A DNA stretch of 64,000 bases from the NCBI GenBank assembly GCA_009783355.1, contig WRHH01000003.1:1-64000 (forward strand), written 5' to 3'. The DNA comes from Synergistaceae bacterium. Its GTDB lineage: Bacteria > Synergistota > Synergistia > Synergistales > Aminobacteriaceae. Made by a program: the position numbers and the translations under genes. Under the pieces are notes generated by a model, which saw only the letters and a list, made by a program, of their open reading frames with translations, ran no database searches and had not been told where the DNA came from. Positions 1 through 64,000 of this stretch are shown here, piece after piece; within the stretch, counting starts at the first letter, position 1; each line of letters opens with the position of its first letter.

Positions 1-111
1 TTTCCCGCCAGCTAGTTTTGGCGAAATCATTTAATTCAAAATCATTCTTTTCATGAGAGAATTATTTCGATAACAACGGCAATGTTTTACATTAATCGGC
101 AGAATCAATTT

Positions 112-238
112 ATGACCATTTTGTGTCCCATAGTAACCTAACTTATAACCGTCATTGACAAATAATGGTCATAATGCGACCAGCAACTATCCATATTATG
201 ACCATTATACAATCGTCAGTGTCCGTTATATGACCAAT
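112..238. repeat. Four dispersed TATGACCATT-like decamers in both orientations
   Basis: TATGACCATT-type words occur near 112-121, in inverted form (AATGGTCATA) near 164-174, again near 194-206, and as TATGACCAAT near 231-240. The surrounding 1-529 stretch is AT-rich and I see no credible gene in it; the reading frames there lack ribosome-binding sites and family motifs. The repeats could be binding sites (iterons or operator copies) of the decayed element or degenerate insertion footprints. No function can be assigned from sequence alone. Confidence 0.4.
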
Positions 239-529
239 CTTTAACCATCATGGCTTTTTTTGTCCATTGTATGACAATTCCCAAACATTCTTTCGGACAA
301 GGAGGCAATTGTGACACGCAACACTTTTCGTGTTTCGTATCTCAATTACGCGTTCCGCACTCGGCGCGCTGCTTCTCATTATCAGAACTCCCCTTGCTCC
401 TGAACGTAGAAAAATATAGAATAAATTAATACTCAATTTAGTTTTAATGACGAAATGATACACCACCCTGAAGCCTATATCTCAAGCAACTCAAGCGAAA
501 AGAAAAAGGCGTATACAGTAGATTTTTTC

Positions 530-626
530 AATTACGAACGTACGCGTTCGTAATTAACAAATTAACAAAATTGCCGTGTGCGGCAAGAATTCAAAATCAT
601 GTTTGCGAACGCGCGCGTTCGTAATT
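530..626. repeat. Two palindromes sharing GCGTTCGTAATT just upstream of the nuclease gene
   Basis: A perfect 26-bp palindrome lies at 530-555 (AATTACGAACG, TACG, CGTTCGTAATT). A second 16-bp palindrome, CGAACGCGCGCGTTCG, lies at 606-621. Both end in GCGTTCGTAATT (544-555 and 615-626). A third short hairpin, TTGCCG-TGTG-CGGCAA, sits between them at 571-586. The second palindrome ends six bases before the Shine-Dalgarno of the following gene, so an operator or a recombination site is plausible. Confidence 0.55.
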
Positions 627-641
627 GAAGGAGCAAGCGAT

Positions 642-1667
642 ATGAATGAATTACAGTTAATCAACGCTAACTTTTTATCCGATATGCGAAATATCATACT
701 TGAAGCTCGAAATAATGCAATCCGCAGTGTTGAATACACGCGCATGATGATGTATTGGCATTTGGGCGAGCGTATTTTTGTTGAGGAACAACGCGGTCAA
801 GACCGCGCGGGGTATGGCGAATATCTTATAAATAACTTGGCGAAGGAACTCGAAAAAGAGTTCAGAAGCGGTTTTTCCGTCCGTCAATTGGAGCTTTGCA
901 GACAGTTTTATCGAACTTATCCAAACGTCAACGAAGTGCGCACGCAACTAAACTGGACTCAATATAGGCTGCTTACTCGCATTGACAACGACTATAAGCG
1001 CGAATATTATGAACTTGAAGCGGTGAACCACGCTTGGACGGGGCGCGAATTGGAGCGGCAAATTAACTCGCTCCTGTATGAACGCCTGTTAATGAGTAAT
1101 GACAAAGAAGCAGTGCTTGCTGTCGCCCGCAAGCAACGTATCCCCGAAAAACCGACAGAAATCATAAAAGACCCGATGTATTTGGAATTTCTCGGTTTGA
1201 AACGCGAATCAGAGTATTACGAGAAGGACATTGAATCCGCGCTTATTACACACTTGCAGGAGTTTTTACTTGAACTCGGCAACGGGTTTACGTTCGTTGC
1301 GCGGCAGAAGCGTATTTTGCTTGAAGATGACGAGTTTTTCGCGGATTTGATTTTCTTTAACCGTCTGCTACGCTGTTTTGTGGTTATAGAAATTAAGACT
1401 CATAAACTCTCCCATGAGGACTTGGGACAGTTACAAATGTACGTCAATTACTATGACCGCTTCGAAAAGCTTCCCGATGAAAATCCGACAGTCGGTATAT
1501 TGCTCTGCACGGCGAAGAATGAATTGTTAGCAAGAATTACCCTACCGGAAGACAACACAAACATCCTGACGAGCAAGTATCAGCTTTATATACCATCCGA
1601 AAGCGATTTGCTTGCAGAAATCAAAGAGGTCATAAGCCTTGCCGGTGAAAAGGATGGTGAGAAATAG
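642..1667 (+). CDS. PDDEXK nuclease domain protein, YhcG/DUF1016 type
   Basis: Predicted 341-residue protein with an N-terminal alpha-helical DUF1016_N region (motifs such as RQLELCRQFYRTYP and LNWTQYRLLTRI) and a C-terminal PD-(D/E)XK nuclease core. In the core, EDDEFFADLIFFN supplies the acidic residue and VVIEIKTHKL the ExK pair, followed by the LGQLQMYVNYYD helix. Members are common on plasmids, integrative elements and defence islands and are thought to be DNA nucleases; the substrate is not established here. The start at 642 is chosen because AAGGAG lies at 628-633. A longer in-frame start at 576 has no ribosome site and would run through the palindrome. It is the only apparently intact enzyme left in the decayed element beside tRNA-Leu. 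Confidence 0.85.
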   Translation: MNELQLINANFLSDMRNIILEARNNAIRSVEYTRMMMYWHLGERIFVEEQRGQDRAGYGEYLINNLAKELEKEFRSGFSVRQLELCRQFYRTYPNVNEVRTQLNWTQYRLLTRIDNDYKREYYELEAVNHAWTGRELERQINSLLYERLLMSNDKEAVLAVARKQRIPEKPTEIIKDPMYLEFLGLKRESEYYEKDIESALITHLQEFLLELGNGFTFVARQKRILLEDDEFFADLIFFNRLLRCFVVIEIKTHKLSHEDLGQLQMYVNYYDRFEKLPDENPTVGILLCTAKNELLARITLPEDNTNILTSKYQLYIPSESDLLAEIKEVISLAGEKDGEK

Positions 1668-1829
1668 CTCATACATTCATAGTGACGTCAGTCTGGATAA
1701 TATTCGATGGAGAGGTGCGCCAGATATACTTCGACACAGCATATTACGTGATGTCGATGCTGACGCCAAGGATTATCACCGTCTCCACAGGTAAGGTGGG
1801 TATCATCCGCCGGAGCGAACAATAATAAC

Positions 1830-2320
1830 ATGTGGCCATGGACAGACGTCAACGGCATGGCGGCGGCGCAGCTTAATATTCGATCTAAAATGATGAGATT
1901 CATTTACCCGAGAGGGAACGATTTCATAATGAAGCGCATTTTTTACGCAATGGCTTTGCATGAAATCGACTATTCTACCAATCATCACAGCCGGTTGAAC
2001 CGCGACATGTTGGGAAATAGGCGGAGTCCGGAATACGCCCGCGAAGAACTCCTATCGGAAATGGCAAGCACTTTCATGCAAATGGAGCTTGACTTTTCTC
2101 TACCGAAGGCCGGTATGAAAGAGCATACTGAGCAGCACGCGGTTTATGTTCAAAGCTGGCCTAAACACTTGAAAGAAGATTATAAAGAACTTTACCGATC
2201 CACGCAGGACGCATCTAAATAGCGGATTATGTGTTGAGATATGGCAAATCTGTTTCCGGCGGCGCGTTGTATAAAGGCCAGGCGGTTTATATGCAAAGAA
2301 GCCAAAAACAAAAGGATTAG
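1830..2320 (+). pseudogene. ArdC-like antirestriction metallopeptidase remnant (frameshifted)
   Basis: The frame 1830-2222 carries ALHEIDYSTNHHSRLNR, then YAREELLSEMASTFMQMELD and HAVYVQSWPKHLK. This order matches the C-terminal zincin domain of ArdC/LtrC-type proteins, where the motif is normally HELxHSTGH-SRLNR, then EELVAE and YIxSWLK. The second zinc-binding histidine of HExxH is Tyr here, so the metal site is lost. The family's usual ending (AxxAADYVL) appears only after a frame change at about 2220: the next frame reads ADYVLRYGK and stops at 2318-2320. The large N-terminal ssDNA-binding region is absent. The upstream frame 1710-1830 gives a short coherent peptide I cannot assign. Family ArdC proteins protect incoming conjugative DNA, which fits an integrated conjugative element. 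Confidence 0.6.
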
Positions 2321-2463
2321 CTCAACAATATTACCACAGGTAAGCTCCGCAAGCTATGTGTGGGAGCGCTTTGCTTGATTATGGATAGTTTTATACAACT
2401 TTCAAATATACTCGACAAAGCAGGCAAAAAATAGCCCCTCCTTACGGCGAGGCTTTATTAATC

Positions 2464-2489
2464 GGGGTAAAACGAGCGCTCGTGTCACC
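2464..2489. repeat. 26-bp hairpin, copy 1 of an inverted pair
   Basis: Imperfect palindrome built on the perfect core ACGAGCGCTCGT. Apart from one base it is the reverse complement of the unit at 2891-2916. It begins GGGGTAAAACGAG and ends CTCGTGTCACC. It lies 15 bp beyond the stop codon of the minus-strand ORF at 2505-2762. A terminator or a recombination/transposition end are both possible. Confidence 0.6.
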
Positions 2490-2504
2490 ACTTGATCTTT
2501 GGTT

Positions 2505-2762
2505 TTATTTTCTTTTGTTTATTTGCTTTTGCAACACATCATCGTTAATAAAACCCTTTACTTGATGAAAAGTACGATCACCACTCCGATTGAATTCCTC
2601 TTTCATCAGTCCGTGTCCTCTTTTTCCGTTTTTTGTTATTACGGCTGCAATGTCTAATCCATCACCTTTTTTAGCTGATTTATTTAACTGTAAATAAGCG
2701 TTTATATACTCATTTTCGTCTTTAGGCGATGATCTGTTTTTTCCAAGTCTATTTTCTATAAT
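2505..2762 (-). CDS. Unrecognised small basic protein, about 85 residues, non-canonical start
   Basis: An open minus-strand frame of about 85 codons between stops at 2766-2768 and 2505-2507. It encodes a hydrophilic Lys/Asn-rich protein that begins near IENRLGKNRSSPKDENEY, contains KKGDGLDIAAVITKNGKRG and ends in VLQKQINKRK. There is no in-frame ATG, GTG or TTG before its middle. The only codons placed correctly after AGAAGG are ATT (2762) and ATA, so it is either ATT-initiated, joined to a lost upstream exon by frameshift, or a fragment. The residue composition looks protein-like. I do not recognise the family. It lies between two matching hairpins and follows the 45-residue ORF on the same strand. 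Confidence 0.35.
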   Translation of the reverse strand: MIENRLGKNRSSPKDENEYINAYLQLNKSAKKGDGLDIAAVITKNGKRGHGLMKEEFNRSGDRTFHQVKGFINDDVLQKQINKRK

Positions 2763-2890
2763 TATTCACCTTCTATCTCGTATTATATTTCATTCGAATA
2801 TCAAAATAATGAGGAATGGAATTAGCTCTCAAAAAGGAGGTTTTAACACGTTAAGCTATAACCCCTTATAATGCAAGCATTAATGTTCAG

Positions 2891-2916
2891 GTGACACGAG
2901 TGCTCGTTTTACCCCT
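2891..2916. repeat. 26-bp hairpin, copy 2 of an inverted pair
   Basis: Begins GGTGACACGAG and ends CTCGTTTTACCCC; a stem of about 11 bp with one mismatch can form around a 2-4 nt loop. It matches the reverse complement of 2464-2489 at 25 of 26 positions. It sits 14 bp past the stop of the 45-residue ORF, so each hairpin follows a small minus-strand ORF. The pair brackets 2490-2890. Confidence 0.6.
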
Positions 2917-2929
2917 AATGGGATAGCTT

Positions 2930-3067
2930 CTATGCCCTGATCAAAAACGCCCAAGCATGATAACCATAATCCCATGCGTCCAGTACCCTCGTTGAGTTTT
3001 TTACTCTACGAAAACGGCAAAAAAACCAACGGAAGCCTTTTGGTGCAGCTTTATATGGAAAATCCAT
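2930..3067 (-). CDS. 45-residue basic aromatic protein of unknown function
   Basis: A short minus-strand gene with a strong ribosome site (AAAGGAGG, 8 bp before the ATG at 3065-3067). The product starts MDFPYKAAPKGFRWFFCRFR, continues with VKNSTRVLD and ends in DYGYHAWAFLIRA. It is rich in Arg, Lys, Phe and Trp and has no signal peptide. The style resembles very small proteins encoded by phages and plasmids, but I cannot name a family. The ribosome site is the main evidence that it is translated. It lies between the ImmA gene and the hairpin at 2891-2916. Confidence 0.55.
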   Translation of the reverse strand: MDFPYKAAPKGFRWFFCRFRRVKNSTRVLDAWDYGYHAWAFLIRA

Positions 3068-3184
3068 ATTAATTTCCTCCTTTCTTTCAGGAGGCAAAAA
3101 CACAGATTGTTATATTGTCAATAAAATGTTACCATTTTACATGTTGAAGTTACAATCAATATGTTCTGCCGTTTTATTCATCAT

Positions 3185-3206
3185 GCCCTAAGCTGTCACT
3201 TAGGGC
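3185..3206. terminator. Hairpin downstream of the ImmA gene
   Basis: Perfect 8-bp stem GCCCTAAG / CTTAGGGC around a 6-nt loop. It begins 8 bp beyond the stop of the minus-strand immA-like gene. There is no immediate T-run on the minus strand, so intrinsic termination is uncertain; on the plus strand a T-rich tract follows about 10 nt later. Confidence 0.4.
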
Positions 3207-3213
3207 GTGATTG

Positions 3214-3741
3214 TTATTTTTTGTTCGCAACATTTAATTGCGTTTTGGCCGCTGATTCAGAAACGCCGCATTCTTTCATTATTTGGTTGACTGACAAATC
3301 TTTAATTAAATATGTTGGGGCAAGTAGTTGAGCTCCCAGCACATCCGCCTGCCATTCGGAGTCTTCATATTTTTTCAGTGTTCCGCTGTAATTTTTTGTA
3401 TAAGCTAGAGATATTCCTTTATGCAGTAACCAATGAGAAAACTCGTGAGCAAGGATTAACCGATCCCTCCCCTTCTTATTGTATGCATTGACATAAACTT
3501 CATCGCGTACATAAATCAAATTTTTATCGGGATAAGCTCTGGCAAAATCACTACCCAAATCATCGTTGCCAACTGGGATTAATAAAAAATCGCTAATAAT
3601 TTTTGGAAGACTCAGTTCCAAAAACCTCACAATATCGAAATATAAAGTGTTTTCAAGGCCAAATAAAAGGCGAATACTGTTCGCTTGATCCTCGATTTTC
3701 TTCCTTGAAAGCGGTGGAACTCTATATCCTACGTAACCCAT
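3214..3741 (-). CDS. ImmA/IrrE-family metallo-endopeptidase
   Basis: Predicted 175-residue DUF955 zinc peptidase. The catalytic motif is RLILAHEFSHWLLHKG (HExxH), followed about 30 residues later by SEWQADVLGAQLLAP, which carries the downstream metal-binding Glu and the family's helix. Proteins of this type cleave a partner XRE repressor in mobile elements (the ImmA-ImmR system of ICEBs1 is the model). The gene starts five bases after the stop of the XRE gene, without its own clear ribosome site, so translational coupling is likely. Its target is inferred from gene order to be the XRE protein encoded upstream. Confidence 0.85.
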   Translation of the reverse strand: MGYVGYRVPPLSRKKIEDQANSIRLLFGLENTLYFDIVRFLELSLPKIISDFLLIPVGNDDLGSDFARAYPDKNLIYVRDEVYVNAYNKKGRDRLILAHEFSHWLLHKGISLAYTKNYSGTLKKYEDSEWQADVLGAQLLAPTYLIKDLSVNQIMKECGVSESAAKTQLNVANKK

Positions 3742-3745
3742 TCAA

Positions 3746-4111
3746 TCAGCTGATTCCTTTCAGTATAGAAATAATTTTTTCCTTCTCATCAGACTTTAAG
3801 TTTTCAAAATTTTTTGCAAAAGCTAAGACGCCCTCGCGATCGGGTAATTTCATCTGATCAAGATTTACAAATCTAACTTCATTGTTAGATATAGCTGCTG
3901 CTTCCACAAGTTCCTTCACCCTCTCTTCATCCAGTGTATAAACCGACTTCAACTTTGATATTAAATTCGCAGGAATTTTTTTCCTACCAACTTCAACTGC
4001 AGATAAAAACGCTACAGTCACGTCGAGCCTATCGGCCATATCTTTTAAAAGTAGTTGATGTTCAATACGAAATTTTCGTAACACCTTACCAAAAGCCGTT
4101 AGCACTTTCAT
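3746..4111 (-). CDS. XRE-family helix-turn-helix regulator
   Basis: Predicted 121-residue DNA-binding protein. The N-terminal HTH_3 domain occupies roughly residues 8-65 (FGKVLRKFRIEHQLLLKDMA, then VTVAFLSAVEVGRKKIPANL); a short charged C-terminal tail follows. AAGGAGGGGG lies directly before the ATG. A consensus promoter precedes it at 4144-4171. With the ImmA-like peptidase directly downstream it forms a repressor/anti-repressor type pair, probably controlling genes of the integrated element. CCGTTCGG (4173-4180) and GCCGAAC (4124-4130) flank the promoter as imperfect inverted copies and could be its operators. Confidence 0.8.
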   Translation of the reverse strand: MKVLTAFGKVLRKFRIEHQLLLKDMADRLDVTVAFLSAVEVGRKKIPANLISKLKSVYTLDEERVKELVEAAAISNNEVRFVNLDQMKLPDREGVLAFAKNFENLKSDEKEKIISILKGIS

Positions 4112-4143
4112 CCCCCTCCTTCGCCGAACATTCCTTTGTGTGC

Positions 4144-4171
4144 ATTATACCTTTTTAGTTTATTATGTCAA
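4144..4171 (-). promoter_or_regulatory. Consensus sigma-70 promoter of the XRE/ImmA operon
   Basis: Reading the minus strand, TTGACA (4171-4166) and TATAAT (4149-4144) are both exact consensus hexamers separated by 16 bp. The start codon of the XRE gene is 33 bp downstream of the -10 box. Nearby CCGAAC/GTTCGG half-sites could allow autoregulation. Confidence 0.75.
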
Positions 4172-4191
4172 CCCGTTCGGTATATTTTATA

Positions 4192-4446
4192 TTATTTTCT
4201 TGCCGCTTTCGGTTGCCTTATCCATACCTTTTTAACTTCAACGCTTTTTATGGTATGTCGCTTGATGTAGGCTTCTCCAATGCGCAATTCCTTGATCTGG
4301 TCGGGATGAACTTTGAACTCCCGTTCCGGGCGAACACTCCCCATGCCGGTTGCTCCTTCCGTCGTTACCTGCTGGGTAACAATCATCGACGGCTTGGTTC
4401 CGAGCGCCCGCACAAGTTTCTCAGCGCCCTTCGGGCTTTTCTGCCA
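4192..4446 (-). pseudogene. C-terminal fragment of a conjugative DNA-transfer (VirD4/TraG-like) protein
   Basis: An open minus-strand frame without a start, reading QKSPKGAEKLVRALGTKPS and later EREFKVHPDQIKELRIGEAY. The pattern F-V-HPDxIK-L-xGEAxxK resembles the C-terminal end of type IV coupling ATPases. Nothing of the ATPase core remains upstream, where the sequence runs directly into the integrase fragment. This is a tentative family call from a short stretch; it fits a deletion-scarred conjugative element. Confidence 0.4.
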
Positions 4447-4533
4447 TTACACGATCAGGGTATTGCAGTTCTGGATGATTTGGTGGAGGCATGCTATTTT
4501 CGTTCTATATTGTTTTTCGTTTTCCTATTGAAA

Positions 4534-4748
4534 CTATACCCTGTCCAGCCAATCCGCCCAACATTGAATAATTTTTCTGCACTCCGTCATGTACTCGGCG
4601 TGGTTGTAGGCGGCGCGGGTTTTGTTACCTTCGGCATGAGTGAATTGTATTTCTTTTACGTCAGGTGGGAAACCGTTTTCGTATGGGATTGTGCTTGTCA
4701 TTGTTCGAAAGCCGCGCGGGGTAATTTCCTCGTTTGCGTGTTGTTCAC
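4534..4748 (-). pseudogene. P4-type tyrosine integrase, C-terminal remnant next to tRNA-Leu
   Basis: The minus-strand frame ending at 4534-4536 reads EEITPRGFRTMTSTIPYENG, FPPDVKEIQFTHAEGNKTR, then AAYNHAEYMTECRKIIQ and CWADWLDRV. This matches the terminal region of P4-family integrases, whose consensus is L(T/S)PHGFR, QLAHxERNKVRAAYN and M(M/L)QxWADYLD. The nucleophilic Tyr context (AAYN-AEY) is preserved, but the catalytic HGFR has become RGFR. The N-terminal three quarters is missing; the fragment begins directly at the tRNA 3' end. It records the integration site of the element occupying 1-4750. Confidence 0.7.
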
Positions 4749-4750
4749 TT

Positions 4751-4834
4751 TGGTGCGGAGGAGGGGACTTGAACCCCTACACCTTGCGGCACTGGATCCT
4801 AAGTCCAGCGCGTCTTCCATTCCGCCACCCCCGC
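4751..4834 (-). tRNA. tRNA-Leu (anticodon TAG)
   Basis: The minus strand gives an 84-nt class II tRNA with an encoded CCA end. The acceptor stem is GCGGGGG / CCTCCGC with one G-U pair. The anticodon stem-loop is CTGGA-CTTAGGA-TCCAG with anticodon TAG (reads CUA/CUG), and the T arm contains GGTTCAAGTCC. A variable arm is present as expected for leucine tRNAs. Its 3' end abuts the integrase remnant. Confidence 0.95.
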
Positions 4835-4984
4835 ACACCAAACATGTATTATATCACGAGGAGACGAAATTGAAGTCATTCTTCATGCCTTCAGTTTTTT
4901 AATGACATCCTTATCAAGATCTTGTTTTTTTGTAATAATTTCTTCAATTATGTATCCTGTTTTGGGGAGGATCCTGTTAAACTG

Positions 4985-5359
4985 TCAAACTCTAATTAAT
5001 ACGTTTTCGTCCACAAACAAGTTGCGATGTTTAAACTCTGAAGGAGATTTATACATGAAAAGTGAACGCAAATTGCCTTTTACATTGCAAGCGAAATATG
5101 GATTTCTTCCATTCAAATAACAACGTTTTTCAAACATCCATTGCGGCGGCTCAAGTCTGAAATCGTTTGCGAGCTTATGAGCAACGGATGCTAAAAACGG
5201 CACATACTCCTGCTTATTCATATCTTCCGGAGGCTCGCTAATCATCTGCAATTGTATATCAGCTGACTCCTTGTAAAATTCGTCAAGAAAGTCACCGAGC
5301 AAAAGGTAAAAATCAAATCCGGCATTTGTCCTTTTTGATATATTTACGATACTTTCCAT
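4985..5359 (-). CDS. Conserved hypothetical protein, 124 residues
   Basis: The product contains FDFYLLLGDFLDEFYK near the N-terminus, then YVPFLASVAHKLANDF, and ends in PSEFKHRNLFVDENVLIRV. The last segment recalls a widespread small family ending in a (F/H)RxRN(I/L)F motif, often encoded beside nucleotidyltransferase-like genes, but I cannot give a function. The start at 5359 is preferred because GGGAGG precedes it; an in-frame start 51 bp upstream would overlap 7-bp repeats. After the TGA stop the same frame stays open for 32 plausible codons (NRILPKTGYIIEEIITKK and so on), a possible fragment of another gene. It lies just inside the housekeeping block. Confidence 0.6.
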   Translation of the reverse strand: MESIVNISKRTNAGFDFYLLLGDFLDEFYKESADIQLQMISEPPEDMNKQEYVPFLASVAHKLANDFRLEPPQWMFEKRCYLNGRNPYFACNVKGNLRSLFMYKSPSEFKHRNLFVDENVLIRV

Positions 5360-5403
5360 ACTTGCCTCCCCATCAACACATTTACAAACTGACAACTGTA
5401 TTT

Positions 5404-5423
5404 CTGACAACTGACAACTGACA
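5404..5423. repeat. Heptanucleotide array, unit CTGACAA (about 3 copies)
   Basis: Almost three tandem CTGACAA units between the hypothetical gene and the 3' end of ligA; a single extra unit lies just outside at 5389-5395. It belongs to the set of 7-bp arrays found throughout the window. Confidence 0.7.
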
Positions 5424-7586
<2,163 letters not shown>

Positions 7587-8132
7587 CTATGAGGCCGCCA
7601 TATTTCCCATGAACCAAACGAGAGCCGCCCAGGTTTTGCCGTCTATTATGGCGCCGCTTTTGAGCAAGTGCGGGATTTCCGATACGGGAATTTCCACTGT
7701 TGATAACATCTCGTCCTCGTCATGTTCGAGTTTTGAAGGTTTCAAATCTTTTGCTATGAACAGGACTATCATTTCCTCGCAATATCCGGGGGAGACGTAA
7801 AAACGACTGAACTCCTCAAGTACCTCAGGGTAAAATCCAAGCTCTTCCTGTAACTCTCTTTCAGCCGTTTGCCTGAAGCTTTCACCCTCTTCGACTAACC
7901 CCGCGCATATCTCAAGCATATCCGCTCCGACCGCGTATCGAAACTGGCTTACAAGCAATATGCTGTCGTTTTCAGTGACGGCAAGCACTCCGACAGCCGA
8001 TTTATGCTCGATAACTTCCCGTATGGCTTTTACATTTGAGGACGTCTCCACTTCATCAACTCGAAGGTTTAGTATCTTCCCGTCATAGATTCTTTTCGTA
8101 TTAATCTGTTTTTCATTCCCCAAAATCAACAC
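7587..8132 (-). CDS. NUDIX hydrolase, ADP-ribose pyrophosphatase type
   Basis: The 181-residue product contains the NUDIX box GLVEEGESFRQTAERELQEE-LGF (Gx5Ex7REUxEExGU intact) and the YRYAVG-like region (SQFRYAVGADMLEICAG) typical of NudF-like ADP-sugar pyrophosphatases, followed by YVSPGYCEE, the usual ligand loop. It probably hydrolyses ADP-ribose or related nucleotide sugars. The start is uncertain: the longest frame begins with GTG at 8132 directly after AAGGAA, and TTG codons at 8129 or 8123 are better spaced. It is first in a minus-strand pair with ligA, divergent from rubrerythrin. Confidence 0.88.
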   Translation of the reverse strand: MLILGNEKQINTKRIYDGKILNLRVDEVETSSNVKAIREVIEHKSAVGVLAVTENDSILLVSQFRYAVGADMLEICAGLVEEGESFRQTAERELQEELGFYPEVLEEFSRFYVSPGYCEEMIVLFIAKDLKPSKLEHDEDEMLSTVEIPVSEIPHLLKSGAIIDGKTWAALVWFMGNMAAS

Positions 8133-8251
8133 TTCCTTGTATGTTATTCATGCGCTTTGTCGTAAACATATGAAATATTGTAACTGTTACAACATTTAAT
8201 GAAATTTTATTCGAGAATATAGCCAAAATTAATAAGAATTTCAAAAAGTAA

Positions 8252-8265
8252 TTATGATATTATAA
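8252..8265. promoter_or_regulatory. PerR-box-like palindrome upstream of rubrerythrin
   Basis: TTATGATATTATAA lies 37 bp before the rubrerythrin start. It resembles the PerR operator TTATAATNATTATAA but lacks the central base and has one mismatch. Peroxide-responsive control of rubrerythrin is common in anaerobes; here it is only suggested. Confidence 0.3.
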
Positions 8266-8302
8266 CTAAATATCACATATAAATATCAAGGAGGATAATT
8301 TT

Positions 8303-8839
8303 ATGGCTGATCTTAAGGGAACAAAAACGGAGAAAAATTTACTGGAAGCCTTTGCGGGCGAGTCTATGGCGCGTAACAAGTACACCTATTTTGCTTCTGT
8401 AGCCAAAAAGGAAGGCTACGAACAAATTGCAGCCATTTTCTTAGAGACAGCTGACAACGAAAAAGAACATGCAAAACTGCATTTTAAGGCGCTTGGCGGA
8501 GCGGGCGACACGGCGGCAAACCTTGCGGCGGCTGCTTCAGGCGAGAATGAGGAATGGACGTCAATGTATCCCCGCATGGCAAAGGAAGCAGAAGAAGAGG
8601 GATTTGTTGAGCTTGCTGCAATGTTCTCCAATATAGCAAAAATCGAAGCTGAACATGAAGCGCGCTATAACGAACTTGCTAAAAACCTTAAGGATGGACA
8701 TATATTCCTAAAGGACGGGAAAGTATTCTGGAAATGCCGTAACTGCGGAGCAATATTCGAACTGGAAAGCGCTCCAGCAAAATGCTCTGTTTGCCAGCAT
8801 CCGCAAGCGTATTTTGAGGTTCAGGCAAAGAATTGGTGA
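8303..8839 (+). CDS. rbr: Rubrerythrin
   Basis: Predicted 178-residue non-haem iron protein that reduces hydrogen peroxide in the cytoplasm of anaerobes. The N-terminal ferritin-like four-helix domain shows the diiron ligands in NLLEAFAGESMARNKY, ETADNEKEHAKLHF and IAKIEAEHEARYNEL. The C-terminal rubredoxin domain has two CxxC pairs (CRNCGAIFE and CSVCQHP). Length and order are those of classical rubrerythrins. AAGGAGG lies at a normal distance before the ATG. The gene is monocistronic and divergent from the NUDIX gene. Confidence 0.96.
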   Translation: MADLKGTKTEKNLLEAFAGESMARNKYTYFASVAKKEGYEQIAAIFLETADNEKEHAKLHFKALGGAGDTAANLAAAASGENEEWTSMYPRMAKEAEEEGFVELAAMFSNIAKIEAEHEARYNELAKNLKDGHIFLKDGKVFWKCRNCGAIFELESAPAKCSVCQHPQAYFEVQAKNW

Positions 8840-8858
8840 GAAAAGACAGGGGAAGACA

Positions 8859-8893
8859 GGGATTAGGGATTAGGGATTAGGGATTAGGGATTA
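8859..8893. repeat. Heptanucleotide array (GGGATTA)5 within a gene-free stretch
   Basis: Five perfect GGGATTA units just after rubrerythrin. The remaining intergenic sequence to about 9150 is purine-rich low-complexity DNA (AAAAGATA and GACAAAG words) with a partial duplication of the words GGTAAAGACTACTG and GGCAAAAGACTACTG near 8975 and 9026. I see no gene there. Confidence 0.85.
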
Positions 8894-9177
8894 GAAAAGA
8901 TAAAAGATAAAAGGACAAAGACAAATGCCCATGAACTTACAGTTCACCACGATGAATGAAATTTGGGAACCTCATGGTAAAGACTACTGGATTACGCAGT
9001 CTGCCGCGAGCCTAAATAACAAAAAGGCAAAAGACTACTGAATTATCACGAAAGTAATAAAAAGTTATATTAAAAATATTTCATGGTAAGGACTGGGACA
9101 AAGGACAAAAACAAAATGCAAAGGGCATATTTTTATTTTATGGAAAGGGGCGAGACATTATATATTTACAACAATTT

Positions 9178-9645
9178 TTGGCTGAGGCTTGGAAACTTTG
9201 GTTGGTCGTGGGCATAATCTTTATGTTTGCGGAGGGGTTCACTGTCTCTTTTGCGTTTTTTTTCGCGGGGCTCGGAGCTTTGGCGACTGCATTGGCGTGT
9301 TATTTTTACCCATTCATAGCCGAAAGCGTGACGAGGCAGCTCCTGTTATTTTCTGCGATGTCGCTCGTCTCGCTCTTACTTTTGCGCCCCAGAGTAATGA
9401 GGCTTCTCTACCGCAAAGAGACCCGGCTTGACGGACGTAAGGCGTTTATCGGCAAACGTGCAAAGGCGTTAACGGACATTCGAATGAACGGCATTGAAAC
9501 GGGAAAGGTTCTGTTCGATGGAACGGAATGGTCGGCAACGCAGAGCGAGGACTCCCCCGGCATAGTTGCGGGCAGCACGGTGGAAATAGTGCAAATGGAA
9601 GGATTAACATTGCATGTCAGGCTTGTTCATTCCGAGTATAAATAA
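9178..9645 (+). CDS. NfeD-like membrane protein
   Basis: The product (155 residues from the TTG at 9178) has two or three membrane segments (LWLVVGIIFMFAEGFTVSF, FAGLGALATALACYF, LLLFSAMSLVSLLLL) followed by a C-terminal OB-like domain containing FIGKRAKALTDI and GTVDFDGTEW-type residues (KVLFDGTEWSAT). This is the short NfeD form that partners with SPFH proteins, and the stomatin-like gene follows 15 bp downstream. The family's N-terminus often begins with an xxLQQFL helix. The same frame extends upstream to an ATT codon at 9157, correctly spaced from GGAAAGGGG, giving IYLQQFLAEAW; the real start may be this rare codon. Confidence 0.85.
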   Translation: MAEAWKLWLVVGIIFMFAEGFTVSFAFFFAGLGALATALACYFYPFIAESVTRQLLLFSAMSLVSLLLLRPRVMRLLYRKETRLDGRKAFIGKRAKALTDIRMNGIETGKVLFDGTEWSATQSEDSPGIVAGSTVEIVQMEGLTLHVRLVHSEYK

Positions 9646-9660
9646 GGAGGATTTATAGTT

Positions 9661-10677
9661 ATGGAATATTTCTTTTCAATGCTTTTTGGTCATTTGTGGA
9701 CGATTGCCATTGTAGTTTTCGTCTTGTGGCTCATTCTGGCTCATGTCCGTGTTGTACCGCAACAGGTTACGTTCATCATTGAGCGTTTGGGAAAATACCA
9801 CGATACTTTCAACGCGGGGCTTCACTTTTTAATTCCGCTTATTGATCGAATCGCATACAAGCACTCAATGAAGGAGTATGCTCTTGATGTCCCGCCTCAA
9901 AACTGCATCACGCAGGATAACGTGGGAATAGAGGTGGACGGTATACTTTACATGCGCGTGGTCGATCCGAAGAAAGCTTCGTATGGTATTCAAGACTACG
10001 ACTTTGCGTCCATACAGCTTGCTCAGACGACTATGAGGAGCATCATCGGCACAATGCCGCTCGACAAAACATTCGAGGAGCGGGAGAACATCAATCACAA
10101 GGTCATTACCGCTGTAGACCTCGCAACTGACCCTTGGGGAATCAAGGTTACGCGCTACGAGATTAAGGCAATCACACCGCCGAGGAGCATTCAGGACGCT
10201 ATGGAAAAGGAAATGCGCGCGGAACGCGAAAAGCGCGCGCTCATTGCGGAATCCCTCGGCAAAAAAGAGGCAAAAATCAACGCCGCTCAAGCTGAACGTG
10301 AACAATTGATCCAAGCTTCCGAGGGCGAAAAGCAGCGCCGCATAAACGAAGCGGACGGCAAAGCGTATGAAATTCGCACAATGGCGGAAGCTACATCGCT
10401 GGGCTTAAAAACTGTAGCGGAAGCCATAAACTCGCCCGGAGGCAAGGACGCCGTTTCACTAAGAATAGCCGAACAATACGTTCAGGAGTTTGGAAAACTT
10501 GCGAAGACTAACAACACGATGATCATTCCTTCGAACTTGGCCGACGTTGCTTCACTAATTGCAGCCGCCACATCTGCAATAGACTGGAAAAAAGGCAATC
10601 CGGAACTAGAAAGCAATCCGGAATTAGCAATTCGGAATTCGGAATTGAAAGGGAAAAAGACAGGGATTAGGGATTAG
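9661..10677 (+). CDS. SPFH-domain membrane protein (stomatin/paraslipin, QmcA-like)
   Basis: Predicted 338 residues: an N-terminal membrane anchor (WTIAIVVFVLWLILAHV), an SPFH/band 7 domain (VPQQVTFIIERLGKYHDT, then FLIPLIDRIAYKHS and LAQTTMRSIIGTMPLDKTFE), and a long helical Glu/Ala-rich coiled region (KEAKINAAQAEREQLIQASE). It probably forms membrane microdomain assemblies with the NfeD protein encoded directly upstream; AAGGAGG precedes the ATG. The last 25 or so residues are odd: they are encoded by GGAATTC-type and GGGATTA 7-bp repeats (ending KKTGIRD), so the native C-terminus probably lay near residue 312 and has been extended by repeat DNA. Confidence 0.93.
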   Translation: MEYFFSMLFGHLWTIAIVVFVLWLILAHVRVVPQQVTFIIERLGKYHDTFNAGLHFLIPLIDRIAYKHSMKEYALDVPPQNCITQDNVGIEVDGILYMRVVDPKKASYGIQDYDFASIQLAQTTMRSIIGTMPLDKTFEERENINHKVITAVDLATDPWGIKVTRYEIKAITPPRSIQDAMEKEMRAEREKRALIAESLGKKEAKINAAQAEREQLIQASEGEKQRRINEADGKAYEIRTMAEATSLGLKTVAEAINSPGGKDAVSLRIAEQYVQEFGKLAKTNNTMIIPSNLADVASLIAAATSAIDWKKGNPELESNPELAIRNSELKGKKTGIRD

Positions 10678-10867
10678 TAAAGACAAATTACAAATGAAAA
10701 GATAAATGCAAAAGACTTTGGGTTGTCAAATATAGATAGGGGCGGCAAAATGCCGCCCCTACAAAGCTACCTTTGGCAACCCAAAGTCTTTTGTCTTTTA
10801 TCTTTTATCTTTTGTCTTTCCTAATCCCTAATCCCTAATCCCTGTCTTTTCCCTAATCCCTGTCTTT
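10618..10867. repeat. Composite inverted repeat between convergent genes (heptads, purine tract, REP hairpin)
   Basis: Centre: a perfect hairpin at 10737-10761 (TAGGGGCGGCA / TGCCGCCCCTA). It is flanked by a 17-bp perfect inverted pair, CAAAAGACTTTGGGTTG on the left and CAACCCAAAGTCTTTTG on the right. Further out, GGGATTA units on the left (10663-10677) face TAATCCC units on the right (10822-10842 and 10852-10861), with matching AAAAGATA / TATCTTTT tracts between. The whole forms a nested palindrome of about 200 bp lying between the stomatin and purC stops, and could act as a bidirectional terminator. Confidence 0.8.
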
Positions 10868-10872
10868 TCGCT

Positions 10873-11559
10873 TCACACTATCTTTTCCAGTATCATTTTT
10901 GCGCAGTCTATCTGGTTGGGAATTACGCCGTCTTCGTCACGAACTCGCCAGATATCGGGCGTGATTTCATCAACGACGTATACTTTGCCGGTTTCGTCGT
11001 AGCCCAGCTCAATCTTAAAGTCGATTAGCGCTAGCCCCATTTTCGCCAGCTCATTTTTGAGGGCCTCGCCCACTTTTACAAGGACTCTCAGAGCTTCGTC
11101 ATATTGCCCTTCTGCGAGCAGCCCTTTCATAACGCATAATCTCTCGCTGATGAGCGGGTCGCCCTGCTTATCGTCTTTGAGAGTGACTTCCAGATATGGA
11201 GGATCAAACGGGATGCCAAGGCCAAGGCTGAATCTGCGGCACATGCTTCCGGCGGTTTCATATCTCAGCACGAATTCAAGCGCGGGAACGGTCAGCTTGC
11301 GCACATGCATTACGCTCTTTTCAATATCGGCGCCAAGATAGTGAGTGGGGATTCCGGCACGTTCCATCAATTCAAAAAAATATTTCGAAATTCTAAGCCC
11401 CGTATTTCCTTTGCCAGCGACGCTTCCGCCAACTGTGTTGGAGCCCGGGTCAAACACTCCGCCTTCTCCGGTTGCTTCATCTTTAAACAAAAGACTGACT
11501 GCGCCTGTTTCTTCATCGACAAGTACATTTTTTGTTTTTCCAACATATTGTATTTTCAT
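10873..11559 (-). CDS. purC: Phosphoribosylaminoimidazole-succinocarboxamide synthase
   Basis: Predicted 228-residue SAICAR synthetase, which joins aspartate to CAIR with ATP in purine synthesis. Seen: the N-terminal YVGKTKNVLVDEETGAVSLL strand region; GKGNTGLRISKYFFELME; IPTHYLGADIEKSVMHVRKL; the R-rich substrate motif RYETAGSMCRRF; and the C-terminal DFKIELGYDETGKVYVVDE-ITPD motif. The length is typical of the bacterial monofunctional enzyme. AAGGAG precedes the ATG. It is a single gene, separated from the convergent stomatin gene by a composite inverted repeat; the 210-bp upstream gap is AT-rich with no gene. Confidence 0.96.
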   Translation of the reverse strand: MKIQYVGKTKNVLVDEETGAVSLLFKDEATGEGGVFDPGSNTVGGSVAGKGNTGLRISKYFFELMERAGIPTHYLGADIEKSVMHVRKLTVPALEFVLRYETAGSMCRRFSLGLGIPFDPPYLEVTLKDDKQGDPLISERLCVMKGLLAEGQYDEALRVLVKVGEALKNELAKMGLALIDFKIELGYDETGKVYVVDEITPDIWRVRDEDGVIPNQIDCAKMILEKIV

Positions 11560-11770
11560 GCCCGTTCTCCTTGAATTTTGCTATTCGATTTTATTTATTT
11601 ATATTATATCTTAAACCGATACAGTAAATAGTAGAATTTGTAATCCTAACTATTTAATTTGAGCAGTCTATTGTCAAATACTTAATCATTTTAGGTAAAT
11701 ATGTCGATATATAAGATATATAATCTATAAATAATCTAACAAATTTTTCATCTGGGAGTGAAACAACATC

Positions 11771-13162
11771 ATGCCGATAACTGGAGCATTTATTATGCCG
11801 CATCCGCCGATAATTCTGCCGTTGGTGGGACGAGGAGAGGAAAAGAAAATTCAGAAGACCATAACTTCATGCAGAGCCGTTGCGGAAAAGGTCGCTGCTT
11901 CAAAGCCCGAAACGATTGTGTTAACTTCCCCTCACAGCATTATGTACGCAGACTATTTTCATATTTCCCCGGGCGTCCGCGCGAAGGGAAATCTTCGTAA
12001 ATTCGGAGTTGACGAGAATGTATTCCAAATCAATGTGGAATATGATTGCGATTTTATATCCGCACTCATAGATGAAGCCGTTAAGCATGGAATACCTGCC
12101 GGAACTCAAGGCGAGGAGGACGGGCGCCTCGACCACGGCGTAACTGTCCCCCTCGCGTTCATACATGAACAATACCAAGATTTTAAATTAGTTCGCATAG
12201 GGCTTTCCGGACTTCCTCGAAGAGAACACTATGCACTCGGGCAATGTATCGCAAAAGCCGCAAATATATCGGAAAGCAGCGTCGTCTTCATAGCAAGCGG
12301 AGATTTATCCCACAAAGCGTCTCCTGCGAGCCATTACGGATATGTAGCTGAAGGCGAGTTGTTTGACAAAGAAATTTCGGAAGCGATGAACATCGGCGAT
12401 TTTTTGAAGTTCCTCACATTCGAGGAAAGCTTCACAGAGAAGGCTGCAGAATGCGGCCTAAGATCATTCATAGTCATGGCCGGCGCTCTTGACGGCAGGG
12501 AAGTGAAATCGGAACTGCTCTCCTACGAAAATACTTTCGGCGTAGGATACGGAGTAGCTTCATTTATTCCATGCGGAGAGAGCAAGGACAGAAAGTTTCT
12601 TGACGCTTATAAAGAACTTGAAGATTCCAGATTGACGGAAATAAAGGCAAATGAGGATGAATATGTGAAACTGGCAAGATATTCAATAGAAAGTTATATA
12701 AAGACCGGCAAGACTGCAAGTTTACCAAAAAACCTTCCTGAAGAGATGCTAACGCGCAAAGCGGGAGTTTTCGTATCCCTGAAAAAGCGCGGCGTCCTTC
12801 GCGGCTGCATAGGCACAATATCGCCCGTGACAATTAACGTAGCGGATGAAATTCTGACAAACGCCGTGAGCGCAGCGGCAAATGACCCGCGTTTTGAGCC
12901 TGTGGAAGCTTCCGAATTATCAGAAATAGTGTACAGCGTGGACGTCCTGTCTCCTCCGGAACCGGTTAAATCAACCGCCTCTTTGGACTCCGCGCGTTAC
13001 GGGGTAATAGTGACCAGCGGGCATAAACGAGGGTTATTACTGCCAAACCTTGAAGGCGTTGACGCTCCCGAACAGCAAATTGAAATAGCCCTTAGAAAAG
13101 CGGGCATAAGGGAAGATGAAACGTTTGATATAGAGCGCTTTGAAGTGGTGCGTCACAAATGA
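11771..13162 (+). CDS. AmmeMemoRadiSam proteins B and A fused (Memo-like + AMMECR1)
   Basis: Predicted 463 residues. Residues 1-270 are a Memo/class III extradiol-dioxygenase-like domain (GAFIMPHPPIILPLVGRG, VLTSPHSIMYADYFHIS, ASGDLSHKASPASHYGY, with conserved His at metal-site-like positions). Residues 290-460 are an AMMECR1 domain (ARYSIESYIKTGK, GVFVSLKKRGVLRGCIGTI, EIVYSVDVLSPPEPV, GHKRGLLLPNLEGVD). The radical SAM partner overlaps its stop by 4 bp (ATGA). The three functions co-occur widely as the AmmeMemoRadiSam system; their biochemical role was long unclear, and some family members are implicated in RNA or other modification. The fusion of B with A is known in the family. Confidence 0.93.
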   Translation: MPITGAFIMPHPPIILPLVGRGEEKKIQKTITSCRAVAEKVAASKPETIVLTSPHSIMYADYFHISPGVRAKGNLRKFGVDENVFQINVEYDCDFISALIDEAVKHGIPAGTQGEEDGRLDHGVTVPLAFIHEQYQDFKLVRIGLSGLPRREHYALGQCIAKAANISESSVVFIASGDLSHKASPASHYGYVAEGELFDKEISEAMNIGDFLKFLTFEESFTEKAAECGLRSFIVMAGALDGREVKSELLSYENTFGVGYGVASFIPCGESKDRKFLDAYKELEDSRLTEIKANEDEYVKLARYSIESYIKTGKTASLPKNLPEEMLTRKAGVFVSLKKRGVLRGCIGTISPVTINVADEILTNAVSAAANDPRFEPVEASELSEIVYSVDVLSPPEPVKSTASLDSARYGVIVTSGHKRGLLLPNLEGVDAPEQQIEIALRKAGIREDETFDIERFEVVRHK

Positions 13163-13933
13163 TTACTAAATGTCCGATATGCCCGAGAGGTTGTATGCTG
13201 GAAGAAGGTCAAACGGGGTTTTGCCGGGGAAGGGAAAACAAGAATGGCGAAATAATTTGCTCAAATTATGGAAAGGTTACTTCCATAGCGCTTGACCCCA
13301 TTGAGAAAAAACCACTGTCGCATTTCATGCCCTTAAGAAAGATCCTGTCCGTTGGAAGCTTCGGATGTAATATGCGCTGCCCTTTTTGCCAGAACTACAG
13401 GATAACGATGGTCGGAAGCGATATTGAGACAACGGAAATCTCGCCTGCGGAATTAGCGCAAAAGGCGGTTGATGAAGTGGAAAAAGGCAACGTTGGAGTT
13501 GCGTATACATACAATGAGCCTTTCATCAGTTATGAATATGTACGCGACTGTTGCATTGAAGTGCGCAAGGTCGGACTTGTGAACGTCCTTGTGACAAACG
13601 GTTATGTTTGCGAGCAACCTTTGAGGGAGCTTCTGCCATACGTTAATGCCATGAACATAGATCTAAAATGTTTCAACGAGGCTTTCTACAAAAAACTTGA
13701 CGGTGATTTTGAAACCGTCAAACGAACGATAACGATAGCTCAGGAGAATTGCCATGTGGAGGTAACGGCGCTTATAATACCGGGTGAAAACGACTCCAAA
13801 GAGGAGATGAAGAATATGTCTTCATGGCTTTCATCATTAAACCCGAATATCCCGCTCCATATTTCAAAGTTCTTCCCGAACTACCAATGGAAACATCTTG
13901 CCCCCACCCCGGAAGGTACGATATATTCGCTCG

Positions 13934-14266
<333 letters not shown>

Positions 14267-14327
14267 CTGCCTCCCTCGCTTTATACTTTGTTCTGAATAG
14301 GGGCATTTATCAAAGATGATTCTTGAT

Positions 14328-14684
14328 TTACGATTTTTGTGTTTTTGTAATTGAAACTAGTATTTTTATGATTTCTTGACAATCATAATAAATGCTGTCA
14401 AAAACAGTTTTTTTCAAATAGTTGCTTTCATACAACAACTCAAGCCAATACTCGGTTTCAGCTGCTTCTTTTAGTGCTATATTTAGCTTGGAATAAAAAT
14501 CAGGTTTGCTTTGTCCACGGATTGCTTCCCTAACATTTGCGCCAATACTTGTTCCGCTTCTGATAATCTGCTTGGATAAAACGAATTCTTTCTTTTCTTC
14601 AGCCAAGAATCTATTTAAACTGATTATTCGTAACGCAAACGCCTTACTTTTATCAACAATAACGTTCTCACCTTCCACTCCCAT
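14328..14684 (-). CDS. Four-helix-bundle protein (23S rRNA intervening-sequence protein family)
   Basis: The product has about 118 residues, almost entirely helical, with family signatures KAFALRIISLNRFLAE, SKQIIRSGTSIGANVREA, KPDFYSKLNIALKEAAETEY and WLELLYESNYL. This is the small four-helix-bundle family first described in intervening sequences of 23S rRNA and now found as free-standing genes; its function is unknown, with RNA binding often suggested. The ATG at 14684 is preferred over the GTG six bases upstream. It stands alone between repeat tracts and is likely to move as a small insert. Confidence 0.88.
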   Translation of the reverse strand: MGVEGENVIVDKSKAFALRIISLNRFLAEEKKEFVLSKQIIRSGTSIGANVREAIRGQSKPDFYSKLNIALKEAAETEYWLELLYESNYLKKTVFDSIYYDCQEIIKILVSITKTQKS

Positions 14685-14747
14685 GCCCACTTTCTATTCT
14701 GAAAATTCTTTTGCATTTGCTTTTGCATTCGCTTTTGCTTTTGTCTT

Positions 14748-15569
<822 letters not shown>

Positions 15570-15699
15570 GTCGTCAACAAAGAACCACGCGGAAATGAAC
15601 TTCTCAAATCCCTCGACAGGCTGCGGAAGGTCAATCAGATGTAACCCCTCAATAATTTTCAGTATTCTTCACCTCTCACCCCTTGATATTTTACCGCCC

Positions 15700-15880
15700 G
15701 TCGTCTTAGCCGCTCTTTACGCAGCGTCTTTTTGCGACCGCCACGCCCCTACGTCTTTGCGCCTTTCGCGAAGCCGCTCTTTACGCCAGCGTCTTTTTGC
15801 GACGAAGCAATCCAGTAATCTTTTGTCTTTGCTTCTAATTCGGCTCGCGGCAGGCTGCACAATCCAGTAATCTTTTGCAT
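15700..15880. repeat. Degenerate GCAATCCAG / TCTTTTTGCGAC repeat patch
   Basis: Contains two copies of CGCTCTTTACGC-AGCGTCTTTTTGCGAC-like sequence and two copies of (G)CAATCCAGTAATCTTTTG. These are reverse-strand relatives of the CTGGATTGCTTCGC...CTCGCAAAGAC family at 27320 and 41521. A 63-codon frame here is repeat-derived, not a gene. Confidence 0.65.
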
Positions 15881-15903
15881 TTGTCTTTCTATTCTCAATT
15901 TAT

Positions 15904-16863
15904 TTAACATGACACAACCGCGCCAAGCGCTATTGAGCAAAGCTTAGTCCTCGGCGTATCGTGTCTGCTCAGCATTATGACCGGCCTCTTTGCGCCAAGC
16001 AATACGCCCGCGCAAGTCGCGCCCGCCATATATGTTATTGCTTTACCGAGCATGTTCCCGGATTCAATTTCAGGAACTAACAGGATATCCGCTTCGCCTC
16101 CGACGACTGAGTTTATACCGGCTTGAAGAGCTTTGTCCTTGAAGATTGCCGACTCAAGCATCATGGGACCGTCTACTATACAATCCTTTATTATTCCGCG
16201 TTCGTTCATTTTACAAAGCAGCGCGGCATCGCTTGCAGCTTTCGAGAGCTCTTCCCCGACAGGGGTTTTAGCGTTGCCCGTAGCGGGAACATCTTGATAG
16301 ATCTCCTCCGCAGCGCTCAAAATAGCTACTTTGGGGCATGAAACCCCAAGCTTACGAGTGCATGAAACGGCATTTGCAATGATGGCGGCTTTTGCCTTCA
16401 GGTCCGGGTACATATTCATACCTCCGTCGGTAACGGCAATTACGCGATTATTCAAGAGCGGTATTTCGGCGTACATTACATGAGACAGAAGGGATTCCCC
16501 GTCGGCGCGCAGTCCCCATTCCCTGTTCAGGACGGCTTTCAGAAGCGTCGCAGTCTTTACGAGCCCTTTCATGAGGAGGTCAGCGTTTCCAGAGGATACG
16601 GCGCGCACCGCCGCTTCGGATGATTCCGCCTCTCCCGCCGCTTCCAATATTTCAAAATTATTCAGGTCTACCCCCATTCTGTCGGCCATGGGCTTCATTT
16701 TCCCGCGCTCGCCGACCAATACCCCTGAAACATACCCCGCTTTTCTTGCCTCATCAATTGCCAAAAGCGCGTCATCCTCGTAAGGACAAACGACGGCGAC
16801 TTTTTTCTTCTCCAGTTCCACGCAGCGCTCAAACAAAAAATCAAGCCCATAGTACGAACTCAT
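15904..16863 (-). CDS. ptb: Phosphate butyryltransferase
   Basis: Predicted 319-residue phosphotransacylase converting butyryl-CoA (or a branched acyl-CoA) and phosphate to the acyl phosphate. Seen: VAVVCPYEDDALLAIDEARK, VSGVLVGERGKM, ADLLMKGLVKTATLLKAVL, IAVTDGGMNMYPDL and the C-terminal GATCAGVLLGAKRPVIMLSR motif of the PTA_PTB superfamily. Its ATG overlaps the stop of the butyrate kinase gene by 4 bp, so the two are co-translated; together they make ATP from acyl-CoA, as expected in an amino-acid fermenter. Branched-chain acyl substrates are equally possible. Confidence 0.92.
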   Translation of the reverse strand: MSSYYGLDFLFERCVELEKKKVAVVCPYEDDALLAIDEARKAGYVSGVLVGERGKMKPMADRMGVDLNNFEILEAAGEAESSEAAVRAVSSGNADLLMKGLVKTATLLKAVLNREWGLRADGESLLSHVMYAEIPLLNNRVIAVTDGGMNMYPDLKAKAAIIANAVSCTRKLGVSCPKVAILSAAEEIYQDVPATGNAKTPVGEELSKAASDAALLCKMNERGIIKDCIVDGPMMLESAIFKDKALQAGINSVVGGEADILLVPEIESGNMLGKAITYMAGATCAGVLLGAKRPVIMLSRHDTPRTKLCSIALGAVVSC

Positions 16864-17957
16864 ATGTTGCTCCCCCTGACGTTCTGTGAATAAGATTTCG
16901 ACTCCTCTTCCCCTCTCAGCACTCTTAAGGCGCCCTCCGTAAGAGCTTGCATTTCATCCTCTCCTGCGTATATGAGGCATGGCGCTATCCAGCCAATCCT
17001 TTCCTGCACAAGCTTTACAAAGTTGCTGTCGTGAGCTATTCCGCCGGTAAATAGTATCGCGTCTACTTTTCCGCGCAGGCTGACCGCTTGCGCAGCGATT
17101 TCTTTAGCGACCTGCCACGCCATTGCCCTGATGACAAGTGAAGCTCTTTCGCCCGCTTCGCCGCCGGATTCAATTATCTTATTGACCTCGCGCAAATCGC
17201 TTGTGCCGAGGTAAGCGACCATTCCCCCTTTGCCCGCAAGCTTTCGCTTCAAGTCCTTTTCAGTGTATTCTCCGCTGAAGCTCATATCGACTAAGCTCTT
17301 GGCGGGCAATCCGCCCGCGCGCTCCGGAGAGAACGGGCCGTATTCGTTACTGCTGTTTATATCAATCATCTTACCTGCCCTGTGCGCGCATATCGTGAAG
17401 CCGCCGCCAAGATGAGCCACAACGTAGTTGGCTTCATCCCATTTCACGTTCAGGTCGCGCGCCGCGCGGCGCACTGTGGCTTTGATGTTAAGCGCGTGAG
17501 CTAATGACGGTTTTGTTAGCTCCGGGAGTCCTGATATTTTGGATATTTCATCAAGTTCATCGACAGCGACGGGATCGACTATGAATGACGGAAGCCCGAG
17601 GGGCGAAGCTATGGCGCGCGCGATTATTCCGCCGAGGTTAGACGCGTGTTCCCATGGTTTCCCGACTCGGAGCCTCGCAAGCAATGGTTCATCGACCGAA
17701 TATGTCCCGCCCGGTATCGGATCGACAATCCCGCCCCTGCCGACTACGCAGCTGAGCTCGGAAAACGAGTTCCCGTGTCTCGTGACGCAGTCATTTATGG
17801 CTTTCAGCCTGAATTCAAATTGATCCACAATGTTTTTAAACGGCGCAAGTTCATCATTGCTATGGATTATGGTCTCCTGCCACATGGATTTGTCGTCATG
17901 AAACCACGCTATTTTGGTACTGGTAGAGCCCGGATTGACAGCAAGAATTGAATTCAT
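16860..17957 (-). CDS. buk: Butyrate kinase
   Basis: Predicted about 365-residue ASKHA-fold acyl kinase that makes ATP from butyryl phosphate. Motifs: ILAVNPGSTSTKIAWFHD (phosphate-1), VVGRGGIVDPIPGGTYSVDE, YVVAHLGGGFTICAHRAGKM (adenosine/phosphate loop), SNEYGPFSPERAGGLPAKSL and ILFTGGIAHDSNFVKLVQER. The ATG at 17957 is preferred to the GTG three codons upstream because GAGGG lies six bases before it. It follows plsY on the same strand by about 20 bp and overlaps ptb, forming a plsY-buk-ptb run. Confidence 0.95.
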   Translation of the reverse strand: MNSILAVNPGSTSTKIAWFHDDKSMWQETIIHSNDELAPFKNIVDQFEFRLKAINDCVTRHGNSFSELSCVVGRGGIVDPIPGGTYSVDEPLLARLRVGKPWEHASNLGGIIARAIASPLGLPSFIVDPVAVDELDEISKISGLPELTKPSLAHALNIKATVRRAARDLNVKWDEANYVVAHLGGGFTICAHRAGKMIDINSSNEYGPFSPERAGGLPAKSLVDMSFSGEYTEKDLKRKLAGKGGMVAYLGTSDLREVNKIIESGGEAGERASLVIRAMAWQVAKEIAAQAVSLRGKVDAILFTGGIAHDSNFVKLVQERIGWIAPCLIYAGEDEMQALTEGALRVLRGEEESKSYSQNVRGSNI

Positions 17958-17975
17958 ATAGAACACCCTCTTTTT

Positions 17976-18572
17976 TTAAATTCGGCTTTCTGTTCCATCT
18001 ACTATTCTCTTTATATTCTCATGATGACACCACGCTGCAAGCAGCGCAAGCACAAACGAAAACAGCGTAAAAGCAACCGGCGCTCCTAGAATCAAAAAGA
18101 AAAATGTAACAGAAAAAAGAGACAACACGGAAGCCAGCGAAACATAGCGGGTCGTACGCATTATCGCATACCATACAACTCCGCCCATCAAGGCGACGGC
18201 AAAAGATTTAAGCGGCCACAAGAGGAAAATAACCCCGTAACTTGTCGAAACTCCTTTACCGCCTTTAAATTTCAACCATACAGGATAGTTATGTCCCAAT
18301 ACGCCCGCCAAAGCTATTGTGGAAAGTATCCAAGGGTTCTCCACGCCGGAAGCCATAGCTCCCAGCAACCCTATGACCCCTTTTAGCATATCGACTACCG
18401 CGACAAATATCCCCCATTCTTTTCCCAATATGCGCCTTACGTTATTAGCGCCAATATTACCGGAACCAAAAGTGCGAATATCAATTCCTTTGAAATATTT
18501 AACAAGAAGAAATCCGGTTGGAATGGAACCCAATAAGTAAGCAAGAGCAATCCATACTGCTGCCTCTCTCAA
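17976..18572 (-). CDS. plsY: Glycerol-3-phosphate acyltransferase PlsY
   Basis: Integral membrane acyl-phosphate:glycerol-3-phosphate acyltransferase, first step of phospholipid synthesis. Conserved motifs: LLGSIPTGFLLVKY, IDIRTFGSGNIGANNVRR, and LKFKGGKGVSTSYGV with the catalytic GGKG region; five hydrophobic segments. The start is set at a TTG (18572) because AAGGAGG lies exactly 7 bp before it; an ATG eight codons upstream would place the ribosome site inside the coding region. A link to ptb is notable, since PlsY uses acyl phosphates, but those come from PlsX in known pathways. Confidence 0.94.
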   Translation of the reverse strand: MREAAVWIALAYLLGSIPTGFLLVKYFKGIDIRTFGSGNIGANNVRRILGKEWGIFVAVVDMLKGVIGLLGAMASGVENPWILSTIALAGVLGHNYPVWLKFKGGKGVSTSYGVIFLLWPLKSFAVALMGGVVWYAIMRTTRYVSLASVLSLFSVTFFFLILGAPVAFTLFSFVLALLAAWCHHENIKRIVDGTESRI

Positions 18573-18620
18573 AGTAATACCTCCTTCAAAAATCATTTTA
18601 AAAACTACCTGTAATTATTC

Positions 18621-18734
18621 GTAGGGGACGCAGCCCTCGGCGTCCCATGCCCAACAGAAATAACACCGTCAACTAACCAAATAACCGGCAATTCATAGTA
18701 TTCTGGCGCGGGTCGCTCAGGGCGCGACCCCTAC
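18621..18734. repeat. REPIN 1 (two inverted REPs, 114 bp)
   Basis: Starts GTAGGGGACGCAGCC and ends GGCGCGACCCCTAC, so the outer ends are inverted copies of GTAGGGG. Each end is itself a hairpin (GGGACGC...GCGTCCC type on the left, GGGTCGC...GCGACCC on the right). The spacer carries words conserved in all copies: CCAACAG, AACACCGTCAA, ATAACCGGCAA, TTCATAGTATTC. Confidence 0.9.
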
Positions 18735-18764
18735 CCCTTCATTACATGCCGACCGTATTTATTC

Positions 18765-18929
18765 GTAGGGGACGCAGCCCTCGGTCGCTCCCGGTCTTCC
18801 TGACCTCCGCGACACTAGGTCTTCCTGACCGTCGGCGTCCCGTGCCCAACAGAAATTATATCGTCAATGTACCAGAAAACCGGCAATTCATGGTATTCCG
18901 GCGCGGGTCGCTCAGGGCGCGACCCCTAC
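18765..18929. repeat. REPIN 2 with a 51-bp insert in its left REP (165 bp)
   Basis: Same ends and spacer as REPIN 1, but its left hairpin is interrupted by one copy of a 51-bp unit (TCGGTCGCTCCCGGTCTTCC and onward, with AGGTCTTCCTGACCG). Its length equals 114 + 51 bp exactly. Confidence 0.9.
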
Positions 18930-18975
18930 CCCTTCATTACATGCCGACCGTGTTTATTCGTAGGGGACGCAGCCC

Positions 18976-19090
18976 TCGGTCGCTCCCGGTCTTCCTGACC
19001 TCCGCGACACTAGGTCTTCCTGACCGTCGGTCGCTCCCGGTCTTCCTGACCTCCGCGACACTAGGTCTTCCTGACCGTCGGTCGCTCCCG
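18976..19090. repeat. 51-bp tandem units nested in a REP
   Basis: Two full units (18976-19026, 19027-19077) and 13 bases of a third. Each unit contains two GGTCTTCCTGACC words. The same unit occurs once inside REPIN 2 at about 18781-18831. Confidence 0.9.
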
Positions 19091-19097
19091 TGCTAAT

Positions 19098-19610
19098 CTA
19101 CAAATAATATTCGTCTTTTCCCCATCTTAAAGGATTTGTGTCAATATACTCCCATTTTTCTCTGTAATCAGCCTCGTTTCTGATTATATGGTCGTAGTAA
19201 GAACGTTGCCATATAGATTTGCCATATTTTTTTGATGTTAATGATTTTAATGCGTTTACAATTTGCGGAATAACTGCTTTCGCGGGGGAGGCGCTCCGTG
19301 GCGAACCGTCTTTGTACGCCAATGTCGTTCCGCTTTCAATAGAAATAATCAAATGCACATGATTTGGCATAATAACATATTTGTCTAATTTCACAAATTC
19401 AGAGTACATTTTTATATTTTCAATATGCAGTTTCACCATTTCGCCCATTTCGCTCAATTCTACGGTCTGGACGAGCCCAGCGGCTTCCTCTGCGATTTTG
19501 CCTAATATTCTGCATTTATCTTTCACACATATCGTTAAAAAATACGCTCCGTCCAGACTATAATCGTATTCTTTTAGTCGGTTAGTTTTTCTATTTTGGT
19601 ATTTGTCCAT
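19098..19610 (-). CDS. REP-associated tyrosine transposase (RAYT, IS200-like Y1 family), copy 1
   Basis: About 170-residue single-domain HUH transposase. Seen: the N-terminal DYSLDGAYFLTICVKDK strand, the HUH metal motif IMPNHVHLIISI, the catalytic-Tyr context SYYDHIIRNEADYREK and the end motif YIDTNPLRWGKDEYY. AGGTG six bases upstream supports the ATG at 19610; a GTG three codons earlier would start inside it. RAYTs bind and mobilise REP/REPIN sequences, and this gene is flanked on both sides by halves of the REPIN found nearby. A small GC-rich palindrome in the middle encodes DGSPRSASPAK and may be an internal REP relic. Confidence 0.92.
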   Translation of the reverse strand: MDKYQNRKTNRLKEYDYSLDGAYFLTICVKDKCRILGKIAEEAAGLVQTVELSEMGEMVKLHIENIKMYSEFVKLDKYVIMPNHVHLIISIESGTTLAYKDGSPRSASPAKAVIPQIVNALKSLTSKKYGKSIWQRSYYDHIIRNEADYREKWEYIDTNPLRWGKDEYYL

Positions 19611-19689
19611 TTTAGTCACCTGTATATTAGTAATTCATTGTTTCTGGCGCGGGTCGCCGAGGGCTGCGACCCATACTGTCTCTTCCCTC

Positions 19690-19800
19690 AATTCATGGTT
19701 TTTAGAACAACCCGCCCATGGGTTCCTTCCGTTATCTCAAACCTATTCATAACTTACCATAGATGTGCATACATGGTCTGCTTTGATGTTGAGTTCCTGC
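19690..19800 (-). ncRNA. Candidate omega-RNA (reRNA) overlapping the tnpB 3' end
   Basis: TnpB systems express a guide RNA from the end of tnpB through the IS right end. Here the sequence past the stop contains a hairpin (AACCC-ATGGGC-GGGTT) directly before the probable IS boundary, as expected for the scaffold end. Position and existence are inferred from family behaviour. Confidence 0.35.
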
Positions 19801-20942
19801 TTCACAGAGGTGACTTTTTCCACTAACTCTCCACAGGCTGACACCGCGTAACTCTCGGCATTTTTCTTTAAATTGATTGCTGCATTTATATCTCTATCGT
19901 GTTGATAGTTACATGTTGGGCATTCCCATTCTCTCATTGATAAATCCAATCCTTCATTCTTCTCGCCGCATTTTGAACACATTTTGCTTGATGGATAAAA
20001 TCTGTCTGCTATTACAACTATACTTCCTGTCATTCTTGCTTTGTACTCCAGTTGGCGGCGAAACTCAAAGAAACTCATATCAAGAACTGCCCGGGCAAGT
20101 CTGTGGTTTTTTACCATGCCCGATACGTTCAAGTCTTCAATCCCTATTATTCCGTATTCTCTCGTTAACATTGTCGTTAGTTTATGAGTTTCATCATTAC
20201 GAATGTTTCCCACCCTTGCGTAAGTTCGTGAAAGTTTTCTCTGCGTTTTCTTATAGTTTTTTGACTTCTTTTCTCCCTCTTTCGCTCCCTGCTTTCTTGA
20301 TAACGACTTATTGAGCATACGTATTCTCGTCAGCAATTGTTTATGTGGTTTTGCTCCAGTGATTTTTGTCCCGTCATCCAAAGTCGCTAAATCCTTTACT
20401 CCTAAATCCACTCCTACAGCTTGGCTTTCGCTGTTGTGGACCGGCGCGGGGGGTTCCATTTCAACTTGGATTGAGATATACCACTTATCTGCCGTCCTGC
20501 TTATTGCCGCTCCCATTATTTTTCCATCAAATCTTAATCTCTCTGACATTCTTACATATCCCAAATTCGGAATACGAATCATTTTATCTTTAATGCTAAA
20601 CTGATCGTTCGATAATCCAAAACTATCATGATGTCCCTTTTTCTTGAATTTTGGAAATTCCGCACGGTGTGCGAAAAAATTATCAAATGCTTTCCCTAAA
20701 CCCTTTATTGCAAGTTGCGGTGCACATTTTGTCACTTCAAACATCCATGGATACGATTCACGCTTCGTCGCGTTTAATTGCTTTCTTAATAATCCCTCTG
20801 TTACTTTTTCGCCATTCTCATAAAGCTTTTTCCATTCAGACAAAGCCCAATTATATGCAAAACGCGCAACTCCGCACGCCTTGGCGAAATATGTTCGTTG
20901 TTTTTTGTTCGGCTCAAACTGTATTCGGTGCGCTAATATCAT
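19743..20942 (-). CDS. tnpB: TnpB, RNA-guided endonuclease of IS607/IS605 elements
   Basis: Predicted 399 residues with an intact RuvC-like triad: VGVDLGVKDLATLDDG (Asp), IIGIEDLNVSGM (Glu), and YQHDRDINAAINLKKN (Asp). A four-Cys zinc finger (CSKCGEKNEG then CPTCNYQ) lies before the last motif. The N-terminal OrfB_HTH region reads RIQFEPNKKQRTYFAKACGV. TnpB proteins cut DNA next to a short target-adjacent motif using a guide RNA from the IS end and help keep the element in the genome. No truncation is visible, so it may be active. Confidence 0.94.
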   Translation of the reverse strand: MILAHRIQFEPNKKQRTYFAKACGVARFAYNWALSEWKKLYENGEKVTEGLLRKQLNATKRESYPWMFEVTKCAPQLAIKGLGKAFDNFFAHRAEFPKFKKKGHHDSFGLSNDQFSIKDKMIRIPNLGYVRMSERLRFDGKIMGAAISRTADKWYISIQVEMEPPAPVHNSESQAVGVDLGVKDLATLDDGTKITGAKPHKQLLTRIRMLNKSLSRKQGAKEGEKKSKNYKKTQRKLSRTYARVGNIRNDETHKLTTMLTREYGIIGIEDLNVSGMVKNHRLARAVLDMSFFEFRRQLEYKARMTGSIVVIADRFYPSSKMCSKCGEKNEGLDLSMREWECPTCNYQHDRDINAAINLKKNAESYAVSACGELVEKVTSVKQELNIKADHVCTSMVSYE

Positions 20943-21574
20943 TCCTCTGACTCCGCCTCTACAACTTTCTTCACATCTTCTAACAGTTTTTGATTCTTAT
21001 GGCTTCTTGAACCATATAGACGCGCTGAAAATACAGTGATGATTTCCAATACGTCCTTTGCCAAATCTTCCTCGAATGTCGTATCTTCGCCCTGATTTAA
21101 TATAACAACTTCAACCTGTTTAGCTTCACATATAGCAAAAATCAATTCCGCGCCAAAACGCAACAGCCTGTCTTTATGAGTGATAACAAGACGACCTGCT
21201 TTTTCGGATAATATATCACTTATCAGGCGCTTAAGTCCCTTCTTATGATAATTCATACCAGAACCTAAATCGCTGACTATTGTATATGTCCAACCTTGCT
21301 GAGCGCAGTATAGCTCTAGAACTTGCTTTTGGCGCTCTAAATCGCCTTTTTGGTCGTGACTGGAAACACGCGCGTATGCTATTGTTCTTTTCGCCTCTTT
21401 ATTTATGCTTAACTCGCGATATTTTTCGGGCTTAAGCTTGGAGATATCATACCTTCGGTGTCCAGACGCTGTTTTTTCGGGCGTAAGTCTCCTTGCCTTG
21501 TCCCATCTTCTCAACGTTGATATTGACACACCTAATATTTTTGAAGCTTCGCCTATAGTTACATATCTATTCAT
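20939..21574 (-). CDS. tnpA: IS607-family serine recombinase TnpA
   Basis: About 211-residue transposase: an N-terminal MerR-like HTH (YVTIGEASKILGVSISTLRR) and a small serine-recombinase catalytic domain with the active-site Ser in IAYARVSSHDQKGDLERQ, plus RLVITHKDRLLRFG. The start is set at the ATG at 21574: the 12-codon upstream extension overlaps an exact TTGACA box and an AATAAT box, and the ATG lies about 8 bp past the -10, implying a nearly leaderless mRNA. It is translationally coupled to tnpB by a 4-bp overlap. Confidence 0.92.
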   Translation of the reverse strand: MNRYVTIGEASKILGVSISTLRRWDKARRLTPEKTASGHRRYDISKLKPEKYRELSINKEAKRTIAYARVSSHDQKGDLERQKQVLELYCAQQGWTYTIVSDLGSGMNYHKKGLKRLISDILSEKAGRLVITHKDRLLRFGAELIFAICEAKQVEVVILNQGEDTTFEEDLAKDVLEIITVFSARLYGSRSHKNQKLLEDVKKVVEAESEE

Positions 21575-21581
21575 AATGAAT

Positions 21582-21610
21582 ATTATTGCATACATATAAA
21601 TAGATGTCAA
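21582..21610 (-). promoter_or_regulatory. Promoter of the IS607 tnpA
   Basis: On the minus strand TTGACA (21610-21605) and AATAAT (21587-21582) are separated by 17 bp. The transcript would start at or within a few bases of the tnpA ATG at 21574. Confidence 0.6.
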
Positions 21611-21631
21611 GCAAACTGTTTACACCCCATA

Positions 21632-21659
21632 AAAATGGGCGAATCCTTATGACCCGCCC
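21632..21659 (-). terminator. Intrinsic terminator of the RelA/SpoT-like gene
   Basis: On the minus strand a GGGCG / CGCCC stem with a long loop is followed by ATTTTTAT. It lies 31 bp past the stop of the gene at 21691 and separates it from the IS607 element. Confidence 0.5.
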
Positions 21660-21690
21660 GTACAATTATTATTTGAAATCAAAATGGAGA

Positions 21691-22785
21691 TTAATCAATT
21701 AATCCGCTTATTCTGTCGGAAGCTTTCTTTATTCCAAGGGATATCAGGTCTTTTTCTTTCAGGGTATCCCATTTTATGTTCAACAACAATAGAAAGAGCG
21801 CAGAATATGCGTCGACTCTCCATATTCCAACATTCTTTTCAAAAGCTTCATATATATCCTTGAGCTGATTGACTCCCGCGTCTCCCGCGTCAAGGCTCTG
21901 CATAAAGCTGTCAACTTCCTGAAGCGTATCTATATCGGCAACCTTAAAGAGCGTATACAAATTCTCAAAGCTCTCGCGAATATAGTCAGCTGATGGAGAA
22001 TATGCAGGAAATCCAGCGTTCAGCGCCGCGCTGCTCCAATTATCCAGCAGTTCCGGCCTGGCGGCGAACCAGTCGTACAGTTCTTCAATGGAATACACGC
22101 GCGGAGCTTCAATTACCGGTTCCGGCGCTTCGCGGACGAAAATATTCTCTTCCGCCACAGGAACGGGAAATGCGCTTTTTGATGTCTCGTACAGAGAAAG
22201 GAAACCCTCGTCGGCCTCCTCCAGCAAGGAAGCAATGCGCACGAGTTTTCTTTCCATTTTTTTCTTTGTGCCGGAGTCGACATTGACGTTAACTTTTGGC
22301 AGAACGGCCGCCCAAACTTCCTGAAGCATTGTCCTTATGTCCAACTGAAAATGCAATCCTTGATATTTTATCCATTCGCGAAGTTCATGCCGTTTTCCAG
22401 AAAGCGACAACGTATAATACGCCGCGGGGTACCCAAATCTGAAAGGATCGTCCAATGTGCTTGCCGGAATGGAACGCTTCATATCGACCTTAAATTCTTC
22501 GGATACAATTTGCTCAACTTTTCCGACATCCTCAGGGAAACGTAACAACACTCTGACTATCACAAAATCAGAAATGCTGTCATAAGAAGGTGAAGAAACT
22601 CTTCCTGAAGATCCCTTTAAGAGTTCTTCAGGAGTCTTTATTTTCGATTCGATTTTATATATTTCAATGTCGTCGCGTTCAATTAAATTCTGTACAAGGT
22701 TCTGCATTCTTTCTGAAAATTCCCTGTAAAGAGAATAGTTCTCGACATAAAACCTTTCCAAACCATCAACCCTCTGACTCTCCAT
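21691..22785 (-). CDS. RelA/SpoT synthetase-domain-like protein with C-terminal extension
   Basis: Predicted 364 residues. Residues 1-200 follow the RelA_SpoT (ppGpp synthetase) pattern: a helical N-terminus, IYKIESKIKTPEELLKGSSG, SYDSISDFVIVRVLLRFPED (domain strand), then GLHFQLDIRTMLQEVWAAVL, equivalent to the EIQxRTxxxxxWA motif. Typical catalytic residues are only partly recognisable, so (p)ppGpp synthesis is uncertain. The C-terminal 160 residues are helical and unassigned (VYSIEELYDWFAARPELLDN and onward). The ATG at 22785, preceded by GGGGTG, is preferred over a start five codons upstream. It is a single gene with a terminator. Confidence 0.6.
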   Translation of the reverse strand: MESQRVDGLERFYVENYSLYREFSERMQNLVQNLIERDDIEIYKIESKIKTPEELLKGSSGRVSSPSYDSISDFVIVRVLLRFPEDVGKVEQIVSEEFKVDMKRSIPASTLDDPFRFGYPAAYYTLSLSGKRHELREWIKYQGLHFQLDIRTMLQEVWAAVLPKVNVNVDSGTKKKMERKLVRIASLLEEADEGFLSLYETSKSAFPVPVAEENIFVREAPEPVIEAPRVYSIEELYDWFAARPELLDNWSSAALNAGFPAYSPSADYIRESFENLYTLFKVADIDTLQEVDSFMQSLDAGDAGVNQLKDIYEAFEKNVGIWRVDAYSALFLLLLNIKWDTLKEKDLISLGIKKASDRISGLID

Positions 22786-22945
22786 TTTCACCCCGCCCAA
22801 ACTACATCAAAGTTAGTTTCAAGTATAGCGTATATGAAACATAATGCAAGCACTAATGAAAAATTATACATGTTTTCATTGCATTGCTTATGATTCTATA
22901 AAATTTGTCCGATATAGAACTAAAACATTGAAAGAAGGATGTCTT

Positions 22946-24040
22946 ATGAAGCATTTCCCTCTTGTTAGGATAGTTGTAATTAATCTGCTTTTGCTTGCGA
23001 TAACTTTTGGCGTTTGCGCGCCTGCCGACGGCAAAGACCCGGATAATCCTTGCGGGGAAAACTTGCTTTCTGAAGTTGCAGAACACCTTAGCATTAAACT
23101 TTTTCCTGTGATAAACCGAACAAACTTTCAGGTATGGGAGAGCAAGTTTTATCCTTTCAACATACTTGAAGTAAAAATAAACGAGTACCTGCTTTCCCTT
23201 TTCTTAGATCACCCGAAGGTTGACGCGGAAGTGCTGGATCAGCGAGGGATGAATCGCTGGCTTGCCGCACGGCAGAGGGATGGAGACATGGCTGCTCAAA
23301 TTGAAATCTACCGCGCGTCAATGAAAACCAGGGACAATGTCCTCGGCAATTTCGACTCAAATGCTATTGCCATGCGGGTAAGAATTTTCGATTCGATTAA
23401 CGCCCGAAAGTTTGCCGAACGCCCGGTTCATGGAGTTGATAAGCGTTACACGTTTGCACCGTCGGAAGGCCAGCTGTTCTTTCTGGACTCAATTATCAGC
23501 CTTCCTGTTCCGTTTTCCAGCGGGCTTGATCTGTTAGGCCTCACGAAGCAGAAATATAAAGGGCAAAAAATGTCATTCCCAACTTGGGAACAATTCAACG
23601 AGACCTCCGCTTGGCAGGCATTTAAAAACGCGACGGAGGCGGTTCACAGACAGATTATGATGCAGGCGGGCAGCGCTTTGGCGCGCAATAGCGGCTCTGA
23701 GGCGGCGAGCGCTTTGTTCGGTTCATTCTCTTCAGCCATTGGAAGAATAATATCGCCGACAGAAAGCTCAACGCGCAAGAGAAGGGAATACATAGTCTCG
23801 CTCGGGGAAATGGACGCCGTATCGGTGGGCGACGTTCTGGAGGTAGTGAGAAGCGACTCGTACATAACAGTCGACCCCGACAGGCCGGTAGTAGTGTTAC
23901 CCAAGGAAATAGGCAGAGTTAAAGTCAAATGGGTTCAAGAAAGAGAAGCCATCGTGACAGTAACGCAAGAAAAGAACAAAAACGATCCCATTCAATTGAA
24001 GGATATCGTAATAAAGAGATACGGGCGGGGACACAGGTGA
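22946..24040 (+). CDS. Secreted protein, possibly FlgT/CsgG-like, 364 residues
   Basis: Start set at 22946 with AAGGA seven bases upstream; longer frames lack a ribosome site. A clear signal peptide is present (MKHFPLVRIVVINLLLLAIT and on, cleavage near CAPADG). The body begins LFPVINRTNFQVWESKFYPF, and the end reads LGEMDAVSVGDVLEVVRS, then VLPKEIGRVKVKWVQERE, a pattern like the C-terminal domains of FlgT/CsgG-type periplasmic proteins, where a VxxGDxLxV strand is common. The family call is tentative. It is the first of three exported proteins separated by REP tracts. Confidence 0.6.
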   Translation: MKHFPLVRIVVINLLLLAITFGVCAPADGKDPDNPCGENLLSEVAEHLSIKLFPVINRTNFQVWESKFYPFNILEVKINEYLLSLFLDHPKVDAEVLDQRGMNRWLAARQRDGDMAAQIEIYRASMKTRDNVLGNFDSNAIAMRVRIFDSINARKFAERPVHGVDKRYTFAPSEGQLFFLDSIISLPVPFSSGLDLLGLTKQKYKGQKMSFPTWEQFNETSAWQAFKNATEAVHRQIMMQAGSALARNSGSEAASALFGSFSSAIGRIISPTESSTRKRREYIVSLGEMDAVSVGDVLEVVRSDSYITVDPDRPVVVLPKEIGRVKVKWVQEREAIVTVTQEKNKNDPIQLKDIVIKRYGRGHR

Positions 24041-24103
24041 GGCAATGCACAACGTTCAATTTATGGAAACATGGATGTTTGAGCACCGTATAAGGTTTTA
24101 CGG

Positions 24104-24385
24104 GTAGGGGCGGCTTGTAGCCGCCCGCGCCGGAACACCATGATTTGCCGGTTATCTGGTTCATTGACGGTGTTATTGCTATTGGGCACGGGACGCCGAG
24201 GGCTGCGTCCCCTACGGTTTTCATAATATGGGACGCCGAGGGCTGTGTCCCCTACGAATCAACACGGTCGGAATACCATGATTTGCCGAATTTCAGGCCG
24301 TAGGGGTCGCGCCCATGAGCGACCCGCGCCGGAAATTTACGGGTTGCACAAAATGAACCGTAGGGGTCGCGCCATGGGCGACCCG
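24104..24385. repeat. REPIN 3 (24104-24215) plus three single REPs
   Basis: REPIN 3 runs from GTAGGGGCGGC to GCGTCCCCTAC with the conserved spacer, 112 bp. It is followed by single REPs at 24230-24255 (GGGACGCC type) and at 24299-24326 and 24359-24385 (GGGTCGC type). The preceding ATGGATGTTTGAGCACCG sequence also recurs at 25217 and beyond. The 420-bp gap has no gene apart from the 5' end of the next one. Confidence 0.85.
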
Positions 24386-24463
24386 CGCCGGAATACTTCG
24401 GGTTGCCAAATAGCAGGATATTATTCACTTTTTACGTTTTTATATTTTAGAAAGAGGGCAAAA

Positions 24464-25099
24464 ATGAACAAGAAAATTAAGGTTTCATGCATCTTATTCA
24501 CCGCCGTTGTCATTATTTTTTTCATTAGTTTAAGCGTGGCATATCCCGATTCTCCGGGAGTCTCCTCTCCGGGGAGCAGGGTGCCGCCGCGATCCGCAAA
24601 AGCCGCCAATGTAAAAAAGAAAGCCGCCCCTGCAAGAGCAATCTCAAAACCGGCGAACCCCGCGCCTGCGCCCGCCGCTCCGAAACCCGCCGAAACGGAC
24701 GCCGTCAATGCGCTAAATGAAGCCGTGTCGTTAATTAAGCAGGAAAGATACAAAAAAGCGACGAAGTATATTCTTTGCGCGGTAAAAGAGCAGCCGCGCA
24801 ACGCCGACGCATGGTACTGGTTTGGGGTATGGAGCGACAGGACGGGCAATTTCTCCAACGCGCAGAAATATTACACGAAGGCGCTTGAAATCGACCCTCA
24901 ATATCCCGCGCTGTCCCGCATAGTGGTGTACCCGCGCGATCCGTATGATAAAAACCCGCTTTGGGACACGATAAGACCGCCAGTTATCGAGACAATTTTT
25001 CCGATTGATGGATTAATCGCGGCAGCAAGCGACTCAATGGAATCGCCGGGCGACTACGACATAACCGAGATTCCGATGTATCGCCCGCCGAAACCTTAA
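24464..25099 (+). CDS. Secreted TPR-repeat protein, 211 residues
   Basis: Start at 24464, preceded by AAAGAGGG. Signal peptide or anchor in residues 1-27 (KVSCILFTAVVIIFFISL). Residues 35-80 are an Ala/Pro/Lys-rich linker (ISKPANPAPAPAAPKPAETD). Then come two tetratricopeptide units (EAVSLIKQERYKKATKYILC and AWYWFGVWSDRTGNFSNAQK, YYTKALEIDPQYPALS). The remaining 60 residues are Pro/Asp-rich and unassigned. TPR proteins of this kind usually scaffold envelope complexes; the partner is unknown. Confidence 0.7.
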   Translation: MNKKIKVSCILFTAVVIIFFISLSVAYPDSPGVSSPGSRVPPRSAKAANVKKKAAPARAISKPANPAPAPAAPKPAETDAVNALNEAVSLIKQERYKKATKYILCAVKEQPRNADAWYWFGVWSDRTGNFSNAQKYYTKALEIDPQYPALSRIVVYPRDPYDKNPLWDTIRPPVIETIFPIDGLIAAASDSMESPGDYDITEIPMYRPPKP

Positions 25100-25104
25100 A
25101 AGCA

Positions 25105-25133
25105 GGGATTAGGGATTAGGGATTAGGGATTAG
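25105..25133. repeat. Heptanucleotide array (GGGATTA)4
   Basis: Four tandem GGGATTA units directly after the TPR gene, followed by an AAAGACAAAG-rich tract. Confidence 0.85.
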
Positions 25134-25208
25134 AAAAGACAAAGGCAAAAGACAAAAGACAAAGACGAAAGACAAAGGCAAAAGGCATGATAATTTTCAA
25201 TTTCAATT

Positions 25209-25740
25209 TATGAAACATGGATGTTTGAGCACCGTATAAGGTTTTACGGGTAGGGGCGGCTTGTAGCCGCCCGCGCCGGAACACCATGATCTGCCGGTTG
25301 TTATTGGGAACAATGCAAAATGCAAAAACAACCATTTTCATTTTGCGAAAACATGGATGTTTGAGCACCGTATAAGGTTTTACGGGTAGGGGCGGCTTGC
25401 AGCCGCCCGCGCCGGAACACCATGATCTGCCGGTTGTTATTGGGAACAATGCAAAATGCAAAAACAACCATTTTCATTTTACGAAAACATGGATGTTTGT
25501 GCACCGTATAAGGTTTTACGGGTAGGGGCGGCTTGTAGCCGCCCGCGCCGGAACACCATGATCTGCCGGTTTTATTGGGAACAATGCAAAATGCAAAAAC
25601 AACCATTTTCATTTTACGAAAACATGGATGTTTGTGCAACGCATAAGGTTTCACATGTAGGGGTCGCACTCGTGGGCGACCCGCGCCGGAATACCATGAT
25701 CTGCCGGTTTTATTGGAAACAATGGAAAATTATAAACAAG
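25209..25740. repeat. Four tandem units of about 136 bp, each with one REP
   Basis: The word ACATGGATGTTTG starts at 25215, 25351, 25487 and 25622 (periods 136, 136, 135). Units 1-3 contain the GGGGCGGC...GCCGCCC REP, and unit 4 the GGGTCGC...GCGACCC REP. Each REP is followed by GCGCCGGAA and a CCATGATCTGCCGG spacer word. Units end in an AAAACAACCATTTTCATTTT tract. No gene is visible. Confidence 0.9.
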
Positions 25741-25800
25741 GACAAAAGAACAAATTTTTTCCATTTTCATTTTTTCATTTATTTAAAGGGGAACGAACAA

Positions 25801-26547
25801 ATGATATTAAGAATTTCAATTTTTACGACGATATTAATTACATATTTATCTGCTTCATTCGGATTCTCTTCGGCTACCGTCTATGTTGCCGAGCCCTATA
25901 TGGTTCAGCAGCCATCTTACGCCGGAATGCAATTTTACGTTTATGCTCCAAATGGATTGGAGAAGAATTGGCGCCTGACGCTCGACGGATACGCCGTGAC
26001 TCAGGCACAGGGGAAGATTTGGGTATACGGAACAATGCAAACGGGGAGGCTCGCGAAAACGAACTATGTAGTCGGCTCGGTGAATCCCGCTCACGTAGGC
26101 ATTATCCCGTATTCAGGCGCAGGGAGCTCTTATGTGGCGGGAGAGACAGAAAAAGCGTTAGTCGCGCAGCCATATGACGCAGCTCCGGGTCAAACGGCGA
26201 AACAGGCTTACATACCCGACTGGTCTGTGAATCCGGCTTTTCTTTCGGCGTCAAACTGGAAAAGCACAATTGACAGAATTGGAATATTGCGTAAATACAA
26301 CATTCCGGTCGCATGGAAAGGAGATGATCCCACCGTAATATATGCCTGGACAGGTAAAAATTGGAGTCAAATCTACACACGCGGCGAAGGCATTGCGGGA
26401 GCAATAAGCATGAACCTTTACAAGCTGTTAAAGGCGAGGGAAAAAGGCAGGCTTTACCGCTGGTATGCGGAAGACGTTCCAATATTAACAGAAAAAACAA
26501 TAGGTTGGGGATATCTATGGATGGGAGAAATTTTTATAAGGAATTGA
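25801..26547 (+). CDS. Secreted protein of unknown function, 248 residues
   Basis: The start at 25801 follows AAAGGGG; longer frames upstream consist of repeat DNA. N-terminal signal peptide (ISIFTTILITYLSASFGFSS). The body is aromatic and beta-rich (MQFYVYAPNGLEKNWRLTLD, KIWVYGTMQTGRLAKTNYVV) and ends WGYLWMGEIFIRN. I do not recognise a domain. It is the last of three exported proteins in the same orientation. Confidence 0.65.
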   Translation: MILRISIFTTILITYLSASFGFSSATVYVAEPYMVQQPSYAGMQFYVYAPNGLEKNWRLTLDGYAVTQAQGKIWVYGTMQTGRLAKTNYVVGSVNPAHVGIIPYSGAGSSYVAGETEKALVAQPYDAAPGQTAKQAYIPDWSVNPAFLSASNWKSTIDRIGILRKYNIPVAWKGDDPTVIYAWTGKNWSQIYTRGEGIAGAISMNLYKLLKAREKGRLYRWYAEDVPILTEKTIGWGYLWMGEIFIRN

Positions 26548-26583
26548 TGGCGATTAATGTTTTGCAGGAATACTTGAAAAACA

Positions 26584-27150
26584 GCGGCGAGTGGCGAGTG
26601 GCGAGCGGCGAGAAAAGACAAAAACGAAACGATGTTGCAAAAATGCAACGATGCAGTAAAAAAGTAGCGTTGTAGGGGTCGCACTCGTGGGCGACCCGCG
26701 CCGGAACTTAAAGACAGGGATTAGGGATTAGGGATTAGAAAAGACAAAAGATAGAGACAAAAGACAAAGACTTTGAATTGCCCATAGTTATGGCGCGTAG
26801 GGGTCGCACTCGTGGGCGACCCGCGCCGGAACACCATGATTTGCCGGTTATTTGGTTCATTGACGGTGTTATTGCTGTCGGGCACGGGACGCCGAGGGCT
26901 GCGTCCCCTACGAATTAACACGGTCGGCGTGTAATTAAGGCCGTAGGGGTCGCACTCGTGGGCGACCCGCGCCGGAATACCACGATTTGACGGTTATTTG
27001 GTTCATTGACGGTGTTATTGCTGTTGGGCTTAAAGACAGGGATTAGGGATTAGGGATTAGAAAAGACAAAAGATAGAGACAAAGACAAAGACTTTGAATT
27101 GCCCATAGTTATGGCGCGTAGGGGTCGCGCCATGAGCGACCCGCGCCGGA
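26584..27150. repeat. Repeat-filled gap: heptads, single REPs and REPIN 4
   Basis: Contents in order: GAGTGGC-type heptads (26584-26612); REP 26672-26706; (GGGATTA)3 at 26717-26738; REPIN 4 at 26797-26911; REP 26943-26976; (GGGATTA)3 at 27039-27060; REP 27118-27150. The stretch from the heptads through the REP (AAAGACTTTGAATTGCCC, ATGGCGC) occurs twice, about 320 bp apart. The 1.17-kb gap from 26548 to 27718 has no gene. Confidence 0.85.
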
Positions 27151-27319
27151 ATACCACGATCTGCCGGTTGTTATTGGGAACAATGGTAAATGGAAAATTG
27201 AGAATGTAAAAATAGCCATTTTCAATTTTCAATTTATAGAAAGACCCGTGCTATAGGCTTCGGGATGCGCTCATTTACGTCCGTATGGACGCGGAGGGAA
27301 AAATGGAAAATGAAGGACT

Positions 27320-27536
27320 CTGGATTGCTTCGCGATGAAACCGCTCGCAAAGACAAGGACTCTGGATTGCTTCGCCGCAAAAAGACGCGGCTCGCAAAGA
27401 CAAGAATTCTGGATTGCTTCGCGATGAAACTGCTCGCAAAGACAAAGACTCTGGATTGCTTCGCCGCAAAAGGACGCGGCTCGCAAAGACAAGAATTCTG
27501 GATTGCTTCGCGATGAAACCGCTCGCAAAGACGAAG
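27320..27536. repeat. Tandem CTGGATTGCTTCGC repeats with alternating 42- and 47-bp units
   Basis: Five CTGGATTGCTTCGC starts lie at 27320, 27362, 27409, 27451 and 27498. Units alternate between a short form (GATGAAAC inside) and a long form (CGCAAAA-GACGCGG inside), each ending CTCGCAAAGACAA(G). This forms an 89-bp higher-order repeat. The family recurs at 41521-41666 and in degraded form at 15700. Confidence 0.88.
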
Positions 27537-27718
27537 GAACAATTTTCCATTTTCTGTTTTCAATTTTCAATTTTAAAAGTACAAGGAGGTGTGAAGATAG
27601 AGGAGCAGTTCTTGTGGCGGCTGAATGGCGGGAATGCGCGATTCGGGTAGGATCTTAGTTCACATGCGATTCACAGTTCTTTGGAGTAAATAAAAATATT
27701 GAAAAGGGAAGTGAAATT

Positions 27719-30700
27719 ATGCGTAAGGTTCTAAGTGTTTTGGCATTTTTGCTGTTCGTAACCCTCATCTTCGGAACAGCAGCGTTCGCGGAAGCCACGA
27801 TTTCAGCAGATATCAAAGGTGAATCTGTGGTGCAACCTGGCAAAACCATAACGCTCACCGCTGAATTGTTGCCTGGCGTTGACGAAAATGACTTCCGAAC
27901 AATGAGGTGGACAAGAGTCCCTTATGATGGTGTTTTGGTTGAAACTCCCACAATGCGTGCAGATCAAACAATAATAACAACTACTACTGGCGTTGTTGGC
28001 GACAAAGATTCTTTCAAGGTAGAATTGATTAGTAGCGATGCCGTAACTATAGTTGGCGAATCCGCTCCATTTGAGGTAACAATCATTGATATACCTATGA
28101 CAGGAATTAAGCTGGATAAGAATATTTATTTAGTAGACACTAATATTGGCCATGAGACTTTTACTTTATTAATTACGGCTGAACCGAATGACACAACAAT
28201 ATGGGTGAAAATTGAGAAAATTGATCCTTTAGATGTATTGGATGTTCTCACACCTGCCACATATCCAATACCAAATCCTGATGGAACATTACCAACTCCA
28301 GTTTATACAGCAACTACTTTGGTAACCGGAAACGCTACGGTAAAAGTATCATCAGTTTTGAGTCCGGATATCTTCGCTGAGTGCAAGGTGTTTGTGTTTG
28401 ACTCAACTGCTGCTAGCCCGGCGAAATTTATACCGACTACAATACCCACAACTTTTGATTTCACCAATAAAAGCGTCGATAAAACAGTTCCATTGTTTAT
28501 AGATGTTGATGGCTACAGTAGTTTGACTGAAGCTGAATGTAATGATCCCAAAAAATTCCCAAATGAAGCCGATCTGGTAACAACGTTTATGCCGGGCATC
28601 AAGTCGACGGATCTATATGTTAATAGTGAAGGGCTAGTAACTATTAAAGATAGCATAGCTAAGGAAATAGCTATGGATCTGCTTGGCGTTGACAGTGCGG
28701 ACGTAATAACGTTGCCGGTGTTTGAAGCAATACTTCCATTTTTACCGCCACCAGCGCCAGCAAACACTATACCGGACGGACACACAGCTGCGATCATGTT
28801 CAAGGTTGATTGGGATGTTCTATCGACTAATGGATACGTACGCAGTCCAAAAGATGTGAAACTGCTGAAGATCCTTTCCGCCACCGAAGGTAAATTATTC
28901 GAATATGTAGAAAAAGTTGCCGACGTGGCAGATGGGAAATTTACGCTTCTTGTTGCAGATGTTGGTGCTGGTAGGACTCCCCCCTACGCTGTATATGATG
29001 AGGTTGATTCATCAGATATTATTTATGAAACATTTGCCAATAAATACTTTATACTCTTCGGTATAAAGGACGGAGGCAGTTTTGACCTTGACGGGGAGAA
29101 TAACGGCGTTATTTGGGATCCGATGGCGTTGGCTTCAATCCCCGTAACTGATGTAAAATTCAAGAATAATCCTCTTGTTGTCAACCCGGACGAAATAATT
29201 GACCTTGGAAAGGAAATAATCTTAGTGCCTGATTCTGCTAGCGTCTATGAAATAAGATCAAAAGACTGGGATATTGACCCGTTTGTGGGAACTTTTGACG
29301 CAGCAGATCATGGAATCTTGACAGTGAATCCGCATCTGACATCACAGATGAATACTGTAATATCAGTGGATATTACAGTAAAAAAACATAATGGAAATGA
29401 TGTTGAATTCAAACAGGTAACCTGCGTTCTCCAAGTCCGCCCCGCAGCCGCATCAATCACCGTCACCCCCGACACTGCGAACGTAGCTATCGGCAAAACC
29501 CTGCAGCTCGCCTCCGCGGTCTTACCAACGGATGCTGACCAGACTGTCACTTGGGACAGCAGCAACAAATTGCTTGCTACAGTCGACAGCGACGGATTGG
29601 TCACGGGAGTTGCGGCCGGTTATACGCTGATAACGGCTACGACGTACAACGGCATAGTAGGACAGTGCTTGGTGACCGTCACCGTGCCTGACCCGATTTC
29701 GGCGGTTGCTGTGACCCCGAAAACGGAGACTTTGAACACAAGCAGTAAAACTACGGTTCAGCTTACTGCGGTAGTCACGCCAAGCACAGCGGATCAGTCT
29801 GTTACGTGGACATCCGGCAACTCTGCGGTTGCGACTGTGTCGGCGACCGGATTGGTGACGGCGGTTTCCGACGGAACGGCTGTCATTACCGCAACAGCGT
29901 CTGACGGCGTTACCAAGGATACCTGCACGATCACAGTCGACTCGGCGCCTACTGTACTGGTTACCGGCGTGACGCTCGATAAGACCACGCTGGACTTAAT
30001 CTTCGGAGGAGATCCCAACGACGCGTCTTACCATCTCACCGCGACGATTGATCCTCCCACTGCCACAAACAAGAATGTGACGTGGTTATCCAGCGCTCCT
30101 TCTGTTGTAAGCGTGACCGGGACGTTGTTGGACGGACTCGTGACGGCGTTGGCGCCCGGCTCGGCGACGGTTACAGTCACGACGGCGGACGGCGGAAAAA
30201 CGGCTGTCTGCAATGTAACCGTAACCGCAGCGCCCACAGTCGTACCTGTTGATAATTTGACTCTGAACAAACATTCAGAGAATCTAATCAATGGCGAAAC
30301 TCTCACGCTTACTGCCACAATTACGCCATCAAATGCGACGAACAAGGACGTTATTTGGTCAAGCAGCAACTCGTCGATAGTCAGCGTTCCGTCAACTTCA
30401 GCAAACACTATAACTGTAACAGCGAGCGCTGTTGGATCGGCAACGATCACGGCCACAGCCGCAGGAGACTCCACAAAAACGGATTCCTGCACAATAATTG
30501 TCTCAATACCTGACAAACCTATAATGAGCGTAACGGTGAGCCCGGCGCCGCTGACGATGGACATAGCGCAATCGCGCAGTCTCACGGCGACAGTCCTGCC
30601 CGTCGATACGACGGAGTCCAGGGCAGTGACATGGACGAGCAGCAACCCGTCGGTAGCCAGCGTAACCGGCAGCGGGGCAAATGGTGAAACCGGACTCGTG

Positions 30701-31396
30701 ACGGGACATGCTGTGGGAACGGCGACGATAACAGCGTCAGCCGGCTCTTGCCAGGGGCATAGCAATGTTACTGTGAAAAAACCCGATCCTCTCGACCCGA
30801 CATTCCCGACCGATCCAAAAGACGTTGCCGACAAGACCGGCATTTCCTCCGGCAACTTCGAAGTGAAGGGCAATTTGGTCTATCTCAAGAAGGCGCTGGC
30901 GGAAGCAATAGCGAAAGTTCTGCTCGGCACGAGTAAGCCGAACGTAAGTGTTTCGCCGGTATTCGAGGGCGATATGGCAGCGAGGGGATTCGGAGCGGAA
31001 GGTCAAGTTGCGGAAATCAAGCTTGAGGTGCTCGGCGCCGACCTGCTGGCAATGTTTGCGGATGACATAATCCTTATCGGTTTGACTTCCAGCAACACAG
31101 GAAAGAAATTCACCTTCACGGCCGACTCGAACAAGTTCGAGGAGAAGACGTTCACGCTGCTCTTAGGAGGCGTGATATACACCGGCAAAATTGATCCGAA
31201 CGCAACCTACGAGCTGGTTGTGTTCATCAGGGACGGCGGCGAGTTCGACCTCACCGGAAAAGCAAACGGCGAAGTGGTGGCGCAGGTGTTCTTCGCAGCC
31301 GATGGAAGCAGCAGCGGCGGCGGCGGCGGATGCAACGCGGGTTTCCTTGCGCTCATGATGCTCGCAGTCCCGTTCGTCCTGAGAAGAAAACAGTAG
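27719..31396 (+). CDS. Large exported BIG2-domain protein with Synerg-CTERM anchor
   Basis: 1225 residues. Signal peptide 1-25 (LAFLLFVTLIFGTAAFAEA). An N-terminal beta region is followed by a copy of an unnamed domain at about 290-460 (ending IKDGGSFDLDGENNGV). Five bacterial Ig-like group 2 domains lie in 575-1010 (for example VTWDSSNKLLATVDSDGLVT, VTWTSGNSAVATVSATGLVT, ITATASDG). A second copy of the unnamed domain is at about 1045-1190 (ending IRDGGEFDLTGKANGEV). The end is poly-Gly, GCNAGFLALMMLAVPFVL, RRKQ: the Synergistota sorting tail. It is a likely surface adhesin or structural protein. GGGAAG precedes the ATG. Codon use and composition shift at about 29400, where the Ig repeats begin. 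Confidence 0.93.
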   Translation: MRKVLSVLAFLLFVTLIFGTAAFAEATISADIKGESVVQPGKTITLTAELLPGVDENDFRTMRWTRVPYDGVLVETPTMRADQTIITTTTGVVGDKDSFKVELISSDAVTIVGESAPFEVTIIDIPMTGIKLDKNIYLVDTNIGHETFTLLITAEPNDTTIWVKIEKIDPLDVLDVLTPATYPIPNPDGTLPTPVYTATTLVTGNATVKVSSVLSPDIFAECKVFVFDSTAASPAKFIPTTIPTTFDFTNKSVDKTVPLFIDVDGYSSLTEAECNDPKKFPNEADLVTTFMPGIKSTDLYVNSEGLVTIKDSIAKEIAMDLLGVDSADVITLPVFEAILPFLPPPAPANTIPDGHTAAIMFKVDWDVLSTNGYVRSPKDVKLLKILSATEGKLFEYVEKVADVADGKFTLLVADVGAGRTPPYAVYDEVDSSDIIYETFANKYFILFGIKDGGSFDLDGENNGVIWDPMALASIPVTDVKFKNNPLVVNPDEIIDLGKEIILVPDSASVYEIRSKDWDIDPFVGTFDAADHGILTVNPHLTSQMNTVISVDITVKKHNGNDVEFKQVTCVLQVRPAAASITVTPDTANVAIGKTLQLASAVLPTDADQTVTWDSSNKLLATVDSDGLVTGVAAGYTLITATTYNGIVGQCLVTVTVPDPISAVAVTPKTETLNTSSKTTVQLTAVVTPSTADQSVTWTSGNSAVATVSATGLVTAVSDGTAVITATASDGVTKDTCTITVDSAPTVLVTGVTLDKTTLDLIFGGDPNDASYHLTATIDPPTATNKNVTWLSSAPSVVSVTGTLLDGLVTALAPGSATVTVTTADGGKTAVCNVTVTAAPTVVPVDNLTLNKHSENLINGETLTLTATITPSNATNKDVIWSSSNSSIVSVPSTSANTITVTASAVGSATITATAAGDSTKTDSCTIIVSIPDKPIMSVTVSPAPLTMDIAQSRSLTATVLPVDTTESRAVTWTSSNPSVASVTGSGANGETGLVTGHAVGTATITASAGSCQGHSNVTVKKPDPLDPTFPTDPKDVADKTGISSGNFEVKGNLVYLKKALAEAIAKVLLGTSKPNVSVSPVFEGDMAARGFGAEGQVAEIKLEVLGADLLAMFADDIILIGLTSSNTGKKFTFTADSNKFEEKTFTLLLGGVIYTGKIDPNATYELVVFIRDGGEFDLTGKANGEVVAQVFFAADGSSSGGGGGCNAGFLALMMLAVPFVLRRKQ

Positions 31397-31430
31397 GCCT
31401 GAAAACCGAAAGATAATCGTATCAAACGTT

Positions 31431-31806
31431 GCAGGGGCGGCTCATTTGCCGCCCCTGATTTTTGCATAGACGCACCTGTAGGGGCGGCTTGTAGCCGCCC
31501 GCACCTCATAACCTTTGACATATCATCATTTTTCAATGTTATTTCATCTTATCCCGTTGCGTATTTTCTAACGCGCGGCGAAAAAACAGGCGGCTGAAAG
31601 CCGCCCCTACACCCATTGTACACAATATATCACAGCTACATAACATACAAACGCATCAAAACCTTTGACATATCATCATTTTTCAATATTATCTCATCGT
31701 ATCGCGTTGCGTATTTTTTAACGCGCGCCAAAAAAACAGGCGGCTGAAAGCCGCCCCTACACCCATTGTACACAATATACCACAGTTACATAACAGACAA
31801 ACGCAT
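31431..31806. repeat. REP cluster with a 150-bp tandem duplication
   Basis: REPs at 31431-31456, 31478-31500, 31588-31610 and 31739-31760. The segment from AACCTTTGACATATCATC through ACAAACGCATC occurs twice (31508-31656 and 31660-31806) with about 6% differences. No gene seen. Confidence 0.85.
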
Positions 31807-31860
31807 CTGTAGGGGCGGCTTGTAGCCGCCTGTGCATTGTATTCTGTTGCGTTCATCGCC

Positions 31861-32403
31861 TCAAAATAATGATACGGGTGGTTTTTTGCCGTCTGTTTTT
31901 ATTGTTTCGCCATTGTATAAACAATCTTCCGTCCATCTTTCAGGATTGTATTCAATATATTCCGCAATTTGCTGATAGTCATAATTATTACGAATAATGT
32001 GATCGTGGAATGATTTTTGCCAAACCGAATACCCAACCTTGATAGAAATTGCACGTTTCCATTGTCCTATCATGCGTGAAACTGTAGGGGCGGCTTGTAG
32101 CCGCCCGTTTACATCATACCGCCAATCGCCATAAATACCGATGAGCATATGAACATGGTTTGGCATAATTACGGAACAATCAACGCATACCTCGTCATAA
32201 ACTTGTGATAACAACAATATTTCATTCTCTATTATTTCTCCAACGCGCGTTAGCCGCAGGCTGCAAGATACCTCTCCTATTTCGATTGATGCGAATATTT
32301 CCTTTCGGTCTTTTGCGCAAATCGTCACAAAATACGCGCCGTCCTGACTGTAATCGAAGTCTTTATACCTATTCGGTTTACGTTTTGTGTATTCGATTGT
32401 CAT
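31861..32403 (-). CDS. REP-associated tyrosine transposase (RAYT), copy 2
   Basis: 180 residues with all family marks: YSQDGAYFVTICAKDR, the HUH motif IMPNHVHMLIGIYG, SFHDHIIRNNYDYQQIA (catalytic Tyr) and YIEYNPERWTEDCLY. GGTGAG upstream supports the ATG at 32403. The striking feature is a complete REP hairpin inside the gene (32084-32106) that is read in frame as GRLQAAPT, between the HUH motif and the catalytic helix. It is about 40% identical by eye to copy 1, so the two RAYTs are distinct lineages. Confidence 0.92.
   Translation of the reverse strand: MTIEYTKRKPNRYKDFDYSQDGAYFVTICAKDRKEIFASIEIGEVSCSLRLTRVGEIIENEILLLSQVYDEVCVDCSVIMPNHVHMLIGIYGDWRYDVNGRLQAAPTVSRMIGQWKRAISIKVGYSVWQKSFHDHIIRNNYDYQQIAEYIEYNPERWTEDCLYNGETIKTDGKKPPVSLF
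32084..32106. repeat. REP element inside the RAYT copy 2 reading frame
   Basis: GTAGGGGCGGC...GCCGCCC hairpin identical to the intergenic REPs at 24104 and 31478. It is translated as part of the RAYT without breaking the frame. Confidence 0.9.
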
Positions 32404-32470
32404 TTAATCTCACCAAAAATCTTTTGGATTTTTTCATAATTTTGTACTTTCGTTTCGTTAATGGCGCGGG

Positions 32471-32655
32471 GGCTGTAACAAAAGCAGTATATTAGCTAGC
32501 CAAACCACAATATATTGTAGGTGGCTGTAACAAAAGTAGTATATTGGCTAGCCAAACCACAATATATAGTGGTTGTTTGGTATTGTGTGCACAATATGTT
32601 GTAGGGGCGGCATTCTGCCGCCAGCTTTTGTTACAGCCCCACTTTTGTTACAGCC
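32471..32655. repeat. Nested GGCTGTAACAAAAG repeats around a REP
   Basis: Two direct copies (starting 32471 and 32523, period 52) of GGCTGTAACAAAAG followed by GTATATT-GCTAGCCAAACCAC. Two inverted copies (CTTTTGTTACAGCC) lie at 32624-32637 and 32642-32655. A REP at 32601-32623 sits between them, giving a nested palindrome. Confidence 0.85.
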
Positions 32656-32686
32656 CCCTACAGTGGTTTATTGTGTTCTGTATTCA

Positions 32687-35600
32687 TCATTTTTTATTAA
32701 AAATATTCTTTATTGCCTTTCCTGCTTCTTCTTTCACTACGTCGCCAGGTTTCTTCGGGGCTTCTTTTGCGGGCGCCGGCGTTGCCTGTTTACCCTGAGC
32801 GCCGCTTGTACTGCCCGCTCCGCTGGCGCTTGACGCTTCCTCTTTCTTGACGCCTGGTATACCTATGCTGTCCAAGACTTTATCCTTGACCGCTTCTTGA
32901 ATGCTCTGCGGCTGCTTTTGCGCGTCTCCTTCGCTTGTTTCCGCGTGTTCGGCGCTTGGCTGGCCTACCTTGACTATCGAGAATGACGGGTCGTCGATAT
33001 TGCCGCCCACTTTAAACGACACTTCGCGGAAATCGCTCTGCTTGCCCGCTGCTGCCCCTTTTCCGATCGCTTGCGACAAAACTGCCTCAAGCCCTTTACC
33101 GGACGCAAACTCGCCGATGTTACCTCCCGCAATTGCGCCCGCCGCTCCAAGAGCGCCGCCGGTGATGATATTTATCAACAGAAAATTGACGCTCCCGTCG
33201 CCTGTCAGGTTAAACCCGCCCGCATACGTTATCGGGCCTTCGATTTGTGCGTACTTGTAAAGAGGGTCGTTACCCGGAGCGGTCGCCTTTGAGCCTTTTT
33301 GGAATATTATCCGCGTCGTTTCAAGCTTGAAAGGAGCTGTCACTTCCGCGTAATGAACGGAATCGGTTCCATGCAGCTTTGAAATGATGTCGAGCCAGCT
33401 GAAGCCGCTGAGCCCGCCAGTACCGACTTTTGCAGTCCCTGTGCCTCCCAGCGTGAATTTGGGGTCTATAGTCCCGTTGAACGTCAACGCCAACTCTCCT
33501 TTGCCCGTTATCTTGCCCTTAATATCAGGAACCAAGTCGTGAACAAGCGCGTTCACGTCAACGCCGGACGCATTCAGTTTTCCAGAGTATTTAAACGTCT
33601 GAGTATTGAAGTCGCCGTCGAGCTCAAGCGACCCGCCGTTCAGCTTTGCCGTCCCATGCCCGTACTTTAAGCTTGAGCCGGAAAGAGATAGCGGAATTGC
33701 GACGTCCGAGAGCTTCATGCCGTATATCACGAGTGAAGGAATTGACGCGCTGCCCTGCCCTGAAGCCTCCGCGCCGGAAAGAGACGCGCTGAATTTGGCG
33801 GAGAGCGTCCCCGCTATCTGCCCCTTGACGTCCGGAACGCTTTCCGTCAGTTTCGCAAGATCAAGCCCCGAACCTGTGAACTCTATTTGCCCCTTGCCCT
33901 CCGACGGTTTAAACGAGCCTGTGGCGGAGAGCTTTCCCGCTCCGATTTGCGCGGAAAGGTTGTCGAGTTTCAGATCATCCATGTTTCCGCTCAGTTCCAC
34001 CGTCAAGTTGTCCATTCCGTACCCCTCGGCGGAAAATTTGGGCGCGCTTCCCTGAAACGCGACATTCGGCGAGTCCGCCTTTCCAGTCAGTGCAAGCTTC
34101 CCCGAGAACGTACCAGCGAGAGCCACGCCCAGATTGCCCGTTTTACTGAGGTCGCTGAGATTCAACTGCGCCATTTCAACGCTAATATTTATGTCGCCCG
34201 CTCCGCTTTTTGGTATCGTCAGTTTACCCGAACCCGAAATGGAACCCTGCCCGGACGATGCCTTTGCTGTAACTAAGTTTATGGTATCCCCTGCTTTTTT
34301 GACGACAACGTTTACATTCTGGAAACCGAGCCCTGAAGCCGAGACGCTCTCTGCGCCCACTTCCAGATCCATATTGTCGAGATTTGCCAGGTCGCCCGTC
34401 AGCGCGGTCGTTGCTTTGATGTTCTTCGCGTTTATCATGTCCATCACGGCAAGCTCCTGCGAGGAGATTACCAGATCAAGTTTCGGGTCTGGCATTGCGC
34501 CCGAGGCGTGTACGCCGACCTGCACCGTCCCCTTAAGTTTATATTGAACGATGTCGGGGACAAATTTCGCGAGAGCGGCGGGTGTTAACGAGAGGGAGGC
34601 GTTTACGTCGAGCGCCGGTTTTGCGCCCGTCACATTCTTGACCGTTCCCGACGCCTTAATCGGCAAACCTGTCCAGGACGCCGAACTTTCTTTCAATGTG
34701 AAATTTCCTCCCGCGTAAGTAAATCCAAGCGCGAGATTATCCACGGTATAGCCCGTAGCGGATAAAGATTTGCTGCTAATCGTTCCGTCCAGCGACGGGT
34801 TCGACGTTGAGCCTGCGACATGAACCTCCGCTGTCACATTTCCCTTTAGCTCCATTTTATCGGCATCGGGAATAAAAGGCTTAAGCGAGGCCAGGTTCAG
34901 GTCTACAGTCTTCAGCGTCACGTTCAGCTTTGGCGCGGTGAGTATGTCCGACACGCTTCCGCTCAGATATGAAGCCGCTCCCTCAAAATGCGCTTTTCCG
35001 TTGACCGTCGCCTGGTCGCCGCCCGTCAGTTTTACTTGCAATGCTATGTCCGTTCCCTTTACACCCCATGCTCCGACTGACGGCGCGTGGAGAGCTATTG
35101 TTCCGTGAAGCGCGTTAGTGGCTCCGTTGATATCAATAGAGAAATCGGAAATGTTTCCGCTAATTCCGTCAGCGCCGCCGAGGCTGCTCAAAGCCGCAAG
35201 GTCGGCTGCGCCTCCGCTCAGTTTTACGAACACGGTCGGAACATCGTTCCTGAACGCCATTGCCAAATTACCCGCAATAGGAATTCCGAAAGCATTAGCC
35301 GTGATTTTGTCCAAAGAAAGCCTGAGCTCCTTGTAGTTCACCATTCCCTCAAACGATTCAACCGGCCATCCCGCAACGCGCGCTCCTTTAAAATTGGCCG
35401 TCGCCGTGAAGCTTGGATCTTCCCACGTTCCTTCCGCCTTGAAGGACATCCCGACCTCTCCAACGTAATCACCTGGCGAAAGATCAGGCCACAGGCTGAC
35501 TAATTCCGTCACGTCCATGCCTTCCAGAATACCTTCCAAGTTAAGCGCATCCGAGAGTTGCCCCGACGCCTTAACTGAACCTTTTCCCACATTAAGAGCG

Positions 35601-36208
35601 ACATTCTTTAAGGTCACCTTGTTTCCATTGATTTCAGCCGCTACGATTCCGGCGACCGGAAGCGCGTTCACATTTGCCTTGACGTTTGCCGTTACAGTGT
35701 ATTGGTCAAATCCGAGGCTTACGTTCTCGATTTCCGTTACGCCCCATTTTGAGGTTAGCACGCTTTGCACTATCTTCAATTCATCAATTGGGACCTGGAA
35801 AGGCCCGTCGGACGGCTGGCTTGGCAGTTTGCTCAGCTCTTCCGCCAATTTATCCAAGTTAACGTCAACTCCGCCGATAGATAATAATGAAAGACGGGGC
35901 GAACTCAGCAGCGACATGAAATTAACCTTCGCCTCCACGAGTTCCGCTTTTAGCATTTCCGCCCCATCTTTCTTGATGTTGGCGCCGCGGATGCTATAGC
36001 CCCGCAGAGGATTCCCGCTGACCTGATCGAACTTGAGATCCGCCTGCAAATAATTCTTTACAGCATCGCGCGCTTCGCTCGCAACTAAGTCACATGCGAT
36101 GTCCATTGCCGCCAACAATGCGATCAGGACACCGAAAAACACCGGTATTCCAATGATTAACCATAACCAATTAAAGCGTTTCTTATGTTTTTTATAACTT
36201 TTTCGCAT
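32687..36208 (-). CDS. AsmA/TamB-like inner-membrane-anchored envelope protein
   Basis: 1173 residues. The start at 36208 is set by AAGGAGG; a 42-codon upstream extension is rejected. An N-terminal membrane anchor (WLWLIIGIPVFFGVLIALLA) is followed by about 1000 residues of repetitive beta-strand units of AsmA/DUF748 type (LSLLSIGGVDVNLDKLAEEL, the repeated A-F-G-S-G-K-S pattern, LDVNASLSLTPAALAKFVPD). The AsmA C-terminal region contains LDIISKLHGTDSVHYAEVTA and YAQIEGPITYAGG. It ends in an Ala/Ser/Pro-rich tail and KNIFNKK. Family members bridge inner and outer membranes and help phospholipid or outer-membrane protein trafficking, which implies a diderm cell. The specific role here is inferred. 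Confidence 0.88.
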   Translation of the reverse strand: MRKSYKKHKKRFNWLWLIIGIPVFFGVLIALLAAMDIACDLVASEARDAVKNYLQADLKFDQVSGNPLRGYSIRGANIKKDGAEMLKAELVEAKVNFMSLLSSPRLSLLSIGGVDVNLDKLAEELSKLPSQPSDGPFQVPIDELKIVQSVLTSKWGVTEIENVSLGFDQYTVTANVKANVNALPVAGIVAAEINGNKVTLKNVALNVGKGSVKASGQLSDALNLEGILEGMDVTELVSLWPDLSPGDYVGEVGMSFKAEGTWEDPSFTATANFKGARVAGWPVESFEGMVNYKELRLSLDKITANAFGIPIAGNLAMAFRNDVPTVFVKLSGGAADLAALSSLGGADGISGNISDFSIDINGATNALHGTIALHAPSVGAWGVKGTDIALQVKLTGGDQATVNGKAHFEGAASYLSGSVSDILTAPKLNVTLKTVDLNLASLKPFIPDADKMELKGNVTAEVHVAGSTSNPSLDGTISSKSLSATGYTVDNLALGFTYAGGNFTLKESSASWTGLPIKASGTVKNVTGAKPALDVNASLSLTPAALAKFVPDIVQYKLKGTVQVGVHASGAMPDPKLDLVISSQELAVMDMINAKNIKATTALTGDLANLDNMDLEVGAESVSASGLGFQNVNVVVKKAGDTINLVTAKASSGQGSISGSGKLTIPKSGAGDINISVEMAQLNLSDLSKTGNLGVALAGTFSGKLALTGKADSPNVAFQGSAPKFSAEGYGMDNLTVELSGNMDDLKLDNLSAQIGAGKLSATGSFKPSEGKGQIEFTGSGLDLAKLTESVPDVKGQIAGTLSAKFSASLSGAEASGQGSASIPSLVIYGMKLSDVAIPLSLSGSSLKYGHGTAKLNGGSLELDGDFNTQTFKYSGKLNASGVDVNALVHDLVPDIKGKITGKGELALTFNGTIDPKFTLGGTGTAKVGTGGLSGFSWLDIISKLHGTDSVHYAEVTAPFKLETTRIIFQKGSKATAPGNDPLYKYAQIEGPITYAGGFNLTGDGSVNFLLINIITGGALGAAGAIAGGNIGEFASGKGLEAVLSQAIGKGAAAGKQSDFREVSFKVGGNIDDPSFSIVKVGQPSAEHAETSEGDAQKQPQSIQEAVKDKVLDSIGIPGVKKEEASSASGAGSTSGAQGKQATPAPAKEAPKKPGDVVKEEAGKAIKNIFNKK

Positions 36209-36362
36209 CGAAATCCTCCTTGATTCTATTTGGACATAGACGTGCCTTCTTAAATTGAAAATGGAAAAATATCGAGTTGATTGTTTATAATTATCAATTT
36301 TCAATTCTCCATTGTTCCCAATAACAACCGGCAAATCGTGGTATTACAGAATTTTATATAGT

Positions 36363-36428
36363 GGGACGCCGAGGACTGCGTCCCCTACTGCTTCTTATAT
36401 AGTGGGACGCCGAGGGCTGCGTCCCCTA
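36363..36428. repeat. Two REPs in direct repeat, the second supplying a stop codon
   Basis: GGGACGCC...GCGTCCCCTAC at 36363-36387 and again at 36403-36428, each followed by TGCTT(C/T)TTATA. On the minus strand the GTAGGGG of the second copy contains the TAG stop of the GLUG protein gene. Confidence 0.88.
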
Positions 36429-38642
36429 CTGCTTTTTATAAACCGTTGAAATACCGAGAAGCGCTAGTACAATGTATCCAAAGCCTGCATTGCAACCGCC
36501 GCTGTCTTTTACTATCCTTTCGTACGCTAAGAATATAGACGAAATCACTTCACCGTTTACTTGTCCGTCAAGGTCAAACTCTCCTCCATCCTTTATGAAA
36601 AACAGCAACTCATAGTCGTTATTAGGGTTTATTTCCCCTAAGAAAATCGACCCGTTGTACAGCACTGTAAATTTGCCCACGCTGTAATCCGTCGATTTAC
36701 TCGCGTAAGCGAAGAGTTTTCCCGTGTTCTTTGACGTCATTCCTATTAGCTTCACTTCAAACGGATACCGCACCAGTAATTCGCTGCCTCTCACGCTAAA
36801 CATCACGGCAACTGTCTCGCCGTTATACGCAGTTTTTCCGCTGAAAATCGGCAGGATATTGGTGTTTACAGCATCCGCTCTGAGTAGTTCCATTGCTATT
36901 TTGTTTGCCAGCGCCATACTCAGGAACAGTCTCTTCCCGCTTGCATCAATACTGCTTTCAGGTATGCCGGTTGTTTCCGAAGTTTCCGCTTTATCCGATG
37001 GATATTCAGGCGTCAAAAGAAAAAAACCGTGTCCATAATCCGCCACGGTTACATCGCAACTGGCCTTGAACCCCCCGTCTCTTGTTGTCGCCGTTATCAC
37101 AGTCGTTCCCGTGTTTATCGCCGTCACTCTTCCCGTATCGGATACCGTCGCAACTCTCGAATTGCCGGTTCCCCAATCAACGTTCTTATTCGTTGCATTC
37201 TGCGGGATTACACTGGCAGTGAGCGTTTGAAACTCACCTATTCTCATCGTAATTGAGCTCTGATTAATAGTCACTCCGCTCACGGTGACAACTGTTGTAT
37301 CTCCCTTTGCTTTTACCGTTACTGTCGCTACGCTTGAATTCACGGACTCCGCTCCGGGCGAGCTCACTATGCAGTAGTAGTAATGCGTCCCCACTACCAA
37401 ATCTGTCGGGATGGCGAAAATGGTGTTCGTCTCGTTAGGTAATAAATCTCCGCTCGTGTTGCTTGCCGCAGTGTTGGAATACCATTGATAGGAAAGCGCC
37501 GTACCGTTAGTCACGTCGGCAAACACCGACAGTCTGTCCGTGATGTTGTTGATGCTGCCCTCCGTAACTTCTTTGTCAACGGGGTTAACACTGATTATGA
37601 TAACAGGCCCTATATTAATGAAAGGAAAGTTATCCTCTGCAGTGTTCAACTTTGGAAAACCTTTATTATCCCAGATCCATGGTCCTAACGGGAGTGGATT
37701 ATTAAACAACCAGGAATTGCCGGTATACGTCTCCTTTGTCAAAAGCTCGGCGCCAGTGACAATACCTCCATGCTTTCTGTCAGGCGAGCTAAACGTGTCG
37801 TTCTCCGGGATTATCGACCCGTTCATTTTAAGATTTTTGTAGCGATAAGAGTTTGTAATGCCTTCGTCTGATACCAGAAATCCCGCCAAGCCGCCGGAAA
37901 AATTGCCGCTGATATTGCCCGTGGCATAACAGTTCGAGACGTTGCCGCCCGTATTGTACCCCACAAGGCCGCCAACATAAGAAATGCTGCTCACATTGCC
38001 TGTCGCGTAACAATTTGATATGTAGCCATCTGCCAGAAATCCTACAAGTCCGCCCGCATCAGATTCGCTGCTGCTGACATTGACTGTGGCGTAACAATTC
38101 TTTATTACGCCATCCTCCATATACCCTACAAGGCCGCCTGTATCAATGTTTCCATAGACATCACCAATTGCGTAGCAGTTTACAATATCTCCGCCTGATT
38201 GAAACCCTACCAGGCCGCCGACATTATTGCCGTCGCCTTTTATTCCGGTATCGTAAAGCACCACGCCGAGGTTTTCTATCGTCGCATTGGTCACATGCCC
38301 GAACAACCCCAGACAATGCTTTCTCCGGTCTAACCATAAACCTTTGACCTTGTGTCTGTCGCCATTAAATCCACCGATAAAGGATAAATCCTCGCTCCCA
38401 ACGGGCAGCCAGCCTTCCTTGCCCCATTTGGCGTAACCCGCGCCGCCGATTTCAAGGTATGGAGTCAGGTCTATGTCGTTGCTCAGCTTGTAGTACATAT
38501 TCAAGTTGATTCTCACATTATCAAGTTCCTCCGCAGTTGATATTAACTTGGGGTTTTCCGCCGAGCCTTCGGGCGCCGCCAATGCGCCGGATGTTATGAA
38601 TAACGACATGATTATCATGACAGCTAATATGGTTTTTCTCAC
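36426..38642 (-). CDS. GLUG-repeat surface protein with BIG2 domain and Synerg-CTERM
   Basis: 738 residues. Signal peptide (MIIMSLFITSGALAAPEGS). An N-terminal AELDNVRxNL-NxxYKLxxDIDL region is followed by five or six GLUG motifs (GGLVGFQSGGDIVNCYAIGD and similar) of a right-handed beta-helix type. Then come an Ig-like segment (LSYQWYSNTAASNTSGDLLP), a BIG2 domain (VTINQSSITMRIGEFQTLTA), the unnamed domain shared with the BIG2 protein (about 555-700, ending IKDGGEFDLDGQVNGEV) and the tail SGGCNAGFGYIVLALLGIST. Likely cell-surface. The final CAG-TAG-GGG uses the stop codon of a REP. Confidence 0.9.
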   Translation of the reverse strand: MRKTILAVMIIMSLFITSGALAAPEGSAENPKLISTAEELDNVRINLNMYYKLSNDIDLTPYLEIGGAGYAKWGKEGWLPVGSEDLSFIGGFNGDRHKVKGLWLDRRKHCLGLFGHVTNATIENLGVVLYDTGIKGDGNNVGGLVGFQSGGDIVNCYAIGDVYGNIDTGGLVGYMEDGVIKNCYATVNVSSSESDAGGLVGFLADGYISNCYATGNVSSISYVGGLVGYNTGGNVSNCYATGNISGNFSGGLAGFLVSDEGITNSYRYKNLKMNGSIIPENDTFSSPDRKHGGIVTGAELLTKETYTGNSWLFNNPLPLGPWIWDNKGFPKLNTAEDNFPFINIGPVIIISVNPVDKEVTEGSINNITDRLSVFADVTNGTALSYQWYSNTAASNTSGDLLPNETNTIFAIPTDLVVGTHYYYCIVSSPGAESVNSSVATVTVKAKGDTTVVTVSGVTINQSSITMRIGEFQTLTASVIPQNATNKNVDWGTGNSRVATVSDTGRVTAINTGTTVITATTRDGGFKASCDVTVADYGHGFFLLTPEYPSDKAETSETTGIPESSIDASGKRLFLSMALANKIAMELLRADAVNTNILPIFSGKTAYNGETVAVMFSVRGSELLVRYPFEVKLIGMTSKNTGKLFAYASKSTDYSVGKFTVLYNGSIFLGEINPNNDYELLFFIKDGGEFDLDGQVNGEVISSIFLAYERIVKDSGGCNAGFGYIVLALLGISTVYKKQ

Positions 38643-38745
38643 AGTTATCGCTCCTTTGTTTTAACTATAATATCTGAATTATAATTTAAAATCTTGAAAT
38701 TGGCGCTGTAAATGTGAAAAATAGTGGTTAAAAACAGTGTGACTT

Positions 38746-38851
38746 TAAGTTAGGAGTTAGAAGTTAGGAGTTAAATGTTTGTAGTTAGAAGTTTGTAGTT
38801 AGAAGTGAGGAGTGAGGAATTAGCAGCTAACTCCTCACTCCTCACTCTCCC
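38746..38851. repeat. 7-bp GTTAGGA/GAGTGAG arrays forming an inverted repeat
   Basis: Tandem AGTTAGG/AGTTAGA units give way to GTGAGGA units, then after GCAGCTAA the reverse complement follows (CTCCTCA units). The two arms can pair over about 18 bp. It lies immediately past the stop of the 827-residue GLUG gene. Confidence 0.8.
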
Positions 38852-38860
38852 TTATATTCT

Positions 38861-41344
38861 TTACACTCTTTTTTTTAGAACAAGCGATATAACTCCAAGA
38901 ATGGCTAACGCAAGATATCCAAAGCCTGCGTTGCAGCCTATCCAATCATCCTTCGGGTTCACCTTCACTGTCGCCGCGCTTGTCGGCACGGGTACAGCGG
39001 CGGGAGAACTGACCACGCAGTAGTAGTAATAGGTTCCCTCAGTCAATCCTTTGGGAATGGTGAAAACTGCGCCCGTCGCGCCGCTTATTACCGCGCCGCC
39101 CGTATTGCTCGCCGTGGTGTTCGAATACCACTGATATGAAAGCATTCCTCCGCCCGTCACGCTAGCCGACACCGACAAGCTTCCGGTGATGCTGCCCGCC
39201 GTAACTGTGGTGTTCGCCTGAGGTTGAGTATTGATAGTTATTATCGGCGCCGGTACATACACGAATGGGAAAGGATAATTTTCCGTTCCCAGATCAAGTT
39301 TTGGGAATCCTCTCGTGTCCCAATACCACGGGCCGGTAACGCCAAATACCCAGCCATTGCTCGAATAAGTAGCCTGCGTTGAAAGCTCCGCCGCAGTTTT
39401 TGGGCCGCCATGCACACCGTTCGGCGTGTTTTCTGTACGCGCCGCGCCGTTCACTGTAAGACCTGTATAGCGGTAGCTGTTTGTGATGGTGTTGGTTCCG
39501 CTTCCTGAACTTTGATTCCCAACAAGGGCGCCAATACTATTATCACCGCTTGATAACACATTACCGACAGCGTAGCAGCTCTTTATACTGTTGTTTCCTT
39601 CGTTGTTGTGTTGATGCCCCAACAGCCCGCCGACATAGTCCTGGCCTTTGACATTGCCGGTAGAATAGCTGTTCTCAATGATACAGACACCGTCGAATCC
39701 CTGATGCCCCACCAGACCGCCCGCATCTAAGGCGTCCACTGTAATATTACCTGTTGCGTAACAGTTTCTTATTATACTGCTGCTACTGGGATTGCTGTTC
39801 TGATGCCCCACCAAGCCGCCGCCTTCAATACCGGCTATGACATTACCCTTAGCGTAGCTGCACTCTATGATGCAGTCGCCGCTGCCGGCGTCCTGTATTC
39901 CCACTAAGCCGCCGATAGATTCGCTTGTGCCTGTAACATTGCCTGTTGCATAGCTTTTTGTTATTATGACATCGGTGAATTCGGCCTTTTGCCACCCTAC
40001 CAGACCGCCGGTTCTGGCAATGCCGCTGACGCTGCCCGTCGCGCTGCTGTTACGTATTTCACCGCCGCTTTGCCCTCCTACCAAGCCGCCGAGTTGACCA
40101 ATCCCTTTTACGCTACCTATGGCAACTCCGTTTTCAATAACGCCGCTTCGCATTATTCCCACGAAACCGCCGGAATTGTAGTCGCTGCTGACTGCGCCCG
40201 TGGCGTCGCTGTCTATGATATTACCGTTCACTAATTCTCCCACAAAGCCGCCTGCTATATCATATCCGCTGACATTGCCAGTGGCTTTACCGTCTATTAT
40301 TGTACCGCTGCCGTAGTCTACGTTGAACCATCCTACAAGACCGCCGACTTTTTGCAGACCGCTGACGTCGCCTGCGGCGTTGCTTCTTATGATTTGCCCC
40401 CCGTTCAACCATCCCGTAAGGCCTCCAAGCTGATAAAGGGCTCTTACGCCGCCCGTAGCATAGCTGTCAACAATAGCGCCGTCACGCATCAATCCCACCA
40501 GTCCTCCGGTATTGTAATCGCCGCTAATAATGCCGGAGGCATAAGAGTTCACGATATCTCCTGAGTTTAATTCTCCCACAAGGCCGCCGACTATGTCTGA
40601 GCCGCTGACATTGCCTGTGGCGTAGCAACCTGTTATATTAACGTAAGACGGCCCTCCGATTGCCTGTTGCCAACCCGCCAAACCTCCGACTTTTTCAGAG
40701 CCGCTGACATTGCCCATGGCGAAGCTGTTTGTGATATTTCCGCCGTTTATCCATCCCATAAGGCCGCCGATATGAGAAGTCCCGTCAACATTAGCCACAG
40801 AATTGCTGCCTTCTATACTGCCGCCATACTGATAGCCCACAATGCCGCCGACATTGGCCTCGCCGTTAACATTACCCGCAGTGCTACAGTCTTTGATTAC
40901 GCTGTCCATCAAATAACCAACCAATACGCCGGTCTCGAAGTGTCCTTTGACGCCTGAAACCGCTGTCTCCACTTTGAGGTTCTTAATTGTCGCGTCGCTA
41001 ATGCGCCCAAACAGGCCTATATCGTTCGTACTTCTGTTTATCCAGAGTCCTGTTATTTTATGCAAGTTTCCGTCAAATTCTCCTGTAAAACGACCGTCTG
41101 TGCTTCCAATTGGCGCCCAGCCTGCGCCGCCGTTATAGCCGGGGTTGCCGGACGACAAAAATGTCGTCAGGTCAATGTCGTTGCTTAACTTGTAGAACTT
41201 GTCCAAGCCGAGCCTCACAGCGTCAAGCTGCTCCGCTGACGTTATTACTATCGGATCGCTTGCAGAGTCGCCGGGCGCCGCCAATGCGCCGGACGCAATG
41301 CACAGTGAAAAAATTATTGCTACCGCTAAAATGACTTTCTTCAT
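38861..41344 (-). CDS. GLUG-repeat surface protein with Synerg-CTERM, long form
   Basis: 827 residues. Signal peptide (VAIIFSLCIASGALAAPGDS), the same SAEQLDAVRLGLDKFYKLSN entry module as the 738-residue neighbour, about fourteen GLUG repeats (GGLVGWINGGNITNSFAMGN and variants, alternating consensus lengths), an Ig-like segment (SYQWYSNTTASNTGGAVISG) and the tail WIGCNAGFGYLALAILGVIS plus KKR. The repeats predict a long beta-helix. It is a paralogue of the upstream-oriented 738-residue gene; differences in repeat number suggest recombination among repeats. The unnamed C-terminal domain of the other two proteins is absent. Confidence 0.9.
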   Translation of the reverse strand: MKKVILAVAIIFSLCIASGALAAPGDSASDPIVITSAEQLDAVRLGLDKFYKLSNDIDLTTFLSSGNPGYNGGAGWAPIGSTDGRFTGEFDGNLHKITGLWINRSTNDIGLFGRISDATIKNLKVETAVSGVKGHFETGVLVGYLMDSVIKDCSTAGNVNGEANVGGIVGYQYGGSIEGSNSVANVDGTSHIGGLMGWINGGNITNSFAMGNVSGSEKVGGLAGWQQAIGGPSYVNITGCYATGNVSGSDIVGGLVGELNSGDIVNSYASGIISGDYNTGGLVGLMRDGAIVDSYATGGVRALYQLGGLTGWLNGGQIIRSNAAGDVSGLQKVGGLVGWFNVDYGSGTIIDGKATGNVSGYDIAGGFVGELVNGNIIDSDATGAVSSDYNSGGFVGIMRSGVIENGVAIGSVKGIGQLGGLVGGQSGGEIRNSSATGSVSGIARTGGLVGWQKAEFTDVIITKSYATGNVTGTSESIGGLVGIQDAGSGDCIIECSYAKGNVIAGIEGGGLVGHQNSNPSSSSIIRNCYATGNITVDALDAGGLVGHQGFDGVCIIENSYSTGNVKGQDYVGGLLGHQHNNEGNNSIKSCYAVGNVLSSGDNSIGALVGNQSSGSGTNTITNSYRYTGLTVNGAARTENTPNGVHGGPKTAAELSTQATYSSNGWVFGVTGPWYWDTRGFPKLDLGTENYPFPFVYVPAPIITINTQPQANTTVTAGSITGSLSVSASVTGGGMLSYQWYSNTTASNTGGAVISGATGAVFTIPKGLTEGTYYYYCVVSSPAAVPVPTSAATVKVNPKDDWIGCNAGFGYLALAILGVISLVLKKRV

Positions 41345-41460
41345 TTATCGATTACTCCCTTTCATAGTGTAATAATTGTACCAATATTGTCAACATTTTT
41401 TAATAACATGAAACATAAATCAATTATACCAAAAATTAAAAATAAAAGACGTGAAAAAAC

Positions 41461-41785
41461 AGGGATTAGAAAAATAAAAAGCAGGGATTAGGGATTAGAA
41501 AAAACTTAAAGACTAAGACGCTGGATTGCTTCGCCGCAAAAAGACGCAGCTCGCAAAGACTTCTGGATTGCTTCGTCGCAAAAAGACGCGTCCCTTTACA
41601 TGTCTTTGCGAGCGCAGCGAAGCAATCCAGTGTCTTTGTCTTTGCGAGCGCAGCGAAGCAATCCAGTGTCTTTGTCTTTCATTGATAATTGTGCATTGAA
41701 CATTACGTTTAAAATGCTGCTAAGCTATATTTGACAACCCAAAGCCTTTGCTTTTTCTAATCCCTAATCCCTAATCCCTAATCCC
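41461..41785. repeat. Repeat patch: GGGATTA heptads and inverted CTGGATTGCTTCG repeats
   Basis: GGGATTA units at 41462 and 41484-41497. Two forward CTGGATTGCTTCG units (41521-41600) face two reverse units (CGAAGCAATCCAG, to 41666), making a long inverted repeat. Then comes GACAACCCAAAG, related to the purC-side repeat. TAATCCC heptads at 41758-41785 overlap the next gene's end. The rest of the 430-bp gap holds nothing recognisable. Confidence 0.85.
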
Positions 41786-42311
41786 TGTCCTTCCTCAGCG
41801 CGTTGAAAACTGAGGACGGCGCGTTTGCGGGGGATTTTCCTTTCTTTATTATGTGATAATCGGCGTATGTAAGGGGTTTGCCCTCGCTAATTTGTTCTGC
41901 GAGAGTGACTTCCCCTACAAATACTCTGTGAGTGTATACATCAGTTACCGAAATGACTTTTGCTTCAACCGCAGCAATGCAGCTTCCTGTAACCTTTGGG
42001 ACTCCGTTTTCTCCCGTGACCCATTCTTTACAGTTGGCGAACTTGTCGAAGTTGCGACCGGTTCTGAAACCAAAATTACCGATGAAAGGCATAGTAACTT
42101 CACTGTCTAACACTGAAGCGGAAAAAAGTCCGCTTTTTCCGATTAGCTCAGTTGTGTAGTTATCCTTATGCAAACAAATAGCAATACATATGGGTTCCGC
42201 TGTCAATTGCATCATCGCGTTAATAATCTGCCCGTTCATATTGCCTTCATGTTGAGTACTAATTATGTAAAGACCGTAACTTAAAGAAAACAGTGCCTTC
42301 GGATCAATCAT
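41778..42311 (-). CDS. Flavin reductase-like domain protein
   Basis: About 177 residues; the start at 42311 is supported by AAGGGGTG seven bases upstream. Family signatures of FMN-binding flavin reductases: LFSLSYGLYIISTQHEGNMN, GQIINAMMQLTAEPICIAIC, NYTTELIGKSGLFSASVLDS, FGFRTGRNFDKFANC and HRVFVGEVTLAEQISEGKPL. No rubredoxin domain is fused. It probably transfers electrons via FMN; the partner is unknown. The last codons (RKDRD-stop) come from a GGGATTA array. Confidence 0.87.
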   Translation of the reverse strand: MIDPKALFSLSYGLYIISTQHEGNMNGQIINAMMQLTAEPICIAICLHKDNYTTELIGKSGLFSASVLDSEVTMPFIGNFGFRTGRNFDKFANCKEWVTGENGVPKVTGSCIAAVEAKVISVTDVYTHRVFVGEVTLAEQISEGKPLTYADYHIIKKGKSPANAPSSVFNALRKDRD

Positions 42312-42422
42312 AGTTATACACCCCTTCAATAGTTTTTTAAGCGGTTCATTATTTCCGGCGCGAGTCGACTGCCATTAGTTTAAAATGGAAAATGACGCGT
42401 TTTTGTTTTTTGCATTCGTTTT

Positions 42423-42971
42423 TTATTTTTCCATTTTCCATTTTCCACTTTCCATTATTTCTTCTTCCGAGAGGCCGGTTACTTCCTGAATGAACTCGAC
42501 AGGCGTGTTTTTCTGCAACATCAACAGCGCTACCTCTTGTCTGCCCTCTTGTCTGCCTTCTTGTCTGCCCTCTTGTCTGCCTTTTTGCAACCCCCGTTTT
42601 TCATATGTTGATATCGCATTATAATAGTCGCGGCGGTTTTTTTCCCTTATTTCGTAAAAATGTCGTTCTTCTTCATTTTTCATGAATATATCTTCTATCG
42701 TTATTGCTCGACGTACCATCGGCTCCTGTTCAGCTATCCTTTCCATTACTTCCCCCTCCATGTTGCTCAAGTAAAGTCCCCAACACTCTAATGGGCTCCA
42801 TTCCTCTTTCGGCGGTTGGCGCTTCAGCTTTGGAAGCTCCAGCGTGTGAATCTCCAAAGCGTCAGAGAATAATACCGCCTCTTTATGTTCCAACACTCGG
42901 AAAACGCCGTGAAATTTCGAATCGTCGTTCCATTTAAAAACATCGAAGTCCAATATCACAATGTTTATCAT
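42423..42971 (-). pseudogene. Rpn-family (PD-(D/E)XK) transposase/nuclease, N-terminally truncated
   Basis: 182-codon frame matching the second half of Rpn/transposase_31 proteins: INIVILDFDVFKWNDDSKFH, HTLELPKLKRQPP, SPLECWGLYLSNM, FYEIREKNRRDYYNAISTYE and the characteristic G-R-Q-E tandem linker (GRQEGRQEGRQEGRQE) before the C-terminal helix. The N-terminal nuclease half with the catalytic residues is missing, and I see no trace of it upstream. Its last residues (SGKWKMEK) are encoded by a GGAAAATGGAAAG low-complexity tract. It is a relic of a recombination-promoting nuclease. Confidence 0.75.
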
Positions 42972-43135
42972 TTGAAAGCATAATCATTTTTACGATTAAT
43001 CGCCACGCCTACCACCTTCTTATTCTTGCAATTATAACTTTTGAGCAAAACTCTCTACCGCTCTTTTTCAAAATGAAAAATGATGCGTTTTGTCTTTGCC
43101 GGTCTCAATTTTGGCGGTTCAAAGGTTCTTAGCAA

Positions 43136-43160
43136 GGGCGGTTCTCTCTAACCGCCCCTA
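43136..43160. repeat. REP at the 3' end of the alpha-2-macroglobulin gene
   Basis: GGGCGGTT...AACCGCCC hairpin ending in CCCCTA. On the minus strand its GTAGGGG provides the TAG stop of the macroglobulin gene (AAG-TAG-GGG). Confidence 0.8.
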
Positions 43161-46100
43161 CTTAATGTTCACCCTACCACCTTTACCGATAAACTTCACA
43201 GCAGGGTTGTACATGCCTTCCGCGCTCACCGGCGGAAGGGCGAAATTGCCCTTAGTGACCGCGCGAACGGTATATTTGTATTCGACGCTTCCATTCAACT
43301 TGTCGAAGAACATCAGTAACCTGTCGTCACGCGCGTCAGTTATGCATAGATTTGTTTTCGGGGCTGACTCGATTTCAATTCCCGCCGGAAGCAAAAGCGA
43401 CACTACTACATCACTAAGCTGAACCACAGGAATAATTTTTACTGTTGCAACTATCTCCGTTCCGAGCTTGATATCGCCAGTAATCCTCTTTCCCTTTGAA
43501 TCCCTCCAATCGGTTTCAATCGTAATTCCCTGAGATTCCGGCTTTGGAGCTACTTTTGGCTCTCCTGTTGCAATCCAGCTGTAATATCCGTTGCCGCTTC
43601 CTTCTGATTTTAATATCCATTTTCCGGGTTCTGAAATCTGGAAAGATAAGTTATTCTGCGCCTTAAACTCCCTTGCAGGTTCGTGTATTTCGCCCGAAGG
43701 ATCGGTCAAAGAACAGGTAAGATCGGTCTCGGTTTGCCCGCCAATCGCCCTTATGTAATTTGAAAGAGCGACAGTGGAAACTGAATTCTCCTGAGTGCTG
43801 TACCAGCGTCCTATCCTTCCCGCCTGAATCAGGTACTCTGCAAGCGCTGCCGCTTCAGGAGCTTCAGGCTGTACTAAGCTCCATAAAAGAAGCGCTTGAG
43901 CGGCATTTCGAACAGTGCTGTCAAGAGTCACGGGGTTTCCAACCATTGGGGCGCCCGCACCGACAGTTCCGCTAATGGCCTTGAGGTGTTCCGGTTTGCC
44001 GTCCGTAAGCGCGTATGCGCCCGCAAGCCATATCTGTCCCGATGGAAGGATGCTCTTTGTATTTTCCTTAAGCCAGTACATTAGGCCAAGAGGAGCTTCT
44101 TTCTCTAGCGCCAGCACGAAGCAGGCGTATGCTTTTGTCGTAAGGTTCTCATTGATGGCGTTTCCATCGACCGGCTCAGCTAAAACCTGTCTCAGGAAAT
44201 TCATAGCCCCTTTCCACATATCCTCGGGGAATGGCTGAAGCACATTTGCCCTCCTGAGTTCCGACAGGAAATGAGCTGCATAAACGCTTGCCCAGTCGTT
44301 CGAGTGCTGATTGCCCGGCCAGGTAGCGAAAGAACCGTTATAAAGCTGCATAGCTTGAATACGGGAAATAGCGGCGGACAGTTTTCGCGATATCTCATAC
44401 TGTGAAACGAGCTCCGGGTCAGACATCTTCGCGGCTTCCGGCACTGCAAGCACAGCCCAAGCTGTGGAAACCGTCTGTTCAAGGCAGCCGTAAGGGTATC
44501 TCAACAGATAGTTGAGCGCGGGGACAAGGTCGGCGACCGGAGTTCCTGTTACGGTGATTATCCTTTCGGTTGTCCCGGCAAAGTCGTCGGGCAGCGTTAT
44601 GACAGTCTCTCCCGCTCCAAACCTGCCCGTTCCCATCCGGGATACTATCGGATAAAGCCCGCGAACCTGCATGTCAATCTCCTGAGCGAACTCTTCTCCG
44701 CTAAATTTCGCGTCCACAATATATCTGGCGCTTCCTATATCGGGCGCTTCAAACTCGACTTCAATAGATTTTGATGATTTAGCCGGAACATTTACGGAAA
44801 ATTCCTTTTGTCCGTTAATGCTCAACGGGCCTTCTGTTTTGAGAGTAACGCTTACCTCCTGCGGCTTTTCGCTCGTGTTGAACACGCTTACATGAGAGTT
44901 GAACGTGTCGCCCATAGCGGCAAAACGGGGCAGATTAGCTTCGACGACCACATCCCGCGCAATTTGTACGAACTTCTCCGCGCTGCCGAACGACGAGCCG
45001 GAAATTCCCACTGCGTAGAGGCGAGTTTTTCCGCTGAATTCAGGGACGTCAAGCTCTATTTCCGCCTCTCCGCTCTCGCCTATAAACAAAGTCGGCTTAA
45101 ATATCGACAAAATTTTGAAACGTTTCGTATCCATGTTGCCCAAGTATGCCGCAGCCTTGGCCGCCATGCCGCCTGCGGGATGAAGCAGTTCCGTCGCGCG
45201 CGGCTCTATCTGCATGAGCTGGTCATAAATATCGTATAAATTGGAGGATAACCCGCACTTGGAATAGAAATGACCATAGGGGTTTGGCGTGTTGAATCCG
45301 GTTATCTGAAGCACTCCCTCATCAACAAGGGCAAGAGTTACCTCGGAATCAGCCGCCGATTGTATTTTCACATGAAGCTTTGAATTCGGGCTTATTTTAT
45401 CAGGAGCTTCTATCGATATCTGGAGCTTATTCTCACTTGTATCAAGCGCTATGGATTTTACTCCAATTGCGCGGTGAGCAGCCCAGGGCTCGTCCTCCTT
45501 TACCGGGCGCAACACTGTGGCAACGCACCAAAGATTAGCTATATTCAGATCCTCGGGTATCGGAACAGCCACTTCAGCTTGGACGCCGGACATTTTCATT
45601 GCCTGCTGCTCGATGAGCTTTGAATTCTCCACGGTAAAAAGAAGCGTGCCCGCAAATGGAGCTTTTACGGTAAATTTCGCAGTTTCTCCCGCTTTGTAAC
45701 TTTCTTTATCCGTTTCTATCTCGACCCTGTCGACAAATCTTGAGCCGCCTCCCGAATCGTAATCGAAGTCGTAGCTCCAGAAACGGGCTGAAGTTTTAGC
45801 TTCTCCGGCCTCCACGCGCACAAGGTATTCTCCGTAATTCTTTGGAGTGAAATCAAAATCTGCCATTCCCTTTGTTATTGTTACAGCTTTTTCTTCATAT
45901 TTTACAAGTTCCTGCGTAGACTGCCAACGCGTCACGCCATCTCGCTGTACAAGGTTGTAATGATAAGTAACCTTATAAATAGTGGCTTTAGCGTTAAGCT
46001 TATCTATAGGCTTACTGTCCGGAGCGAGAGCGGCTACCCTTATCTTTGCCGCCTTATTAGTTGGACTTTCCGTCGGAGCGTTGATTCCGAGAAGGTATTC

Positions 46101-48440
46101 TCCAGAGCCGGGGAAATACTTGAGCTGCATCTCTTTCGCTATCCAGCGGCCGCTATCCTCCATGACGCTTGCCGTGATATTTATATTTACTACGGCAGGA
46201 GGATTCCAGGAGTCTTCAAATGTGTAGCTTTGCAGGGCGTTCCCATCCTCGTCCAAATTCCCGGTTGCTATTTCATCGCTTGGAGACTGGAGAACTGAGG
46301 ACTTTTCCGGATCACCAAAACTAAACATTCTCCATTCTTCGCCTTTTGGAATAAAACCACCAGCGACTGCTTGATAATTCAACCTCCATGGCATATTAGA
46401 GGAAGGAACCCCGAAAAGGTATTTTGACGAAATCCTAAACGTCAGTTCTTCGTCTGCTGTTATATAGCCGCCGGGCTTCCCTTCGTCCACGCGCTCAATT
46501 TCAACCTCTATGCGCGGCGGGGCAAACATCTCAACGCTGAACTTTGTAACCGAAAACGGCTCGCTCTCTTTTCCGGGTATGCACAACTCGACCGCGTATT
46601 CTCCGGAAGGCGCCGCGTCAGGAAGCTGGAACTCAATATCCGCGCCCCCTTGAGCGGACAATGCAGCGGTCATTCTGGTGAAAGTTCTTCCCATCGGGTC
46701 ACGTACAATGAACAATACGGGGAATCCTGAAGCAACGTTAACTCCTGCTTCGCGAACTATCGCCTTAACGTTCACGGTCTCGCCCGGGCGATAAATCCCG
46801 CGCGGGGTGAACAACATTCCGCCATATCCGGAAGTTATCCATGCCCTGCCGGATATATCAAACGTTTCATTAGTTATGAGAGGATTGTTTAACCGCAAAA
46901 ATGAAACGTCATTTTCCATAGATGCGGTAACGAGGGCGGGAGCTGTTTTCAAGTCAGCGGGGAAATACTTGTAAAGCCCTGCGGAATCGGTCTTTCCAAC
47001 AGTAATAAGCTGGCTTGCATCGGTATATATTTTAATTTCAGCGTTCTCTATGGGTTTTGCTTCCGAGATGGAATTAGCCCAAACTAAACAGCCGCCCGGC
47101 CATATCCTTGCAGTTAAGCCTATATCGGAGAGCGATACTATCTGTTCCGCCTGATTCCACGAATATGCACCCTTTTCGAGAGCTGTAATCAAATATAGAC
47201 CCTGAAGCGGGCCGGAATCATCATCGACAAAGGACTTTATATCAATCGCGCGTCTTTCCCTTTCGTTTGGAATTGGCGAGATATTTGCGGTCTTCTTGGC
47301 CACCCTTGCTGACAGATCCGTCGGAAAACTGTATCGATAACTGTCATTCCGAAGCACATACGGGATGTTGGATTCATATAAGCGCCATAATGTTATATCC
47401 AGATCGTTTATATTTGTAGACTCTATTGGAATTGTAGTTCCCACGGCGGGAGAGAGGAACATTCCCGAAGCGGGAAAATTGACCGAATGCGGTTTGTCGG
47501 GGATTATAAATGCTTTTCGGAAATCCTCCGTAAGTTTTGCATTGCTGTCAACTGCGGGAACTCCTTTTTTTATATCGACGATAACGCGTTGCCGCGGTTT
47601 AAAATCGCCAACGATAGCAAACCCGCTCCATCTGCTCTCCAACCTGAAATTGGACGTCGGTTCGACGGTTATGAATCTTTTTGCTTTATCTAAATCGACT
47701 TTGTTGTTGGTCTCAATAACAATCCTTGATTCATCATATTCATACACTCTGGAATCGGTTATCACGAGCATAGGGCTTATCTCAACGGCGCGGCTGACTT
47801 CCTTCTCCAGTCCCAGAAAACCTGTATTTCCGGTTAGCCCCTTGCCTATTGTAAGCACAAGCTTATTCTCATCTTCGTATTTGCCGGAAAGTTTCGTCTC
47901 AACCGTGATTATCTTTGACGGAAGACCGCCGATACAAGAAAAGTTAAGTTTAGCATTTGCAGATGTAGCAACTTTTAAAAAACTAGCGAGCCTCGACGGA
48001 GATACCGGTATATTAAACTCGAGCTTCATCTGAACGTTTACGACGCCGCTGCTTCTTGAATAAGAGGACTGCGACGCAGAAAGCAGTTTAAGAGGCTCCG
48101 TTTGAAAATTGTACTTCTTGCCTCCTGCTGTGGCTGTAAAAGCGGTAGCCATCTGCAACGGCGCTACTAAGGTTGCTGTAAAAACTGTTGTGGATTCCCA
48201 TTTTCCATCAGCAATTATGGCAGGGTTCACTTGAAAAGGGAAATCCTCCATGCTAACTAATTTACCGACCGCATCTTCTTCTATCACGGGAGACGAATAA
48301 ACCGCTCTAAATTGAGGATTATCCGTTGTTGTTCCTGTGGGAGAAAATGATTTTATCGCAGGTACAGCGGAGAATGCAGGAGCAGAAATTATCAACAATC
48401 CAATAATTAGTACAAATAAATAACCGGTTATTTTTTTCAA
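43158..48440 (-). CDS. Bacterial alpha-2-macroglobulin with thioester
   Basis: About 1760 residues. The start is set at a TTG (48440), 10 bp after AAGGAG, giving MKKITGYLFVLIIGLLIISA as signal peptide without a lipobox. MG domains include GMLFTPRGIYRPGETVNVKA (A2M_N), TLLFTVENSKLIEQQAMKMS, and LFIGESGEAEIELDVPEFSG with LYAVGISGSSFGS. The thioester is intact (YPYGCLEQT, Cys about 1318), followed by the alpha-alpha toroid domain and a C-terminal receptor-like domain. Such proteins trap foreign proteases in the periplasm. The usual partner, penicillin-binding protein 1C, is not in this window. The stop codon lies in a REP. Confidence 0.94.
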   Translation of the reverse strand: MKKITGYLFVLIIGLLIISAPAFSAVPAIKSFSPTGTTTDNPQFRAVYSSPVIEEDAVGKLVSMEDFPFQVNPAIIADGKWESTTVFTATLVAPLQMATAFTATAGGKKYNFQTEPLKLLSASQSSYSRSSGVVNVQMKLEFNIPVSPSRLASFLKVATSANAKLNFSCIGGLPSKIITVETKLSGKYEDENKLVLTIGKGLTGNTGFLGLEKEVSRAVEISPMLVITDSRVYEYDESRIVIETNNKVDLDKAKRFITVEPTSNFRLESRWSGFAIVGDFKPRQRVIVDIKKGVPAVDSNAKLTEDFRKAFIIPDKPHSVNFPASGMFLSPAVGTTIPIESTNINDLDITLWRLYESNIPYVLRNDSYRYSFPTDLSARVAKKTANISPIPNERERRAIDIKSFVDDDSGPLQGLYLITALEKGAYSWNQAEQIVSLSDIGLTARIWPGGCLVWANSISEAKPIENAEIKIYTDASQLITVGKTDSAGLYKYFPADLKTAPALVTASMENDVSFLRLNNPLITNETFDISGRAWITSGYGGMLFTPRGIYRPGETVNVKAIVREAGVNVASGFPVLFIVRDPMGRTFTRMTAALSAQGGADIEFQLPDAAPSGEYAVELCIPGKESEPFSVTKFSVEMFAPPRIEVEIERVDEGKPGGYITADEELTFRISSKYLFGVPSSNMPWRLNYQAVAGGFIPKGEEWRMFSFGDPEKSSVLQSPSDEIATGNLDEDGNALQSYTFEDSWNPPAVVNINITASVMEDSGRWIAKEMQLKYFPGSGEYLLGINAPTESPTNKAAKIRVAALAPDSKPIDKLNAKATIYKVTYHYNLVQRDGVTRWQSTQELVKYEEKAVTITKGMADFDFTPKNYGEYLVRVEAGEAKTSARFWSYDFDYDSGGGSRFVDRVEIETDKESYKAGETAKFTVKAPFAGTLLFTVENSKLIEQQAMKMSGVQAEVAVPIPEDLNIANLWCVATVLRPVKEDEPWAAHRAIGVKSIALDTSENKLQISIEAPDKISPNSKLHVKIQSAADSEVTLALVDEGVLQITGFNTPNPYGHFYSKCGLSSNLYDIYDQLMQIEPRATELLHPAGGMAAKAAAYLGNMDTKRFKILSIFKPTLFIGESGEAEIELDVPEFSGKTRLYAVGISGSSFGSAEKFVQIARDVVVEANLPRFAAMGDTFNSHVSVFNTSEKPQEVSVTLKTEGPLSINGQKEFSVNVPAKSSKSIEVEFEAPDIGSARYIVDAKFSGEEFAQEIDMQVRGLYPIVSRMGTGRFGAGETVITLPDDFAGTTERIITVTGTPVADLVPALNYLLRYPYGCLEQTVSTAWAVLAVPEAAKMSDPELVSQYEISRKLSAAISRIQAMQLYNGSFATWPGNQHSNDWASVYAAHFLSELRRANVLQPFPEDMWKGAMNFLRQVLAEPVDGNAINENLTTKAYACFVLALEKEAPLGLMYWLKENTKSILPSGQIWLAGAYALTDGKPEHLKAISGTVGAGAPMVGNPVTLDSTVRNAAQALLLWSLVQPEAPEAAALAEYLIQAGRIGRWYSTQENSVSTVALSNYIRAIGGQTETDLTCSLTDPSGEIHEPAREFKAQNNLSFQISEPGKWILKSEGSGNGYYSWIATGEPKVAPKPESQGITIETDWRDSKGKRITGDIKLGTEIVATVKIIPVVQLSDVVVSLLLPAGIEIESAPKTNLCITDARDDRLLMFFDKLNGSVEYKYTVRAVTKGNFALPPVSAEGMYNPAVKFIGKGGRVNIK

Positions 48441-48626
48441 GTTTATCCATCTCCTTATTAAATTTCTTTCGATTATAATATAATTCATCTGTTTTTCATA
48501 AAATGTTCATTAAAAATTCATTAATCGCTGTTAATATACAATCAAGAAAAACACGGGGATGTCCCCGGAACATATTAAACAAAAATGAACAAAATTTTGG
48601 TTCATAACTTTAGGAGGGTAATCAAA

Positions 48627-49094
48627 ATGAAAAAAATAGTAGCTTTATTATTGATGGCATCTTTTGTAACGGTTAATGCAGCAGGCGCTTTTGCGGAAGC
48701 AAGGTTTTTCGAAAGAGGAAGAGGAAGAGTATCGGGAAGGGTCGAGCATAGAAATACCGATAGAAGAATTGATTCAAGACGCTCGAGTCCTCCGGTTGAA
48801 AGACGCCTTAGTAGCCGCCCCGCGCCGAATATGAGGGGTTTTGCTAATCGCCCGGCTAGGCGCGACAGCTATTTTTTCAATCGCAGCAGACCAATGACAC
48901 GACATCACAGCAATTTTTTTAATCGTCCCAGGGTTTTTAACAGACGTCCGGTTGCGCCGCTATACCGCTCCAGACCATATTACTCAGGGCACAGCCATCG
49001 CAGCAGTTCGTTATCGGCGCTTGAATTTTTTGGAATAAGCGCAGCAATAATATCAATCGCTGCTGCAGCAAGCCACACATGCTATGATTATTAG
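48627..49094 (+). CDS. Small secreted Arg-rich protein, 155 residues
   Basis: AGGAGGG precedes the ATG at 48627. Signal peptide with a Sec cleavage pattern (VALLLMASFVTVNAAGAFAE). The mature region is strikingly rich in Arg, Ser, Asn and Phe with repeated FFNR/NRPR words (RDSYFFNRSRPMTRHHSNFF, NRPRVFNRRPV), then a C-terminal hydrophobic helix (LEFFGISAAIISIAAAAS) and a terminal Cys-Tyr-Asp-Tyr. It is very basic and low-complexity; a nucleic-acid, heparin-like or LPS-binding role could be imagined, but no family is recognised. It is divergent from the macroglobulin gene and has its own terminator. Confidence 0.7.
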   Translation: MKKIVALLLMASFVTVNAAGAFAEARFFERGRGRVSGRVEHRNTDRRIDSRRSSPPVERRLSSRPAPNMRGFANRPARRDSYFFNRSRPMTRHHSNFFNRPRVFNRRPVAPLYRSRPYYSGHSHRSSSLSALEFFGISAAIISIAAAASHTCYDY

Positions 49095-49180
49095 AATTAC
49101 CGCGATTCAATAGCGTAAATTTAAAGATTTGGGATTGGAATTGTCCCCCATATAATTCCAGTTCGCATAAACACAAACCG

Positions 49181-49204
49181 GGCGCCGAAAGGCGCCTTGT
49201 TTTT
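49181..49204 (+). terminator. Intrinsic terminator of the Arg-rich protein gene
   Basis: GGCGCC-GAAA-GGCGCC stem-loop followed by TTGTTTTTT. Perfect 6-bp stem (extendable by G-C pairs) with a stable GNRA loop. Confidence 0.85.
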
Positions 49205-49255
49205 TAATGCTCAAAGCGTAATGAATAAAGTATACTAAATATTTTGTCTTTTCGT

Positions 49256-51205
49256 TTATTTACCGGCGTAAATTGATATTTTTCTTATGATTTCGGCGAC
49301 GTCAATTGGTTTGGCAATGTGGTCATTCATGCCGCTGTTCAAACACTTTTCAATATCTTCGCGAAAAGCATCGGCGGTCATTGCAACAATTGGTATTGTT
49401 TTGGCCTTACCGATTTCCATCCCGCGAATAGCTCTCGTGGCCTCGTACCCGTCCATCTCCGGCATATTGATGTCCATGAGTATCATGTCGTATTTATCAG
49501 GATTTTGCATAAACTTCTTCACAGCTATTAAGCCGTTTTCCGCCGTATCAATTTTCATTTTTGTGTCTTCGAAAAGCATCTTGAATATTTCCCGGTTTGT
49601 CTTCATGTCTTCGACAAGCAAGAGGGCGATGCTTGAAAAATCCGGCGTACTATGCGCTAATTTATCCGTATCAATGTTATTCGTCCCCACGTCCTCACGC
49701 CGTAAGCTGCTGTAAATATTCGCGGGAAAAAGCGGCATCGGTATGAACCTGTTTATGCCTGCGCCACGCAGCTTGGCGTCAACTTTGTTCCATTTTAAAA
49801 ACGAGGCCATCAATACGACGGTTCCCATTTTTGTCTTTTTATATAATTTTTTTGCCGTATCAAAAACATCTTTGCAACTCAAGTCATAATCAACAAATAT
49901 CATGTCATATAAATTTTCGTTATCATAAGCCGCGTTTACTAGCGAGATCATTTCTTCTTCATTCGTCGCCGCGTCCATAATAACGCCTAAGCCGGATATG
50001 ACCGACTCAAAGTATTTGCATATCCTTTCGTCATTTGATACAACAAGTATACTAATACCGTTCAAGTCGGCGAACTTATTATTAATTTCAATATCTTCCA
50101 CACGTTCGAGTTCTATTTCAAAAATAAAAGATGATCCTTTGCCAAATTCCGATTCGACCCATATATTCCCGTGCATCTTATCAATGACATTTTTTGAAAT
50201 TACAAGCCCAAGGCCGGTTCCTCCAAAACGTCTTGAAATATTTGCGTCCGCCTGCTCAAACGCATTAAATAGCTTGCTCAACTGCTCTTTCGTTATTCCT
50301 ATTCCGGTATCAGTTATTGTAAAGCGCAAAACGCTGCTTTTGTCCTTTTGTTCAGTTTCCTGCGCCGTCACAGTTATCTCTCCGTCCGCAGACGTAAATT
50401 TGATTGCGTTTGACATGAAATTAGTTATGACCTGAGAAATCCTTAAATCGTCGCCTATATATCGAAGACAAGCGTTTTTGTCTAAAAATACGCTTAGTTT
50501 TATTCTTTTTCTCTCCACCTGTTCCATTACCAAGTTGCATATTTTTTTAAGTATCTCTTCAATGCTTAAATTGGTGTTGTGCAATTCAAACTTGCCGGCC
50601 TCAATCTTGGACATATCAAGCACATCGTTGATTAGGGCAAGCAAATGCGCTGATGATTGCTCTATTGTTGCTAAGCAATACTTGAGTTTTTCCAAATCAT
50701 GCGAACTTTCAGCAATTTTTGTCATGCCGATTATTGCGTTTAGCGGCGTTCTCATTTCATGGCTCATTTTCGATAAAAAATCACTCTTTGCCTTGTTTGC
50801 CTGCTCTGTTATGTGCATAAGCCGAAGCTGTTCTTCGGCTTTCTTAAGGTTCGATATATCGGCAAAACTTTCAAGCAATGCGATACGGCCTTTGTAACTA
50901 ATTTTCACAACTGATTTTATTATCGGAATCACATCGCCGTCGGCCTTCACAAACAAACGTTCCGACCGGTCAACAATTTGATTATTATCCAAAATCGGGC
51001 ATGAATTCACCTCGGCAGGGCAAATTAGTTTATTACAGCGCTTTCCGATGAGATCGGACTTATCGCCGCCAAACATACGCGTGGCTACAGGGTTGATGTC
51101 TATTATCTCGCGCGTATCAGCGTCAATTACTGTAATACCGCATTCAACATTTGCCCAAATCAATTCAAAACGCTCAAGCGCGTCATTGATAAGCATAGAA
51201 TCCAT
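49256..51205 (-). CDS. Hybrid sensor histidine kinase with two receiver domains
   Basis: 649 residues, cytoplasmic (no membrane segment). PAS domain 10-120 (ANVECGITVIDADTREIIDI) with a Cys cluster at about 57-69 that could bind metal. HisKA with phospho-acceptor His149 (SKMSHEMRTPLNAIIG). HATPase (DLRISQVITNFMSNAIKFTS, DTGIGITKEQLSKLFNAFEQ, RRFGGTGLGLVISK). First receiver 385-500 (ILVVSNDERICKYFESVISG), degenerate at the acidic pocket. Second receiver 525-645, canonical (ALLLVEDMKTNREIFKMLFE, MILMDINMPEMDGYEATRAI). AGGAG precedes the ATG. The output is presumably passed to an unlinked phosphotransfer protein. Confidence 0.93.
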   Translation of the reverse strand: MDSMLINDALERFELIWANVECGITVIDADTREIIDINPVATRMFGGDKSDLIGKRCNKLICPAEVNSCPILDNNQIVDRSERLFVKADGDVIPIIKSVVKISYKGRIALLESFADISNLKKAEEQLRLMHITEQANKAKSDFLSKMSHEMRTPLNAIIGMTKIAESSHDLEKLKYCLATIEQSSAHLLALINDVLDMSKIEAGKFELHNTNLSIEEILKKICNLVMEQVERKRIKLSVFLDKNACLRYIGDDLRISQVITNFMSNAIKFTSADGEITVTAQETEQKDKSSVLRFTITDTGIGITKEQLSKLFNAFEQADANISRRFGGTGLGLVISKNVIDKMHGNIWVESEFGKGSSFIFEIELERVEDIEINNKFADLNGISILVVSNDERICKYFESVISGLGVIMDAATNEEEMISLVNAAYDNENLYDMIFVDYDLSCKDVFDTAKKLYKKTKMGTVVLMASFLKWNKVDAKLRGAGINRFIPMPLFPANIYSSLRREDVGTNNIDTDKLAHSTPDFSSIALLLVEDMKTNREIFKMLFEDTKMKIDTAENGLIAVKKFMQNPDKYDMILMDINMPEMDGYEATRAIRGMEIGKAKTIPIVAMTADAFREDIEKCLNSGMNDHIAKPIDVAEIIRKISIYAGK

Positions 51206-51404
51206 GATGTTAATTCTCCTATCTTAATTTAGCTGCACTACACTCCCTGTGTAGCGAAGCCGTGTTGAGTAACATTTTGGCTTCTTTGGCGATATCCGCA
51301 GACAGCTTTACCTATATTATATCTTTCGGCAATTTAACTAAAAAAACAACCCGCTAAGGAAAAGCAAAAAAAAATGATAATTATAGTGATTAGTAGTTAG
51401 TAGT

Positions 51405-51500
51405 TAACTCCTCACTCCTCACTCCTCACTCCTCACTCCTAACTCCTCACTCCTCACTCCTAACTCTGCCCTCACTCTGCCCTCACTCTGCCCTCACTCC
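51405..51500. repeat. Heptad array ACTCCTC plus 11-bp CTCTGCCCTCA units
   Basis: About eleven ACTCCTC-type units with TAACTCC variants, then three units of CTCTGCCCTCA, ending in the mutS 3' end where GAGTGAGGG supplies the TGA stop. The rest of the 51206-51404 gap is AT-rich with no gene. Confidence 0.88.
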
Positions 51501-53953
51501 TCGTCAAAAAGGCTCTTCTGTACGGGCGCGTTGCTTATTATCACACGATTTTTTTCAAAATTTCTCAGCAGCTCCCTCGCCCTCGTCAGCACCGTTTTGG
51601 GCAGTCCGGCGAGGCGGGCGACCTCAATCCCATATGATTTATCTGCTGCGCCACTAACTACCTGATGCCTGAAAGTTATGCCGTCCGCGTTCTCGCTGAC
51701 CGCCGTGCACAGATTCGTGACTCCGTTCAGGATCCCAAGAGACGTGAGTTCATGATAATGCGTGGCAAAAAGCACCTTGCAGCCTGAGGCCGCCGTACCG
51801 CGATGGAGATGTTCGAGCACTGCCCATGCTATGCTCATGCCGTCCCAAGTTGACGTTCCTCTTCCAACCTCGTCAAGGATGACGAGGCTGCTATCCGTGA
51901 CATTATTCAAAATATTAGCGGTCTCCAGCATCTCTATCATGAATGTGCTGTTGCCCCTTGATATATCATCTCTCGCTCCAATTCTTGTAAATAATCTCTC
52001 AGTTATGCCAAGTACAGCGTAAGACGCCGGAATCCATGAACCCATCTGGGACATAATGCAAAGCAGCGCAGTCATCCTGAGCCATGTTGATTTTCCCGCC
52101 ATATTCGGCCCCGTTAAGATTACAATCCGCGCGCCGCCCGATGACAACAAGACGTCGTTTGGTACAAAAGGGTCGCTCGAAACAGCTTCAAGCACTGGGT
52201 GGCGGCCTCTGCGGATTTCTATATCGTTTGTCCCTGCGTTAATCTGAGGGCAAACGTAATTTCTCTCCCAGGCGACTTTCGAGAGCGATGCTATGCAGTC
52301 GAGCTCCCCCAGAGCCCTTCCCAATTGTTGAAGCGCGGAAGCATTTGCCCTTATCTCGCCGACAAGCTTTTCGTAAATCTCGCGCGTTATCTCCGCCATT
52401 TTGTTGAGAGCGCTCGCCGCTTTTTCTTCAAATTCCTTGAGCTCATCGGTAACAAAGCGTTCGGCATTGACCATCGTCTGGCGGCGCGAGAAATGCTCAG
52501 GGATCTTCGCGCCGCTCGCCGCAGCGTTGCTGAGTTCCAGGTAATATCCAAAAACATTATTCCGCCCGATACGAAGCTTCGATATGCCGCTCGCCGCTCT
52601 CTCGCGCGCGGCGTATTCTTCGAGCCACAACTCTCCCTTCTCCGATACTTCCCTCCATTTGTCGAGCTCCGCATCGAAACCCGCGCGTATGACACTCTTA
52701 TCCCCGCGCTCCGAAAGAGCCGAATTAAGCAGGGATTTCAAATCAGAAAGGCTTGGAATTTGGGAGAATATTTCGTAAACGTTCAAAAACGACGCGTTTG
52801 ATAACGGGAGCAGAACTTTTGGCGTCGCATTGAGAGTATCCTTCACGGAAAATATGTCGCGTTCATTGCCGACATTGCTTAGCAACCTTGAAATTGCCCG
52901 CTCTATGTCGTAACAACCGGATAAATTGCCCTTCACTTCGCTTAAAGTTTCCGTATCGTTTACGAAACTGTTTATGGCATTCTGCCTGAACCTAATGCGC
53001 TCAACGTCTGTCAGAGGGCGCAGAATCCACGATTGAAGGGTTCTGCGCCCCATTGGGGTTACGCAATTATTAAGGACGGAGTATAGCGAATTCGTCTCTC
53101 CTGTTAGCTCAAGGCTGTTTTGAGAAGCGGGGTCTATCCATAAGGATGAAGAGGATCTCAGTATCCAAAACCGCGTTACATGTGATACCGCGCCGAACTG
53201 CGTGCTCATCAGCATCGACATCACAGCCCACATGCAGCCCACGCAAGGGTCGTCATCGCTGCACCCGTAAATTTCGAGCGTTTGTATACCCCACAGCGAT
53301 TTCAATTTCTGCGAGGCGCTGCTTAGCTTAAATACTTCATTCGGCTGCGCGATAAGGCGCAGACTTTTAAGAGCCGGAGGGATCCTTTCGACGTTCAACC
53401 CGCTCGGATAAAGCAACTCAAGCGGAGCAAACGCGCATATGAGAGAGACGGCCTCCTCAATTGGAAAGACTCCGCCCTCAAGTTTTCCCGTCTCAGCGCT
53501 GAAAAGAGCTATAGCAATTTTTCCCGCGCCCCCCTTCGCGCTCGACGTAGAAAACGCCGCAAGGCGCCCTGAGTCCTCGCTCTCCTCGGGGACATATGTC
53601 CCCGGGGTAATTATTCTGTTCACTTCGCGATCAACAAGCTTTTGAGGGCTCTTTCCATCAGGTTCGGAGGTTTGTTCGCATATTGCGACCTTATATCCAA
53701 GACGCATTATCCGTCCCAAATAGACGTTCAGGGCATGATGGGGAACTCCCGCCATCGGAATGCTCTTATTAGCGTCACGGCTTGTGAGGGTAAGGTTTAG
53801 AGCAGCGGACAATATTTTGGCGTCGTCAAAGAACAGCTCATAAAAATCTCCCATTCTGAAAAAAAGCAGGCAATCAGGATATTTCTCTTTCCATTCTATA
53901 TACTGCGACAACCACGGCGTAATTTTAACGTCGTCGGGAAGTTCAAAAGCCAT
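51494..53953 (-). CDS. mutS: DNA mismatch repair protein MutS
   Basis: 819 residues. The N-terminal mismatch-recognition domain has the Phe-x-Glu motif (CLLFFRMGDFYELFFDDAKI). Connector, lever and clamp domains follow (LDGGVF-like KLEGGVFPIEEAVSL, NSLYSVLNNCVTPMGRRTLQ). The ATPase domain has Walker A (ILTGPNMAGKSTWLRM), SRGNSTFMIEMLETANILNN, Walker B (SLVILDEVGRGTSTWDG) and the HYHELTSL switch. The C-terminal HTH is short and ends QKSLFDEE; compared with E. coli it lacks some of the tetramerisation region. GGGGTG precedes the ATG. MutL is not in the window. Confidence 0.96.
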   Translation of the reverse strand: MAFELPDDVKITPWLSQYIEWKEKYPDCLLFFRMGDFYELFFDDAKILSAALNLTLTSRDANKSIPMAGVPHHALNVYLGRIMRLGYKVAICEQTSEPDGKSPQKLVDREVNRIITPGTYVPEESEDSGRLAAFSTSSAKGGAGKIAIALFSAETGKLEGGVFPIEEAVSLICAFAPLELLYPSGLNVERIPPALKSLRLIAQPNEVFKLSSASQKLKSLWGIQTLEIYGCSDDDPCVGCMWAVMSMLMSTQFGAVSHVTRFWILRSSSSLWIDPASQNSLELTGETNSLYSVLNNCVTPMGRRTLQSWILRPLTDVERIRFRQNAINSFVNDTETLSEVKGNLSGCYDIERAISRLLSNVGNERDIFSVKDTLNATPKVLLPLSNASFLNVYEIFSQIPSLSDLKSLLNSALSERGDKSVIRAGFDAELDKWREVSEKGELWLEEYAARERAASGISKLRIGRNNVFGYYLELSNAAASGAKIPEHFSRRQTMVNAERFVTDELKEFEEKAASALNKMAEITREIYEKLVGEIRANASALQQLGRALGELDCIASLSKVAWERNYVCPQINAGTNDIEIRRGRHPVLEAVSSDPFVPNDVLLSSGGARIVILTGPNMAGKSTWLRMTALLCIMSQMGSWIPASYAVLGITERLFTRIGARDDISRGNSTFMIEMLETANILNNVTDSSLVILDEVGRGTSTWDGMSIAWAVLEHLHRGTAASGCKVLFATHYHELTSLGILNGVTNLCTAVSENADGITFRHQVVSGAADKSYGIEVARLAGLPKTVLTRARELLRNFEKNRVIISNAPVQKSLFDEE

Positions 53954-54015
53954 TTTTCACCCCTCAAAATTCAATAATACACAACAAACTTACACGAGCA
54001 AAAGATCTTTGTCTT

Positions 54016-54978
54016 TTAATTCGGAATTCCGAATTCCGAATTCCGAATTAACCAATATCCTACGTATAGAAACAATGCCTGAAGCGCCGCCATCGAAATG
54101 ACAGTTAAATATATTGAAAACTTCATATCAATCAGGCGATGATGAAGGTGTCCCCTGTCCGGCGCGAACGGAGACTTTCCCTTTATTATTCTTCTTAAAA
54201 ATGCAAACGCCGTATCGAAAACAGGAACACCGCCAAACAACGCAAGAAGTATTATAAGTTTATACGACGAAATGTTCCTTATAGTTCCGCTCAACGCCTC
54301 TATTAAGTGCGTCGAGTAAACGAAACCCAAAAGAGTTGAGCCGCCGTCTCCAAGAAATGTTTGAGCTTTGGGGAAATTCCAGCATATTGTACCAAGAGCC
54401 ATTGCCGCGAGAGAAATACCGAAGGACATGGATAAAAAGGAAACGGGCGCGCCAAAAATTCCCATTAATAATATTGCCGTTGAAGAAGTGATGAACATTA
54501 AGAGGCAAAGGCCGTTAATTCCGTCAATCAGGTTATAAGCGCTCGTGTTCCCGGCCATCCATATCACTGTTATTAAGTATATAAATAAAGGAAGTTCAAG
54601 GGAGTAAATAGCAAAAGCAGCCGCCAGCAGGTGAATAAGAAGACGGAATAACGCGGGGAGGGATTTCATGTCGTCAACATAACCGCTGAAAAATACGAGC
54701 GTTGCCCCCGTTGCGGCGTATGGGATAAAAGCTCCTGAAATATCTTTGGCTACAGCCTCGGAGGCTGGAGTTACGTAATAAAGGCACAGTACAAGATATC
54801 CAAGCCATAGCCCAAGCCCTGCACCCCGCGGAGTAATTTGGGAATGCACCTTACGCTCGTTTGGCGCGTCCAATATGCGAAAGCGGTTCGCCAACCCAAT
54901 TGCAACAGGCGTAACGAATCCGCCCCAAAAAAACGAAGCAAGCGTAACTATTAAAAGAATTATACCGGGATTATCCAT
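54016..54978 (-). CDS. WecA/MraY-type UDP-sugar:undecaprenyl-phosphate transferase
   Basis: 320-residue polytopic membrane protein (about 10 segments) of glycosyltransferase family 4. Signatures: VHSQITPRGAGLGLWLGYLV (DxxN/R start), FSGYVDDMKSLPALFRL (DD motif), NTSAYNLIDGINGLCLLMF, AQTFLGDGGSTLLGFVYS and the C-terminal APDRGHLHHRLIDM. The HHR loop suits WecA-type N-acetylglucosamine-1-phosphate transferases starting O-antigen or teichoic-like polymers. The last residues (LIRNSEFGIPN) come from GGAATTC heptads, the same tail as in the MBL protein. Upstream, a REP separates it from the rpiB-upp fusion. Confidence 0.9.
   Translation of the reverse strand: MDNPGIILLIVTLASFFWGGFVTPVAIGLANRFRILDAPNERKVHSQITPRGAGLGLWLGYLVLCLYYVTPASEAVAKDISGAFIPYAATGATLVFFSGYVDDMKSLPALFRLLIHLLAAAFAIYSLELPLFIYLITVIWMAGNTSAYNLIDGINGLCLLMFITSSTAILLMGIFGAPVSFLSMSFGISLAAMALGTICWNFPKAQTFLGDGGSTLLGFVYSTHLIEALSGTIRNISSYKLIILLALFGGVPVFDTAFAFLRRIIKGKSPFAPDRGHLHHRLIDMKFSIYLTVISMAALQALFLYVGYWLIRNSEFGIPN
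54018..54049. repeat. Heptad array, unit AATTCCG, at the 3' end of the transferase gene
   Basis: Four to five tandem units directly after GTCTTTTAATTCGG, the same order as at 14741-14781. On the minus strand it encodes NSEFGI- and the TAA stop. Confidence 0.85.
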
Positions 54979-55026
54979 ATGTTACATTCCCATACGGTCT
55001 ATTCGGCAATTCAAGGTTACAAATAC

Positions 55027-55052
55027 GGGACGCTCAGGGGCGCGTCCCCTAC
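55027..55052. repeat. REP overlapping the stop codon of the rpiB-upp gene
   Basis: GGGACGCTC...GCGTCCCCTAC hairpin. Its minus-strand GTAGGGG supplies the TAG stop (AAG-TAG-GGG) of the neighbouring gene. Confidence 0.85.
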
Positions 55053-56143
55053 TTCGTTCCAAAGAGCCTGTCGCCCGCATCGCCCAACCCGGGAACGATA
55101 TACCCATGATCGTTAAGATGGCTGTCCAAGGCGGCTGCATAGATTGGGACATCCGGGTGCGCGTCATGCACCTTCTTGATTCCTTCCGGCGCTGCTATTA
55201 TGCATACGAAGGAAATCTTCCGTCCGCCTTTCTTCTTTATTAAGTCTATTCCTGCAACCGCTGAACCTCCTGTTGCCAGCATGGGGTCAAGGATCAATAT
55301 CTCCCTCTCATTTATATCAGTCGGAAGCTTGCAGTAGTATTCTACCGGATTAAGAGTATCGGGGTCCCTATACAAACCTATGTGTCCCACTTTCGCATTG
55401 GGAACTAATTGAAGGATTCCGTCAACCATGCCTATTCCGGCTCGAAGAATCGGGATCACTGCAAGCGAGCGGCCTTCACAAGCGATAGCTTCAGTTATCG
55501 TAAGAGGAGTTTCAACCTCAATCGGAACGGTCGGAAGGAACCGCGTTATCTCGTAAAGCATTAGTCCGGCGATTTCTTTTATTAATTCACGAAAATCTTT
55601 CACGTTTGTATTCTTATCGCGTATCATAGCTACCTTATGTTGAACTAAGGGATGATCGAATATCGTCACGGATTCCCCGCTTTTTACTTGACGAAATCTA
55701 TCTTCTTCCGCAACAGCTATCTTGTTAAGCCTCACCGAATGACGACCGCCCTCAAAATCTGTCTTCAGCCACTCTTCAATTATCATATGGACTAAAAAAG
55801 CCGGAACGAGGCGGGCGCCAAGCGCTAAAATATTTGAGTCGTTATGTTTTCTGCTGATAGTCGCTGTATCAGGAGTATTACATACGGCAGCTCTTATTCC
55901 CTTTATCTTATTTGCCGCTATACACATGCCAATGCCGGTACCACAAATAAGAATTCCTCTGTCTGCCCTACGGAAAGAGACTGCCTCAGCTACCTTTATG
56001 GCAACTTCCGGGTAATCCTCCCCACTCAACTCAACAACTTCATCAATTCCAAAACTCAAGCACTTTTCAGAAAGATACTTTTTCAGTATATCCAAGTGTT
56101 CCTTACCGGTGTGGTCACAACCGACCGCTATTTTTAATCCCAT
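55049..56143 (-). CDS. RpiB-like isomerase fused to uracil phosphoribosyltransferase
   Basis: 364 residues. Residues 1-145 are a RpiB/LacAB sugar-phosphate isomerase domain ([60 protein letters not shown] with the usual Cys and His). Residues 155-364 are UPRTase ([40 protein letters not shown], and the PRPP loop [20 protein letters not shown]). The end is [10 protein letters not shown]. The fusion links ribose-5-phosphate formation to PRPP-dependent uracil salvage, a chemically sensible pairing. GGAGGG precedes the ATG. It begins one base after the stop of an 87-residue gene. Its stop codon lies in a REP. Confidence 0.95.
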
Positions 56144-56144
56144 G

Positions 56145-56408
56145 TCAGAGTCCCTCCCGTTCCATTATTTCTACAATTTTTTCAAGAGTTATTAACACTT
56201 CGTCATTTTTTTTCTCAATTCTTTGGTCTCCGGCAATTTGCAAAAGCGATTTACATTCAGCAAACAAGTCGCGTTTTCTTTGAATAGCTTTTGAGTGCTC
56301 TTCATTATTTGAAGTTGCATTCGCTGCATTCGTTTCCTCTAATGGTCCAAAATTGAACATTTTTTGAAGCAAATTTTTCAGCAACTCTCCTGCTCGCCCC
56401 TCTATCAA
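56145..56408 (-). CDS. Small hypothetical protein upstream of rpiB-upp
   Basis: Frame of 87 codons from a TTG at 56408. The product is charged and helical: [40 protein letters not shown] and [17 protein letters not shown]. The start is uncertain because AGGAG lies inside the frame, 2-12 bp before two further TTG/CTG codons. The stop ends one base before the rpiB-upp ATG, so translation of the two is probably coupled. No family is recognised. Confidence 0.55.
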
Positions 56409-56528
56409 TTAACAACATAGAATCAAATCTTAAAAAAATTTTATCATAAATTTGCTATTCAATATACTACTACTTCATCATTTCCTGATACAATAGTAAA
56501 AATATCTATCTAAAGGGAGGCAACAAAA

Positions 56529-57413
56529 ATGTTTTTCAAAGGTACTGGAACAGCTATTGTTACGCCATTTAATGAAAACGGAATTGACTACGAAAACTTC
56601 AGTCGTTTCATTGATTGGCAAATAGAACAGAAAGTAGAATTCTTGTTAGTGCTCGGAACTACGGGAGAATCTCCTACTGTTCTCGGATCAGAACGGGAAG
56701 AACTTATAAAATTCTTTATAAAGAAGGTTGACAAAAGAGTGCCTGTGGTCGTGGGAACAAGCTCAAACTCGACCGCCGTAACGGTGGAAAACAGCGCGCA
56801 CGCGCAGAAGCTTGGCGCTGACGGCGTGCTTGTTGTCACTCCATACTATAATAAACCGACGCAGGAAGGATTGTATCAGCATTTTAAGACAGTAGCGGAA
56901 GCTATAGAAATTCCTCTTATAATATACAACGTGCCCAGTCGTACAGGTTCAAATATACTGCCGGAAACGGTATTGAGGCTTGCGGAATTTAAGAATATTG
57001 CCGCCGTGAAGGAAGCTTCAGGTATAGAGGCGCAAGTGGACGAGCTGCTGCGAAAAATGCCTGCTGTTCGTTCCGATTTCAGCGTTCTTTCCGGAAACGA
57101 TGATCAGGCGTTTCACCTTGTAAACGCCGGAGGTCATGGAGTTATTTCAGTGCTGTCAAACATAGCGCCGCTCGCCACTTCCAATATGATACGGGAAGCG
57201 CTTGCAGGCAACGTTGTTAAGGCCAGAGAGCTTCATCTCAAGCTGTTCCCCCTCATGAAAAATCTTTTCATGGAGACAAATCCGATCCCGGTCAAATACG
57301 GAGCATGTAAACTCGGTTTCTGTAAGAACATTCTACGGTTGCCGCTCGTTCCCGCATCCGAAAAATGCTGCAAACAAATTGACAATGATATGAAAGAATG
57401 CGGGCTGATCTAA
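56529..57413 (+). CDS. dapA: 4-hydroxy-tetrahydrodipicolinate synthase
   Basis: 294 residues. Condenses pyruvate and aspartate semialdehyde in the lysine/diaminopimelate pathway. Seen: GTGTAIVTPFNENGIDYENF, LVLGTTGESPTVLGSERE (GTTGE), DGVLVVTPYYNKPTQEGLYQ, IPLIIYNVPSRTGSNILPET (Tyr) and AAVKEASGIEAQVDELL (Schiff-base Lys). GGGAGG precedes the ATG. It heads the operon dapA-asd-dapB, with 2-bp and 0-bp gaps. Confidence 0.97.
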   Translation: MFFKGTGTAIVTPFNENGIDYENFSRFIDWQIEQKVEFLLVLGTTGESPTVLGSEREELIKFFIKKVDKRVPVVVGTSSNSTAVTVENSAHAQKLGADGVLVVTPYYNKPTQEGLYQHFKTVAEAIEIPLIIYNVPSRTGSNILPETVLRLAEFKNIAAVKEASGIEAQVDELLRKMPAVRSDFSVLSGNDDQAFHLVNAGGHGVISVLSNIAPLATSNMIREALAGNVVKARELHLKLFPLMKNLFMETNPIPVKYGACKLGFCKNILRLPLVPASEKCCKQIDNDMKECGLI

Positions 57414-57415
57414 TT

Positions 57416-58414
57416 ATGTCCGGTAGAATTGTAGCTGTTCTAGGAGCAACAGGCGCCGTTGGAGCTGAAATACTAAAAATACTTGAAGAACGCAATTTTC
57501 CTGTATCTGAATTGCGGTTGCTCGGGTCGCGACCAGGGAGAAGCCTAAAATGGAAAGGCAAGGATTATCCCGTTGACGTAGCTTCTCCGGACAGCTTCGA
57601 TGGCATCGACATAGTACTTTCCGCAGTTGAAGGGGACATAAGCCGCGCGCTTTCACCGGAAGCCGCAAAGCGCGGAGCTGTTGTTATCGACAACAGCAGC
57701 GCGTTTCGAATGGAAGCGGATGTTCCTCTTGTTATTCCGGAAATAAATTCTGAGGATATAGCTTTACACAAAGGAATAATAGCGAATCCAAATTGTTCTA
57801 CGATAATTGCATTGATGGCGCTCGCTCCTTTGCATCGCGAATTCGGGATAACAAGGCTCATAGCTTCAACTTATCAGGCTGTAAGCGGCGCGGGCGCCGC
57901 CGGACTTTCGGAGCTTGAGGGACAGGTGCGTTCATTTGCCCGGGGCGAATCCATGCAAGCATCGGTATTTCCCTACCAGATAGCTTTCAATTTAATTCCA
58001 AGAATTGACAGCTTCAACACCGATAACTTTTACACAAAAGAGGAGCTGAAAATGCAGAATGAATCTCGCAAGATACTGCATGCCCCGAACTTGATGGTAT
58101 CCTGCACATGCGTGCGGGTTCCGGTGCTTCGCAGTCATTCCGAAGCGTTGACAATAGAAACTGAAAGGCCAGTCACCCCCGAAGCCGCGAGAGAAATACT
58201 ATCAAAAGCGCAGGGAGTGCGCGTTGTCGACGAACCGTTAAGTGAACGTTACCCGATGCCAATTGAAACTTCCGATCAGGATCTGGTCTTTGTCGGACGT
58301 ATACGGAAAGACTTAAGCAATAATGGAAACGGACTTGTCCTCTGGGCATGCGGGGATCAGGTGCGTAAGGGCGCTGCGACAAACGCAGTTCAGATAGCAG
58401 AGGAGCTGATATAA
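57416..58414 (+). CDS. asd: Aspartate-semialdehyde dehydrogenase
   Basis: 332 residues from the ATG at 57416, two bases after the dapA stop; a start 18 bp upstream would overlap dapA. NADP-binding AVLGATGAVGAEILKILEER, LLGSRPGRSLKWKGKDYPVD, the catalytic Cys in IIANPNCSTIIALMALAPLH, the ASTYQAVSGAGAAGLSELEG loop and the substrate-binding SCTCVRVPVLRSHSEALTIE. It produces aspartate semialdehyde for DapA. Its stop directly abuts the dapB start. Confidence 0.97.
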   Translation: MSGRIVAVLGATGAVGAEILKILEERNFPVSELRLLGSRPGRSLKWKGKDYPVDVASPDSFDGIDIVLSAVEGDISRALSPEAAKRGAVVIDNSSAFRMEADVPLVIPEINSEDIALHKGIIANPNCSTIIALMALAPLHREFGITRLIASTYQAVSGAGAAGLSELEGQVRSFARGESMQASVFPYQIAFNLIPRIDSFNTDNFYTKEELKMQNESRKILHAPNLMVSCTCVRVPVLRSHSEALTIETERPVTPEAAREILSKAQGVRVVDEPLSERYPMPIETSDQDLVFVGRIRKDLSNNGNGLVLWACGDQVRKGAATNAVQIAEELI

Positions 58415-59092
58415 ATGAATTATGGAATTATTGGTTATTCAGGCCGTATGGGGCATGAAATAATGAGCATATTTGACGGCGCCGGACACACTTCCGTACT
58501 GCTTGCCGATGAAAACGGAATGCAGGCAAAAAGCGAAAAACCCGATGTTATTGTTAATTTTGCGCTGCCTGCATCTTTAGACGTAACAATAGAGCTGTGC
58601 AATGAACATAAATCATCTTTGGTAATAGGAACAACGGGACTGAAGAATGAACATATGGAGAAACTCGCTAAACTGTCCGAAAATACTCCTGTAATACAAA
58701 GCTTTAACTTTGCGACCGGAATAAATATTCTAAAAATGATGTTGCGTGAGTTCTCGTCAATGATGAGCGATTGGGATTCGGAAATAGTCGAGATACATCA
58801 TAACAAGAAGAAAGACGCTCCATCAGGAACAGCTATTTTATTGCGTGACGCGATACTTGCGGGGGACAGCAAGCGAAAGGAATACAATATACACGCTTTG
58901 AGGATTGGAGGAGTGCCGGGGGATCATACCGTCGAATTCTCAAACGATGGAGAAGTACTAAGCTTCTCTCACCGCGCAATATCGCGAACCGTATTTGCTA
59001 TTGGCGCGCTAAAAGCAGCAGGATTCGCGTTGAGCGCCAGCCCGGGGCTGTATTCATACGAGGACGTACTGAAAAAATTGATGGGAAAATAA
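58415..59092 (+). CDS. dapB: 4-hydroxy-tetrahydrodipicolinate reductase
   Basis: 225 residues, somewhat shorter than the usual 240-270. NAD(P)-binding GIIGYSGRMGHEIMSIFDGA, IGTTGLKNEHMEKL, IQSFNFATGINILKMMLREF and the substrate motif EIHHNKKKDAPSGTAILLRD, then RIGGVPGDHTVEFSNDGEVL. ATG immediately follows the asd stop (TAAATG). It completes the dapA-asd-dapB operon supplying diaminopimelate for the wall. Confidence 0.96.
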   Translation: MNYGIIGYSGRMGHEIMSIFDGAGHTSVLLADENGMQAKSEKPDVIVNFALPASLDVTIELCNEHKSSLVIGTTGLKNEHMEKLAKLSENTPVIQSFNFATGINILKMMLREFSSMMSDWDSEIVEIHHNKKKDAPSGTAILLRDAILAGDSKRKEYNIHALRIGGVPGDHTVEFSNDGEVLSFSHRAISRTVFAIGALKAAGFALSASPGLYSYEDVLKKLMGK

Positions 59093-59277
59093 CTGATTAA
59101 TTATTATTTATCCTTAAGTTGTTTGTTTTTTATTCAGCCATTATTCGACAAGAGAAAGCTTACGCGAAAATGAAATAGGCATTGTCTTTAGAACAGTTCC
59201 TTAACGTCCTGTCAAACTGCACGGATTTATCTTGGGAAATTTCGGATATACATATCGAAAATTCGAAAGGTGTGTTT

Positions 59278-61440
59278 ATGATGTGGTGGAGAAATCTGAA
59301 AATCAGCAGGAAATTGTTATTGGGGTTTGGGTTGATAGTGGTTTTGTTTGTGGCGACTGTTTTTGTGATGCGGAGTTACGTTAGCGTTGTTGAAGAAGGC
59401 AGCGTTACTTTAGCCGATAAGGTCTCTAAAATGCTAAGGCTCTCGACTGTTTACAACATTCATGTGAATGAGATATTTATGGCTATGCGCGCGGCGCAGT
59501 ACAGGGAGAGTCAGGAGTCAATCAAGGCATTCAAGGATGATGTAGAGAAAACAAAGAGCGTGGAGCAGCAAATTATTGAGCTGAACAAAAAATACCCTGA
59601 ACTTCCGGGAGCAGCCAACGCAGTGAGTAAATTGTTGCCGCAGGCGAGGCTTTATGTTGAACATGCAGAACGCACTTTCGCCCAAATATCAAAAAAACAG
59701 GATTTGTTGAATGGATTCCTAAAAGCGGGGAACGACATGTCCACCATAGCGGAGACGATGCATAAGAGTATTTACAACAAACTTAAGAATAACATTGGGC
59801 GCTTGTACGCCGGGGCCGATCAAACTGAAGCGCAGAACATGGCTGACGCGATGGCGCTGTGCGCCAATATCGTTGAGAGTATCATGGCGTCGCGCCGTAA
59901 CGCCTGGCGCTCCTTCGCCCACGCAAATGCCGGGGGGAGTCTTGACGAAGTTAAGGCGCTAAGCGGCGAGGCAAAAGTTATACAGGATCAAGCAGCAACT
60001 CTTAGACCGCTTTTAGCCAATTCTCCTGAAGAGGCAAAAGAGCTTGAGCAGTTGTTGTCTAACCTGAAGAGTTACGAAGACTATCTAAGCAAAATAGCGG
60101 CTACATATGTAGAACTGGTTGAAATTCATAGCGCTCGAGCTCCGGTATTGGATTCCTTCAACAAAGAATGCAATACTACGAATGATCTATCGGTCAGCCG
60201 CGTCGAGGATGTTTCCAAAGAAAACATCGAAAATCTCAATACCGCTACTTTCGTGATGTGGGCTTTGACAATTGCAAGCGCTATCTTTGCGCTCATAATA
60301 GCGCTCTTTATCTCGCGAAGCATATCAAGCCCGCTCAACAGGATAGTCAAATTGGCAAAACGCGCGGGAGAGGGCGACCTAACCGTCAGAAAAGCGGATT
60401 TCGGCTACGACGGCATGGACGAAATGGGCAGCATGGTCGCAGCACTGGCTGAAATGATTGATTCCCAAAGCTCGACGATGAACGGTATAGTGAAAATAGC
60501 TGAAGATCTCGCGGGAGGAGCAAGCAACCTCTCCGCCATTTCAGAGGAGACGAACGCGTCCATGGAGGAGATCAAAGCCTCCATCACGCAAGCAAAAGAT
60601 CTGAGCGAGGCCAACGGGGCAGCCCTGGAAGAGAGCAACGCAGGCGTTGAAGAAATGAGCGCGGGGGCGGACACAGTCGCCCGCTCGGCAACCGACAGCG
60701 CCGCTTTCATATCCCAAACGACGGATGCTTCAAATACTGCTATTGAAACAGTACGCGGCGTCATATCAGGAATGCGCGACGTTGATAAAAACTCAAAAGT
60801 GAGCGAGGGTAAAATACAGCAGTTGGTTTCATCCGTTGAAAATGTCAGCAGTTTCGTTTCTGTCATAACCGGAATTGCTGATCAGACTAACCTTCTGGCT
60901 CTCAATGCGGCCATTGAGGCGGCTCGCGCCGGCGAGGTCGGGCGCGGGTTCGCAGTCGTCGCCGAGGAGGTTCGCAAGTTGGCTGAGGAGTCCGCGCGAG
61001 CTGCGCAGAACGTCAACGGGATAATCAAGGAGCTTCAGACAGGCGCGCAGGAAAGCATCAAAGCCACTACTGAGGCGGGGGCATTGCTCGCATCGACGCT
61101 TACGCACGCGGAGGAAGCTCTTGGAGATCTTAACGGCGCTATGGATCAGATAAACAAAGCCAACGATTCCATCCAGAATATTGCAGCCATAGCGGAAGAA
61201 CAGGCTGCCTCCAGCAAGGAAGTCGCTCAGGCAATAGACAACGCGACCAAGGCATCGGTAAATATTGTCGGGACAATATCCAGCATCCACAACGCTACGG
61301 ACGAGACCGCCCAAGCCACCGAAGGAGTAGCGAAGCACGCGGAGTTAATGACTACCTACTCTAGCACTTTATCGGAGCTGTTGTCAAAGTTCAAATTGGA
61401 CATACAGACGGGAAGTACAAAGATGCTTGCGGGTAGATAG
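59278..61440 (+). CDS. Methyl-accepting chemotaxis protein
   Basis: 720 residues from the ATG at 59278 (AGG seven bases upstream); a longer TTG-started frame is rejected. TM1 is [20 protein letters not shown]; the periplasmic helical sensor region is about 40-350; TM2 is [24 protein letters not shown] follows ([20 protein letters not shown]), then the signalling domain with the hairpin tip [40 protein letters not shown]. No CheR-tethering pentapeptide is visible at the C-terminus. The cell is therefore probably motile. A strong terminator follows. Confidence 0.94.
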
Positions 61441-61449
61441 GGAAAAGCA

Positions 61450-61477
61450 GGGATTAGGGATTAGGGATTAGGGATTA
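61450..61477. repeat. Heptanucleotide array (GGGATTA)4
   Basis: Four tandem units between the MCP stop and its terminator, followed by AAAGACAAAAGACTTT, as at other GGGATTA sites. Confidence 0.85.
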
Positions 61478-61496
61478 GGAAAGACAAAAGACTTTA

Positions 61497-61525
61497 GCGG
61501 GCGGGGATTCCCGCCCGCTTTTGTT
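61497..61525 (+). terminator. Intrinsic terminator of the chemoreceptor gene
   Basis: Perfect 9-bp GC stem GCGGGCGGG / CCCGCCCGC with a GATT loop, followed by TTTTGTT. The remaining gap to 61696 shows no gene. Confidence 0.88.
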
Positions 61526-61696
61526 ATTAGTAACCTAAATAGAATAATACTTATATAAATCTCTCCTGTGTATTGTCAATCATAGCTTATCTTAAAAACC
61601 AAATCTGCTGAGCTTATATTCGCAGAGTTTTTAACACGGGACACGTGTCTATACGGCTTTATTTCAGCAATTCAAAGAGAACGCGATACATGCAGG

Positions 61697-62980
61697 TTAC
61701 ACTACCAGAGCGCGTACGTTGCTGAATGCTTCATGTTCTTTTTTAATTGCTATTTGTTCCAAGATATCCACAAGTTTGTACATTTCTTCATAGGAGACAT
61801 ACAAGGCGACAGGCACGAGACGTATCACATCGGGTTCGCGGAAGTCGGGCGTGACGTTTCGCACTTTCAGCGCTTGACAAATCTTGTACGCTTCTTGATG
61901 CTCCAGACTCACGTGTCCTCCGCGCCTGTTATCATCGCGGGGATTCCCCACGTTATACCCATGCTCCGCCAGCCTTTGATCAATAAGATACATCAGATAC
62001 GCAGTTATGTGCAGCGATTTTTCCCGAATTTCTTTCATGCCCGCCTCGCAGTAAATATCCAACGCTCCCTTTACGCCGGCCATGGACAGGATAGGCGGAG
62101 TGCCTATCAGCCAGCCGTCAGCATCCTTCGAATGCTCGTGCCGGTGGTCGAGCCGGAACTGAGTTTCCTTTACATTTCCGAACCAGCCAGCGAGTCCAGG
62201 CGCTTTATCAAAGTGCTTCCTGTTGATATATAAACCCGCAATGGAACCGGGGCCTCCCGATAGATATTTGTATGTGCACCATACCGCGAAATCGGCGTCC
62301 AGCTTGGCAAAATCATGAGCGACCGATCCGATAGAGTGGCAGAGGTCCCAGCCGATAATTATTGAACGCTTGCGCGCTTCGTCAGTTATCCGTTGCATGT
62401 CCAAAAGCTGCGAACTCCTATAAAGTACTGCCGGTAGTAGAATAAGCGCCACATCACCGCTCATCGCGGAAATGACGTCGTCCTCTGAAAGCGTTCGGCC
62501 ATCTCTACTTGCCACAATTTTTACTGCATCCACCGGGTCATAGCCCTTAATTCTTACAAGGCTTTCCACCGCATGACGGTCAGTAGGAAAGTTTAGGTCG
62601 TCCATCAGAATTTTGTAACGCTCGCCGGTAGGTTTATAAAATGTTGCTGCGCACTGATGGATATTCACAGTGGTGCTGTTGGCTGTAGTGACTTCATTGG
62701 CCTGAGCTCCTATGAGAGTCGCCATCATTGCCCCTATGCGGGCTGGATAATAAAAGTATTTACTGTCCTTTATTGACCATATATCAATACCGTTGCCTTT
62801 CCAGTCGTCAAGAGCCAGCAGAATTTCACGTTCGGCGTCCTTCGAACAAAGCCCTAAAGAATTTCCATCAACGTAAATGTTGCCTTCGCGAATGTAAAAC
62901 CGTTCACGGAAATTTCTCAACGGGTCCTGTAAATCCAACTTTTTTGCGTACTCTATTCCAAGTTCAAATGTACGATTCAT
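61697..62980 (-). CDS. kynU: Kynureninase
   Basis: About 427 residues from the ATG at 62980, five bases after the stop of the upstream gene; a longer frame overlaps that gene by 55 bp. PLP-dependent aspartate-aminotransferase fold: VDGNSLGLCSKDAEREILLA, the PLP Lys in VWCTYKYLSGGPGSIAGLYI, IIGWDLCHSIGSVAHDFAKL (Asp to the pyridine) and FRLDHRHEHSKDADGWLIGT. It cleaves kynurenine to anthranilate and alanine, a step in tryptophan catabolism. No other kyn gene is in the window. Confidence 0.94.
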   Translation of the reverse strand: MNRTFELGIEYAKKLDLQDPLRNFRERFYIREGNIYVDGNSLGLCSKDAEREILLALDDWKGNGIDIWSIKDSKYFYYPARIGAMMATLIGAQANEVTTANSTTVNIHQCAATFYKPTGERYKILMDDLNFPTDRHAVESLVRIKGYDPVDAVKIVASRDGRTLSEDDVISAMSGDVALILLPAVLYRSSQLLDMQRITDEARKRSIIIGWDLCHSIGSVAHDFAKLDADFAVWCTYKYLSGGPGSIAGLYINRKHFDKAPGLAGWFGNVKETQFRLDHRHEHSKDADGWLIGTPPILSMAGVKGALDIYCEAGMKEIREKSLHITAYLMYLIDQRLAEHGYNVGNPRDDNRRGGHVSLEHQEAYKICQALKVRNVTPDFREPDVIRLVPVALYVSYEEMYKLVDILEQIAIKKEHEAFSNVRALVV

Positions 62981-62984
62981 AATT

Positions 62985-64000
62985 CTACTTTTTCTGTTCG
63001 TCAAAAGGATAGATGATGGATTTATAGAGTTCGGCATTTTCCAGTATGACCGATTCTCCGCCCGCAGTTGAGCGGACTCCTCTTTCCATGGCGAGGGTCA
63101 GGTGTTTCGATAAGGCGGTCAGGTCTTCTGAGGTAACTGATTTAATTTCCCTCAAGATGTTCAGCTTATAGTCGTCGGGGTAACCCTGGTATTTATTGAA
63201 CATCGCATTCATCGCGCCGTTCAGCTCGCCTTCGGGAATGGTATGCTGAGAGAAAATTCTTATTATGTAGCGGTTTACGTCATCTTGAGTCAGGCCGTGG
63301 CTGGCGGCAAAGTTCGCCGCTCCGTCGTAAGCTGCGAATGTCTCCGTAACAGAGGGGTCGCGGTAGGAAACAAAGACCAGCCCGTGCCTGTCTGCCAATG
63401 ACCAGCAGCTGTAAGCGCCTATCGTGTACCGAACCGTTGGAGTAAGATAAGCGTCTGCCAATATTTCCGCTATTGGCAGTAGCTTTCCGCTATATCGAAG
63501 CCCTATGTCGCCGTAAGCGGCAAAGGCAAGATTGTATTGCACGGATGCGTCAATGACCATCCCTTCAGTATCTTGCGGCTTTTGCAACGAGCTCAAGTTG
63601 GCAACGGGCGCCACTCCTTCTGTTAAGTGTCCCAATAGAACGCCCGCATTCTTTTCGAATGTCTCTATGCCCTCGGCGTTTCCCGCGAACATTACAACAA
63701 CGCCGTCTTCGAACTTTATCATGTCGCGCACCTTCCGGAGCTTCTTTATGAAACCTTCGGGGTCGTCCTCCAGCAATTTCTGCGCTTCGGATAGAAACCG
63801 GTAATAGTCTATTCCATTTATATAGGCGCTATAGGCGTATCTATCGAAACGGGCGGCAATTGCCCGGCTATACATTATGCTCTGAGGGCTGTCGTTTATT
63901 GTTTTACGGTTGGAGCTTTTAAGACGGCCTATAACTCCCATAATAGTATCAACGTCGGAAACGTCGGTGTCGATAAGCATCTCGCGCACCAGTTCCACAG
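62985..64000 (-). CDS. M16C-type (presequence protease-like) zinc peptidase, C-terminal part
   Basis: 337 residues seen; the gene continues beyond the window end, so the N-terminal HxxEH catalytic region is not visible. The visible part matches the M16C/PreP associated and C-terminal domains: SPQSIMYSRAIAARFDRYAY, MIKFEDGVVVMFAGNAEGIE, ASVQYNLAFAAYGDIGLRYS, ILADAYLTPTVRYTIGAYSC and LREIKSVTSEDLTALSKHLT. In the family the enzyme degrades oligopeptides in a closed chamber. It is directly followed by kynU on the same strand, so the two are probably co-transcribed. Confidence 0.85.
   Translation of the reverse strand, partial: VELVREMLIDTDVSDVDTIMGVIGRLKSSNRKTINDSPQSIMYSRAIAARFDRYAYSAYINGIDYYRFLSEAQKLLEDDPEGFIKKLRKVRDMIKFEDGVVVMFAGNAEGIETFEKNAGVLLGHLTEGVAPVANLSSLQKPQDTEGMVIDASVQYNLAFAAYGDIGLRYSGKLLPIAEILADAYLTPTVRYTIGAYSCWSLADRHGLVFVSYRDPSVTETFAAYDGAANFAASHGLTQDDVNRYIIRIFSQHTIPEGELNGAMNAMFNKYQGYPDDYKLNILREIKSVTSEDLTALSKHLTLAMERGVRSTAGGESVILENAELYKSIIYPFDEQKK

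Follow-up and report, generated by a model that had tools for sequence, protein, structure and literature searches.

A RAYT gene between inverted REPs in a Synergistaceae genome, and REPINs probably derived from RAYT genes in its relatives

The window, the whole 64,000-nucleotide stretch of Synergistaceae DNA analysed here, contains a gene for a REP-associated Y1 transposase, RAYT1, between two inverted REPs. We think it likely that this locus is a REPtron whose 3′ REP comes from a tandem REPIN array, that RAYT1 spreads REPs and REPINs in trans, and that a route from RAYT gene to REPIN is visible in relatives of the same order.

RAYT1 and its flanking REPs

RAYT1 and the repeats around it lie in one intergenic block.

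18597–21690, no strand: plsY to relA-like intergenic block, 3.09 kb, against about 124 bp in G001, a genome of the same genus
18621–18734, plus strand: REPIN R1, 114 bp; REP (ACGC type), 58-nt spacer and inverted REP (TCGC type)
18735–18764, no strand: array linker, 30 bp, recurring at 18930–18959 with one mismatch
18765–18929, plus strand: REPIN R2, 165 bp; like R1, but its left hairpin is interrupted at 18783 by a 51-bp repeat
18960–19093, plus strand: REP 3′ of RAYT1; third array unit, with two 51-bp repeats added (18978 and 19029) and 130/131 identity to the R2 region
19098–19619, minus strand: RAYT1, REP-associated Y1 transposase, 173 amino acids from a GTG start; HUH (NHVH) and catalytic Tyr (EYI) intact
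19625–19676, minus strand: REP 5′ of RAYT1; solo-REP type, with a degenerate GTATGGG head
19685–19724, minus strand: further degenerate REP tail adjoining the IS607 element, read from the sequence
19725–21610, minus strand: IS607-type element; TnpB (19743–20942) and serine recombinase TnpA (20939–21610)

RAYT1 is a RAYT/TnpAREP protein, with the fold of a Y1 HUH transposase, the HUH motif and a single catalytic tyrosine. The REP_Tyr_transpos model NF047646 matches it with an E value of 1.7e-19 and 70 bits, under the curated equivalog cut-off of 80 bits, and the only significant relative in a sequence search of the PDB is the E. coli TnpAREP (4er8, E 6e-6). The same entry heads the comparison of the predicted structure (mean pLDDT 76) with PDB folds (E 2.2e-8, TM 0.57), followed by the ISDra2 and IS608 transposases. 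The HUH residues do not vary among 13 aligned relatives, and all but one truncated copy have the catalytic tyrosine. An alternative start, the ATG at 19610, is preceded by AGGTGA and would give a protein of 170 amino acids. A Pfam scan of RAYT1 returned nothing at E 0.001, and Pfam Y1_Tnp, used as a genome-wide probe, missed both RAYT1 and a second RAYT gene, RAYT2, its sole find being an IS200-type gene on contig C34. The window's genome thus also holds a separate IS200-type Y1 transposase gene (L009, G000:C34:18436-18789), which scores 131 bits to Pfam Y1_Tnp. RAYT1 itself is present once in this genome (80% complete), RAYT2 being just 41% identical to it, and so follows the RAYT pattern of one copy per genome.

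The sequence-only reading had placed a complete RAYT gene between two inverted REPs, and this is borne out: the ORF is intact, and the REPs that enclose it have their heads at 18960 (GTAGGGG) and 19676 (GTATGGG, degenerate). Between the left hairpin and the stop codon lie approximately 8 bp, and between the right hairpin and the start approximately 30 bp; both hairpins have the expected orientation. With REPs on its two sides that are inverted and occur again elsewhere in the genome, the rayt locus is a REPtron.

The two flanking REPs had also been taken for the same half-elements that make up the nearby REPINs, and here the comparison turns out differently. A tandem array runs through R1 and R2 into the left side of RAYT1, with GTAG heads at 18621, 18765 and 18960 and a period of 144 bp (the second interval, 195 bp, is 144 + 51), in which the 51-bp repeat occurs once in R2 and twice in the left REP of RAYT1. 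The stretches 18705–18835 and 18900–19030, which take in the 30-bp linker and some of the 51-bp insert, are identical at 130 of 131 positions. The left half of the RAYT1 locus resembles R2 because the REPIN array was tandemly duplicated, and the likeness is therefore uninformative on transposon structure. The right REP, compared with REPs collected from the genome, scores highest against solo REPs (42, 41 and 37, versus 30 for the right half of R1). The shared junction words, on which the earlier reading also relied, belong to the REP tail: AATTCAT and GTGC fall within roughly GYGCYRRAWACYWTGAATTGCY, which solo REPs also carry, so a match is expected of any REP beside a gene. Past GTGC, the 3′ end of RAYT1 is unlike the left spacer of the REPINs, with no match above chance (the best, to R2, has p 0.02 per test and approximately 0.1 after taking the maximum).

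A 25–26-bp minisatellite (GGTCKTCCTGACCTYCGCGGCACT) forms arrays at about a dozen loci and is expanded inside REP hairpins; its positions include 18783, 18978 and 19029 in the window and the loci L098, L113, L116 and L123.

On the other side of RAYT1, the IS607-type element, whose end at 19725 was placed by comparison with a second related copy on contig C15, adjoins the degenerate REP. In G001, the plsY and relA-like genes lie 124 bp apart with a terminator between them, and the block of REPINs, RAYT1 and IS607 element is missing. A comparison of empty and filled sites, proposed in the earlier reading alongside a test for precise excision footprints, could be made at this one orthologous locus, which lacks the whole 3-kb block and holds no element-sized insertion or footprint. 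The difference shows a lineage-specific gain or loss of the entire block, of inferred polarity, and not excision of a REP–RAYT–iREP unit.

REPs and REPINs across the genome

Further REPINs lie downstream in the window.

24104–24215, minus strand: REPIN R3, with a right hairpin of CGGC type
26797–26911, minus strand: REPIN R4, full length
26943–27029, minus strand: truncated REPIN that keeps the spacer and right REP but lacks the left one

The four REPINs that the earlier reading described, starting at 18621, 18765, 24104 and 26797, are confirmed with their common design of inverted GTAGGGG ends, two unlike hairpins and a 58-nt spacer. The genome has seven full-length REPINs (R1–R4 and three elsewhere), 75–89% similar in the genome search; element counts beyond the stretches extracted around matches are taken from search tables. 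R1–R4 and the other copies are REPINs in the accepted sense, being inverted REP doublets with a short spacer at several loci. Sites matching GTAGGGGNNGC number 127 genome-wide, versus 11 when the pattern is reversed. Of the 127, 26 cluster at 18.6–36.4 kb of the window (17.9 kb, around RAYT1 and RAYT2), where approximately 1.1 would be expected (Poisson p ~7e-27).

Two other kinds of repeat are found among these REPs. Positions 25250–25700 consist of direct tandem repeats of approximately 136 bp with one REP each and a common 5′ region, an array of solo REPs and not of REPINs. Telomere-like GGATTA(G) runs stand beside REP clusters at 25110–25135, 26720–26740 and 27035–27060, and also adjoin solo REPs on other contigs (L108 and L124).

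REPIN spacers and RAYT sequences in the window's genome

The sequence-only reading proposed that the REPINs are internal-deletion derivatives of a RAYT transposon. For the window's genome this part of the proposal does not hold up, as the spacers match neither RAYT; in two relatives, G163 and G150, its core is supported by sequence, by way of REPs inside the RAYT gene. When the spacers of six REPINs were compared with the RAYT1 and RAYT2 coding sequences on both strands, none of the 24 comparisons was convincing (best p 0.02). A genome search with RAYT1 and its surroundings recovered REPs, the 51-bp repeat and IS607, and no coding fragment; a search with RAYT2 returned only its own internal REP. 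By these comparisons the spacers have no apparent homology to the RAYT interior, as MITE-like derivatives would, and we find no support for a deletion-derivative origin in this genome.

REPs inside RAYT genes

RAYT2 and several RAYT genes of relatives carry REPs at two sites within the coding sequence, site A and site B.

31861–32403, minus strand: RAYT2, second RAYT, 41% identical to RAYT1
32084–32107, plus strand: intact REP in the RAYT2 reading frame at site B, encoding NGRLQAAPT
32250–32279, minus strand: decayed REP in RAYT2 at site A, score 13 versus a null maximum of 10
19281–19307, minus strand: RAYT1 loop GSPRSASPA at site B, a weak and only possible decayed REP, sub-threshold at the DNA level

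RAYT gene copies in G011 have in-frame REPs at site B (NGRQDAAPT, just past the HUH strand), the same place as in RAYT2, and also at site A (VGAASCRP, just ahead of the conserved LTxxG motif). The RAYT genes of G023, G150, G152 and G163 likewise have in-frame REPs at both sites. The intragenic REPs are of GCGACC type in G023, GCGCGC type in G150, GACGCC type in G152 and G163, and CGGC type in G011, and at site A the reading phase is identical in all (GTA GGG). In the RAYT1 model both sites are loops, residues 45–50 lying between two strands and residues 98–109 having a pLDDT below 50. We do not claim decayed REPs in RAYT1: GSPRSASPA resembles the REP-encoded GTPRAASPT, but the DNA score at site B is below threshold and that at site A marginal.

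REPs of the GTAGGGGCGGC type also surround RAYT2, which may be their partner. G011 holds at least five RAYT copies, approximately 90–96% identical (L082, L083, L084, L085 and L086), unlike the usual single-copy RAYT; three have an identical end point (GACGTTTTC) although their surroundings differ, and two have a common left end at a GTAG REP. Most G011 RAYTs have no REP on the 3′ side. In G023 (L198, G023:C22, reverse complement 1440–1600 and 1990–2080), the site B REP of the RAYT is expanded by in-frame GGGCGACCGGAAATTAAAGAC repeats, and a RAYT C-terminal fragment enclosed by REPs follows immediately downstream.

RAYT-derived REPINs in two relatives

In G163, a search with the RAYT gene found matches at 57 places, among them eight dispersed elements that consist of a REP, the RAYT central segment and an inverted REP, one of which (C90) runs off its contig; the relatives are fragmented drafts, and several of these elements lie near contig ends. 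VIMPNHIH is encoded within the segment, and all eight elements lack the same 52 nt of the gene. Identity of the spacer alone to the RAYT gene is 76–84%, with z scores against shuffles of 14 to 22 across the G163 and G150 sets. At one insertion, C53, the two flanking genes are directly adjacent in the same-genus genome G161 (C107), which in this one case provides the corresponding empty site. Some copies share 40 to 50 bp outside the inner REPs, so the moving unit may exceed the REP–segment–iREP. The G163 RAYT gene itself (L136 1419–2830, G163:C34) contains approximately three tandem repeats of the stretch that starts at site A and ends with the 3′ REP, and has thus become a BIME built from transposase gene segments.

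G150, in which the REPs are of another type, has four dispersed elements of the same make-up (the second REP is decayed in C26a), 77–80% identical to the RAYT gene. All four lack the same 40 nt, exactly the HUH codons, and a fifth copy, C235, is an undeleted fragment. Three of the elements form a graded series from gutted RAYT to clean REPIN: C42 retains pieces of the upstream region, N terminus, centre and C terminus; C38 retains 36 nt ahead of site A and the centre; and in C26b little is left beyond the stretch between the GTAG at site A and the CTAC at site B.

In both genomes the spacers are thus homologous to RAYT, with an internal deletion common to dispersed copies, and the comparison supports the view that these REPINs are RAYT central segments whose ends are intragenic REPs, not those that flank the gene. 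The direction is from RAYT gene to REPIN because the segment encodes the catalytic motif conserved across the whole transposase family.

Eight genomes of the phylum have a strong relative of RAYT1, and only two of them show such elements. G011 yielded RAYT gene copies and REPs, with no RAYT-derived REPINs recognised, and the RAYT-gene search of G152 found no dispersed copies. The 80 matches in G023 were rejected as RAYT-derived spacers, being mainly REP arms and tandem linkers; the exception is a RAYT C-terminal piece between REPs just downstream of the gene.

Alternative explanations

The strongest form of the deletion proposal, in which REP–RAYT1–iREP is an autonomous transposon in this genome and R1–R4 are its internal-deletion derivatives, strikes us as very improbable. 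The general layout is the same, the left half is nearly identical to R2, the process is documented in relatives, and old REPINs from a fast-evolving RAYT could have faded in homology; yet the right REP is unlike the right halves of the REPINs, the spacers match neither RAYT (with p 0.02 the best of 24 tests), the 3′ end of RAYT1 does not fit the spacer, and RAYT1 is single copy with no recurring coding fragment. The opposite extreme is that RAYT1 merely sits in a REP-rich stretch, with REPs inserted independently on either side and a layout without functional meaning. Conservation of REP–rayt–iREP in many RAYTs (PMC2817692, PMC6006769) and hairpins that are oriented as expected, approximately 8 bp from the stop and 30 bp from the start, make this distinctly doubtful, even if the left REP belongs to a tandem array extended by recombination, the right REP is of another subtype, local REP density is very high and the G011 RAYTs mostly lack a 3′-side REP.

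For the relatives, the rival is that the G163 and G150 elements are decayed RAYT pseudogenes left by duplication and not mobile REPINs. One deletion junction is common to all copies within each genome, C26b ends exactly at the two GTAG heads, contexts differ among copies and the site of one insertion is empty in a genome of the same genus. We accordingly regard decay of duplicates as unlikely, while acknowledging that C42 still reaches from N terminus to C terminus, that C235 is an undeleted fragment and that RAYT is multi-copy in G011.

On the reading that we prefer, the locus is a REPtron in which two inverted GTAG REPs enclose a single-copy RAYT gene, the 3′ REP being the last unit of the tandem REPIN array (BIME). 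RAYT1 most likely binds the GTAG-tagged REP hairpins on single-stranded DNA and, by analogy with its family, would spread REPs and REPINs in trans, which would account for the dense local REP cluster. Two points weigh against it: REPs cluster around RAYT2 too, so that some of them may be served by that gene, and the right REP has a degenerate head (GTATGGG). In the relatives, REPs lie in frame at two RAYT loops, the HUH-bearing centre between them has lost an internal piece, and the shortened REP–segment–iREP unit is dispersed. Presumably RAYT drives this dispersal through the REPs within its gene. A similar beginning, its trace since lost, may lie behind the REPINs of the window, and the internal REPs may be renewed in step with the REP family of the genome.

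A wider generalization has, in our estimate, an even chance of being right: that RAYT genes of this phylum hold REPIN ends within their own coding sequence, at two fixed surface loops, and give rise to new REPIN families when the centre is mobilised and loses the transposase motif, with internal REP types that differ between lineages, match within a gene and change together. RAYT2 would be a member of this class, and RAYT1 may hold decayed remnants.

Relation to known systems

In the standard REPtron two inverted REPs enclose a rayt gene, which gives it an IS-like look (Nunvar 2010, PMC2817692); REPs clustered near their rayt and a rayt with its downstream REP in a BIME have both been reported (PMC2817692). 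The window's locus resembles REPtrons (Nunvar 2010, PMC2817692; Corneloup 2021, PMC8266576) in its single-copy RAYT, inverted GTAG REPs, 3′ REP near the stop codon, REPs clustered near the gene and 3′ REP shared with a tandem BIME, as for Smal4. It differs in that its host is outside the proteobacterial groups of the first definition and its second RAYT has a REP within the reading frame. The REPINs are, like those first described (Bertels and Rainey 2011, PMC3116915), dispersed inverted REP doublets with a short spacer, in several copies and tandem clusters; unlike those, their two REPs are of unlike subtypes, and the spacer in G163 and G150 is recognisable as RAYT coding sequence. Bertels and Rainey (2011, PMC3116915) conjectured that REPINs are what remains, in non-autonomous form, of an IS200-like ancestor.

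The predicted Y1 fold is shared with IS200/IS605 elements, whose non-autonomous derivatives also keep hairpin ends and lose the transposase. Unlike there, the bounding hairpins in G163 and G150 lie inside the transposase gene, and RAYT1 lacks an element-like copy number. In four reported BIMEs that contain a rayt 3′ end (Nunvar 2010, PMC2817692), rayt sequence likewise became an inter-REP segment; the relatives differ in using the central HUH-coding segment, in the common internal deletion and in dispersal to other loci. REPs also occur inside other genes, with GTAG heads supplying stop codons (Di Nocera 2013, PMC3733652), and intragenic REPs and Rickettsia palindromic elements (PMC3733652) are similarly palindromic repeats read through in frame; here, by contrast, the repeats sit at two constant positions in the RAYT gene itself, and each gene has a single REP type. 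A literature search that mostly fell outside subscription journals found no report of in-frame REPs at fixed RAYT sites, or of REPIN spacers made from RAYT coding sequence.

Taken alone, the window's locus is an ordinary REPtron in a poorly sampled group. Across its relatives, the step from RAYT gene to REPIN is readable in the sequence, in shared deletion junctions, intermediates and two genomes with different REP types. The evolution of REPINs was called unknown in the paper that defined them (PMC3116915); a visible step bears on that open origin and makes the question testable. In-frame REPs at fixed RAYT loops would be a new constraint on the coevolution of transposase and target, and, if RAYT genes of this phylum do carry their own REPIN ends, the gene would be the nursery of its own non-autonomous elements.
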